This document shows, in pieces, positions 1 through 43,856 of a stretch of 43,856 nt of DNA. This DNA is from Bacteroidota bacterium (GTDB taxonomy: Bacteria > Bacteroidota > Bacteroidia > Bacteroidales > B39-G9). Numbering within the stretch: the first letter of the stretch is position 1; each line of letters begins with the position of its first letter. Location of the stretch: the NCBI GenBank assembly GCA_015222055.1, contig JADFUR010000053.1, positions 1 through 43,856 on the forward strand, in the 5' to 3' direction. Below the pieces are notes generated by a model. The model was given only the letters and a program-made list of their open reading frames with translations. It had not been told where the DNA came from and did no database searches. Made by a program: the position numbers and the translations under genes.

Positions 1-1
1 A

Positions 2-466
2 CCTGAAAGAGAATATCAATATTTTGCCCAAGAACTTCTATTTCTAAATCATAAGCAACTTGAAATAGAAGATATTATTCTTTTTGAATTTATGATAAAA
101 AACAAATCATGGTGGGATACAATTGATGTTATTTCTACTAAATTAGTTGGCGAATATTTTAAAATTTATCCTTGTCAAAAAATTAAATATATAAATAGCT
201 GGCTTTCTTCAAATAATATTTGGCTTCAAAGATCTTGTGTTTTATTTCAGTTAAATTATAAAGATAAATTAGACAAAGAATTGCTTTGTTATATTATTAA
301 TTCACTTACAGGCTCTGATGAATTTTTCATCAACAAATCAATTGGCTGGATTTTAAGAAGTTACAGCAGAATAAATCCCGAATGGGTAATTGACTTTGTA
401 AACAAAACAGAATTGAGTAAATTGAGTGTAAGAGAAGGATTAAGATTGATTAAAATAAAAAATTAA
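2..466 (+). CDS. DNA alkylation repair protein (AlkD-like), 5' end missing
   Basis: The reading frame is open from base 2 to the stop at 464-466, so the gene begins outside the window and only about 154 C-terminal residues are present. They carry the hallmarks of the AlkD/AlkC HEAT-repeat DNA glycosylases: an REYQYFAQELL stretch, then SWWDTID, which holds the Trp and Asp known in the family to contact alkylated DNA, then LQRS, and FINKSIGWILRSYS before the end. In this family the enzyme removes positively charged alkylated bases such as 3-methyladenine or 7-methylguanine. The ATG at 92 is only an internal methionine. The next gene, parA, lies 217 bp away and is probably a separate unit. Identification is firm at family level; the exact substrate is not visible. 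Confidence 0.88.
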   Translation, partial: PEREYQYFAQELLFLNHKQLEIEDIILFEFMIKNKSWWDTIDVISTKLVGEYFKIYPCQKIKYINSWLSSNNIWLQRSCVLFQLNYKDKLDKELLCYIINSLTGSDEFFINKSIGWILRSYSRINPEWVIDFVNKTELSKLSVREGLRLIKIKN

Positions 467-467
467 C

Positions 468-561
468 TTGTTAACAAACTTAATTTTTGGTCTAAATTAA
501 ATTTCAATCATCTTATTTGTTAACAACTTTTTCCCCTTGTAACGTGCTGATTTGTTTACAA
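468..561. repeat. Three TTGTTAACAA-type repeats upstream of parA
   Basis: The perfect decamer palindrome TTGTTAACAA occurs at 468-477 and 517-526, and a one-mismatch copy (TTGTTTACAA) at 552-561. The two perfect copies are followed by (A)ACTT. I found no other perfect copy in the window. Their place between a convergently irrelevant upstream gene and parA suggests an operator or a partition or replication-related binding site, but this is inference. They do not resemble the usual parS sequence. Confidence 0.5.
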
Positions 562-683
562 AACAAAATTTAAAATCACTAATCTTCAAAATCCTTTTAT
601 AGTAATATTTAAAATATTTAATAATTTTAGTTAAATTGCAACGTATTTTAAAGTATAAATTTTCACAAAAAAAATTACATATT

Positions 684-1484
684 ATGCCTAAAGTAATAGC
701 ATTTGCAAATCAAAAAGGAGGGGTTGGTAAAACAACTACAGCAATAAATTTAGCAGCAAGTCTGGCAGTCCTTGAATGCAAAATATTATTGATTGATGCG
801 GATCCTCAAGCTAATGCAACTTCAGGTTTAGGATTTGATGTTAAGAATATTAAAACAAGCATATACGAATGCATAGTTGATGACATTAATCCTAACGATA
901 TTATTTTAAATACAGAAATTGACGGACTTGACATTATACCTTCAAGCATTGACTTGGTTGGGGCAGAAATAGAAATGCTGAATATGCCCAATAGAGAAAA
1001 AACCATGAAAATGGTTATTGAAAAAATTAATAGTAATTACGATTTTATTTTAATCGATTGTTCGCCTTCTTTAGGATTAATAACTGTTAATGCATTAACT
1101 GCAGCCGATTCTATTATTATTCCCGTTCAATGTGAATATTTTGCCCTCGAAGGATTAGGTAAATTATTAAATACTATAAAAATAATTCAGACACGATTAA
1201 ATCCAGAGTTAGAAATTGAAGGATTTTTACTTACAATGTACGATTCGCGTTTAAGATTATCTAATCAGGTTGTTGAAGAAGTAAATAAACATTTTCAAGA
1301 AATGGTTTTTGAAACTATTATTAAAAGAAATGTTAAATTAAGCGAGGCACCAAGCTACGGACAACCAATTTTACTTTATGATTCTGCCTCTCCGGGCTCA
1401 ACTAATTATTTAAATTTGGCTCGCGAATTATTGCAAAAAAATGAAATGACAAGTATTAGTAACGAAGATAAAATTATAAAATAA
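684..1484 (+). CDS. parA: Chromosome-partitioning ATPase ParA/Soj
   Basis: Deviant Walker A ATPase that, with ParB, moves or positions the chromosome origin. The N-terminus MPKVIAFANQKGGVGKTT carries the KGGVGKTT deviant Walker A motif with the signature lysine. The Walker A' region is LLIDADPQANATSG and the Walker B region is DFILIDCSPSLG. Length is about 266 residues, normal for Soj. The frame stays open upstream to a TTG at 636, but the ATG at 684 gives the family's usual N-terminus, so I chose it. The gene is followed by parB after 142 bp; the pair is a conserved core arrangement in Bacteroidota. Three TTGTTAACAA repeats lie upstream and may be regulatory. Confidence 0.95.
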   Translation: MPKVIAFANQKGGVGKTTTAINLAASLAVLECKILLIDADPQANATSGLGFDVKNIKTSIYECIVDDINPNDIILNTEIDGLDIIPSSIDLVGAEIEMLNMPNREKTMKMVIEKINSNYDFILIDCSPSLGLITVNALTAADSIIIPVQCEYFALEGLGKLLNTIKIIQTRLNPELEIEGFLLTMYDSRLRLSNQVVEEVNKHFQEMVFETIIKRNVKLSEAPSYGQPILLYDSASPGSTNYLNLARELLQKNEMTSISNEDKIIK

Positions 1485-1522
1485 ATATTTAAACTTATAT
1501 AATAAGTTATTATTTTAATTAA

Positions 1523-1530
1523 TAACTTTG
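1523..1530 (+). promoter_or_regulatory. Possible -7 promoter element for parB
   Basis: TAACTTTG fits the Bacteroidetes TAnnTTTG -7 consensus and lies about 97 bp before the parB start. No clear -33 TTTG is seen at the right distance, so parB may instead be read from parA. Confidence 0.3.
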
Positions 1531-1626
1531 TATTAATTTTTTACTTCATTTTGTATGGCTTTATGAAGGAAAAGCTGATATAGTATATTTCTAAATAAGC
1601 CTTAATAAATAAATCACAATTTACAG

Positions 1627-2502
1627 ATGGTAGCAAAGAAAAAAGCATTAGGAAGAGGTCTTGGAGCATTAATTGGAGATTCTGAAAAAATAATAGAAAA
1701 CAACGAAAATATTAATGAAATCAGTATTTCGTATATTGATGTTAATCCTTTCCAACCACGAACACGATTTGATGAAGAAGCTTTAAATGAGCTATCTAAT
1801 TCGATAAAAAAATTAGGTATTATTCAACCAATTACTGTTCGTAAAATACACAATAAAGAATATCAATTAATTACAGGTGAAAGAAGATTAAGAGCTTCAA
1901 AACTAGCCGGATTAACACAAATACCTGCTTATATTCGCACTGCAGACGACCAAGCTATGCTTGAGCTTGCTTTAGTTGAAAATATTCAGCGCGAAGATTT
2001 AGATGCTATTGAAGTAGCAATTAGTTATCAACGACTGATGGAGGAATGTAAATTTACTCAAGAAGTTTTGAGCGACAGAGTTGGCAAAAAACGTTCTACT
2101 ATTACAAATTATTTGCGCTTACTTAAATTACCCGGGGAAATTCAGCTAGGTATTAAAAATAAATATATATCAATGGGTCATGCACGTGCTTTAGTAAATA
2201 TTGAAGATGCTAATAGCCAAATGAATATCTTTAAAAAAATTATTGATCAGGGACTTTCAGTTCGTAAAGTTGAAGATTTAGTTAGAGATATGGATAAGCA
2301 CAATAATAATAACAAGGAACCTGACAATTCCGTAAATAATAACGAAGAGTATGTTCAACTTCAAAAACATTTATCTGATTATTTTAATACTCAAATTGAC
2401 TTTAAACGTAATTTAAAAGGTAAAGGTAAAATTATTATTCCTTTTAAAACTGATGAAGAATTAGAACGGATTGTTGGAATACTTGATAAATTAAACAATT
2501 AA
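1627..2502 (+). CDS. parB: Chromosome-partitioning protein ParB/Spo0J
   Basis: CTPase and DNA-clamp protein that loads at parS sites and stimulates ParA. The N-terminus KALGRGLGALIGD is the ParA-interacting peptide typical of chromosomal ParB. The CTP-binding ParB/sulfiredoxin fold follows, with PFQPRTRFDEEALNELSNSI, GERRLRASKLAG and the ENIQREDLDAIE motif. A helix-turn-helix core (FTQEVLSDRVGKKRSTITNYLRLL) lies near residues 145-170, and a C-terminal dimerisation domain sits after an Asn-rich linker near residues 230-240. The length of 291 residues is normal. It lies directly after parA on the same strand. I did not find a clear parS site in the window. Confidence 0.95.
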   Translation: MVAKKKALGRGLGALIGDSEKIIENNENINEISISYIDVNPFQPRTRFDEEALNELSNSIKKLGIIQPITVRKIHNKEYQLITGERRLRASKLAGLTQIPAYIRTADDQAMLELALVENIQREDLDAIEVAISYQRLMEECKFTQEVLSDRVGKKRSTITNYLRLLKLPGEIQLGIKNKYISMGHARALVNIEDANSQMNIFKKIIDQGLSVRKVEDLVRDMDKHNNNNKEPDNSVNNNEEYVQLQKHLSDYFNTQIDFKRNLKGKGKIIIPFKTDEELERIVGILDKLNN

Positions 2503-2559
2503 AATAATATCAATTTTAGGCTATTCAATCGGTTTTTTTTATGATAAAATAAACCATCG

Positions 2560-2610
2560 TCATTTTGAACTCGTTTCAACATTTAAAAATTCCGAAACAA
2601 ATTCAGAATA
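2560..2610. repeat. Degenerate palindromic intergenic repeat
   Basis: An imperfect inverted repeat: the left arm reads CATTTTGAACTCGTTTC (2561-2577) and the right arm, read on the other strand, gives ATTCTGAATTTGTTTC. It resembles the palindromic repeats built on CATTCTGAAC...GTTTC that are scattered through many Bacteroidota genomes. It is a decayed copy and may still fold in RNA. Confidence 0.45.
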
Positions 2611-2735
2611 ATTGAAATAGATGGTATTGATTAAAAGCTTGATTCAATATTTATTAATGTGAAACTATCTCCTTTCTTTATATTATTAATTAATATTCTG
2701 TATGAGAAGAAAAAATAATTTTAATTAATATTAGT

Positions 2736-3314
2736 TTGAAAAATTTTATTCCCAAAATTACAATTATTATTTTTTTGTTTTTCATTGCCACTTTCTCATT
2801 CGGGCAAAAAAATGAAAATAATAACTCTGATAGTGTGAAAGTAAAAATGCATTCACCAAAATTAGCTACGCTTCTTTCAATGTCTGTACCTGGAATGGGA
2901 CAGGTTTACAATAAAAAATACTGGAAGATTCCTATCATCTATATAGGCTTTGGTACTTTATTTTATTATGTAAACATAAACAATGATTATTATCAAAAAT
3001 ACAAAACCGCCTATCAATACCGTATTGATGAAGACACAACTACTGTTGATGCCTTTCCTTGGGCAAGCAAAGAGAGTTTGCAAAATCAAAAAGATTATTG
3101 GCGACGTAACCGCGATTTATGTTATATTGGGGTAATAGCATTGTATGTTTTGAATATTATTGATGCAAGCGTTGATGCAAATTTTTACGACTACGATATT
3201 AGTAATGATTTATCTTTAAGGGTTGAACCTATGATAGTTAATCCAAAAAGTATTATCTTTGCATCATCGAAAAAAAATTATCCGGTAGGAATTAAATGCA
3301 CAATAAAATTTTAG
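2736..3314 (+). CDS. DUF5683 envelope protein
   Basis: Bacteroidota-specific protein of unknown function. It starts with a signal peptide (MKNFIPKITIIIFLFFIATFSFGQ). The DUF5683 core follows from about residue 39: HSPKLATLLSMSVPGMGQVY, then NKKYWKIPIIYIGFGTLFYYV, which is probably membrane-embedded. A second hydrophobic segment, YIGVIALYVLNIIDASVDA, lies near residues 130-150. The start codon is TTG: no in-frame ATG lies before it, and the first internal ATG would remove the signal peptide. In this phylum the family is usually found next to parAB, as here. A role in envelope biogenesis or partition is only suggested by the neighbours. Identification as DUF5683 is solid; the function is unknown. 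Confidence 0.85.
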   Translation: MKNFIPKITIIIFLFFIATFSFGQKNENNNSDSVKVKMHSPKLATLLSMSVPGMGQVYNKKYWKIPIIYIGFGTLFYYVNINNDYYQKYKTAYQYRIDEDTTTVDAFPWASKESLQNQKDYWRRNRDLCYIGVIALYVLNIIDASVDANFYDYDISNDLSLRVEPMIVNPKSIIFASSKKNYPVGIKCTIKF

Positions 3315-3488
3315 TTTTAGTAGTTTTATAACAATCTATGATTATAACATTCTGTTTTAAACGCTATAACTTTTATTCTTAGAGGCATTAATTGATTATA
3401 AGACAGACATGTCTAAGCAACTGCGATTTTAATGGAACTATGTTTATAAATTTATAAACTTTAACCTTACAACTTTTAAACAAACATT

Positions 3489-5051
3489 ATGAAAATATTT
3501 AAAATAGCAATAATAATATTATTTGTATTTTCTCAAACCATTGTGGTTTTTGCTAATGATAACGAAAAAGATTCTACACAAGTAACTTCACATTTCACCG
3601 AGTTAGATTTTTCACAAAATCTCGACAGTTTACTTCGACTTTGGTATGTTCAGCAGTCGTTACAAACCAATGACAGTGGATTGGTTGTTAGCGAGTTTAA
3701 CGATTCAATTATTCCTGAATTTGCCGATTCTGTTTATATTAAAAGACTTAGCGAACTTCCTGTTTTTATGAACTTGTCGTTTAACAGCGTAGTTAGAAAT
3801 TATATTAATCTCTATACTCAAAGAAAGCGCGATTTGGTTGAGGTTATGTTGGGATTATCTCAATATTATTTCCCAATATTTGAACAAATTTTAGATGCTA
3901 ACGGCTTACCAATAGAATTAAAATATCTTCCTGTAATAGAATCTGCATTAAATCCAAAAGCAATCTCACGTGCTGGTGCAACAGGAATGTGGCAGTTTAT
4001 GTATTACACAGGAAAAAGCTACAAATTAGAAATTAATTCAATTGTTGACGAACGTCGAGACCCAATAAAATCAACTTATGCTGCCGTTAATTATTTAAAA
4101 GACTTATATAATATTTATGATGATTGGGTTTTAGCAATTGCGGCTTATAATTGTGGTGCCGGGAATGTGAATAAAGCTATTAGACGCTCAGGAGGCAAAC
4201 GCGATTATTGGGAAATATATTACCATTTACCAAAAGAAACTCGTGGTTACGTGCCGGCTTTCATTGCTGCTACTTATGTAATGAATTATTATCAAGAACA
4301 TAACTTAAGCCCACGTCAAATTGATTTACCTATCGTTACCGATACATTAATTATAACCGAACCATTGCATTTTCGTCAGGTTGCAGATATTTTAAAAATA
4401 CCTGTTCGTATGATTCGGGATTTAAATCCACAATACCGTCGCGATATTATTCCTGCTTATAGTAAATCTTACTCATTAACCTTACCGGTTCAATACACTA
4501 CTCAATTTATTGATTTACAAGACACTATTTTTGCATATAAAGATTCTATATTTTTCGACCCAAATAGTGTTCACAAAGCACCTCCAAAATATAAACGATA
4601 CCATCCTAAAGCACCTTCAGGAAATCATGCAAAACTTTATTATAGAGTTCAGTCAGGAGATAACTTAGGTTTTATTGCCAGTTGGTATCATGTTAGAACT
4701 TCCGATTTGCGTTATTGGAATCGTATTAGACGAAATTTTATTAAATCAGGTCAACGTTTAGTTATATACGTCCCCAAAAAAAACGCAACACATTACAAAA
4801 AAATAAACGCAATGACTTATGCTCAAAAACAGGCTTCTGTTGGTAAAAAAGTTACAATTTCACCAAAATCAACTCCTAAAATTAAAAATACAGGCAACTA
4901 TGTTTACTATACAGTAAAATATGGTGATAATCTTTGGGATATTGCTAAAAAATATCCCGGAGTTTCTAATACAGATATAATAAGACTTAACAATATTGAA
5001 AACGCTCGAAAAATTTCTCCTGGACAGCAAATAAAAATTAAATCTAAATAG
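3489..5051 (+). CDS. MltD-like membrane-bound lytic murein transglycosylase with two LysM domains
   Basis: Cleaves the glycan strands of peptidoglycan with formation of 1,6-anhydro-muramic acid ends. A signal peptide spans about residues 1-22. The SLT/GH23 domain lies near residues 115-290. Its catalytic Glu is probably E151 in LPVIESALNPKA, followed by SRAGATGMWQFM and AIAAYNCGAGNVNKAI, both family signatures. Two LysM peptidoglycan-binding modules close the protein: YYRVQSGDNLGFIASWYHV from about residue 381 and YYTVKYGDNLWDIAKKYPG from about residue 470. At 520 residues it is similar in size to other MltD-type enzymes. It is probably periplasmic and facing the wall. A strong terminator follows, so it ends its unit before mpl, another murein gene. 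Confidence 0.92.
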   Translation: MKIFKIAIIILFVFSQTIVVFANDNEKDSTQVTSHFTELDFSQNLDSLLRLWYVQQSLQTNDSGLVVSEFNDSIIPEFADSVYIKRLSELPVFMNLSFNSVVRNYINLYTQRKRDLVEVMLGLSQYYFPIFEQILDANGLPIELKYLPVIESALNPKAISRAGATGMWQFMYYTGKSYKLEINSIVDERRDPIKSTYAAVNYLKDLYNIYDDWVLAIAAYNCGAGNVNKAIRRSGGKRDYWEIYYHLPKETRGYVPAFIAATYVMNYYQEHNLSPRQIDLPIVTDTLIITEPLHFRQVADILKIPVRMIRDLNPQYRRDIIPAYSKSYSLTLPVQYTTQFIDLQDTIFAYKDSIFFDPNSVHKAPPKYKRYHPKAPSGNHAKLYYRVQSGDNLGFIASWYHVRTSDLRYWNRIRRNFIKSGQRLVIYVPKKNATHYKKINAMTYAQKQASVGKKVTISPKSTPKIKNTGNYVYYTVKYGDNLWDIAKKYPGVSNTDIIRLNNIENARKISPGQQIKIKSK

Positions 5052-5136
5052 TCTTGTTTTTTTGCTCTTCGTCAAGCGATTTGCATATTATGAATATTTA
5101 TTAAAAACACATCAATACTAATCTCAATTTTAAAAA

Positions 5137-5190
5137 TTATCAGATTCAAACATTTTGAAATATTTGAATCTGATAAACAATATTTTTTTC
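5137..5190 (+). terminator. Rho-independent terminator after the mltD-like gene
   Basis: Perfect 14-bp arms (TTATCAGATTCAAA at 5137-5150, its complement at 5163-5176) with a 12-nt loop, followed by ACAATATTTTTTTC. It lies 86 bp after the upstream stop codon. Confidence 0.7.
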
Positions 5191-5201
5191 TGACTAACAC
5201 T

Positions 5202-5233
5202 ATTGTCTTTCACCTTTTCTCTTCTTACTTTTG
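5202..5233 (+). promoter_or_regulatory. Bacteroidetes-type promoter for mpl
   Basis: ATTG at 5202-5205, a 20-bp spacer, then TACTTTTG at 5226-5233, which fits TAnnTTTG exactly. Transcription would start some 5-8 bases later, giving a very short leader before the ATG at 5255. It sits immediately after a terminator, as expected for a new unit. Confidence 0.6.
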
Positions 5234-5254
5234 TCTTAATAAAAAAATAAACAG

Positions 5255-6622
5255 ATGAAAGTACATTTTATATCAATTGGTGGAACAGCCATGCATAATT
5301 TAGCAATTGCATTACACAAAAAAGGATACTCAATAACTGGCTCTGATGATGAAATATTTGAACCATCAAAAAGTCGCTTAAAAAAATATGAGCTATTGCC
5401 AAAAAATATTGGATGGGACACATCAAAAATAACAAACAACATTGATGCAATTATTTTAGGAATGCATGCACGCAAAGACAATCCCGAATTACTAAAAGCT
5501 AAAAAATTAAATTTAAAAATATATTCATATCCTGAATATCTATATGAACAGACAAAAAACAAAACACGTGTAGTAATAGGTGGCAGCCATGGGAAAACAA
5601 CAATCACTTCAATCATAATGTTTGTGTTAAAATACAATAAGGTTGATTTTGATTATATGGTTGGCTCACAAATAGAAGGTTTTGAAACTATGGTAAGCCT
5701 TTCCGAAAATTCTGAAATAGCAGTTTTTGAAGGCGACGAATATCTTTCATCACCAATTGACAGGCGTCCTAAATTTCACCTGTACAAACCAAACATTGCT
5801 CTTTTGAGTGGTATCGCATGGGATCACATAAATGTTTTCCCAACATTTGAAAATTATGTTGAGCAATTCAAAATTTTTATCAATAAAATCGAAAAAAATG
5901 GCACCTTAATTTATTTCAACGAAGACCCTGTTTTAAAAAAAATTACACAAAATATTAATAACGATATAAATAAAATTCCTTATTCTGCACATAAATATAT
6001 TATAGAGAATAATGAAACTCTATTAATAACTGACAAGACCAAAAAGCCCATTCAACTTTTTGGTGAACATAATATGCAAAATATAAATGGTGCTCGATTG
6101 ATATGTAATAAATTGGGGATAAGTAATGAAAATTTTTACTCAGCCGTTTCAAAATTTACAGGAGCTACAAAAAGATTACAATTAATTACAAAAAACGACA
6201 AAACAAATATTTATCTTGACTTTGCACATTCACCGTCTAAATTAAAAGCAACAACCTCAGCAGTTAAGCAACAATATCCTCAACGAGATCTGGTTGCTTG
6301 TATTGAGCTACACACATTTAGTAGTTTAAACGAAAAATTTTTACCTCACTATAAAGAAACTATGAGTAAAGCTGATTTAGCAATTGTTTATTTTAACCCT
6401 AAAGCAATATCTCATAAAAAATTAAAACAACTAGAAAAAAAACAAGTTAAGGACGCTTTTAATCATAAAAATTCAAAAGTTTTTACAGATATTGATGAAT
6501 TAATAAATTTTTTAATGAGCATAAATTTCAAAAATAAAAATTTATTATTGATGAGTTCCGGGAATTTTTCAGGAATAAATATTGATGAATTGGCAACAAA
6601 TCTTATAAAACAAGCGTTTTAA
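5255..6622 (+). CDS. mpl: UDP-N-acetylmuramate:L-alanyl-gamma-D-glutamyl-meso-diaminopimelate ligase (murein recycling)
   Basis: Mpl attaches recycled murein tripeptide to UDP-MurNAc in the cytoplasm, feeding peptidoglycan synthesis. The N-terminal Rossmann-like Mur domain begins MKVHFISIGGTAMHNLA and has ITGSDDEIFEPS, typical of Mpl rather than MurC. The ATP P-loop is GGSHGKTT at residues 109-116. The central domain shows FEGDEYLSSPIDRRPKF and AWDHINVFPTFENY. The C-terminal Mur ligase domain includes GATKRLQLI and LDFAHSPSKLKATT, with a late LMSSGNFSG. The length of 455 residues is normal. It has its own predicted promoter and is 48 bp ahead of a tonB gene. It shares the murein theme with the preceding transglycosylase. 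Confidence 0.93.
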   Translation: MKVHFISIGGTAMHNLAIALHKKGYSITGSDDEIFEPSKSRLKKYELLPKNIGWDTSKITNNIDAIILGMHARKDNPELLKAKKLNLKIYSYPEYLYEQTKNKTRVVIGGSHGKTTITSIIMFVLKYNKVDFDYMVGSQIEGFETMVSLSENSEIAVFEGDEYLSSPIDRRPKFHLYKPNIALLSGIAWDHINVFPTFENYVEQFKIFINKIEKNGTLIYFNEDPVLKKITQNINNDINKIPYSAHKYIIENNETLLITDKTKKPIQLFGEHNMQNINGARLICNKLGISNENFYSAVSKFTGATKRLQLITKNDKTNIYLDFAHSPSKLKATTSAVKQQYPQRDLVACIELHTFSSLNEKFLPHYKETMSKADLAIVYFNPKAISHKKLKQLEKKQVKDAFNHKNSKVFTDIDELINFLMSINFKNKNLLLMSSGNFSGINIDELATNLIKQAF

Positions 6623-6670
6623 TTATAGAAGCATACTAATATTTAATGTTTAACCTAAAATTAAAACGAA

Positions 6671-7351
6671 ATGGAACCAAAAAAAAGCAAAAAAGCAAAC
6701 TTAGAAAAAAACAGATTTTTATTTCTTGAAATCGGATTTGTGGTAACTCTATTAACTGTTCTTCTTGCATTTAATTGGTCAACTTATGAAAATAATGATA
6801 ACACCCTTGGTGAATTATTAAACTTTAATGAAGTAGAAGAAATTATTCCAATTACAAGGCAAGAACAAGAAAAGCCAAAAATTCTTCCACATCAAATTAA
6901 AGTTTTTGAAGTTATAAACATTGTTAAAAACACTGAAAAAATTATTCACGAACTAACGGTTGAAAGTACTGAAGCTACCCAAAAAACCCGAATTCAGGAA
7001 GTAACAATGGATCAAGAACCTGAAGTAGCTGATGATATTATTTTTTACACCTCAGAAGAAGAAGCCGTTTTCCCGGGTGGATTTAAAGAATTAAGAAAAT
7101 ACATTGCATCAAACATTGAGTATCCAAAAATTGCTAAAGAAAATGGAATAAAGGGTAAAGTTTTTATTCAATTTGTAGTCAATAAAAAAGGCTATGTCGA
7201 ACAGGTTAAAGTAGTGCGAAGTGTAGACCCTTCGCTTGACAACGAAGCAATAAGAATAATAAAAAATTTACCAAGATGGATGCCAGGAAAACAACAACAT
7301 AGACCTGTAAACGTTTTATTTACTGTTCCTATTAATTTCCAATTAAAGTAG
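6671..7351 (+). CDS. TonB-family energy transducer (divergent first paralog)
   Basis: Links the inner-membrane proton-motive ExbBD motor to outer-membrane receptors. One membrane helix lies near residues 20-40 (FLEIGFVVTLLTVLLAFNW). A periplasmic linker follows, then the TonB C-terminal domain from about residue 138 (VFPGGFKELRKYIASNIEYP) to NVLFTVPINFQLK. It has the same length, 226 residues, as the next gene and is clearly its paralog, with shared PNAKES-like start, NTLGEL, TRQEQ and VDPSLD elements. It differs in the linker: the PPP stretch has become PHQ, and the acidic run present in the second copy is missing. It may be cotranscribed with mpl, 48 bp upstream. Confidence 0.88.
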   Translation: MEPKKSKKANLEKNRFLFLEIGFVVTLLTVLLAFNWSTYENNDNTLGELLNFNEVEEIIPITRQEQEKPKILPHQIKVFEVINIVKNTEKIIHELTVESTEATQKTRIQEVTMDQEPEVADDIIFYTSEEEAVFPGGFKELRKYIASNIEYPKIAKENGIKGKVFIQFVVNKKGYVEQVKVVRSVDPSLDNEAIRIIKNLPRWMPGKQQHRPVNVLFTVPINFQLK

Positions 7352-7533
7352 TTTGAATATTTTTTTACTCATATTTTTTTGATAAAAATCAAAATATTAC
7401 AAATTTTTTGTATCTGCTTAAACAAAAACTAATTAATTTGCAACAATTACATTAAAAAAAACGTAAACAAAACAGAGCAAACTATTAATTTACAGCAAAT
7501 TAAAACAATGTTTAATAAATTTTTATTATTTAC

Positions 7534-7564
7534 TTGAATCTTTTAACAGAAATAATTACTTTTA
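7534..7564 (+). promoter_or_regulatory. Possible promoter for the second tonB gene
   Basis: TTG at 7534-7536, a 20-bp spacer and TACTTTTA at 7557-7564, one mismatch from TAnnTTTG. The 233-bp gap between the two tonB genes makes a separate promoter likely. Confidence 0.4.
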
Positions 7565-7584
7565 AGAACTAAAATTTTACAAAA

Positions 7585-8265
7585 ATGGAACTGAAAAAAA
7601 ACCCAAAAGCAGATTTAGAAAAATTTAAATTTCTTTTTCTTGAAATCGGATTTGTAATTACACTTTCTGCAATATTTTTTGCATTTAATTGGTCGACATC
7701 TGAAAAATCAGAAAACACATTAGGTGAATTAGCTGATATAGATGCTGTAGAAGAAATTATTCCTGTCACAAGACAAGAACAAGCAAAACCAGAAACCCCA
7801 CCACCAGCAGTAAAAGTAACAGAAGTGTTAAACATTGTTGATGATGATGTAGAAATTGAAGATGAATTAGAAATTGAAGACACAGAAGCTGACCAAAATA
7901 CTGAAATTCAAGCAGTTGATATTGAAGAAGAAGCTGAAGAAGAAGAAGCTGAAGTTTTTTATGTTGTTGAAGACATGCCCGTATATCCAGGTGGTACAAA
8001 CGAAATGAGAAAATTTATTGCAAATAATATATCATACCCTGAGATTGCTAAAGAAAATGGAATAACAGGTAAAGTATATGTTCAATTTGTTGTAAACGGA
8101 AAAGGTAAAGTCGAACAAGTAAAAGTAGTTCGTGGAGTTGACCCATCTCTTGACAAAGAAGCTATTAGAGTAATTAAAAACTTACCTAAATGGAAAGCAG
8201 GAAAACAAAGAGGGAAACCTGTAAAAGTATCATTTACTGTTCCAATTAACTTCCAGTTAAATTAA
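7585..8265 (+). CDS. TonB-family energy transducer (typical second paralog)
   Basis: TonB protein with a membrane helix near residues 20-40 (FLEIGFVITLSAIFFAFNW) and a short proline-containing stretch (KPETPPPAVKV). A strongly acidic linker spans about residues 88-125 (runs of EDELEIED and EEEAEEEEAE). The C-terminal TonB domain runs from MPVYPGGTNEMRKFIANNI to KVSFTVPINFQLN. This is the form usually seen in Bacteroidota. Its domain is expected to contact TonB boxes of receptors such as the one at about 35.5 kb, but pairing cannot be read from the sequence. A clean terminator follows. The tandem arrangement with the upstream copy points to a local duplication followed by divergence. Confidence 0.92.
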   Translation: MELKKNPKADLEKFKFLFLEIGFVITLSAIFFAFNWSTSEKSENTLGELADIDAVEEIIPVTRQEQAKPETPPPAVKVTEVLNIVDDDVEIEDELEIEDTEADQNTEIQAVDIEEEAEEEEAEVFYVVEDMPVYPGGTNEMRKFIANNISYPEIAKENGITGKVYVQFVVNGKGKVEQVKVVRGVDPSLDKEAIRVIKNLPKWKAGKQRGKPVKVSFTVPINFQLN

Positions 8266-8291
8266 TTAGGAAATTTAATAAAAATATATTA

Positions 8292-8324
8292 CCCTGATTT
8301 TTTATTAAAATCAGGGTTTTTTTA
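8292..8324 (+). terminator. Rho-independent terminator after tonB
   Basis: Perfect 10-bp stem, CCCTGATTTT (8292-8301) and AAAATCAGGG (8307-8316), with a 5-nt loop, followed by a run of eight T. Confidence 0.9.
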
Positions 8325-8423
8325 TTAAAAATATACTCCTTCAACAGAAAACCAAATTGTCAAAATTTACGTATGATTAAATATCATATTTTTTAAAAAA
8401 AACCACAACTTTTCTTTTTACTT

Positions 8424-9617
8424 ATGCCAAAAATAATTGATATTCAAAAAAAACAAGAACGAGCAATATTAATTGGAATTATTAATCAACAACAAAAAGA
8501 AAGTGAAGTTAATGAATTTCTTGAGGAACTAGCTTTTTTAACAAAAACAGCCGGTGCCGAGCCCGTAAAATCATTTACCCAAAAATTAGAAAATCAAAAC
8601 CCTAAAACATTTGTAGGAACAGGCAAATTAAACGAAATTGCAAGTTACGTTAAACACAATAATATAGATGTTGTAGTTTTTGATGATGAACTTACCCCAT
8701 CGCAACTGAGAAATATTGAAAGAACTCTTGAATGCAAAATACTAGACAGAACAAATCTTATTTTAGATATTTTTGCAAATCATGCAAAAACAGCCAATGC
8801 AAAAGCACAGGTTGAACTTGCTCAATATCAATACATATTACCTCGCTTAACAAGAATGTGGACTCACCTTGAACGACAAAAAGGAGGTATTGGATTAAGA
8901 GGTCCTGGGGAAACGGAATTGGAAACAGACCGACGTATTATTCGTGATAAAATTTCACGGCTCAAAGAACAGCTTAAAAAAATTGATAAACAAAAAGCAA
9001 CACAAAGAAGAAACAGAGGTAAATTAGTAAGAGTTGCATTGGTTGGCTATACAAATGTTGGGAAATCAACAATTATGAATTTATTAAGCAAATCGGAGGT
9101 ATATACTGAAAACAAACTCTTTGCCACTCTTGATACTACCGTAAGAAAAGTTGTGATTGGAAACCTTCCTTTTCTGCTTTCAGACACAGTTGGTTTTATA
9201 CGAAAATTACCAACTCATCTTGTTGTATCTTTCAAATCAACACTTGATGAAGTACGCGAAGCAGATATATTGCTTCATGTTGTTGATATTTCGCACCCTA
9301 ACTTTGAAGAACAAATAAATATTGTTAATCAAACTTTACATGATATTAACAAAAATGAAAAAATAAATTATCTGGTTTTCAATAAAATTGACGCCTTTTC
9401 TTATATAAAAAAAGATGATGACGATTTAACTCCTAAACAAAGAGAAAATTACAGTTTAGAAGAACTGAAAAAAAGCTGGATGGCAAAAAACAACTCACCT
9501 TGCTTGTTTATTTCTGCAAAAAAGAAAATTAACATCGACGAATTTAAAAATTTACTTTATGAAAAAGTGAAAGAAATACATGTTAAACGCTTCCCTTATA
9601 ATGACTTTTTGTATTAA
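8424..9617 (+). CDS. hflX: Ribosome-associated GTPase HflX
   Basis: HflX binds the 50S subunit and splits or rescues stalled ribosomes under stress. The N-terminal HflX domain (residues 1-195) contains FVGTGKLNEIASYV, DDELTPSQLRNIE and ILDRTNLILDIFANHA. The linker GGIGLRGPGETELETDRR is diagnostic. The G domain begins VALVGYTNVGKSTIMNLL (G1), then LFATLDTTVRK (G2), LLSDTVGFIRKLP (G3), FNKIDAF (G4) and FISAKK (G5). The length of 397 residues is normal. It lies alone between a tonB terminator and the convergent efflux operon. Identification is secure. Confidence 0.96.
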   Translation: MPKIIDIQKKQERAILIGIINQQQKESEVNEFLEELAFLTKTAGAEPVKSFTQKLENQNPKTFVGTGKLNEIASYVKHNNIDVVVFDDELTPSQLRNIERTLECKILDRTNLILDIFANHAKTANAKAQVELAQYQYILPRLTRMWTHLERQKGGIGLRGPGETELETDRRIIRDKISRLKEQLKKIDKQKATQRRNRGKLVRVALVGYTNVGKSTIMNLLSKSEVYTENKLFATLDTTVRKVVIGNLPFLLSDTVGFIRKLPTHLVVSFKSTLDEVREADILLHVVDISHPNFEEQINIVNQTLHDINKNEKINYLVFNKIDAFSYIKKDDDDLTPKQRENYSLEELKKSWMAKNNSPCLFISAKKKINIDEFKNLLYEKVKEIHVKRFPYNDFLY

Positions 9618-9802
9618 TCAGTTCATGTTTGTCGTTAAAGTAGCCTATTTGTCATTTCACAACCGTTAGAAAAAAATCTCACTCGTTGCTACCAATTTTG
9701 TATTCAGTAGCCGAACAAGTTCATAATATCTTATTGTCAAACATTTAGGTTGCGATTCGCAAATAACTTTAAAAAAAAACCATGAATTAGATTGGAGTTT
9801 TT

Positions 9803-9840
9803 AAAAAAAAATTTGGGCTTACCATAAATCGTTCGCCCAA
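9803..9840 (-). terminator. Terminator closing the minus-strand efflux operon
   Basis: Read on the minus strand, TTGGGC (9840-9835), a 16-nt loop and GCCCAA (9818-9813) are followed by a T run (complement of the A9 at 9803-9811). It lies 69 bp beyond the last ATPase gene. The gap between hflX and this gene (9618-9908) otherwise holds nothing I recognise. Confidence 0.7.
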
Positions 9841-9899
9841 TAATTTATTCCGAACACTCTTAATTACAAATCCTATAAAACACTATAAGTTTATTACTT

Positions 9900-9913
9900 A
9901 ATTCCTAATTACT
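9900..9913. repeat. AATTNNN heptad pair at the 3' end of the ATPase gene
   Basis: AATTCCT then AATTACT, in 7-bp phase, overlapping the stop codon of the ATPase. It belongs to the same class as the heptad clusters at 11871, 13926, 15327 and 15724. Confidence 0.5.
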
Positions 9914-10643
9914 GTCTTCTTGCAATCTTCAAAAAAACATCGTTCATATTTTCTGCATTAAATTTTTTTTTCAATTTTTGAGGAGTATCTAATGCTTCAA
10001 TCTTGCCATCAACCATAATTGATACTCTATCGCAATACTCTGCTTCATCCATATAATGTGTTGTGATAAAAATAGTTATGTCATTATTTGCTGCTTTGTA
10101 AATTAAATTCCAAAATTGTCGTCGCGTAATTGGATCAACTCCACTTGTGGGCTCATCTAAAAAAACAATTTTAGGATTATGAAATATTGCTACCGAAAAA
10201 GCTAACTTTTGTTTCCATCCAAGTGGCAACGACGAAATCAGCTTATCTTTATAATTATACATATCCAATTCTTCTAACAAGCTTTTTGTCTTTTCCCTTA
10301 TTTGCTTTCGCGACATACCATAAATGCCTGAGTAAAAGCGAATATTTTCACTTACTGTAAGATCTTCGTATAAAGAAAATTTTTGGCTCATATAGCCAAT
10401 ATTCTTTTTAATTTTCTCAGCTTCATGATACACATCATAACCTGCAACCGAAATCTCACCAGAAGTTGGTGAAGACAAGCCGCATAAAATTCGCATTGCA
10501 GTTGTTTTTCCTGCTCCATTAGCCCCAAGAAAACCAAATATCTCACCCTGATAAACCTCAAATGTCAAGTTGTCATTAGCAGTAAAATTGCCAAATTTCT
10601 TAGTTAAACCTTTCGCTCTTATTATTTCTTTATCCGTGTTCAT
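9909..10643 (-). CDS. ABC transporter ATP-binding protein (drug/efflux type, second ATPase)
   Basis: Cytoplasmic nucleotide-binding subunit of an ABC-2 type exporter, similar to the C-terminal half of YbhF. Walker A is GANGAGKTT near residue 41. The Q-loop region is IGYMSQKFSLYEDLTV. The signature is degenerate (SSLPLGWKQKLAF instead of LSGG), a common form for this half. Walker B is KIVFLDEPTSGVDP and the switch His lies in IFITTHYMDEAEYCD. The length of 244 residues is normal. It is the last gene of the operon: a terminator follows and no ABC-2 permease is found, although in this operon type permeases usually come next. A 1053-bp HD-domain gene separates it from the first ATPase. Confidence 0.93.
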   Translation of the reverse strand: MNTDKEIIRAKGLTKKFGNFTANDNLTFEVYQGEIFGFLGANGAGKTTAMRILCGLSSPTSGEISVAGYDVYHEAEKIKKNIGYMSQKFSLYEDLTVSENIRFYSGIYGMSRKQIREKTKSLLEELDMYNYKDKLISSLPLGWKQKLAFSVAIFHNPKIVFLDEPTSGVDPITRRQFWNLIYKAANNDITIFITTHYMDEAEYCDRVSIMVDGKIEALDTPQKLKKKFNAENMNDVFLKIARRQ

Positions 10644-10742
10644 TGTTTATTAATTTAAACTTGAAATTTAACATTTGAAATTATGGCAAAAAACATTTTC
10701 TTTTCTCATTTTAAAACATTATTAAACAAAGTGAAATTGTTG

Positions 10743-11795
10743 TTAAACAATTTTTATTTTTATATTATCATCACTCTTTTCTGTTTCTATATCATCTAGC
10801 CAATTCCCCATTTTTAAAATTTTATCAAAGCGGGATTTTTCAATTTTCTTACTAAATTTTATGTTTATTTCATTATGATTTAAATCCATATCTGTCTGTT
10901 TTAAACATTCTTTCAAATCATTATCAGATTGCATTTTAGATGGTTCAATTGTATCTACCAAGCATAACAAAAATAAAAAAGGATAATTATGCAAATTTAT
11001 TACAGGTTTTTGACCTCTCTTTATTACTAATTGTTCTAAATCTTTTTCAAAATAACTATCTATTTTTTCTTTATCATCACTCTTAACATTTAAAAAAAAT
11101 ATATTATGAGCTAAAATAGTCCATGAACAAAGATTATAAACATTAAGAAGCTTTTTAGACCAAAATAAATTATGATACACAAATTCTTCTTTGTTGCCAT
11201 TTAATTTTTTATAATATTCATATGTTTTTGTTAATGTATCAAATAATAATATGCCTGCAAGAATTCCATGGTCTGGTTTTCTAAGATTCTCAGGTTTCAA
11301 ATAGTTCAACTTATACTTAAAATAATCCCTCCATGTATTTGAAATTTGTTTGGGAATACCTCCTTTGTACTTTTTTAATTTATAATCAATATCAACATGT
11401 TCAATTTTTTTATACTCATTTTTTTCTTCAAATCTATATCCGGAATCATGAAATAATGAAATTATAAACCAAATAAAAGAAAATGATATTTCTGAATGAT
11501 TATTAACCTTTTTATAATACTTAATTTTAATATCTATCTGGTCTCTTATTTTTTTACAATTTTCATACAATAAAATTCCTAAAAAAAACACCGAAAAAAC
11601 ATGTCCTTTATAATCTACACGATTTAAAGTTTCCATTAACGGATTACTATCACCTTTCCCTGATGGTTTGATATATTCTTTTAAAAAATTATCATAACTA
11701 TTATTATAAATTGGATTACTTAACTTTCCGCCATAATAATTCCACTTCTCTGGCTTATTAAATAAATCATTGTAATATGTCTCTAGTGTTTTCAT
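10743..11795 (-). CDS. Uncharacterised HD-domain protein nested between two ABC ATPase genes
   Basis: I recognise no named family, but the residues form the spaced pattern of HD-type metal-dependent phosphohydrolases: H65 (YKGHVFSVFFLG), H116-D117 (ISLFHDSGYRFEE), H176 (RKPDHGILAGILLFD), H230 (WTILAHNIFF) and D281 (LFLLCLVDTIEPSK). Most of these lie in hydrophobic helices, as in known HD folds. Such proteins hydrolyse phosphate esters, often nucleotides or cyclic nucleotides, so that activity is an inference. No signal peptide or membrane segment is clear. The N-terminus and the C-terminal Lys/Asp-rich tail look variable. It lies between two ATPases normally adjacent or fused, with heptad repeats just upstream. 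A GATATTTG sequence near 11825-11832 on the minus strand could be its own -7 element. It looks inserted rather than part of the transporter. Confidence 0.7.
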   Translation of the reverse strand: MKTLETYYNDLFNKPEKWNYYGGKLSNPIYNNSYDNFLKEYIKPSGKGDSNPLMETLNRVDYKGHVFSVFFLGILLYENCKKIRDQIDIKIKYYKKVNNHSEISFSFIWFIISLFHDSGYRFEEKNEYKKIEHVDIDYKLKKYKGGIPKQISNTWRDYFKYKLNYLKPENLRKPDHGILAGILLFDTLTKTYEYYKKLNGNKEEFVYHNLFWSKKLLNVYNLCSWTILAHNIFFLNVKSDDKEKIDSYFEKDLEQLVIKRGQKPVINLHNYPFLFLLCLVDTIEPSKMQSDNDLKECLKQTDMDLNHNEINIKFSKKIEKSRFDKILKMGNWLDDIETEKSDDNIKIKIV

Positions 11796-11870
11796 AAATT
11801 TTGCTCAACTATTTCCAAATATCGAATTCCATTTTATTTACAGATAATGTAATAATACTTCTACATTCCT

Positions 11871-11898
11871 AATTCTTAACTCCTAATTCTTAACTCCC
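11871..11898. repeat. Tandem 14-bp repeat (heptad phased)
   Basis: AATTCTTAACTCCT at 11871-11884 is followed directly by AATTCTTAACTCCC at 11885-11898. It overlaps the stop codon and the last codons of the upstream ATPase gene (the GVKN end is encoded by the repeat). Confidence 0.7.
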
Positions 11899-12794
11899 CC
11901 CATCAAATCCATAAAGCAATCTTCAATATTAGGTTCAATATCAAATATTTCGATATTCGAATATTTTTTATTTGCCAGATAATTATTTAATAATTTTTTA
12001 TCAGATAAATTATTTTTCATTGTTAGATGCAGATACTGTCCGAAAAGGAAAACAGAATCGGTATGTTCAAAATTTCTCAAATCGAGCAGTAATTTATACA
12101 TATTATCTGCCCGCACTGCTAAAAGATTTTTATTAAACAATTTAATAATATTTTGGGGCGTATCAATAGACATAAGCTCTCCTTTTTGTATTAAAGCAAC
12201 TCTGTCACAAAGACTTGCCTCATCCATATATGGAGTTGAGACTAAAATTGAGATGTCTTTTTTTTGTATATTTTTTAACATATCCCAAAATTCCATTCGT
12301 GAAACAGCATCAACGCCTGTTGTTGGCTCATCTAAAATTAAAACTTTTGGTTTATGAATTAATGCACACGACAAAGCAAGTTTTTGTTTCATTCCTCCCG
12401 ACAATTTGCCGGCTCGCCTATGTTTAAATGGTTCAATTTGAGAGTAAATATCTTTTATCAAATCGTAATTCTCATCAATGCTTGTACCAAAAACCGTTGC
12501 AAAAAATTCGAGATTTTCCAAAACGGTTAAATCCTGATATAAAGAAAATTTGCCCGGCATATATCCAACAATCTTTCTAATTTTCAAATAATCTTTAACA
12601 ACATCATAACCATTAACTTTTGCACTCCCATCATCTGCTAACAACAAAGTTGTTATAATTCGAAGCAAGGTGGTTTTTCCTGCACCATCGGGTCCAATAA
12701 ACCCAAACAACTCTCCTTTCGACACATTAAATGATATGTCTTTCAGAGCTTTTACATCAGCATAACTTTTGTTTATATTTTGAACTTTAAGCAT
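11883..12794 (-). CDS. ABC transporter ATP-binding protein (first ATPase of the efflux operon)
   Basis: Nucleotide-binding subunit like the N-terminal half of YbhF. Walker A is GPDGAGKTT near residue 34. The Q-loop region is VGYMPGKFSLYQDLTV. The signature is a full LSGGMKQKLALS, Walker B is KVLILDEPTTGVDA, and the switch-loop His is replaced: ILVSTPYMDEASLCD has Pro where most ATPases have His. That matches the usual YbhF-type N half, where one site is often degenerate. A C-terminal extension (about residues 215-303) resembles the substrate- or partner-related tail of this class. It follows the HlyD-like gene by 227 bp of repeat-filled sequence. Confidence 0.93.
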   Translation of the reverse strand: MLKVQNINKSYADVKALKDISFNVSKGELFGFIGPDGAGKTTLLRIITTLLLADDGSAKVNGYDVVKDYLKIRKIVGYMPGKFSLYQDLTVLENLEFFATVFGTSIDENYDLIKDIYSQIEPFKHRRAGKLSGGMKQKLALSCALIHKPKVLILDEPTTGVDAVSRMEFWDMLKNIQKKDISILVSTPYMDEASLCDRVALIQKGELMSIDTPQNIIKLFNKNLLAVRADNMYKLLLDLRNFEHTDSVFLFGQYLHLTMKNNLSDKKLLNNYLANKKYSNIEIFDIEPNIEDCFMDLMGGVKN

Positions 12795-12885
12795 TATTAA
12801 TTATGTTTTTTGCAATATAATTTATCATTTGTCATTATTTATTTTTCGTCATTAATTTCATGTCATTCGTTTCTCAGAAATTTGT

Positions 12886-12970
12886 TTTACTGTCATTTAG
12901 TTTACTGTCATTTAGTTGTAAATTAATACTTTCAATAACAATCAATGACTTTCAATGACTATCAATACTC
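12886..12970. repeat. Short tandem repeats between the HlyD and ATPase genes
   Basis: TTTACTGTCATTTAG is repeated twice without a gap (12886-12900, 12901-12915). Three related decamers follow at 12941-12970: ATCAATGACT, TTCAATGACT and ATCAATACTC. The flanking sequence also carries several GTCATT words. No gene is seen in 12795-13021. Confidence 0.75.
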
Positions 12971-13021
12971 CAATAAGTTCACGACAGGAAAAACAAAATA
13001 TTAAAATATAAATGTTCGTTA

Positions 13022-13906
13022 CTAATTAAACACCACTTCTCCCGGCATTCCAATCTTAATTTCTCCATTATTCTTAACCAATACTTTAACAGCATAAACA
13101 AGGTCAACTCTTTCTTCCTTAGTTTGAATAATTTTAGGTGTAAATTCGGCTTCGTCTGATATCCAAGTAATTACTCCGTCTAACTTTTTCAAATCTTCTT
13201 TGCCATTATCTATAAAAGCCTTTACTTTTTGACCTAATTTTATTTCCGATAATTGAGAACCACTAACATAAACCCGTAAATACATTTTTTTAATATCAGC
13301 AATCTTATAAAGCGACTTACCCGCAAACGCCATCTCAAAAGGCTCAACATACCTATCAAGCACAATTCCATTAATAGGATTTTTAATTAAACATCTTTGA
13401 AGCTGATCTTGAACCTGAGCAATCTGTTTCGATAACACAGTAGCCTCGTTGTTAATTGTAATATTCTGAATTTCAATATTTTTTATCTGTTTATCAATAA
13501 CATTCACTTTGCCGTTTATGTCATCAAATTGCTTTTGAGTAGTAGCTCCATCATTGAACATTTTTTCAATTCTCTTTTTATCAAGCATAATATTTTTGCG
13601 TAATTCATTTTGAACAGCAATTTGTGCTTTAACATTAATTAACTTAGAAAATATGAGTTTTTTTTGAGCTATGAGTTGCTGCTTTTTCAAATATAGTTGA
13701 GTAGTATCAACAAGTCCCACAATATAGCCCTTCGCTATTGTTTGACCTTCTTCAATATTAAGATCAATAATGTTACCTGTAGCCTCCGAAGAAATAATTA
13801 TTTCATTCGTTTCAAAATTTCCATAAGCATCTGAACTATGATTATTATTAGAACATGACGCTAAAAAAACACTGATAATTATTGCTGATTTTATTATATT
13901 TTTCAT
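13022..13906 (-). CDS. HlyD-family membrane fusion lipoprotein (efflux periplasmic adaptor)
   Basis: Periplasmic adaptor joining an inner-membrane ABC exporter to a TolC-like channel. The N-terminus MKNIIKSAIIISVFLASCSN is a lipoprotein signal with lipobox LASC, so the protein is probably lipid-anchored. The first biotinyl-lipoyl half is IISSEATGNIIDLNIEEGQTI. A long coiled coil spans about residues 70-160 (QLIAQKKLIFSKLINV onward, with KKRIEKMFNDGATTQKQFDD). The second lipoyl half is LIKNPINGIVLDRYVEPFEMA. A beta-barrel domain contains VYVSGSQLSEIKLGQKVKAF and the end reads KIGMPGEVVFN. The length of 294 residues is normal for the YbhG type. Confidence 0.93.
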   Translation of the reverse strand: MKNIIKSAIIISVFLASCSNNNHSSDAYGNFETNEIIISSEATGNIIDLNIEEGQTIAKGYIVGLVDTTQLYLKKQQLIAQKKLIFSKLINVKAQIAVQNELRKNIMLDKKRIEKMFNDGATTQKQFDDINGKVNVIDKQIKNIEIQNITINNEATVLSKQIAQVQDQLQRCLIKNPINGIVLDRYVEPFEMAFAGKSLYKIADIKKMYLRVYVSGSQLSEIKLGQKVKAFIDNGKEDLKKLDGVITWISDEAEFTPKIIQTKEERVDLVYAVKVLVKNNGEIKIGMPGEVVFN

Positions 13907-13925
13907 TTTTCTATTATTTAATTCT

Positions 13926-13946
13926 AATTCGCAATTCTAAATTCCC
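13926..13946. repeat. AATTNNN heptads upstream of the HlyD-like gene
   Basis: AATTCGC, AATTCTA and AATTCCC follow each other in exact 7-bp phase, preceded by AATTCT at 13920-13925. Confidence 0.6.
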
Positions 13947-13965
13947 AACTGTTCCATATTTTACA

Positions 13966-14052
13966 GAAACCTGTCAGGTTTGTTTTATAACTATTATAAA
14001 AATTTTCATCTTTTTATCAATTAATTAGAGAAACCTGACAGGTTTGTTTTAT
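13966..14052. repeat. Two copies of a 23-bp palindromic element (AAACCTG-N-CAGGTTT)
   Basis: The two copies occupy 13966-13988 and 14030-14052, differ only at the central base (T or A) and are separated by 41 bp. Each contains AAACCTGNCAGGTTT followed by GTTTTAT. They fill the gap between the TolC-like and HlyD-like genes and could fold as two stem-loops. Confidence 0.8.
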
Positions 14053-14054
14053 TC

Positions 14055-15314
14055 CTAATTCCCCGAAATGGTTAAATAATTTATTTTTGATTGCACAAGA
14101 CGAATCTTATGAGTTTTAAGATCAATTTTCGATTGTGTTTCAGCATTCAAATCAACAAGATAATCGGTTGAAGTAATAACTCCATTTTCTAATTTCGAAG
14201 CTGAACGTTTTAATATTTTTGTTCTTAGTTTAATTATTTTCTCATCACTCTCAATTAGTTTTTCGAATTTTTCAATCTCACATTTCTCTTTGTCGAGAAC
14301 AATTCTTATGTTTTTTTCAAATGTTCGTTTTTGAGTATTAACAATATTTTTATAAATAGATAATTCATCTTTTTGTCTGCTGCTATTTTTCCAATCCAAG
14401 ATGTTCCAACTTAATTTAGCACCAAAAATATAGTAGGTATCAAAATCATTGCTTAACATATTTAATCCAGGGCGACCATATCCAAACTGACCAAAACCGA
14501 ATAACTTTGGATTACGTTTCTTCGAAATTAACTTAGAAGTTAAATCAAGTTTAGTTATCTCATTATCAAACAATCTATTTTCTGGTCGTTTTATGCTATC
14601 ACATAAATTAATATCTATTGTTGGCAACACAAAAACTGATTTTTCACTAATTGGCTGTTTAATATAATCCTGAAGCATTAAAAAAGCAGCCTTCTCCCCC
14701 GCTATTACATCAATAAGTTGCTGATTAGTTTTTAACAATGCGGCTTCTAAAACATCAACATTCGAATCTAATAATACACCGTTTTTTACTGACGATTCAA
14801 CATTTTTTTTTCTCTCGTTAATTTCATGAATTTCTGTATTTAAAAGCTTTTCATTCTCCTTAAGCAAAAGAACATAAAAATAAATTTTGTTAAGCCTTTC
14901 TTTTAGCTTATACAACTCAACATCAATTCGATTCTCTCGAACATCAAAATCTGCTTTCTCAATTTTTTTATGGGAGTTTGTCAGACCTCCGTCATAAATT
15001 ACCTGCTTCAAATCAATACTTGCCTTATATTGGTCTTTTGACACTTTCGATATATTAGCCAGTGGTAAATCAATCCCCGGAACATCCGACTGATAGGTTG
15101 CCTGTGCATTAAAATCTAATGTTGGCAGATAATTGGTAGTGTAATTTTTCATTCTCAACTCACTTGCCAATTTATGCAACTCTTTTTGTTCATACAAAGG
15201 ATAATTCTTAATTGCATTATTGTAACAATCATCCAAAAATAAAGTGTCTGTGCTTTGTGCAAACAAAGTCGGGACAAAACATAATGAGCAAATAAAAAAA
15301 ATAAATTGTTTCAT
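14055..15314 (-). CDS. TolC-family outer-membrane efflux protein
   Basis: Outer-membrane channel component of a tripartite exporter. The signal peptide MKQFIFFICSLCFVPTLFAQ is followed by the TolC repeat architecture: LDDCYNNAIKNYPLYEQKEL, then YLPTLDFNAQATYQSD (first barrel strands), then long helices (RIDVELYKLKERLNKIYFYV, LLKENEKLLNTEIHEINERK). The second half repeats the pattern with NPKLFGFGQFGYGRPG and FGAKLSWNILDWKNSSRQKD, and ends with STDYLVDLNAETQSKIDLKT. The length of 419 residues fits the family. It is read before the HlyD-like gene, from which it is separated by two palindromic repeats. Confidence 0.92.
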   Translation of the reverse strand: MKQFIFFICSLCFVPTLFAQSTDTLFLDDCYNNAIKNYPLYEQKELHKLASELRMKNYTTNYLPTLDFNAQATYQSDVPGIDLPLANISKVSKDQYKASIDLKQVIYDGGLTNSHKKIEKADFDVRENRIDVELYKLKERLNKIYFYVLLLKENEKLLNTEIHEINERKKNVESSVKNGVLLDSNVDVLEAALLKTNQQLIDVIAGEKAAFLMLQDYIKQPISEKSVFVLPTIDINLCDSIKRPENRLFDNEITKLDLTSKLISKKRNPKLFGFGQFGYGRPGLNMLSNDFDTYYIFGAKLSWNILDWKNSSRQKDELSIYKNIVNTQKRTFEKNIRIVLDKEKCEIEKFEKLIESDEKIIKLRTKILKRSASKLENGVITSTDYLVDLNAETQSKIDLKTHKIRLVQSKINYLTISGN

Positions 15315-15326
15315 GTGTTTAATATT

Positions 15327-15354
15327 AATTACGAATTAATAATTAAGAATTCTG
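15327..15354. repeat. Four AATTNNN heptads at the end of the broken four-helix-bundle gene
   Basis: AATTACG, AATTAAT, AATTAAG and AATTCTG follow in exact 7-bp phase. They supply the terminal stop region of the pseudogene. Confidence 0.65.
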
Positions 15355-15711
15355 GTTGTTTGAACTTTTTACTGTTTTTATTATACTTCCGATTATTTTT
15401 AATAGTTCTTCACAATCATTTATTAAAGAAGATGAAAGTTCGTTTGAAAAATATCCTGTATCTGTTAATAATCTTAACTAATAATGAGTTTCTCTCGCCT
15501 CCTTATATGAAATGCTTAATTTTGCAACAAAATCTTTCTTGCGTTGACCTCCTATTGCTTCCTCAACATTTGCACCTATAGATGTTCCGCTGCGCAAAAT
15601 TTGTTTTGACAAAGTGAATTCTTTTTTTCCATCAATTATATATTGATATAACCTAATAATTCTGAATGCAAAATCATACGACTTGGTCTTTACAATATTA
15701 TTATCTTTCAT
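15343..15711 (-). pseudogene. Four-helix-bundle protein (23S rRNA intervening-sequence type) broken by an amber codon
   Basis: The open part (15711-15478) encodes 77 residues: KTKSYDFAFRIIRLYQYI, LSKQILRSGTSIGANVEEAI and LSISYKEARETHY. These are signatures of the four-helix-bundle family named for proteins encoded in 23S rRNA intervening sequences. A TAG at 15480-15478 stops it where the family has Trp (ETHYW). Reading through, the same frame continues with LRLLTDTGYFSNELSSS and LLKIIGSIIKTVK to a TAA at 15345-15343. That restores about 122 residues, the normal family length. The simplest explanation is a TGG to TAG mutation. It lies between TetR and the TolC-like gene of an efflux operon, where it is not expected. 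The family's function is poorly known. Confidence 0.85.
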
Positions 15712-15723
15712 ATATTTAATATT

Positions 15724-15744
15724 AATTCTTAATTCCTAATTATC
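15724..15744. repeat. Three AATTNNN heptads at the tetR 3' end
   Basis: AATTCTT, AATTCCT and AATTATC follow in 7-bp phase and overlap the tetR stop codon. The last heptad lies inside the shortened tetR coding end. Confidence 0.6.
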
Positions 15745-16158
15745 AACTGCACTTTGAAATTCCATTATTAGCAAACTTGATTTTGTACCAATCTGACCGG
15801 CTAGCTTTATAATTCTGTCAGGCTTGCTTCTTAACTCCGAAAAAATAAATAAAGGCAAATAAAGATTCTCTATAAAAAAATCAATATAATGATTAGTAAA
15901 AAGCCTTATTTTGTCAAACAATGACTTATCTGAATTTAAAACATTACCAATTTTAGGTAAAAATTTCATTATAGCATCATCAAAAACGGCTTCGAACAAT
16001 TTATCCTTACTTCGAAAATAATAATGCAATAAAGCTTTATTAATAGCCGCTTCATCAGCAATTTCTTGCATTCTTGAACCATCTTTGCCTTTTTTCAGGA
16101 AAATCTTTTTTGCTGCATTTAAATTTTTTTGTTCTGTATTCTCTAACTTTTTGTTCAT
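15736..16158 (-). CDS. TetR-family repressor, apparently C-terminally truncated
   Basis: Probable local repressor of the efflux operon. The N-terminal DNA-binding domain is intact: KNLNAAKKIFLKKGKDGSRM, then the helix-turn-helix IADEAAINKALLHYYFRSKD. The ligand domain follows (FDDAIMKFLPKI, FTNHYIDFFIENLYLPLFIF, ELRSKPDRII) but stops after 140 residues, whereas relatives run to about 190-210. The end (MEFQSAVDN) merges into heptad repeats, which suggests truncation by rearrangement. Loss of the last helices could weaken dimerisation or ligand control. A palindrome lies just upstream of its start, over the predicted promoter. Confidence 0.85.
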   Translation of the reverse strand: MNKKLENTEQKNLNAAKKIFLKKGKDGSRMQEIADEAAINKALLHYYFRSKDKLFEAVFDDAIMKFLPKIGNVLNSDKSLFDKIRLFTNHYIDFFIENLYLPLFIFSELRSKPDRIIKLAGQIGTKSSLLIMEFQSAVDN

Positions 16159-16183
16159 TATAATTTTAAACCTATAGTTTAAT

Positions 16184-16210
16184 TTTTTGGCTTAACTATT
16201 TAGTCAAAAA
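16184..16210. promoter_or_regulatory. Candidate TetR operator palindrome
   Basis: A 27-bp imperfect palindrome centred at 16197. The left arm TTTTTGGCTTAAC and the complement of the right arm TTTTTGACTAAAT agree at 10 of 13 positions. It overlaps the -7 element and the expected start site of the minus-strand promoter, 26 bp before the tetR start, as for an autorepressor. Confidence 0.5.
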
Positions 16211-16236
16211 TAAATATTATATTTTATATCTGCAAA
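16205..16236 (-). promoter_or_regulatory. Promoter of the tetR-efflux operon
   Basis: On the minus strand TTTG (16236-16233), a 20-bp spacer and TATTTTTG (16212-16205) fit the Bacteroidetes -33/-7 consensus fully. It lies 47 bp before the tetR start and overlaps the candidate operator. Confidence 0.65.
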
Positions 16237-16397
16237 AAATCCAACCTTATAAACATATCTATTTCAACATTTAAGACTTATCACAAACAGGAAATTATTT
16301 TTAAATCATATTTTACACACCCGTATTAAAAAAACATTTAGAACTTATTCACAATTTATTGTTAATAAAACAAATTTCACAAACTTCATCTTTTAAG

Positions 16398-16405
16398 TAT
16401 ATTTG
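16398..16405 (+). promoter_or_regulatory. Possible -7 element for parE
   Basis: TATATTTG matches TAnnTTTG and lies 14 bp before the parE ATG. No clear -33 element is seen. If used, the leader would be only a few bases long. Confidence 0.4.
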
Positions 16406-16419
16406 CAAAAAACAATATT

Positions 16420-18252
16420 ATGCCATCAAATTATTCAGAAGAAACTATTCGCACGCTAGATTGGAAAGAACACATCAGGAGACGCCCCGGTATGTATATC
16501 GGAAAATTGGGAGATGGTTCTTCACGCGACGATGGTATTTACGTTCTAATTAAAGAAGTTTTCGACAACTCAATAGACGAGTTCATGATGGGTTTCGGGA
16601 AAAAAATCGATATTTCTATATCAGAAAATAAGGTTAATATCCGCGACTATGGTAGAGGAATACCTCTAGGAAAAGTTATTGATGTTGTTTCTAAAATGAA
16701 TACAGGAGCTAAATACGATTCAAAAGTATTTAAAAAATCTGTGGGACTAAATGGAGTTGGTATTAAGGCTGTAAATGCACTGTCATCATATTTTTGCATA
16801 AAAGCTTTTCGTGAAGGAAAAGTAAAAAGCGTTGAATTTTCCAAAGGAACAATTATTAAAGATAATCAACTTGAAGATACTAATGAAAAAGACGGAACAT
16901 TAGTTTCTTTTATTCCAGACATTATTTTATTTGGCAACTATCATTTTATTAGTGATTATGTTGAAACTCTAATTAAAAACTACACTTTCCTAAACTCTGG
17001 TCTTACAATTAATTTTAACGGAAAAAGTTTTTATTCAAAAAATGGCTTATTAGATTTATTGAACGAAAATATTAGTTCAGAAGGTCTTTATCCCATTATT
17101 CATTTAGTAGGTGAAGATATTGAGATTGCTTTAACCCACGGGAAACAGTATGGTGAAGAATACTACTCCTTTGTAAACGGGCAATTCACCACTCAGGGCG
17201 GAACGCATTTAATTGCTTTTAAGGAAGCTATTGTTAAAACAATTCGAGAATTTTACAATAAAAGTTTTGAACCTTCTGATATTCGCTCATCAATAAGTGC
17301 TGCTATTAGCATCAAAGTTGAAGAACCTATTTTCGAATCTCAGACAAAAACAAAACTCGGCTCAAAAGATATAGTTCCCGGAGGTATGTCTGTTCGTAAT
17401 TTTATTAATGATTTTATAAAAAAAGAACTCGATAATTTTTTACACAAAAACCACGATACTGCTGAAATACTACTAAAACGGATACATGAATCTGAAAAAG
17501 AAAGAAAAGCAATATCTGGCATTAAAAAACTTGCTAAAGACAGAGCAAAAAAAGCTAGTCTGCATAACAAAAAACTACGTGATTGCAGAACACATTACAA
17601 TTCAAAAGACGAAAGACGTCTTGAAACAACAATATTTATTACCGAGGGTGATTCTGCAAGTGGTTCAATTACAAAATCAAGAAACGTAACCACCCAAGCG
17701 GTTTTTAGTTTAAAAGGAAAACCTCTAAATTCGTACGGTCTTACAAAAAAAATAGTTTACGAAAACGAAGAATTTAATTTATTGCAAGCTGCCTTAAATA
17801 TTGAAGAAGGAATTGACAGCCTAAGATATAACAATGTAATAATTGCTACTGATGCAGATGTTGACGGTATGCACATACGTTTACTTTTAATAACTTTCTT
17901 TTTGCAATTTTTTCCTGATTTAATAAAAAATCGACATCTTTATATTTTACAAACACCTCTTTTCCGTGTTCGTAATAAAAGGCATACATACTATTGCTAT
18001 AGTGATGATGAAAAAGAAAACGCCATGAAAAAAACAGGTGCTAATCCAGAAATTACTCGATTTAAAGGTTTAGGTGAAATTTCTCCCGATGAATTTAAAA
18101 ATTTTATTGGTAAAGATATTCGCATTGAACCTGTAGTTATTAAACGTGATGATGACGTTCCCAAATTATTGTCATTTTATATGGGTAAAAACACTCCCGA
18201 GCGACAAACGTTTATTATCGATAATTTACGTATTGAAGAAGATGTAGCGTGA
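16420..18252 (+). CDS. parE: DNA topoisomerase IV subunit B
   Basis: ATPase subunit of topoisomerase IV, which decatenates daughter chromosomes. The GHKL ATPase domain shows [29 protein letters not shown] (Glu, Asn and Asp of the ATP site), [11 protein letters not shown] and [15 protein letters not shown]. The transducer domain follows. The TOPRIM domain has [15 protein letters not shown] near residue 405 and the metal-binding [15 protein letters not shown] near residue 480. The end ([18 protein letters not shown]) is typical. The length of 610 residues is that of the compact ParE type in Bacteroidota. parC follows after 182 bp on the same strand, which supports topoisomerase IV over gyrase. 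Confidence 0.93.
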
Positions 18253-18283
18253 ACAAGTTGAAAGTTTTAGTTTTAGTTTTATG

Positions 18284-18418
18284 AACTTTTAACTTTACAA
18301 ACTTTATATAATTATGAGAATTGAAAATTTTGATGAACTTTACGAATTATCAATAAAAATTTCAAAATCACTTTCGGGCTTAATAAAAACTTTATAACTT
18401 TTAACTTTATAAACTTTA
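18284..18418. repeat. Imperfect 23-bp direct repeats around a 27-codon ORF, between parE and parC
   Basis: Two 23-bp copies (18284-18306 and 18396-18418), differing at one base, share the core AACTTTTAACTTTA. Between them a small ORF (18314-18397) could encode MRIENFDELYELSIKISKSL plus seven residues. Its start loosely recalls the N-terminus of four-helix-bundle proteins, but it is too short to name. It may be a remnant or chance. Confidence 0.5.
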
Positions 18419-18434
18419 AGAACTTTTAAACTAA

Positions 18435-21152
18435 ATGATGCAAGAGAATTCTGACAACATAAATAAAAATTCTTCAGAACAAGAAAACGAGAATCAAGAC
18501 AATCAAAACCAAACTGATAACATTTCCAGTGAGTTACAAAATATAATTCAAATTTCGGGAATGTATAAAGATTGGTTTCTTGATTACGCATCATACGTAA
18601 TTCTTGAACGTGCAGTACCACATCTAAACGATGGATTAAAACCCGTACAACGTCGTATTTTACATTCAATGAAAAAATTAGATGATGGCAGATATAATAA
18701 AGTTGCTAATATTATTGGTAACACAATGCAATATCACCCTCATGGTGACGCATCAATTGGCGACGCATTAGTTCAGCTCGGACAAAAAGATTTACTTGTA
18801 GACACTCAAGGTAACTGGGGAAATACTGCTACAGGAGACAGATCTGCTGCTCCTCGTTATATTGAAGCGAGGCTATCAAAATTTGCATTAGATGTAGTAT
18901 TTAATCCGAAAACTACCGAATGGAAGTCCTCTTACGATGGAAGAAATAAAGAACCCATTACTTTACCAATAAAATTTCCTTTGCTTCTTGCTCAAGGTGT
19001 TGAAGGTATTGCAGTTGGTTTGGCTTCAAAAATATTACCTCATAATTTTAACGAGTTAATAGATGCCTCGATAAACCATCTTACAGGAAAAGAATTTTGC
19101 CTTTATCCTGATTTTCCAACTGGTGGTTATGCCGATTTTTCAAAATATAATAATGGCATAAGGGGTGGATCCGTAAAGGTAAGAGCAAAAATATCAAAAG
19201 CAGATAATAAAACTTTAGTCGTTTCTGAATTGCCTTTTGCAAAAAACACATCCAATTTAATAGAATCTATTCTAAAAGCAAATGAGAAAGGAAAGATTAA
19301 AATTAAAAAAATTGACGACAACACTTCTGACAAAGTCGAAATTTTAATTCATCTTCAAAATGGCACATCACCAGATAAAACAATTGATGCTCTTTACGCT
19401 TTCACCGATTGTGAAATATCAATCTCGCCTAACTCATGTGTAATTTATGATAACAAACCTGTATTTTTGGGTGTAAATGAAATGTTGAAAAATTCAACTA
19501 AAAACACACTCAATCTTCTAAAAAAAGAACTCGAAATACGCAAAAATGAATTACTTGAAGCATGGCATCTATCTTCATTAGAGAAAATATTTATTGAGAA
19601 TAGAATTTATAACAATATTGAAGAATGCGAAACATGGAAGTCTGTTATAGACACAATTGATAAGGGTTTAAACCCATTCAAAGAATTATTTAAACGAAGA
19701 ATTACACAAGAAGATATTGTTCATTTAACAGAAATAAAAATTAAGCGTATATCAAAATACGATTCAAAAAAAGCAGACGAATACATTAAAAATATTGAAG
19801 AAGAGATTAAAGAAGTTGATAATTATTTAAATAATATTATTGATTACACAATTAATTATTTTAAACAAATAAAGAAAAAATTCGGAAAAGGAAGAGAAAG
19901 AAAAACAGAAATAAGAACTTTTGAAACGATTATTGCTTCAAAAGTTGTTGAAGCAAATGAAAAATTATTTGTTAACCGAAAGGAAGGATTTCTTGGGACA
20001 TCGCTTAAGAAAGACGAATTTGTATGCAACTGTTCAGATATTGATGATATTATTATTATTCTCAAAAACGGCGATTATTTAATCACAAAAGTAGCCGATA
20101 AATCGTTTGTTGGAAAAGACATAATACATGTAAATGTATTTAAGAAAAACGACGACAGAACAATTTATAATGCCATTTACCGTGATGGTAAAAATGGTGT
20201 TATTATGATGAAACGTTTCGCAATTAAAGGACTTACCCGCGACAAAGAGTATAATTTAACAAAAGGTACAGAGGACTCAAAAATTTTATACTTTAGTGTT
20301 AATCCTAATGGCGAAGCTGAAACCGTTAAAGTAAATTTAAAACCAAAACCAAAACTCAAAAAACTAATAATTGAAATTGATTTTAGTTTGCTTGCCATAA
20401 AAGGACGTAGCTCGATAGGTAACATCTTAACAAAACATCAGGTTCACAAAATTAGTCTTAAAGAAAAAGGTTTTTCCACACTCGGTGGTCGAAAAATTTG
20501 GTTTGACGAAGCAGTCTTAAGACTTAATTCAGATGAACGAGGTAAATATCTTGGCGAATTCTTAAGTGATGATAAAATTTTAGTTATTTGCAAAACCGGA
20601 ATATATAAATTACACAACTTTGATCTTTCTAACCATTTTGAAGACGATATTCTTATTATTGAAAAATTTAATCCTGAAAAAATATTTTCTTGTGTCTATT
20701 TTAATGCAGAATATAATTTTTATTATTTAAAACGTTTCGATATTGAAGTAAGCGACAAGATGAATAGTTTTATTGGAGAAAATTCCAATTCCAAAATGAT
20801 AACTTTGTCTGACGATAAATATCCGAGAATTGAAGTTGTTTTTGGCGGTGAAAATGACAATCACGAAAACGAAATAATTAATGTTGAAGAATTCATAGGC
20901 ATTAAAAGTTACAAAGCAAAAGGAAAACGAATATCAGCATATGATATAAAAAAAATAAAAACTCTCGACCCAATTATAAAAGAAGAGGAAATTGAAGAAG
21001 AAGAACCGTTGAAAGAAGAAATTTTGGAAGAAACAGATTCCTTTGAAAAGGATAACATTGAAAAGAATGACGAAAAAGATGATGCAAAAAAATCAGCAAT
21101 AAAAGGAATTATTCCTGATGATGATGATTCCCAAATGTCGTTTAACATATAA
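18435..21152 (+). CDS. parC: DNA topoisomerase IV subunit A
   Basis: Cleavage and religation subunit of topoisomerase IV. A low-complexity N-terminal extension (Asn/Gln/Glu rich, residues 1-35) precedes the winged-helix domain with LNDGLKPVQRRILHSMKKL. HPHGDASIGDALVQLGQ corresponds to the quinolone-contact region. The catalytic Tyr is Y142 in RSAAPRYIEARLSKFA. The tower and coiled-coil regions follow to about residue 480. The C-terminal beta-propeller region (about residues 500-840) lacks a readable GyrA box, consistent with ParC. The tail from about residue 850 is strongly acidic (EEEIEEEEPLKEEILEE). Total length is 905 residues. Two ATG codons in tandem open the gene; I took the first. Confidence 0.92.
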   Translation: MMQENSDNINKNSSEQENENQDNQNQTDNISSELQNIIQISGMYKDWFLDYASYVILERAVPHLNDGLKPVQRRILHSMKKLDDGRYNKVANIIGNTMQYHPHGDASIGDALVQLGQKDLLVDTQGNWGNTATGDRSAAPRYIEARLSKFALDVVFNPKTTEWKSSYDGRNKEPITLPIKFPLLLAQGVEGIAVGLASKILPHNFNELIDASINHLTGKEFCLYPDFPTGGYADFSKYNNGIRGGSVKVRAKISKADNKTLVVSELPFAKNTSNLIESILKANEKGKIKIKKIDDNTSDKVEILIHLQNGTSPDKTIDALYAFTDCEISISPNSCVIYDNKPVFLGVNEMLKNSTKNTLNLLKKELEIRKNELLEAWHLSSLEKIFIENRIYNNIEECETWKSVIDTIDKGLNPFKELFKRRITQEDIVHLTEIKIKRISKYDSKKADEYIKNIEEEIKEVDNYLNNIIDYTINYFKQIKKKFGKGRERKTEIRTFETIIASKVVEANEKLFVNRKEGFLGTSLKKDEFVCNCSDIDDIIIILKNGDYLITKVADKSFVGKDIIHVNVFKKNDDRTIYNAIYRDGKNGVIMMKRFAIKGLTRDKEYNLTKGTEDSKILYFSVNPNGEAETVKVNLKPKPKLKKLIIEIDFSLLAIKGRSSIGNILTKHQVHKISLKEKGFSTLGGRKIWFDEAVLRLNSDERGKYLGEFLSDDKILVICKTGIYKLHNFDLSNHFEDDILIIEKFNPEKIFSCVYFNAEYNFYYLKRFDIEVSDKMNSFIGENSNSKMITLSDDKYPRIEVVFGGENDNHENEIINVEEFIGIKSYKAKGKRISAYDIKKIKTLDPIIKEEEIEEEEPLKEEILEETDSFEKDNIEKNDEKDDAKKSAIKGIIPDDDDSQMSFNI

Positions 21153-21295
21153 TTTTATTCTAATCAGAAAACGCATGAAAATTATTATTTAAAAACCTGT
21201 CAAAAATATACTATTATATTTTTGCTTATACTTTGATAAAATTATTAACATTATTATTTTTGATAAAAACATATCTTTAATTAAAATTTATTTGT

Positions 21296-22327
21296 GTGAA
21301 AAATTTCAAAAGTTTTGCCAGTGACAATAATTCAGGAGTACATCCTGAAATTCTTAAAGCAATTATTGAAGCAAATACAGGTCATTCTATTGCATATGGC
21401 GACGACTATTATACAGAAGCTGCAATAAAAAAATTTAAAGCATTATTAGGTAATAATATTGATGTATATTTTGTTTTTAATGGCACTGGTGCAAATGTTA
21501 CTGCTTTAAGCACAATCACAAACTCATATAATTCAATTATTTGTGCAGAAACAGCCCATATTAATGTTGATGAATGCGGGGCTCCTGAAAAAATTACGGG
21601 TTGCAAAATTATTCCCGTACATACAAACAACGGCAAAATCACTGTTGATTTAATTAAACAACATGTTAAAGGATTTGGTTTTGAGCATCACTCTCAGCCA
21701 AAAGTTATTTCAATTACCCAGTCAACAGAGTTGGGAACTGTTTACACACCTGAAGAGATAAAAGAAATAACTTCTTTTGCACATAAAAACAACATGTTCG
21801 TTCACGTTGACGGTGCAAGAATTTGCAATGCCGCTGCAAGCTTAAATTTAAATTTAAAAGACATTACTACTGACGTTGATATTGATGTGTTATCTTTTGG
21901 TGGAACTAAAAACGGAATGATGTATGGAGAAGCAGTAATCTTCTTCAATAAAAATATTGCAAATAATTATAAGTATGTTCGCAAACAATCGACCCAGCTT
22001 ACTTCAAAAATGAGATATATTTCTGCTCAGTTTGAGGCTTTACTTTCAAATAATATTTGGCTAAAAAATGCTGAAAATTCCAACAAGATGGCAAAATTAT
22101 TATTCGAAAAAATTAAAGATATTCCTAAAATTCAAATAACTCAAAAAGTTGAGACCAATGGTATTTTTGCAATAATTCCTGAAAAATACATATCCATAAT
22201 TCAAAAAAAATATTTCTTTTACATTTGGGATGAAGATAAATCGGAAATTAGATGGATGACTTCTTATGATACAACCGAACAAGATATTGATAATTTTAGT
22301 TCATTTTTGCATAACGTTATTGTTTAA
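21296..22327 (+). CDS. ltaE: Low-specificity L-threonine aldolase
   Basis: PLP enzyme that splits threonine (and allo-threonine) to glycine and acetaldehyde. The N-terminus KSFASDNNSGVHPEILKAII is typical, followed by GDDYYTEAAIKKFKALLG and a glycine-rich PLP phosphate site (VFNGTGANVTALST). A catalytic-site His lies in AETAHINVDECGAPEKITG. The PLP-binding Asp is in FVHVDGARICNAAAS and the Schiff-base Lys in VLSFGGTKNGMMYGEAV. The length of 343 residues is normal. The start is GTG at 21296: the frame has no ATG that preserves the conserved N-terminus. The gene stands between parC and a terminator, so it is probably monocistronic. Threonine cleavage fits the amino-acid catabolic genes that follow. 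Confidence 0.92.
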   Translation: MKNFKSFASDNNSGVHPEILKAIIEANTGHSIAYGDDYYTEAAIKKFKALLGNNIDVYFVFNGTGANVTALSTITNSYNSIICAETAHINVDECGAPEKITGCKIIPVHTNNGKITVDLIKQHVKGFGFEHHSQPKVISITQSTELGTVYTPEEIKEITSFAHKNNMFVHVDGARICNAAASLNLNLKDITTDVDIDVLSFGGTKNGMMYGEAVIFFNKNIANNYKYVRKQSTQLTSKMRYISAQFEALLSNNIWLKNAENSNKMAKLLFEKIKDIPKIQITQKVETNGIFAIIPEKYISIIQKKYFFYIWDEDKSEIRWMTSYDTTEQDIDNFSSFLHNVIV

Positions 22328-22396
22328 AAAAAAATCAACATAAAAGGTTAACACAAATTTTTTATATGTTAATCCCTATTTCTCAACAAAAAACTC

Positions 22397-22432
22397 AAGA
22401 AAAAGCTGCTAACATGTAGCTTTTTCTTTTTT
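22397..22432 (+). terminator. Rho-independent terminator after threonine aldolase
   Basis: 11-bp arms, AAGAAAAAGCT (22397-22407) and AGCTTTTTCTT (22418-22428), around a 10-nt loop, running into a T stretch. It separates ltaE from the pruA promoter. Confidence 0.8.
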
Positions 22433-22495
22433 AACAAGCCCTTCAAACCAATAATCTAAAAATAAAAAAAATAAATTAATATTAATTCAAAATAC

Positions 22496-22526
22496 TTTGC
22501 TGAATTTTAAAATAATATTAATTTTG
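22496..22526 (+). promoter_or_regulatory. Near-perfect Bacteroidetes promoter for the pruA-ALDH-hydA operon
   Basis: TTTG at 22496-22499, a 19-bp spacer, then TAATTTTG at 22519-22526. Both elements match the -33 TTTG and -7 TAnnTTTG consensus exactly. The leader to the pruA ATG would be about 45-50 bases. Confidence 0.75.
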
Positions 22527-22530
22527 TTAC

Positions 22531-22560
22531 CGTTATGCTCAAAAAAACATAACGCTTTTT
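22531..22560 (+). promoter_or_regulatory. Leader hairpin with T run before pruA (possible attenuator)
   Basis: CGTTATG (22531-22537) pairs with CATAACG (22548-22554), followed by CTTTTT. It would be at the very 5' end of the transcript. It might act as an attenuator or as a 5'-protective stem; the short stem makes termination uncertain. Confidence 0.35.
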
Positions 22561-22578
22561 AACTAAAAAAATGAAACT

Positions 22579-24204
22579 ATGAATAATCTAATCTATAAGC
22601 TAAGGAAACCGGAAAATGAAACTGTTATATCTTTTGATAAAAACACAGAAGAACGCAGACTATTGTTAGAAGAAATACAAAGGCAAAGCAATACTATTAT
22701 TGATATTCCATTAATAATAGGAGGAAAGGAAATAAAAACAGGAGATATAGGAAATGTTGTAATGCCACACAATCATTCTCATGTATTAGCCACTTACCAC
22801 AAAGCTTCTGAAAAAGAAATAAAACTAGCTATAAATGCAGCAAAAGAAGCAAAAAAAGAATGGATGTCACTTTCTTGGATGGATAGAATCTCAGTTATGT
22901 TAAAGGCTGCAGAATTAATTACAAGCAAATACAGATATCTTTTAGATGCTTCAACTATGCTTGGTCAATCAAAAAACCCATATCAGGCTGAAATTGATGC
23001 TGTTTGTGAGACAGCAGATTTCTTAAGATTTAACTCATATTTTCTTTCACAAGTATATAACGATCAACCATTTTCATCTGAAAATCAATTAAATTACACT
23101 GAATACAGACCTCTTGAAGGATTTGTTTTTGCAGTAACACCTTTTAACTTCACATCAATTGCTTCAAATTTAAACATGGCAGTTGCATTAATGGGCAACA
23201 CATTAGTGTGGAAACCATCAACTACGTCACTTTTATCAAATTACTACCTAATGAAAATTTTTAAAGAGGCTGGATTACCTGATGGGGTAATAAATTTTGT
23301 TCCAGGAAAAGGTTCTATCATTGGAGAAATAGTATTGTCCGATAAAGATTTGGGAGGCATTCACTTTACTGGTTCAACAAAAACGTTCAACTCCTTACAG
23401 AAACAGGTTAGCAATAATTTAGAAACATATAAATCATATCCAAAAATAATTGGAGAAACCGGAGGCAAAAATTTCATTTTTGTTCACGAAACAGCAGAGT
23501 CTAAAGAAGTTTCAACAGCAATAATTAGAGGAGCTTTTGAATTTCAAGGACAAAAATGTTCTGCTGCTTCAAGAGCTTATATTCCAAAAACATTGTGGCC
23601 TAAAATAAAAGAACTCTTAATAGAATCTATTAGTAAAATAAAACTTGGAGATATTAATGATTTCAGCAACTTTATGAATGCCGTAATAGATAAAACTTCA
23701 TTTGACAATATTATGTCACATATCAACTATGCAAAAGAATCCAAAGAAGCGGAAGTTATTATTGGTGGCAAAGGAGACAAATCAAAGGGCTATTACATTG
23801 AACCAACGGTTATATTAACAAGTAATCCTCATTTCAAAACAATGGAAGAGGAAATATTCGGTCCTGTAATTACAATATATATATATAATAACTCCGATTA
23901 CGAAGAGACATTAAAAATTTGCGATACCACCTCTAAATATGCACTAACCGGATCAATCTTTTCAAAAAATAAAGAAGCAATAAAAAAAGCTTATGAAATA
24001 TTACGCTATGCAGCTGGCAATTTTTACATTAATGATAAACCAACTGGTGCCGTAGTAGGTCAACAACCATTTGGAGGAGCCCGCTCATCAGGAACAAATG
24101 ACAAAGCTGGGAGTTATATAAATCTTTTAAGATGGACAAGCCCAAGAGTTGTAAAAGAGACTTTTGTCCCAGCAACTTGCTTCAAATATAAATACATGGA
24201 ATAA
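22579..24204 (+). CDS. pruA: L-glutamate gamma-semialdehyde (1-pyrroline-5-carboxylate) dehydrogenase
   Basis: Oxidises glutamate semialdehyde to glutamate with NAD+, the last step of proline breakdown. The long N-terminal part (KLRKPENETVISFDKNTEER, IPLIIGGKEIKTGD) and the 541-residue length fit the stand-alone mitochondrial-type enzyme rather than bacterial PutA. The Rossmann region shows FAVTPFNFTSIASNLNMAVA and HFTGSTKTFNSL. The general base is E293 in KIIGETGGKNF and the nucleophile C327 in FQGQKCSAASRAYI. The end PTGAVVGQQPFGGARSSGTN is characteristic. It opens a tight plus-strand run: the next dehydrogenase starts 18 bp after its stop. No proline dehydrogenase gene is seen in the window. 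Confidence 0.92.
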   Translation: MNNLIYKLRKPENETVISFDKNTEERRLLLEEIQRQSNTIIDIPLIIGGKEIKTGDIGNVVMPHNHSHVLATYHKASEKEIKLAINAAKEAKKEWMSLSWMDRISVMLKAAELITSKYRYLLDASTMLGQSKNPYQAEIDAVCETADFLRFNSYFLSQVYNDQPFSSENQLNYTEYRPLEGFVFAVTPFNFTSIASNLNMAVALMGNTLVWKPSTTSLLSNYYLMKIFKEAGLPDGVINFVPGKGSIIGEIVLSDKDLGGIHFTGSTKTFNSLQKQVSNNLETYKSYPKIIGETGGKNFIFVHETAESKEVSTAIIRGAFEFQGQKCSAASRAYIPKTLWPKIKELLIESISKIKLGDINDFSNFMNAVIDKTSFDNIMSHINYAKESKEAEVIIGGKGDKSKGYYIEPTVILTSNPHFKTMEEEIFGPVITIYIYNNSDYEETLKICDTTSKYALTGSIFSKNKEAIKKAYEILRYAAGNFYINDKPTGAVVGQQPFGGARSSGTNDKAGSYINLLRWTSPRVVKETFVPATCFKYKYME

Positions 24205-24222
24205 TAATTAAAACTTAAAAAA

Positions 24223-25776
24223 ATGACACAAGAACAAATCCTTAATATAAAAAAGACACTGAAAGAACTTGGAATATCAGAAATTAACAATGGTGTTTGC
24301 ACAGGAACTGAGTGGATTGAAACAGATGGTGAAATTGTAGATTCCATCTCACCAATTTCTGGAGAGCCAATTGCGAAAATAAAACAAGGCACTTGGGAAA
24401 ACTACGAAACTGTAATGAGTAAAGCTCAAGAAGCATTCAAAACATGGAGAATGGTACCTGCACCAAAAAGAGGAGATATAGTTCGTCAAATAGGAATGAA
24501 ATTAAGAGAAAAAAAAGAAGCTCTTGGAATGTTGGTAACTCTTGAAGTTGGCAAGATATATCAAGAAGGACTGGGTGAAGTACAAGAAATGATTGATGTT
24601 TCTGATTATTCATTAGGTCTTTCACGTCAATTGTGGGGTTACACAATGCATTCAGAAAGGCCAAACCACAGGATGTATGACCAATACCACCCACTTGGTG
24701 TTATCGGAATTATTTCTGCTTTTAATTTCCCCGTTGCAGTTTGGGCTTGGAATGCAATGGTTGCATTAACTTGTGGAAATGTTGTTATATGGAAACCTTC
24801 ATCAAAAAGTTTTTTAAGTGCAATAGCAGTACATAATATTATTTCGGATGTTCTTAAACAAAACGAGGTACCCGAAGGCGTTGTAAATTTAATCGCATCA
24901 AGTTCTAAATATATCGGAGATGATTTTCTGGCAGATAATCGTTTACCATTAATTTCTTGTACCGGATCAACAAAAGTTGGAAAAAAAGTAGGTCGAATTG
25001 TAGGCGAAAGACTCGGGAAAAGCATTCTTGAACTTGGAGGAAACAATGCCATCATTATTACAGCCGATGCAGATATCAAAATGGCATTAAGTGCTACTTT
25101 ATTTGGTGCCGTTGGCACATGTGGACAACGATGTACTTCAACACGCCGATTAATAATACACGAATCTATTTATGAAAATTTTAAAAACAAATTAATACAA
25201 GCCTACAAACAAATACGAATAGGCAATCCTTTGGATCCTGAAACCCTTGTTGGACCAATGATTGACGGGGGAGCCGTGTCTATGTTTTTAGATGCAGTTG
25301 AAGCTGTTAAAAAAGAAGGCGGTAAAATTTTATATGGCGGTAAAAAAATTCAAAATCAAGATTGCAAATCCACTAATTATGTTATACCTTGCATCGCTGA
25401 AATAAAAAATAATTTTGAGATTGTACAAAACGAAACCTTTGCACCATTGCTGTATTTGATGAAATATAACACAATAGAAGAAGCTATTGCAATACATAAT
25501 AATGTAAAACAAGGCTTGTCCTCATCTATTTTTTCAACAAATATTTATGAAACTGAGAGATTTTTGTCTCACGAAGGTTCTGATTGTGGAATTGCGAATG
25601 TTAATATTGGTACTTCAGGAGCAGAAATAGGTGGAGCTTTTGGAGGCGAAAAAGATACTGGCGGTGGTCGAGAATCTGGTTCTGATGCTTGGAAAGCATA
25701 TATGAGAAGACAAACCAATACAATTAATTATAGCAAAGAATTGCCATTTGCACAGGGCATAAAATTTATTTTATAA
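24223..25776 (+). CDS. ALDH7-family aldehyde dehydrogenase (alpha-aminoadipic semialdehyde/piperideine-6-carboxylate type)
   Basis: NAD-dependent aldehyde dehydrogenase of the antiquitin group, known for oxidising alpha-aminoadipic semialdehyde in lysine degradation. NAD-site motifs include GVIGIISAFNFPVAVWAWNA, WKPSSKSFLSA and SCTGSTKVGKKVG. The general base is E270 in ILELGGNNAIII, and the nucleophile C304 in GTCGQRCTSTRRLI, both in the form typical of ALDH7. The late GAFGGEKDTGGGRESGSDAW is also characteristic. The length of 517 residues is normal. It lies 18 bp after pruA and 20 bp before hydA, so all three are probably cotranscribed. Substrate assignment rests on family only. Confidence 0.9.
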   Translation: MTQEQILNIKKTLKELGISEINNGVCTGTEWIETDGEIVDSISPISGEPIAKIKQGTWENYETVMSKAQEAFKTWRMVPAPKRGDIVRQIGMKLREKKEALGMLVTLEVGKIYQEGLGEVQEMIDVSDYSLGLSRQLWGYTMHSERPNHRMYDQYHPLGVIGIISAFNFPVAVWAWNAMVALTCGNVVIWKPSSKSFLSAIAVHNIISDVLKQNEVPEGVVNLIASSSKYIGDDFLADNRLPLISCTGSTKVGKKVGRIVGERLGKSILELGGNNAIIITADADIKMALSATLFGAVGTCGQRCTSTRRLIIHESIYENFKNKLIQAYKQIRIGNPLDPETLVGPMIDGGAVSMFLDAVEAVKKEGGKILYGGKKIQNQDCKSTNYVIPCIAEIKNNFEIVQNETFAPLLYLMKYNTIEEAIAIHNNVKQGLSSSIFSTNIYETERFLSHEGSDCGIANVNIGTSGAEIGGAFGGEKDTGGGRESGSDAWKAYMRRQTNTINYSKELPFAQGIKFIL

Positions 25777-25796
25777 TTTTTTTAACATTATTTATA

Positions 25797-27515
25797 ATGA
25801 TTACATTAACAATTAACGGAGAAAAAGTAACAGTTCCTAAAGGGACTAAAATAATTGATGCTGCAAAAAAAATAAATATTAACATTCCTCATCTTTGTCA
25901 TTTTGAAGGACTAGAGCCTATTGGCGTTTGCCGATTATGTGTAGTAGAGGTTAAAGGTAGCAAAAAACTTATGCCTTCTTGTATGCATGAAGTAAAAGAA
26001 GGTATGGAAATACAAACAAATACGCATAAATTAAGGGAAACAAGAAAAATGCTCCTAGAGTTAATTCTCTCAAAACACCCTGCGGATTGTCATACTTGCG
26101 AAAGAAATCAAAATTGTGAGTTGCTAAAATTAGCTAATGAATTTGGTGTAAAAACAAGCACATTCAATCATGATGATACTATACAAGAAATTGACGATTC
26201 TAGTTTGTCTGTTGTAAGAGATCCAAATAAATGTATTTTGTGTGGCAGGTGTATTAGAGTATGTAAAGATATTCAAGGTGTGGGTGCGATAGATCTTGCT
26301 TTTAGAGGCTATGATACTGTTGTTACAACATTTATGAATAGAGGACTTGGAGATTCACCATGTGTAAATTGCGGACAATGTATCGCAGTTTGTCCGGTTG
26401 GAGCTTTAAGAGAACAAAACTCAATTAAAGATGTTTGGGCTGCTATTGACAATCCAAAAAAACATGTTGTTGTACAAGAAGCACCTGCTATTAGAACTGC
26501 ACTTGGTGAAGAATTTGGTATTCCTGCAGGAACTCTTGTCGCTGGCAAAATGTACGCTGCATTAAAAAAAATTGGTTTTGACAAAATTTTTGATACCAAC
26601 TTTAGTGCCGACCTTACAATTATTGAAGAAGGAAATGAACTTGTAAATAGAATTACAGGAAAAATTGACATGCCTCTACCACAAATAACATCATGTTGCC
26701 CTGCTTGGATAAAATATATGGAAGAATTTTATCCTGACACAATGGAAAACGTGTCAACATGTAAATCTCCACAACAAATGTTTGGTGCATTAGTAAAAAC
26801 ATATTATGCAGAAGCTTCAGGTGTAGATCCTAAAGACATTGTTTCAGTCTCAATTATGCCATGTACTGCGAAAAAATATGAGTGCAAAAGACCCGAAATG
26901 AATGATAGTGGTTATACTGATGTTGATTATGTATTAACAACAAGAGAATTAGCCCGTATGATTAGAGAAGCTGATATTGATTTTGCTTCTTTACCTAAAG
27001 ACGTACCCGCAGATTCATTGATGGGAACATATTCGGGAGCAGGCACTCTGTTTGGGGCAACTGGCGGTGTTATGGAAGCTGCGTTACGTTCTGCTTATAA
27101 AATCATTACAGATAAAGAGATGGAAAACATTGATATTTTACCTGTAAGAGGATTAAAAGGAATTAAAACAGCTACAGTAAAAATTAATGACATGGATGTA
27201 AAGGTTGCTGTTGCTCATGGCTTAGACAATGCTAAAGTACTTTTAGATGAAATACGAGAAGGTAAATCGCCTTACCATTTTATTGAAATTATGGCTTGTC
27301 CAGGAGGATGTGTCGGTGGTGGTGGTCAGCCATTTGGCACTAATAATTTCCTCCGAGAAACACGTAGTAACGTTTTATATAAAGAAGATAAAGATCTTCC
27401 TATTAGAAAATCGCACGAAAACCCAGCTATAAAAAAAGTTTATGAAAACTATTTAGGCGATCCTTTAGGAAAAAAATCACATAAATTGTTACATACAAAA
27501 TATAAAAAAAGATAA
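25797..27515 (+). CDS. hydA: [FeFe] hydrogenase catalytic subunit, HydA/HndD type
   Basis: Catalyses H2 formation or uptake. Domains in order: a [2Fe-2S] ferredoxin domain (C34, C45, C48, C62); a His-Cys ligated [4Fe-4S] site (H94, C98, C101, C107 in HPADCHTCERNQNC); a 2[4Fe-4S] domain (CILCGRCIRVC and CVNCGQCIAVC); and the H-cluster domain with L1 TSCCPAW (about residue 298), L2 MPCTAKKYEC (about 355) and L3 EIMACPGGCVGGGGQP (about 496-511). The small-subunit-like tail RKSHENPAIKKVYENYLG follows. The 572-residue layout matches subunits that in other bacteria pair with NuoE- and NuoF-like HydC and HydB. Those partners are absent here. It is probably cytoplasmic. A terminator follows. Confidence 0.95.
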   Translation: MITLTINGEKVTVPKGTKIIDAAKKININIPHLCHFEGLEPIGVCRLCVVEVKGSKKLMPSCMHEVKEGMEIQTNTHKLRETRKMLLELILSKHPADCHTCERNQNCELLKLANEFGVKTSTFNHDDTIQEIDDSSLSVVRDPNKCILCGRCIRVCKDIQGVGAIDLAFRGYDTVVTTFMNRGLGDSPCVNCGQCIAVCPVGALREQNSIKDVWAAIDNPKKHVVVQEAPAIRTALGEEFGIPAGTLVAGKMYAALKKIGFDKIFDTNFSADLTIIEEGNELVNRITGKIDMPLPQITSCCPAWIKYMEEFYPDTMENVSTCKSPQQMFGALVKTYYAEASGVDPKDIVSVSIMPCTAKKYECKRPEMNDSGYTDVDYVLTTRELARMIREADIDFASLPKDVPADSLMGTYSGAGTLFGATGGVMEAALRSAYKIITDKEMENIDILPVRGLKGIKTATVKINDMDVKVAVAHGLDNAKVLLDEIREGKSPYHFIEIMACPGGCVGGGGQPFGTNNFLRETRSNVLYKEDKDLPIRKSHENPAIKKVYENYLGDPLGKKSHKLLHTKYKKR

Positions 27516-27523
27516 AACTAAAT

Positions 27524-27560
27524 TTAAAAAGAGGGGTAATTTATTTATTCCTCTTTTTAA
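27524..27560 (+). terminator. Hairpin terminator after hydA
   Basis: Arms at 27524-27534 (TTAAAAAGAGG) and 27550-27560 (CCTCTTTTTAA) form an 11-bp perfect stem, extended inward by weaker pairs. The T run lies within the 3' arm. Confidence 0.65.
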
Positions 27561-27633
27561 TAAACAATTATTCTGAGAAAATATATTTATATAATTCAAA
27601 GAACCAATTTTAATCTAATCCAAAAGTAAACTA

Positions 27634-27894
27634 ATGGAAAAGAGAATAGGAGCTATTTTAATAATAGTTGAAAATAAAGAACATATACCTGAGCTTAATA
27701 ATATCCTTAATAAGCATAATAATATTATTATAGGTAGACAAGGCATTCCTTTAAAAGACAAAGGTATCTGCATAATTTCTGTTGTTTTTGAAGCAAATAT
27801 TAATGAAGCGAACTCTCTAACCGGTCAAATTGGAAGATTAAAAGGGATTTTAGTAAAATCATTATTAACAAAAATAAAAAATTATGTGTGCTAA
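27634..27894 (+). CDS. TM1266-type iron-only hydrogenase system regulator
   Basis: Small ACT-like/NikR C-terminal-like protein found beside [FeFe] hydrogenase maturase genes and annotated as putative regulator. The sequence matches the family throughout: EKRIGAILIIVENKEHIPEL, then IIIGRQGIPLKDKGICIISV, then LTGQIGRLKGILVKSLLTK. The length of 86 residues is typical. It has no separate DNA-binding domain, so regulation would need a partner or a small ligand. Its 3' end overlaps the hydG start by 11 bp, which indicates translational coupling. Confidence 0.88.
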   Translation: MEKRIGAILIIVENKEHIPELNNILNKHNNIIIGRQGIPLKDKGICIISVVFEANINEANSLTGQIGRLKGILVKSLLTKIKNYVC

Positions 27895-29416
27895 AAAAAT
27901 TATGAACCCTGACGAATGGGTTAAACAGGTTGTTAAGCAAGAAGAAATTGATAAATATCTTATAGATGGAAAAGATTTTATTGATGAAGAACTAATTAAT
28001 AAACAGCTTTCTGAAAATAAGGATCCTGACAAGCAAAAAATTCGTGATATACTTCAAAAATCTCTTAACATAGAAAGACTTGAACCTGAAGAAACTGCTG
28101 CATTATTAAATGTTACAGATCCCAAAATGTGGGAAGAAATGTTTGAAATGGCTCTTAAAGTTAAAAGAAAAGTTTACGATAACAGAATAGTTTTCTTTGC
28201 TCCTTTATACTGTGCTAACCTTTGCGTTAACAGCTGTAAATATTGCGGTTTCAGAAAAGAAAACAAAGAAGAAAAAAGAAGAATCCTTACTATGGATGAA
28301 ATCCGTGAGGAAACCAAAGCTGTTGTTGCTGAAGGTCATAAAAGAATGATTGCTGTTTATGGTGAACATCCTTCTACTGCTGTAGATTATATATGCGATT
28401 CTATTAAAGCTATTTATAGCGTTAAAGAAAAATCGAAAGACGGAACTGTTTCTGGTGAAATTAGAAGAGTAAATATTAACGCTGCTCCTATGAGTATTGC
28501 CGATTTAAAAAAATTAAATGCAGCTGGTATTGGTACTTATCAAGTATTTCAAGAAACTTATCATAAAGAAACTTATAAAAAAGTTCACCCAGCTGGTGTA
28601 AAAGCTAATTATCGTTGGAGACTTTATGCTTTGCACAGAGCTATGGAAGCTGGTGTTGATGATGTTGCTACTGGCGTTTTATTTGGTCTCGCTAATTGGC
28701 GATTCGAAGTTATGGGTCTTTTATATCATGCTATAGATCTTGAAAGACAATTTGGAGTAGGACCTCACACTATTTCATTCCCTAGAATGACTCCTGCTAT
28801 TGGTTCTGATTTAAGTAAAGAATCTAAATTTTTAGTTAGTGACGAAAATACAAAAAAACTTGCTGCTATTTTAAGATTATCTGTCCCTTATACCGGCATA
28901 ATTATTACAGCAAGAGAAGAACCTGAAATAAAAAAAGAAATTATTAAAGTGGGTTGTACTCAAACCGATGCTTCATCAAGAATTGGTATAGGTGCTTATA
29001 CCGAAGCTCTTAAAAAACTTGCTGAACATCAAGGCGATCAAACTGATTGTAAACAACAATTTACACTTGGTGATACCAGAAGTTTAGATGCTGTTATTAG
29101 AGAAATGGCTGAAATGGGTATGATTACTTCTTTCTGCACTGCTGGTTACAGATGCGGTAGAACTGGTGACAAAATTATGGGCTTATTAAAAAGCTGTACT
29201 GAAGGTAAATTCTGCAAACTTAATGCTGTTCTTACTTTTAGAGAATATCTTGAAGATTATGCTTCTGCTGAAACTAAAGCTGTTGGTGAAAAAGTTCTAG
29301 CTAAAGAACTTAAAGAAATAGAAGCTATGGAATTCTATAAAAAAGGAAATTTGTTAGAAAAATTTAAAGAAAATTATAATAGAATTTGCAATGGTGAAAG
29401 AGACATCTTTATATAA
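27884..29416 (+). CDS. hydG: [FeFe] hydrogenase maturase HydG (radical SAM tyrosine lyase)
   Basis: Cleaves tyrosine to supply the CO and CN ligands of the H-cluster. The radical SAM motif CVNSCKYC (C114, C118, C121, CX3CX2C) is intact. RMIAVYGEHPS, VNINAAPMSIADLKKLNAAG, YQVFQETYHKETYKKVHP and GVLFGLANWRFEVMGLLYH are typical of HydG. The C-terminal auxiliary-cluster region is unusual. HydG normally has CX2CX22C, whereas here C418 and C444 are kept, position 421 is Gly, and Cys appears at 424 (CTAGYRCGRTG), with another at 438. Nearly all Ala codons are GCT, unlike hydA, which suggests strong expression or a different history. It overlaps the upstream regulator and the downstream gene. Confidence 0.94.
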   Translation: MCAKKIMNPDEWVKQVVKQEEIDKYLIDGKDFIDEELINKQLSENKDPDKQKIRDILQKSLNIERLEPEETAALLNVTDPKMWEEMFEMALKVKRKVYDNRIVFFAPLYCANLCVNSCKYCGFRKENKEEKRRILTMDEIREETKAVVAEGHKRMIAVYGEHPSTAVDYICDSIKAIYSVKEKSKDGTVSGEIRRVNINAAPMSIADLKKLNAAGIGTYQVFQETYHKETYKKVHPAGVKANYRWRLYALHRAMEAGVDDVATGVLFGLANWRFEVMGLLYHAIDLERQFGVGPHTISFPRMTPAIGSDLSKESKFLVSDENTKKLAAILRLSVPYTGIIITAREEPEIKKEIIKVGCTQTDASSRIGIGAYTEALKKLAEHQGDQTDCKQQFTLGDTRSLDAVIREMAEMGMITSFCTAGYRCGRTGDKIMGLLKSCTEGKFCKLNAVLTFREYLEDYASAETKAVGEKVLAKELKEIEAMEFYKKGNLLEKFKENYNRICNGERDIFI

Positions 29417-29690
29417 CGATTTAAAAAAAATTGTTGATTCTGGCACAGACTTAAAAGATGAATTAAATGCTATTACTGAATATATTTATAAGAAGTATAA
29501 TTTAAGATCGTATTTCTGTAAAATATTTGCATCACGTTGGTCATTTTTTGCTGGAGATAACGACATCTATTTATCTGTAAAACGTTTTAAAATTTCCAAT
29601 GAATTTGGTTTGATAATTGAAGATAAAAATGTGGAAAATGAAAAAGTAGAAATTTTAATTAAAAATTTAAAATTATTACTTAAAAATTAA
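29391..29690 (+). CDS. Unknown 99-residue protein between hydG and hydF
   Basis: I do not recognise this protein. It starts inside hydG (26-bp overlap) in another frame and ends just before a strong terminator, so it is likely made from the hydG transcript by coupled translation. It is predicted soluble: an N-terminal helical part (LYNDLKKIVDSGTDLKDELN), a central YNLRSYFCKIFASRWSFFAG with one Cys and several aromatic residues, and a C-terminal part of alternating charged and hydrophobic residues (VENEKVEILIKNLKLLLKN). Context suggests a role in hydrogenase assembly or control, but that is inference. A GTG at 29394 is an alternative start. Confidence 0.7.
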   Translation: MVKETSLYNDLKKIVDSGTDLKDELNAITEYIYKKYNLRSYFCKIFASRWSFFAGDNDIYLSVKRFKISNEFGLIIEDKNVENEKVEILIKNLKLLLKN

Positions 29691-29697
29691 TTCTTTT

Positions 29698-29748
29698 CCG
29701 TAAAGTTTTATTCTAATAAAGAATAAAACTTTACGGTTATTTTTTTTT
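29698..29748 (+). terminator. Strong Rho-independent terminator before hydF
   Basis: A perfect 17-bp stem (29698-29714 with 29720-29736; arm begins CCGTAAAGTTTTATTCT) with a 5-nt loop and a following run of nine or more T. It splits the maturase cluster into two transcription units or causes partial readthrough. Confidence 0.9.
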
Positions 29749-29776
29749 GTTATTATAAAATCCAATACATAATAAT

Positions 29777-30979
29777 ATGTCAAAAGGAAAAGATCAAAAG
29801 CCTCATATTGGAATTTTCGGTAGAAAAAATAACGGTAAAAGTTCATTCATTAATACTATTACTAATCAAGATGTTGCTATCGTTTCCAATAAAGCGGGCA
29901 CAACAACAGATCCTGTAAAAAAATCTATCGAAATTTTTGGTGTTGGACCTGCAATAATTATAGACACCGCCGGAATTGATGATAAAGGAGAATTGGGAAA
30001 CAAAAGAGTTGAAAAAACTCAACAAGTAATTAAAATTATTGACTTAGCAATTTTGATTATTTCAAGGAATAATTTTAATAATTATGAAAAAAAATTAATT
30101 GGAAAATTTAATAACTACTCAATACCTTATTTTATAATACATAATAAGTCGGATATTGAAACAATTAATAAAGAAACAATTAATAAGATAAATGATTATG
30201 AAAAAACTGAAATAATTAATTTTTCAACAATTGAACCTAATAACATTGACGATGTTCTTGAACTAATAAAAAAAACAATTCCTGAAACAGCTTATCAAAA
30301 ATCATCTTTATTAAAAAATCTTATTTCGAAAGATGATATTATTATGCTTGTTACTCCTATTGACAGTGAAACTCCTGAGGGAAGACTAATTCTACCCGAA
30401 GTAATGGCTATTAGAAATATTCTTGACAATAATTGCACTGCTATAGTATTGCAAGATAATGAAATTGAAAATTTTCTTCAAAAAACTAAAATTAAACCCA
30501 ATTTAGTTATTACTGATAGTCAAGTTTTTAACAAAGTAAAAAATCTTATTCCCGAAAACATTCCTCTAACCAGTTTTAGTATTGTCTTGGCTCATTATAA
30601 AGGCGATTTCAAAAATTACCTTAAAGGAACACCAAAATTATCTGATTTAAAAGATGGAGATAGAGTTTTAATTTTCGAATCTTGTACTCATCAGGTTAAC
30701 TGTGAAGATATTGGAAGAATAAAAATCCCTAATTGGATTAAAAAATTTACTGGCAAAGAGCTTAGTTTTGAAGTAGTTACAGGTCTTAATAAATTACCAA
30801 GAGATATTAAAGAATATGCAATTGTGATACAATGTGGAGGATGTGTTCTTACACGCAAACAGATTATTAACAGATTAAAACCTGCTGTAGATGCCGAAAT
30901 ACCTGTTTCAAACTACGGAATGACAATCTCATACGTAAATGGAATATACAAACGAGTAATTGCTCCTTTTATTAAATAA
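29777..30979 (+). CDS. hydF: [FeFe] hydrogenase maturation GTPase HydF
   Basis: Scaffold that assembles the 2Fe subcluster and hands it to HydA. The GTPase domain begins HIGIFGRKNNGKSSFIN (P-loop 15-22), then AGTTTDPVKKSIEI, IIDTAGIDDKGELG and IIHNKSDIE. The middle dimerisation region has MLVTPIDSETPEGRLILPE. The C-terminal Fe-S domain carries CTH at residues 303-305 and CGGC at 353-356, matching the family's C-x-H...CxxC cluster site. The length of 400 residues is normal. It sits only 28 bp after a strong terminator; no clear TAnnTTTG promoter is visible in that gap, so its transcription is uncertain. Confidence 0.94.
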   Translation: MSKGKDQKPHIGIFGRKNNGKSSFINTITNQDVAIVSNKAGTTTDPVKKSIEIFGVGPAIIIDTAGIDDKGELGNKRVEKTQQVIKIIDLAILIISRNNFNNYEKKLIGKFNNYSIPYFIIHNKSDIETINKETINKINDYEKTEIINFSTIEPNNIDDVLELIKKTIPETAYQKSSLLKNLISKDDIIMLVTPIDSETPEGRLILPEVMAIRNILDNNCTAIVLQDNEIENFLQKTKIKPNLVITDSQVFNKVKNLIPENIPLTSFSIVLAHYKGDFKNYLKGTPKLSDLKDGDRVLIFESCTHQVNCEDIGRIKIPNWIKKFTGKELSFEVVTGLNKLPRDIKEYAIVIQCGGCVLTRKQIINRLKPAVDAEIPVSNYGMTISYVNGIYKRVIAPFIK

Positions 30980-30986
30980 AGAATTG

Positions 30987-32078
30987 ATGGAAAATAACAT
31001 TGATAAAATTTTATCAAAAAAAATATTTGACAAAAAAAATATTATAACTCTTTTGTCGATAACAAATGACGAGGATAAAAAAAAATTATTTGATAAGGCA
31101 TATAATATTAAAAAAAAGCATGTAGGTAATTATGTTCATCTTAGAGGGCTATTAGAATTTTCTAACATTTGCACAAAAAATTGTAAGTATTGTGGTATCA
31201 GATCTGATAATAAAAAAGCTTACAGATATGATATTCCTGATGATGAAATAAAAAAATGTGTATTACACGCATGGGAAAATGGATATGGGTCAATGGTTTT
31301 TCAATCTGGTGAAAGAAAAGACAAAAACTTTATTGAACACCTTAATGACATATTAATCTACTCAAAAAAAATCACAAATAATGAAATAGGAATAACACTA
31401 TCGTGTGGAGAACAAAGTGCTGAAACATATAAAAAATGGTTCGAATTAGGTGCACACAGATATCTATTACGCATAGAAACTACTAACGAAGATTTGTATT
31501 ATAAAATACATCCAAAAGATAAAAATCATAGTTTTCAGGAAAGAATACAAGCTTTAAAAGACTTAAAAAATACCGGATATCAAACAGGAACAGGCGTGAT
31601 GATAGGATTACCTTTTCAAACTATTGAAGACCTTGCCGACGATTTAATTTTTTTTAAAGATATTGATATAGATATGGTTGGTATGGGTCCCTATATTGAA
31701 CATAAAGACACCCCCCTATACAATTATAAAGATATGCTTATGCCACAAATAGAACGGTTTAATCTTACAATTAAAATGATTGCCATTTTAAGAATTATGA
31801 TGAAAGACATTAATATTGCCTCATCTACGGCTTTGCAAGCTATTGTGAAAAATGGAAGAATGCAGGGTTTAAAAGCAGGTACAAATGTTATTATGCCTAA
31901 TCTTACTCCTACTAAATATATCGAAAATTATTTCTTATATGAAAATAAACCTTGTTTAAAAGAATATTCTAAAGAATACTTTAAACTTTTAGAAAAAAAT
32001 ATTATTGAGGCAGGCGATACTATTCAATATTACAAATGGGGAGATCCAATACATTATTTTAAAAGAAATTCTATATAA
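30987..32078 (+). CDS. hydE: [FeFe] hydrogenase maturase HydE (radical SAM)
   Basis: Radical SAM enzyme needed to build the H-cluster bridging dithiolate. The cluster motif is C62-C66-C69 in FSNICTKNCKYCGIR. Later motifs include ENGYGSMVFQSGERKD, IGITLSCGEQSAETYKKWFE, YLLRIETTNEDLYYKIHPKD and TGTGVMIGLPFQTIEDLADD, all typical of HydE. The ATG at 30987 gives 363 residues and lies 7 bp after the hydF stop. The frame extends to a TTG at 30960, inside hydF, which is unlikely to be the start. It is probably cotranscribed with hydF. Confidence 0.93.
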   Translation: MENNIDKILSKKIFDKKNIITLLSITNDEDKKKLFDKAYNIKKKHVGNYVHLRGLLEFSNICTKNCKYCGIRSDNKKAYRYDIPDDEIKKCVLHAWENGYGSMVFQSGERKDKNFIEHLNDILIYSKKITNNEIGITLSCGEQSAETYKKWFELGAHRYLLRIETTNEDLYYKIHPKDKNHSFQERIQALKDLKNTGYQTGTGVMIGLPFQTIEDLADDLIFFKDIDIDMVGMGPYIEHKDTPLYNYKDMLMPQIERFNLTIKMIAILRIMMKDINIASSTALQAIVKNGRMQGLKAGTNVIMPNLTPTKYIENYFLYENKPCLKEYSKEYFKLLEKNIIEAGDTIQYYKWGDPIHYFKRNSI

Positions 32079-32129
32079 TTTTTTTTAATTACCTATATTA
32101 TTTTAGCACCGTTTTAATAAACTTCTTGT

Positions 32130-32137
32130 TACATTTG
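32130..32137 (+). promoter_or_regulatory. Possible -7 element for the HutD-family gene
   Basis: TACATTTG matches TAnnTTTG and lies 20 bp before the start codon. The -33 element is not clear. Confidence 0.35.
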
Positions 32138-32156
32138 CATTGAAAATTTATTAATA

Positions 32157-32753
32157 ATGAGACAAAATATTTTCAAAAAAAAAGACTTAATAACAAGCCC
32201 TTGGTCAGGTGGTACAACTACACAACTGGCAATATATCCTCATGATGCTGATTATAAAAAACGAAATTTCATTTTTCGCTTAAGCACAGCTCTGGTTACA
32301 GATGAAGAATCAGCTTTTACTAAATTACCAGAAGTCTATAGATTATTAATGGTGCTCGATGGTGAATTAGAAATAAATCATAAAAACGAATACTCAAAAA
32401 CCTTAAAAAAATTTGATATTGATAAATTTAAGGGAGAATGGGAAACAACAAGTAAAGGTAAAATAAGAGATTTCAACCTTATGACTAAAGGAAATACTGT
32501 TGGTGAACTAAACAGTATCATACTTGGCAAGACTGAAGAACGACAAGTTCATTTATTCGAGAATTTTAATATTATATCTTATTATGCCTATAAAGGAAAT
32601 TTTATTATTGATGCAAATAATAAAAAAAAAACAATAAACGAAGGTGATATAGTATTGTTTTATAAAAAAAATACAAATAAACAAATAAAAATAACAGCCT
32701 TAACTGATTGCGAAATAATTAAATCTCAAATCCTTACATCGCCTAAACGATAA
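32157..32753 (+). CDS. HutD/Ves-family cupin protein
   Basis: Small cupin-fold protein of the HutD/Ves family. The N-terminus NIFKKKDLITSPWSGGTTTQ, then the FIFRLSTALVTDEESAFTKL segment and RLLMVLDGELEINHK are diagnostic. The end carries a second cupin strand set (INEGDIVLFYKKNT). The length of 198 residues fits. Members are linked to histidine use or cold response in other bacteria, with no settled biochemical role. Here no hut genes are near: it follows hydE after 78 bp and may have its own promoter, so a link to hydrogenase is not shown. Confidence 0.85.
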   Translation: MRQNIFKKKDLITSPWSGGTTTQLAIYPHDADYKKRNFIFRLSTALVTDEESAFTKLPEVYRLLMVLDGELEINHKNEYSKTLKKFDIDKFKGEWETTSKGKIRDFNLMTKGNTVGELNSIILGKTEERQVHLFENFNIISYYAYKGNFIIDANNKKKTINEGDIVLFYKKNTNKQIKITALTDCEIIKSQILTSPKR

Positions 32754-33179
<426 letters not shown>

Positions 33180-34325
33180 ATGAAAAAAACAAAATTTTAT
33201 ATAATAACAGCAATTGCAGGCTTATTAATCTCAATAATATTCTTTAACAGTTGCCAAAAAGAGGAAATATTAAAAACACAGGAACAGAAAACTGTTTCAC
33301 CCCAAAATAATATTAGAGTAGTTAAAGGCATGTTAATATTTAAAAATCAGCAGGTTTTTCAACAGACTTTAACAAATCCAAAATTCAATAACAGAATTTT
33401 TAGAGAAGAGTGGGGAAAAAATATTGGTTTTACTTCACAGGCATCTATTTATGATAAAATTAATGATGAAGAAATAAAACTTGAGAATAAATTATTTGGT
33501 AAATATGACGAAAATTTATCTTTAAAAGAACTATCTGATTTAGGTGTTAAAATAGGACATACCGAAATATATAATAAATATTTAAAAAAAGGATTAATCA
33601 AAGAGAATAAAGAAACTGACGGCTCACAATCTTTTGATTTAACTCTTAAAGAAAATGAAAATTTTGTAAATGAAGATGGACTATTAATGATTGACAGTGT
33701 TATTTATTTGTACCAAAAAAATGAAATTAAAATACTAACTGATGGCAATCTGGGAAAAATTGATTTACTAAAAAAAACTCAAACAACAAATAAAAAATTA
33801 AATATCTATGTTCTTAAAACTATAAATTCATTGAATAAATCAGGTAACACTAACTATAATGAATGGGTAAATAAGAAAGATTGGAAACATGACGGCTCAA
33901 AAAAAAGATATTGTATGGTTGTGTATGGAAGTTCATATCTATATATGGACGGTATGTATATGAAATCTACATTTTATTTAGAGTGTAAAGCACAAAAGAA
34001 AAGTTGGGGAAGGTGGAAATATAAAAACAATTATATGCCACTGTGTCAGGTAGATGGAAATTGGACTTATTGGTACACAGTTGAAAATGAAAATTGTTGT
34101 AGTGATTGGCATTATGCAACAGCTCTTTCTGATAATGATAGTAAAAGTCCCCTTCATTATTATTTTGGTCATAGTAATTATACTAAATTTTATCTCAAAC
34201 CTAATGGTGTTTGGCACTATGGTTCACCTTGGAGATTTATGAATTCAATACATGTAAACCAGTTTTATTTTAATAGTACTTTTTGGGGTGGTTCTCATGG
34301 GCGTCATATTATAGTATCAAAATAA
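33180..34325 (+). CDS. Uncharacterised lipoprotein
   Basis: I recognise no named family. The N-terminus MKKTKFYIITAIAGLLISII continues to the lipobox FNSC at about residue 29, so export and lipid anchoring are likely. The next part (NNIRVVKGMLIFKNQQVFQQ and IYDKINDEEIKLENKLFGK) and then NEDGLLMIDSVIYLYQK resemble a layout seen in several Bacteroidota surface lipoproteins. The C-terminal half (about residues 225-381) is rich in Trp, Tyr and Asn, with paired Cys (ENCCSDWHY), and looks like a beta-rich secreted domain. It is followed by 179 bp of structured intergenic sequence and then the DUF4249 gene. Confidence 0.75.
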   Translation: MKKTKFYIITAIAGLLISIIFFNSCQKEEILKTQEQKTVSPQNNIRVVKGMLIFKNQQVFQQTLTNPKFNNRIFREEWGKNIGFTSQASIYDKINDEEIKLENKLFGKYDENLSLKELSDLGVKIGHTEIYNKYLKKGLIKENKETDGSQSFDLTLKENENFVNEDGLLMIDSVIYLYQKNEIKILTDGNLGKIDLLKKTQTTNKKLNIYVLKTINSLNKSGNTNYNEWVNKKDWKHDGSKKRYCMVVYGSSYLYMDGMYMKSTFYLECKAQKKSWGRWKYKNNYMPLCQVDGNWTYWYTVENENCCSDWHYATALSDNDSKSPLHYYFGHSNYTKFYLKPNGVWHYGSPWRFMNSIHVNQFYFNSTFWGGSHGRHIIVSK

Positions 34326-34343
34326 TTTAATAAGTTATTAAGT

Positions 34344-34479
34344 AACTTCTCAAATTGCGATTGAAAATGAACTGCTTCTAATTTCAAGTTGCTTGTTACA
34401 TGCAACTGGTAAAGTATAAATTACATCCTTTTTTGAGAGGTTGCTTTTTACTAAAATTCGGCTTGAAACAATTTTCAAT
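34344..34479. other. Structured intergenic stretch with crossing inverted repeats
   Basis: AACTTCTCAAA (34344-34354) pairs with TTTGAGAGGTT (34432-34442, one G-T pair). ATTGAAAAT (34360-34368) pairs with ATTTTCAAT (34471-34479). AGTTGC (34387-34392) pairs with GCAACT (34402-34407). The first two cross, a pseudoknot-like topology. It lies wholly between two lipoprotein genes. It may be a terminator, RNA element or chance in AT-rich DNA. Confidence 0.3.
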
Positions 34480-34504
34480 GTTTTAAGCCGTTTAAAAAAT
34501 TAAT

Positions 34505-35446
34505 ATGTTAATAAAAAAAATATTTATAATCACTTTTATTTCCCTTGTTATATCATGTACAAATGAAATAAATATTGATTTGCCTGATATTAACCCTAAG
34601 CCTGTAATAAACTGTATATTTACTCCTGATAGTTTATTTAAATTGAATATTAGTAAGACAAAAAAAATAACAGATACTAATATTTATTATATTAATGATG
34701 CAGAAGTAAATTTATATTCAAACAATAAATTATTGGGTAAATTTAATAATTTTTCTAATGGTGATTATGTACTGCCTTTAAATTCTGAAGAAAATACAGA
34801 TTATGAAATAAGAGTGAGTATCCCAAATTATAAAACAATTACCGCCGATAGCAATATACCTGCAAAAATAAAAATCTTAAACGCTACATGTGCTTTTAAA
34901 AGAATGGATGAATATGGTGATTGTTTATATGAAATAAATATAGAATTTAATGACCCTGCCGATGCCGTAAATTATTACGAATTACTATTATTTTTTAATC
35001 ACTATGAAACAATAAATAGCATAAGTAATATAGATAATATGGATATTTTTAATTTTATAGTTAACGATCCTATTTTAATTTCTGAAGGAGATTTAGATTA
35101 TGAACCAAGCACTTTCTTTTTTTCCGACAATTTATTTAATGGTAAAACTGCAAAAATTAAATTAGGTTATTATGGCGGCTATGATCCACACTATATGGAT
35201 GGTCAACTCGTGCAGGAAATAAAACATTTATATGTGATACTTCGCTCTGTCAGTAAATCATATTATAATTACAGAAAATACTGGACACGACATTCATATA
35301 ATCAAAATACAAATGAACATTTTGATGATCCCGAAACATTACTGTTTTTTGGCGAGTCATTGCCAATGTACACAAATATTAAAAACGGTTATGGAATTTT
35401 TGCAGGATATTCATCAGATATTAAAAAAATTAAATTTATACCATAA
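34505..35446 (+). CDS. DUF4249 lipoprotein, partner of a TonB-dependent receptor
   Basis: Outer-membrane lipoprotein of the Bacteroidota-specific DUF4249 family. The signal ends in a lipobox (VISC at about residue 18) and continues TNEINIDLPDINPKPVINCI, with FTPDSLFKLNISKTKKITD. DAEVNLYSNNKLLGKFNNFS and TDYEIRVSIPNYKTITAD follow. The length of 313 residues is a little short but complete to IKKIKFIP. In this phylum the family lies beside a TonB-dependent receptor: the next gene starts 3 bp after the stop, so they are certainly coupled. The pair probably takes up a nutrient or a metal chelate; the ligand is unknown. Confidence 0.85.
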   Translation: MLIKKIFIITFISLVISCTNEINIDLPDINPKPVINCIFTPDSLFKLNISKTKKITDTNIYYINDAEVNLYSNNKLLGKFNNFSNGDYVLPLNSEENTDYEIRVSIPNYKTITADSNIPAKIKILNATCAFKRMDEYGDCLYEINIEFNDPADAVNYYELLLFFNHYETINSISNIDNMDIFNFIVNDPILISEGDLDYEPSTFFFSDNLFNGKTAKIKLGYYGGYDPHYMDGQLVQEIKHLYVILRSVSKSYYNYRKYWTRHSYNQNTNEHFDDPETLLFFGESLPMYTNIKNGYGIFAGYSSDIKKIKFIP

Positions 35447-35449
35447 AAA

Positions 35450-37840
35450 ATGGGGGGAAAGTCTTTAAAATTTAGAGATGTTATTAAAATAATTATCTTT
35501 ATTATCATATTCTCACCTTATCAAATCATTATAGCTCAAACATATACATTAAGCGGTTTTGTACAGGATGCTAAAACAAGAGAAAGCTTAATAGGAGTTA
35601 ATATATATGATTCTAATACCTATCAAGGTACGGTTACAAATAATTATGGATTTTATAGTTTAAGCTTAAATAAAACAGATACTGTTCATTTGCATATATC
35701 ATACGTAGGTTATGAAAAACAAGATACATTATTAGTATTCAATAAAAATCAACAAATTAATTTCTCACTTATGCAAAATAATATGCTTAATGAGATAGTC
35801 ATACAGGACAGATATAAAAATATAGAACGAAAAACGGAAATGAGTACTGTCGAAATACCTTTGAAGCAAATTAAAAATCTGCCTTCACTTACAGGAGAAC
35901 CTGACATTATGCGTGCATTTCAACTAATGCCGGGAGTACAATCCGGAAAAGAAGGAACAAGTTCGATATCTGTAAGAGGTGGTGGTCCTGACCAAAATCT
36001 TTTTTTACTTGATGGTGTTCCTTTATATTATGTCAGCCATATTGGAGGCTTTGTTTCCGTTTTTGAACCGGGAGCCTTAAAAAGTGTTAAACTTATTAAA
36101 GGAGGTTTCCCTGCAAGGTATGGTGGGAGACTATCTTCAGTAGTCGATATAATAATGAAAGAAGGAAATAAAGAAAAACTACATGGTGAATATACTCTCG
36201 GTATTTTATCTTCAAAATTCCTTTTAGAAGGTCCTGTAAAGAATAATAAGTCATCATTTCTTTTTTCGTTGAGAAGATGTAACATTGATATTCTTACAAT
36301 TCCTATTTCATGGTTTAATTCTAATGGAGAATCTTTTGCCGGCTATACTTTTTACGATATTAATGCCAAATATAATCATCAAATTTCAAAAAAAACTAAA
36401 ATATATTTTAGTTTTTATACAGGAAGAGACAAAATATTTGTAAAATCTCATGGTTCCGTATCTATACCCGATGTAGTAGAATATAGATATAAAAATATTG
36501 TAAGCTGGGGTAACATTATGGGAACAATCCGGTTTAATCATTTATACAATTCAAAATTATTTAGTAATACAACATTATCTTATACAAAATTTAACTATCA
36601 AACAAAATTAATTTACAAACAAAAAGGTACAAAAACAGATTCCTTGAATGAACGTGATGTTGCTACTTTTAACTCAGGCGTTCAAGATATAATTGCAAAA
36701 ATTGATTATGATTTTTATCCTAACACAAAAAATATAATAAAATTTGGTGCATCTGCTACTTATCATATATTTACGCCGGGTATTACTGTTTTTAAACAAA
36801 CAGCAAATATTGATACCAGCTACGGATCTAACAATATAAATGCAATTGAAAATAACTTATATTTTGAGGATGAAATTAAAATTTCAAAAAAAATCATAGC
36901 AAACATTGGATTGCATTCGTCACTGTACTATATACAAAAATCTTTTTTTTACACTGTTCAACCTCGTCTAATGTTTAATTACTTAATAAAAAATAATTTG
37001 TCAATAAAACTCTCGTATGCAAATATGCAACAACATATACATCTATTATCAAATTCAGGTGCAGGATTACCTACTGATTTATGGGTGCCGGCAACTAAAA
37101 AAATAAAGCCTGAAAATTCTCAACAGTTGGCAGTTGGCATAGCACACACTTTACCTTTTGAAAAACAAATAGAATTAACCATTGAAAGTTATTATAAAAC
37201 AATGACTAATTTAATAGAATTTAGTGAAGGTGCAAGTTGTTTTTCAGGAGGGAGTAATTGGCAGGAAAAAATTGAAACTGATGGTAAAGGAACAGCCTAT
37301 GGCATAGAATTTCTATTACAAAAAAAAGAAGGCAAGACAACCGGTTGGATATCTTATACATTATCAAAAAACGAAAGAGTTTTTAAGACATTAAATAATG
37401 GGATGCCTTTTCCTTATAGATATGACAGAAGACACAATATCTCTATAGTTATTAATCATAAATTTAACAAAAATATAACTCTATCAGCTACATGGATTTA
37501 TGAAACCGGAAATGCAATAACTTTAGCAGTATATCAATATTGTTTAATTAATTATGGTTATAATTATGCATTGGGAGATGATGAATTTAATAACGTTCAT
37601 GTTTATAATGGACGTAATAGCTCTCGCATGCCTGCCTATCATCGTTTTGATGTTGGAATTAATTTCAAAAAGCAAAAAAAGAAAGGAATAAGAACATGGA
37701 ATTTAAGTATTTATAATGTATATAATCATAAAAATCCATATTTTCTTTATTATAAATACGACAACAAAAAAGGTATAAATTTGTATGGATTAAGCCTTTT
37801 CCCTATTATTCCATCAGTTAGTTATAGTTTTAAGTTTTAA
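35450..37840 (+). CDS. TonB-dependent outer-membrane receptor with carboxypeptidase-like regulatory domain
   Basis: Outer-membrane gated barrel energised by TonB. A signal anchor-like stretch (VIKIIIFIIIFSPYQIIIAQ) ends at about residue 30. The carboxypeptidase-D regulatory-like domain follows: YTLSGFVQDAKTRESLIGVN and LHISYVGYEKQDTLLVF. The plug domain has LPSLTGEPDIMRAFQLMPGV and SISVRGGGPDQNLFLLDGVP. The barrel extends to the C-terminus, ending PSVSYSFKF with the usual aromatic last residue. At 796 residues it is in the range of the CarboxypepD-reg receptors paired with DUF4249. No TonB box was located with certainty. A terminator follows. Confidence 0.93.
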   Translation: MGGKSLKFRDVIKIIIFIIIFSPYQIIIAQTYTLSGFVQDAKTRESLIGVNIYDSNTYQGTVTNNYGFYSLSLNKTDTVHLHISYVGYEKQDTLLVFNKNQQINFSLMQNNMLNEIVIQDRYKNIERKTEMSTVEIPLKQIKNLPSLTGEPDIMRAFQLMPGVQSGKEGTSSISVRGGGPDQNLFLLDGVPLYYVSHIGGFVSVFEPGALKSVKLIKGGFPARYGGRLSSVVDIIMKEGNKEKLHGEYTLGILSSKFLLEGPVKNNKSSFLFSLRRCNIDILTIPISWFNSNGESFAGYTFYDINAKYNHQISKKTKIYFSFYTGRDKIFVKSHGSVSIPDVVEYRYKNIVSWGNIMGTIRFNHLYNSKLFSNTTLSYTKFNYQTKLIYKQKGTKTDSLNERDVATFNSGVQDIIAKIDYDFYPNTKNIIKFGASATYHIFTPGITVFKQTANIDTSYGSNNINAIENNLYFEDEIKISKKIIANIGLHSSLYYIQKSFFYTVQPRLMFNYLIKNNLSIKLSYANMQQHIHLLSNSGAGLPTDLWVPATKKIKPENSQQLAVGIAHTLPFEKQIELTIESYYKTMTNLIEFSEGASCFSGGSNWQEKIETDGKGTAYGIEFLLQKKEGKTTGWISYTLSKNERVFKTLNNGMPFPYRYDRRHNISIVINHKFNKNITLSATWIYETGNAITLAVYQYCLINYGYNYALGDDEFNNVHVYNGRNSSRMPAYHRFDVGINFKKQKKKGIRTWNLSIYNVYNHKNPYFLYYKYDNKKGINLYGLSLFPIIPSVSYSFKF

Positions 37841-37853
37841 GAATATTATATCT

Positions 37854-37887
37854 GCAAGATTTTAAAACAAACCTTGCGGGTCTTTTT
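37854..37887 (+). terminator. Terminator after the TonB-dependent receptor
   Basis: GCAAGATTT (37854-37862) pairs with AAACCTTGC (37869-37877) with one mismatch, then GGGTCTTTTTT. Confidence 0.65.
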
Positions 37888-37937
37888 TGATTAAAGAATT
37901 CATTAAAATTTCACATTTTCAACAATAAAATATTCAC

Positions 37938-38075
37938 ATGAAGTTCTCAAAATCATTGCTAATACTTATTTTTATATTCAACCTGATTTGTAATAATTTA
38001 TCTGCACAGAAAAAATAATTTACTGTTAGTGGTTATATTAAAGACAACTTTTCAGGAGAATCTCTAATCAATATA
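37938..38075 (+). pseudogene. N-terminal remnant of a second TonB-dependent receptor
   Basis: An ATG at 37938 opens a signal peptide (MKFSKSLLILIFIFNLICNN then LSAQKK) that ends at a TAA (38016-38018). The frame continues FTVSGYIKDNFSGESLIN, a clear start of a carboxypeptidase-regulatory-like domain, and homology stops near 38075 where transposase sequence begins on the other strand. The gene is thus dead in two ways: an early stop codon and loss of everything after the first part of the domain. No trace of its plug or barrel is left before 38830. Confidence 0.75.
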
Positions 38076-38655
38076 AAAAAAATTCACATCTCTCACACCT
38101 CTAAAAGTTGCTCGAAAAGATCTAATTTCAGCATTAAAAAATTCTGCAGAAACATTTATTGATCTATTATCAAAATGATTTATAATTGAGGAACCTGCTG
38201 TTTGAAAACTTCCAAATTCATTACCGTTTATTTTTTTTATCCATTTAAATGTTTTTTCTTTTACGGTTTCTTTATCCTTAGAATGTTCAAATATTGCTCT
38301 AAAATGCATGGTATGTTTATATGCTTTTTCTATATCCTAAAATTATTTAAAAAACACCTCTGACCTTATCTTTTGAGAACTTGTCAATTTGTTTAAGGGC
38401 TTAAATAATAGATATCTGTTTCTTGCAAATAATTGTTTTTTTATCGCTTCATTTTCTTAATCTATTATTTGATTCTTATTTCTTGAATGGCATCATTAAT
38501 CAATTGTTTAGCATGAAATTTATCTATTACAATAAAAAAAAATTGAAAAACTTCATCCCCAATTTTTTTCATGTTATTCGCCAAATCAAAAGGAGATAAT
38601 TTATTTAAAATAATTTTATGCTTATAACTATTATCTGAGTATAAAGCGTAAAGTC
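38064..38655 (-). mobile_element. Degraded DDE transposase fragment (ISL3-like, ISAon1-type)
   Basis: Minus-strand translations in several frames give pieces of one transposase in order. These are SPFDLANNMKKIGDEV, then VIDKFHAKQLINDAIQEIRI (with the Asp-containing DKFH region), QLFARNRYLLFKPLNKLTSS and QKIRSEVFF. The open part (38309-38064) follows with YKHTMHFRAIFEHS-like sequence, IINHFDNRSINVSAEFFNA and FRATFRGVRDVNFF. Several frameshifts and stop codons separate them. Only the central and C-terminal parts remain, no terminal inverted repeats are seen, and the C-terminal end abuts the receptor pseudogene. It is an inactive relic. Confidence 0.75.
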
Positions 38656-38769
38656 CTAATTAAGTATACAAATAAGATATGTTAATTGGTGGTATTTAAA
38701 AATTTTGATTTACGAATTTAAGGTTTTATAAAAACATACCAGTTGGTACTGTTATGTTAAATTATTTTA

Positions 38770-38777
38770 TATCTTTG
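38770..38777 (+). promoter_or_regulatory. -7 promoter element for the repeat lipoprotein
   Basis: TATCTTTG fits TAnnTTTG exactly. TTG at 38743-38745 could be a -33 element, though the 24-bp spacer is long. The leader would be about 45-50 bases and A-rich just before the ATG. Confidence 0.5.
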
Positions 38778-38829
38778 TAAATAGTAATAATTTATTCCAA
38801 AATAATAATGTTTAACTAAAAAAAAAAAC

Positions 38830-40131
38830 ATGAAAAAGGTATTATTAAGTTTGTTATTAGGATTGTTAATTTTCTCTGGATGTAAAAAAGATGATGACGA
38901 TCCATCTCCATCTTTTGATGGAATGACTATTAAATGTGCAAATGTTTCCAGTTCAAATATTAAATTCGACTGGGATGCTACAACAGATCAAACAGTAACT
39001 TTTGATGCTAAATTAAGTGATATTGCACCATTAGATGCTACAATAACTATTGCTGAGGATGCATCTTCTACAGCTATATCAGGAACCCATTTTACTTTGG
39101 CATCTCCAACGTTGACCATTGCCAAAGGTGCTACTTCAGTGAGTTCATCTATAACAATTTTAGCTGATGGATTAAATCCTGAAGAAACTAAAACTATTGT
39201 ACTTGACCTAAGTTCAGACAAAATAAAAGTCGGAGCTCCTGCTCAAATAACCATAGCTATTGAGAAGAATAAAAAACCAGTAATATCTTTTGATGGAATG
39301 ACAATTAAATTTGCAAACATTTCCAGTTCAAGTATTAAATTCGACTGGGATGCTACAACAGATCAAACAGTAACTTTTGATGCTGAATTAAGTGATATTG
39401 CACCATTAGATGGTACAATAACTATTGCTGAGAATGCATCTTCTACCGCTGTATCAGGAACCCATTTTACTTTGGAATCTCCAACCTTGACAATTGCCAA
39501 AGGTACTAATTCAGTGAACTCATCTATAACAATTTTAGCTAATGGATTAAATCCTGAAGAAACTAAAATTATTGTACTTGACCTAAATTCAGACCAAATA
39601 ACAATCGGAGCTCCTGCTCAAATAACTATAACTATTGAAAAGGATAAAAAACCAGAACCTGTAAATTCAATTACTCAAATAAAATGTACTCCTACTGCTG
39701 ATTGGGGGGCATATAGTTGCATAAAAAGATTTCAACTGAAAGATATTGATAACGAATCTACCGCCGATGGTTATGATGAAATTGATTTCACATCAATGTC
39801 TGCTACAGTAATACCAGGAGAGCTTGTTGATTTTACTGTAACATTAGGTTCTTGTGAAAGCACACCTCCTCAGGATGATCTTATATTGGCAGTTTGGGTA
39901 GATTGGAATGGAGATGGTGATTTGTCCGATGATGGAGAAAAAGTATTTAGAGAAACAATATCTCAAGGTGATGGAACTTTTGTAAAAACTTTTACAGTAC
40001 CTAATACAGCTACAGCAGGAACATTTGTTTTAAGAGTAGCCGAATGGTTTAAAGCAACTGGTGGTTTAGTAGATGGTTGTGGGAAAATGGACAGTGGTGA
40101 AGCTGAAGATTATGCTATCATAATTAATTAA
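38830..40131 (+). CDS. Surface lipoprotein with two Calx-beta-like repeats and a GEVED domain
   Basis: Predicted lipid-anchored surface protein. The signal MKKVLLSLLLGLLIFSGC has the lipobox FSGC followed by KKDDDD, an acidic start seen in exported surface lipoproteins. Two 125-residue repeats (about residues 28-152 and 153-277) have the calcium-binding Calx-beta-like pattern: TVTFDAKLSDIAPLDATITI, SGTHFTLASPTLTIAKG and LNPEETKTIVLDL. The C-terminal part (about residues 285-433) is a GEVED domain: ILAVWVDWNGDGDLSDDGE, VPNTATAGTFVLRVAEWF and the final GEAEDYAIIIN. The function is probably adhesive or binding. A terminator follows, and the gene lies ahead of an M43 protease. Confidence 0.85.
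   Translation: MKKVLLSLLLGLLIFSGCKKDDDDPSPSFDGMTIKCANVSSSNIKFDWDATTDQTVTFDAKLSDIAPLDATITIAEDASSTAISGTHFTLASPTLTIAKGATSVSSSITILADGLNPEETKTIVLDLSSDKIKVGAPAQITIAIEKNKKPVISFDGMTIKFANISSSSIKFDWDATTDQTVTFDAELSDIAPLDGTITIAENASSTAVSGTHFTLESPTLTIAKGTNSVNSSITILANGLNPEETKIIVLDLNSDQITIGAPAQITITIEKDKKPEPVNSITQIKCTPTADWGAYSCIKRFQLKDIDNESTADGYDEIDFTSMSATVIPGELVDFTVTLGSCESTPPQDDLILAVWVDWNGDGDLSDDGEKVFRETISQGDGTFVKTFTVPNTATAGTFVLRVAEWFKATGGLVDGCGKMDSGEAEDYAIIIN
38911..39660 (+). repeat. 375-bp in-frame tandem duplication
   Basis: Copy 1 occupies 38911-39285 and copy 2 39286-39660, exactly 125 codons each, with long identical stretches and few substitutions. The near-identity at synonymous sites shows a recent duplication or ongoing homogenisation. 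Confidence 0.95.
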
Positions 40132-40155
40132 ATCATTTTTTTAGCTTAATATATT

Positions 40156-40190
40156 AAAAGGGATTCTATGTTTAGAATCCCTTTTGTAAA
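40156..40190 (+). terminator. Terminator after the repeat lipoprotein
   Basis: Perfect 12-bp stem, AAAAGGGATTCT (40156-40167) and its complement (40174-40185), with a 6-nt loop; the T run is part of the 3' arm. Confidence 0.8.
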
Positions 40191-40274
40191 TTTAGCTCTA
40201 TTAAATTGTTGGATTTGTTGCAAACCGACAATGTTATTATAAATAAATTTTTTTAATTTTAAACTAGTTTTGAT

Positions 40275-43076
40275 ATGAAGAAAAAATTTACATTAATAAT
40301 CCTAATAGGATTACAATTATTTTTTTCTAAAAATAGTTTTACACAAATACATAAGCCTAATGAATGTAGGGCTGATTTGGAAAACGAGAAGTACTATAAA
40401 CAAAATCCGAAAGCACGTGAAGAAGCTTTAAGCTTTGAAAAATATTCACATGAATTTATTCAGAATCATAAGGCAAAAGCTACAAAAGAATATATTATTC
40501 CTGTGGTTTTCCATGTATTTGGAACAAATTTTAATAGTGGAACTACAGTAGATGATGCACTTATTATTGATGCTCTACGAAAACTTAGTAATGATTTTCA
40601 AGGATTAACAGCAGACTGGAATAGTGTTGACCCAAATTTCGAATCTGTTAAGGGGGCATTAAATATCACTTTTACTCTGGCAGAATTGGATCCTGAAGGA
40701 AATGCAACCACTGGTATTGAATATTATTCAGCACTGTCTGGATTCGGCAATGGTAGTGGTTATGATTCGCAAATTCAAAATTATGCATGGGACAATTACA
40801 AATATATGAATGTATATATTATGCGTGATTTATATGCTGATGATGATTATTATAATTCAGGAGTTTCTTGGTATCCCAATACTTCAATGTCTAATAGTAA
40901 TCTGGCCAGAGTTGTTTACAATGGAAGTTATCTTGCAACAAATACCGGAGAGAATTTTCGCAGAATTATGACTCATGAGTTTGGACATTGGTTAAACCTT
41001 AAACATCCTTTTTCTGGGGGATGCAGTGAACCAAACGATTGTGTTGAAGATACTCCTCAAACAACAACAAACAGTGGATCTTGTAACACTTCTATTGAAA
41101 AATGTCCAGGTGCAGGTGTTCCTAATGGCGAAAATTTTATGGATTACTCGGAATGTTACCGCATGTTTACAAAAGGCCAGGTTAAACGGATGCAAGCAGC
41201 ACTTGAGCATCCAGCAAGAAAACCTTTGTGGCAAAGATCTAACTTATTAGTAACAGTACCTTCTGCATTATCACCATCTTTATATTCAGATAAAGAAACA
41301 ATATGTGAAAATATATTAAATGACGGAAGTGTCGATACTGTTTATTTATTTCTTGATGGAGATAAATTTTCGATTAATAGTGGAGTAATGACAGAAAACA
41401 CTCATTATAATGTTGAAAATTTACCATCCGGTTTTACTATTGAAATTGCTGGGACCTCGCATAGTACGGCATATATTCTACTAACAGGTAATGCCAATAA
41501 TCATTTAAAAGCTGACGATATTGATAATCTAAAAATTACTTTTCTTAATGCCTCGCTTGTAGGAAATGACACCTCAATTTTAAAAAGTGCAACATTAATA
41601 TTTAATATAAATTTCATGGATGCTTATAGCGTTTATTATAAGGATATTGAAGATCTTGAAATAAATTCAAACGCCTTGCTAAAAAGCTTCTCATTGGAAT
41701 CTGAACCTGATTATTTTATTTTAGACGGAACGAGTCTTTTAGATTATAGTCTTTGGTATGATGGAGGAGATTTAAGGTTTAAAACAAATACAAGAGCCTT
41801 GGTATGTGATGGAACTTCTAAGAATGTATCAGATTTACCTCGAGGAACAATGATTGGTTCTACCAGTAATTGGGTAAATGGAGGTACTTCATCCGACGTC
41901 CATAATATTTTAACTCAAACATATACTAATTGGAGTGGAAAACAGGCTTATATAGGTTTTAAATTCGATATCAATGAACAAACACACTATGGTTGGTTTA
42001 GAATAAAAGTTTCAAATAATGGTACTTCTTACGTCTTATATGATTATGCATATAATCAAGAACCTGGCAAGCCTATTTATTCAGGAGACAGAGGAGTTTC
42101 GTATATTCTGCCAATTGAGAATCAATTTCAAGAAAATGCAACAAATAATGGATCAATATCAGAACCAATAATTTTGGAAGTTTATAAAAATCCTTTTTCT
42201 ATTGCAAGTGGGACTTTAACAGAAGGTTTACATTATTCTATTAGCAATATTCCATCTGGGTTAACAGCAACTATTACTACCACGAATGATTCTACAGCTA
42301 ATATTGCTTTAACAGGGATAGCTGATAATCACACAGATGATGTTGCTAATATTACATTAACATTTCTAGATGCAGCTTTTAATTCAGGCTTAGCGGTTGA
42401 CTTAGACGGGAACCCTATTAAGCTTTCAATTAATTTTATAACGCCAATTATTACAAGTAGCGGTAATAAATTTATTGAAAAATCAAAGGATGATGGAAGT
42501 ATAAACAACTTAATTGTACTTAATTTAAAAGATGGATCTTTTTCTCTTAGTACTGGCGAATTAATTGAAGGAACACATTATGAGGTGCAGAATTTACCGA
42601 ATGGTTTAACTACTAATATAATTGTGAAAAATAAAACTCAATTATGGTTCATGTTATCCGGAAATGCAATAAAACATAGTGTAGTTAATAGTATTTCCAA
42701 TCTTACATTAAGCTTTTTGAATGCTGCTTTTTCCGAATTTACTGTAGATAATATTTTAGGAAGCACTATTGTTTGTTCAATTAACTTTGAAGGTAATAGT
42801 ACAGGGGTTTTTGACAAAAAAGAAAGTAATGATATAACCATTAAACCAAACCCAAATCAAGGTAGTTTTACTATTAAGTTAAATTCAATATTTAACCGCG
42901 ATATTGATATTAAAATTTACAACTTGTTAGGTCAAACAATATGGACAAAAAAAGTTATCAACTATAACAGTACTGAAATTAAAATTAATTTGGATAATAT
43001 TAATGGAGGTATGTACATTATTCAGGTTATTACCGAATCTGAAATTCTAAAAAGCAAAATTAAAATCGAACCTTGA
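40275..43076 (+). CDS. Secreted M43-family metalloprotease with repeat domains and T9SS sorting domain
   Basis: Pappalysin-like zinc metalloprotease exported by the type IX system. A signal peptide (MKKKFTLIILIGLQLFFSKN) ends near residue 24 and a propeptide-like segment follows. The catalytic domain has the zinc motif H234-E235-H238-H244 in THEFGHWLNLKHPF and the Met-turn region GENFMDYSECYRM. Three related beta-rich repeats of about 80 residues lie near 350-430, 625-703 and 739-822, each with a HY..NLPSGL-type and a LTFLNAAF-type motif. Between the first two is a domain containing YGWFRIKVSNNGTSYVLYDY. The end (from about 850) is a T9SS type A domain: IKPNPNQGSFTIKL, IKIYNLLGQTIW and NGGMYIIQVI. 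Length 933 residues. Confidence 0.92.
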   Translation: MKKKFTLIILIGLQLFFSKNSFTQIHKPNECRADLENEKYYKQNPKAREEALSFEKYSHEFIQNHKAKATKEYIIPVVFHVFGTNFNSGTTVDDALIIDALRKLSNDFQGLTADWNSVDPNFESVKGALNITFTLAELDPEGNATTGIEYYSALSGFGNGSGYDSQIQNYAWDNYKYMNVYIMRDLYADDDYYNSGVSWYPNTSMSNSNLARVVYNGSYLATNTGENFRRIMTHEFGHWLNLKHPFSGGCSEPNDCVEDTPQTTTNSGSCNTSIEKCPGAGVPNGENFMDYSECYRMFTKGQVKRMQAALEHPARKPLWQRSNLLVTVPSALSPSLYSDKETICENILNDGSVDTVYLFLDGDKFSINSGVMTENTHYNVENLPSGFTIEIAGTSHSTAYILLTGNANNHLKADDIDNLKITFLNASLVGNDTSILKSATLIFNINFMDAYSVYYKDIEDLEINSNALLKSFSLESEPDYFILDGTSLLDYSLWYDGGDLRFKTNTRALVCDGTSKNVSDLPRGTMIGSTSNWVNGGTSSDVHNILTQTYTNWSGKQAYIGFKFDINEQTHYGWFRIKVSNNGTSYVLYDYAYNQEPGKPIYSGDRGVSYILPIENQFQENATNNGSISEPIILEVYKNPFSIASGTLTEGLHYSISNIPSGLTATITTTNDSTANIALTGIADNHTDDVANITLTFLDAAFNSGLAVDLDGNPIKLSINFITPIITSSGNKFIEKSKDDGSINNLIVLNLKDGSFSLSTGELIEGTHYEVQNLPNGLTTNIIVKNKTQLWFMLSGNAIKHSVVNSISNLTLSFLNAAFSEFTVDNILGSTIVCSINFEGNSTGVFDKKESNDITIKPNPNQGSFTIKLNSIFNRDIDIKIYNLLGQTIWTKKVINYNSTEIKINLDNINGGMYIIQVITESEILKSKIKIEP

Positions 43077-43110
43077 AAATTTATTTAATCAAAATAATTT
43101 TTCAAGGTTC
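43068..43110 (+). terminator. Hairpin at the end of the protease gene
   Basis: GAACCTTGAAAA (43068-43079), containing the stop codon, pairs with TTTTCAAGGTTC (43099-43110). A second smaller hairpin (TTCGGGG...CCCGAA) follows at 43114-43132 with a T-rich tail. Confidence 0.55.
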
Positions 43111-43149
43111 TACTTCGGGGTAAAAACCCGAAAAATTTTCTTTATTCCT

Positions 43150-43192
43150 TTTTTAACATTACCACTGTTTTATACGGTGGTAATGTTAAAAA
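43150..43192. repeat. Perfect 16-bp inverted repeat
   Basis: TTTTTAACATTACCAC (43150-43165) is exactly complementary to GTGGTAATGTTAAAAA (43177-43192) around an 11-nt loop. It could be a bidirectional terminator or a small mobile-element end. Confidence 0.8.
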
Positions 43193-43722
43193 GGCTAAAC
43201 CATAATTAGTTTTGCCCAAGGTATTAATTTAAAAAAAGCCTGTTTTTATTTTTCAGATATTCACAAAAGATGAAAAGTGAACCTGAAAATTTTAAAAATA
43301 GGGCTCACTTTAAAATTTGGGTGGACTAAGCGTAAATTTCAGAACTCCTAATCCATAAACAGAAAGTTTAAAATGCTTGAATATCCTAATATTTCAAAAT
43401 AGCTACACTTTCTGTGTATATTTTCTTGATAAATATTTTATTATAAACAAATACGCTCTAATTTGGGCATTAAAATTTATCGTGGAACAATAATTATTTT
43501 ATTATAATTCACCATATTTTTTTTATTATCCCCTCTATTTGTCGGGTCGCTCCCAAAAATAGTGAGATGACCTTAGCCTAAAGGACTTGTATTATAGAGT
43601 TTTGTTAAACTTCTTTTCATTTACTTTTGGATTGAAACAAAAGTTCAAGACTGCAAAGCAATTTCTTGTTTTCTTCACTTCTACCGAAAAGCTATCAAAT
43701 AATTAAAAGTCTATCGGCATTA

Positions 43723-43770
43723 ACAAAACCAAATCTTCAATAATAATAAAAATTATTGAAGAGGTTTTGT
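43723..43770. repeat. Long bulged stem-loop
   Basis: TCTTCAATAAT (43734-43744) pairs with ATTATTGAAGA (43752-43762), and ACAAAACC (43723-43730) pairs with GGTTTTGT (43763-43770), leaving a 3-base bulge. There are 19 paired bases in total. Confidence 0.75.
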
Positions 43771-43856
43771 ATGAATCTCCGCTAAAATAAAAGAACTCAC
43801 TCCCTGCGGTCGTTCAAACAGCTTTTATTTTTTTACGCTTCGTTACGTTTGAAAAC

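Follow-up and report, generated by a model that had tools for sequence, protein, structure and literature searches.

The solved structures that best match the [FeFe] hydrogenase subunit described here are the HydA1 chains of 7q4v, which we take to be HydABC, and of 8a6t, named as electron bifurcating. Both match it over the full length (633.5 and 625.3 bits, respectively), and both belong to complexes with partner subunits. The monomeric ferredoxin hydrogenase CpI (1c4a and others) is also matched over the full length, with scores below those of the HydA1 chains (521.6 bits for 1c4a). Non-bifurcating, NADH-dependent hydrogenases of this kind, as described in PMC7311640, include Syntrophomonas wolfei Hyd1ABC and Syntrophus aciditrophicus HydAB, and carry the flavin in the beta subunit; the group A6 model fits the present HydA too, a likeness drawn through that model, and a short NuoF-like HydB accompanies its closest relatives. 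A different NADH-reading partner is described for A6-type enzymes in PMC10579272, namely the CysJ domain of long eukaryotic hydrogenases, which share a clade with group A6.

By contrast, the hydA gene studied here has no partner subunit gene beside it: hydB and hydC are missing, and two aldehyde dehydrogenase genes are found instead. The window, the whole stretch of DNA analysed, comprises 43,856 nucleotides and is a contig (JADFUR010000053.1) of the draft genome GCA_015222055.1 of a Bacteroidota bacterium (Bacteroidales, B39-G9). The genes and signals of the three-gene unit are as follows.

22397..22428, + strand: terminator-like hairpin at the end of the upstream aldolase-like gene (-16.9 kcal/mol, z -5.7, T tail)
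22496..22526, + strand: promoter-like site TTTG-N19-TAATTTTG, exact consensus match
22579..24204, + strand: pruA, L-glutamate gamma-semialdehyde (P5C) dehydrogenase, 541 aa (TIGR01236, 774.9 bits, cut-off 613.6)
24223..25776, + strand: ALDH7, alpha-aminoadipic semialdehyde / L-piperidine-6-carboxylate dehydrogenase, 517 aa (NF050084, 780.7 bits, cut-off 730)
25797..27515, + strand: hydA, group A6 NADH-dependent [FeFe] hydrogenase catalytic subunit, 572 aa (NF040763, 890.4 bits, cut-off 765)
27524..27560, + strand: terminator-like hairpin 3' of hydA (-17.1 kcal/mol, z -5.8; T run inside the 3' arm)

The three-gene unit and its hydrogenase subunit

The order, strand and coordinates of the three genes, as well as the gaps of 18 bp (pruA/ALDH7) and 20 bp (ALDH7/hydA), had been given in a preliminary description of the locus and agree with the open reading frames and junctions. 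The same description had named two NAD-type semialdehyde dehydrogenases and a HydA of the NADH-linked lineage, and all three assignments are borne out by model scores above the cut-offs. The best solved match of PruA is the P5C dehydrogenase 4idm, and those of ALDH7 are 10fm (an aldehyde dehydrogenase) and 4x0t (an alpha-aminoadipic semialdehyde dehydrogenase).

By its layout, pruA-ALDH7-hydA looks like one operon, enclosed as a unit by the two hairpins and presumably co-transcribed. Each hairpin folds more stably than all of its shuffled versions (0/200 shuffles fold equally well in each case), and neither is among the sites listed by a generic terminator scan. An Rfam search of the whole window matched 0 families. 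The motif TTTG-N19-TAATTTTG, which we take to be the Bacteroidota-type promoter consensus, has three exact matches in the window (mean of 0.93 in shuffled sequence, with 9 of 100 shuffles reaching three), and the match at 22496-22526 is a plausible, at most suggestive, candidate for the single promoter that had been proposed. A weaker match (9/10) lies within ALDH7 at 25388, from which hydA could have a separate transcript of its own.

Judged by domains and motifs, the HydA subunit is intact and of group A6 (NADH-type). Its Pfam domains are the full-length group A set ([2Fe-2S], NuoG-type [4Fe-4S], 2x[4Fe-4S], H-cluster and small-subunit), its cluster motifs are intact (TSCCPAW 298, MPCTAKK 354, MACPGGC 499), and Pfam finds no flavin or NAD domain. 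Because the flavin normally resides in the beta subunit, direct use of NADH by HydA alone is unlikely, and the earlier suggestion of such use is not supported, there being no flavin subunit here and the HydB-like proteins elsewhere in the genome belonging to other gene sets.

In the three Fe-S (electron-input) domains, 48 of 48 conserved positions are kept, with no sign of relaxed constraint on these domains, and 5 of 116 conserved positions are changed in the H-cluster domain. Among the rows listed, those with HydB nearby differ at between 0 and 3 positions of these Fe-S domains, so the degree of constraint does not distinguish ferredoxin use from HydB in trans, and the kept positions could equally reflect continued docking of a HydB. 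The curated ferredoxin hydrogenase model NF040762 scores HydA at 668.1, under its cut-off of 900, a result still compatible with ferredoxin as the donor.

Gene neighbourhoods in relatives

Loci with related hydA genes are dominated by the canonical partner. Eighty loci were kept from 514, of which five were too short to tell, and HydB lies within 4 kb of hydA in 72 of the 75 informative loci (67 upstream, 47 of these within 100 bp, and 5 downstream); the three without nearby HydB are L024, L035 and L044. Within the order, hydC-hydB-hydA occur together in 20/20 loci, taken from among the best-scoring of 232 genomes with a match, one locus for each of 20 genomes, as well as in 3/3 same-family genomes with this type (G003-G005). 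In the HydA tree clade that includes the window, the short form of HydB is present in five of the six members with HydB nearby (L018-L021, L023), where hydC and a short NuoF-like hydB (411-424 codons) lie directly upstream of hydA; in L022, HydB is long and lies downstream. Since hydC-hydB directly precede hydA in the closest relatives, pruA-ALDH7 take their place in the window.

Neither pruA nor ALDH7 stands beside related HydA in any of the 80 loci. Viewed from the other side, ALDH7 was matched (E <= 1e-170) in 95 of the 392 other order members, and in stretches of 7-12 kb from 20 of these 95 genomes, mostly best-scoring, no hydrogenase or maturase gene lies near it. A conserved dehydrogenase-hydA coupling is not supported by either comparison. 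Five of the 20 stretches contain pruA, in two of them (L180, L192) as the same-strand gene just before ALDH7; these pairs resemble that of the window but differ from it in lacking hyd genes. LKR/SDH-like genes adjoin ALDH7 or lie near it in L176, L183, L187 and L189 (by reading, with Pfam confirmation for L183 only). No ALDH7 match was obtained in the five family relatives (E <= 1e-120; genomes 66-96% complete), and the same-genus genomes G001 and G002 (66% and 88% complete) have no match to this hydA type, ALDH7, hydG or pruA.

Among the loci compared, the pruA-ALDH7-hydA arrangement is found in this genome only. It was not found among the papers listed on hydrogenase/aldehyde dehydrogenase operons, partnerless HydA and bacterial saccharopine pathways; an earlier printed account may still exist. 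The arrangement is singular in that a partnerless HydA of foreign type ends a putative amino-acid semialdehyde dehydrogenase operon.

Origin of hydA and of the adjoining maturase genes

The closest HydA relatives in genome contigs share 65-68% identity with it along most of its length and belong, by record names, to Chloroflexota, a Deltaproteobacteria MAG, a Thermoplasmata MAG and a Methanophagales MAG, in a search that may leave out records very near the window's genome. Identity to L018 and L019 is 67-68%, as against 57% for the best-scoring same-order matches in the 392 other genomes. In a quick tree of 114 rows and a careful tree of 49 rows, hand-picked from the 114, the window HydA falls among rows of other phyla and groups with Chloroflexota, Deltaproteobacteria and Thermoplasmata MAG rows; L024, whose frame from the match start stops after 138 codons, was left out of both trees. 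A clade of the window HydA with 14 same-order rows (three of the same family) was rejected by an AU test whose rows were chosen once the 114-row tree had been seen (p-AU 4.6e-72). HydA is thus foreign in type, and was apparently acquired from unrelated microbes. The GC3 of hydA (18.2%) lies inside the range of 17 window genes (15.5-21.8%), and that of its seven nearest relatives is 40-63%; in this respect hydA is like its host and not like a piece of another genome.

Downstream of hydA, positions 27634-32078 hold a group of genes that the preliminary description leaves unmentioned: tm1266, hydG, an ORF without Pfam match, hydF and hydE.

27634..27894, + strand: tm1266-family putative regulator (TIGR03959, 86.1 bits, cut-off 60.8)
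27884..29416, + strand: hydG maturase, foreign type (TIGR03955, 456.3 bits, cut-off 312.15)
29777..30979, + strand: hydF maturase, native type (TIGR03918, 483.7 bits, cut-off 325.55)
30960..32078, + strand: hydE maturase, native type (TIGR03956, 330.6 bits, cut-off 254.6)

By identity, HydG is foreign in type (61-62% to L019 and L028 versus 46-49% to three same-order genomes), and HydF and HydE look native (57% and 55%, respectively, to same-order L226, and at most 42% to all others compared). The HydG, HydF and HydE trees comprise 21, 16 and 16 rows, to which the order contributes only 3, 1 and 1, respectively. Transfer of hydA-hydG-hydF-hydE as a whole block is ruled out by the native type of hydF and hydE. 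The nearest relative of the tm1266 protein is in same-family G003 (57%).

Electron partners, substrates and alternative readings

The preliminary description had found HydB and HydC missing, and neither HydB (PF01512) nor hydC has a match on the window's contig. The genome is a draft of 118 contigs with an estimated completeness of 98.56%, and its four PF01512 matches are a 649-aa (long) HydB in a complete hydC-hydB-hydA set on contig C14, HydB-like genes with FdhA-like neighbours on C86 and C98, and rnfC within an rnf cluster on C40, where the FdhA and rnf assignments were made by sequence reading and not by family searches. The genome-wide search for hydB and hydC that had been called for thus yields the C14 set and no free short HydB, all four matches lying in other gene sets. 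At this completeness, a free hydB is likely, not certainly, absent from the genome; in a draft, a hydBC pair may be unassembled.

PruA-type and ALDH7-type dehydrogenases both make NADH. Proline or lysine had been proposed as the source of the electrons, and the proline half of this proposal is not supported: proline dehydrogenase (PF01619), the first enzyme of that route, has no match in this draft genome, and of 14 control genomes searched in this way 8 had a match. Ornithine aminotransferase is present (TIGR01885, 673.8 versus a cut-off of 378.4), completing with PruA the ornithine-to-glutamate pair. The lysine half is favoured by a saccharopine-dehydrogenase-like gene on C18, with both Pfam domains (Sacchrp_dh_C/NADP) and 34% identity to a gene near ALDH7 in L183, and by an LKR-like (AlaDh_PNT-type) gene on C115, 44% identical to the gene next to ALDH7 in L183; neither gene has an NCBIfam match at E <= 1e-30. 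Ornithine and lysine are therefore likelier substrates than proline.

The reading that we favour, at a probability of about 0.5, is that of a transferred, partnerless HydA standing behind pruA-ALDH7 and probably receiving the reductant that it vents by way of ferredoxin or borrowed HydBC instead of straight from the dehydrogenases. Anaerobes unrelated to this Bacteroidota lineage would have been the source of its A6-lineage hydA and foreign-type hydG; hydA would have lost, or come without, hydC-hydB and would now be the last gene of the pruA-ALDH7 operon. PruA would oxidize glutamate semialdehyde (from ornithine) and ALDH7 aminoadipate semialdehyde (from lysine via saccharopine), each yielding NADH, and HydA, with all its Fe-S domains kept, would evolve H2. 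Its most likely electron source would be ferredoxin, supplied by Rnf among other routes, and a less likely one HydB/HydC borrowed from the C14 hydrogenase; both appear workable, ferredoxin with Rnf present, and the conserved Fe-S-domain positions fit either. Co-transcription would provide more H2 capacity during amino-acid degradation. We infer the transfer route, the co-transcription, the electron carrier and the physiological link alike; adjacency within a single-genome operon is weak evidence of function, and the exit of amino-acid electrons as H2 is a possible but unproven hypothesis. If the link is true, a subunit of a multimeric NADH-type hydrogenase serves anew without the partners that read NADH and is linked to amino-acid catabolism, with a bearing on electron disposal by amino-acid-fermenting anaerobes; if it is false, there is still a clear case of foreign-type hydA and hydG inside a Bacteroidota maturase cluster.

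A rather unlikely alternative is that HydA works with the C14 HydB and HydC in trans and so keeps its link to NADH, perhaps by confurcation of NADH with ferredoxin. The complete set on C14 and the intact electron-input domains of HydA are consistent with such borrowing, as is the sequence TSNCPAW in the C14 HydA where 103 of the 114 rows read TSCSPGW, from which its own catalytic subunit may be weak; against it, the C14 HydA is only 42% identical to that of the window, and the C14 HydB is long where the HydB of the window's clade is mostly short. Comparably doubtful is a chance neighbourhood, in which hydA, on being transferred, came to lie next to the maturase genes and behind a pruA-ALDH7 operon that has nothing to do with it metabolically. 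The 20 bp spacing, the shared strand and the enclosing hairpins speak against such a coincidence, but nearness to hydG, hydF and hydE would account for the place of hydA, the internal promoter-like site at 25388 fits, and so does the failure of the arrangement to recur in the HydA and ALDH7 loci elsewhere.

The stronger proposal that HydA has swapped HydB and HydC for an amino-acid semialdehyde oxidation module, with lysine and ornithine breakdown wired at the operon level to H2 via a shared or new carrier, is very unlikely. More improbable still is an assembly error joining hydA to pruA-ALDH7, as a draft genome, a single occurrence and the missing counterparts in the two same-genus genomes might suggest. 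Against it, the two ORFs are intact with only 20 bp between them, and hydG, likewise of foreign type, is on hydA's side of the junction. The uniform GC3 along the contig argues against a foreign contaminant, but does not tell against a misjoin of the genome's own parts.

The genome has six [FeFe] hydrogenase-like genes (PF02906). Its seven PF01257 matches comprise three HydC-like genes (in the C14, C86 and C98 sets), two regions inside the C98 and C86 HydB, a 104-aa protein near an end of C115 and an 86-aa frame on C11.

First H-cluster motif of HydA

The first H-cluster motif of the window HydA differs from the form TSCSPGW, which is present in 103 of the 114 aligned HydA rows, and its own form, TSCCPAW, is found in 3 rows of the same alignment.

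Window, 26688-26708: TSCCPAW, HydA residues 298-304
Locus L099 (contig C14), 7169-11351: complete hydCBA of the genome

Members of the window HydA's clade (L021-L023) carry TSCCPGW. Among solved complexes, the HydA1 of 7q4v has the Ser form at this motif and that of 8a6t the Cys form, compared with TSCCPAW in the window. The C14 HydA has TSNCPAW instead of the prevalent TSCSPGW, in common with a same-genus row (L107). Downstream of C14 hydCBA lies a gene with a Put_DNA-bind_N and CoA_binding layout, which we take to be Rex-like.

Maturase cluster

The maturase cluster (window, 27634-32078) is mosaic: hydG is of a foreign type, while the nearest genes to hydF, hydE and tm1266 are same-order or same-family.

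Window, 29391-29690: 99-aa ORF between hydG and hydF

A Pfam search of this ORF gave no match, and a strong hairpin (29698-29736) lies just after it.

Other genes of the genome and order

Locus L098 (contig C86), 10585-14274: 1229-aa protein behind HydC- and HydB-like genes

On reading, this protein is an apparent fusion of a NuoG-like N-terminus with GltD-like and FdhA-like parts. Further [FeFe] hydrogenase-like genes are present on contigs C11 (L101) and C98 (L100), including a group B1 enzyme (curated model score 516.5, cut-off 450). The neighbours of the remaining genes resemble, by reading only, phosphatase-type signalling proteins, suggesting a role in sensing.

In other genomes of the order (L180, 2179-3499; L182, 6764-8137), the neighbourhood of ALDH7 includes a small regulator of HTH_1 type together with a binding protein of the SBP_bac_11 family, presumably of molybdate/tungstate type; the L180 regulator scores over the Pfam cut-off for HTH_1, whereas that of L182 falls under it. 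Pairs of similar appearance occur in L175, L178 and L186, the Pfam check covering L180 and L182.
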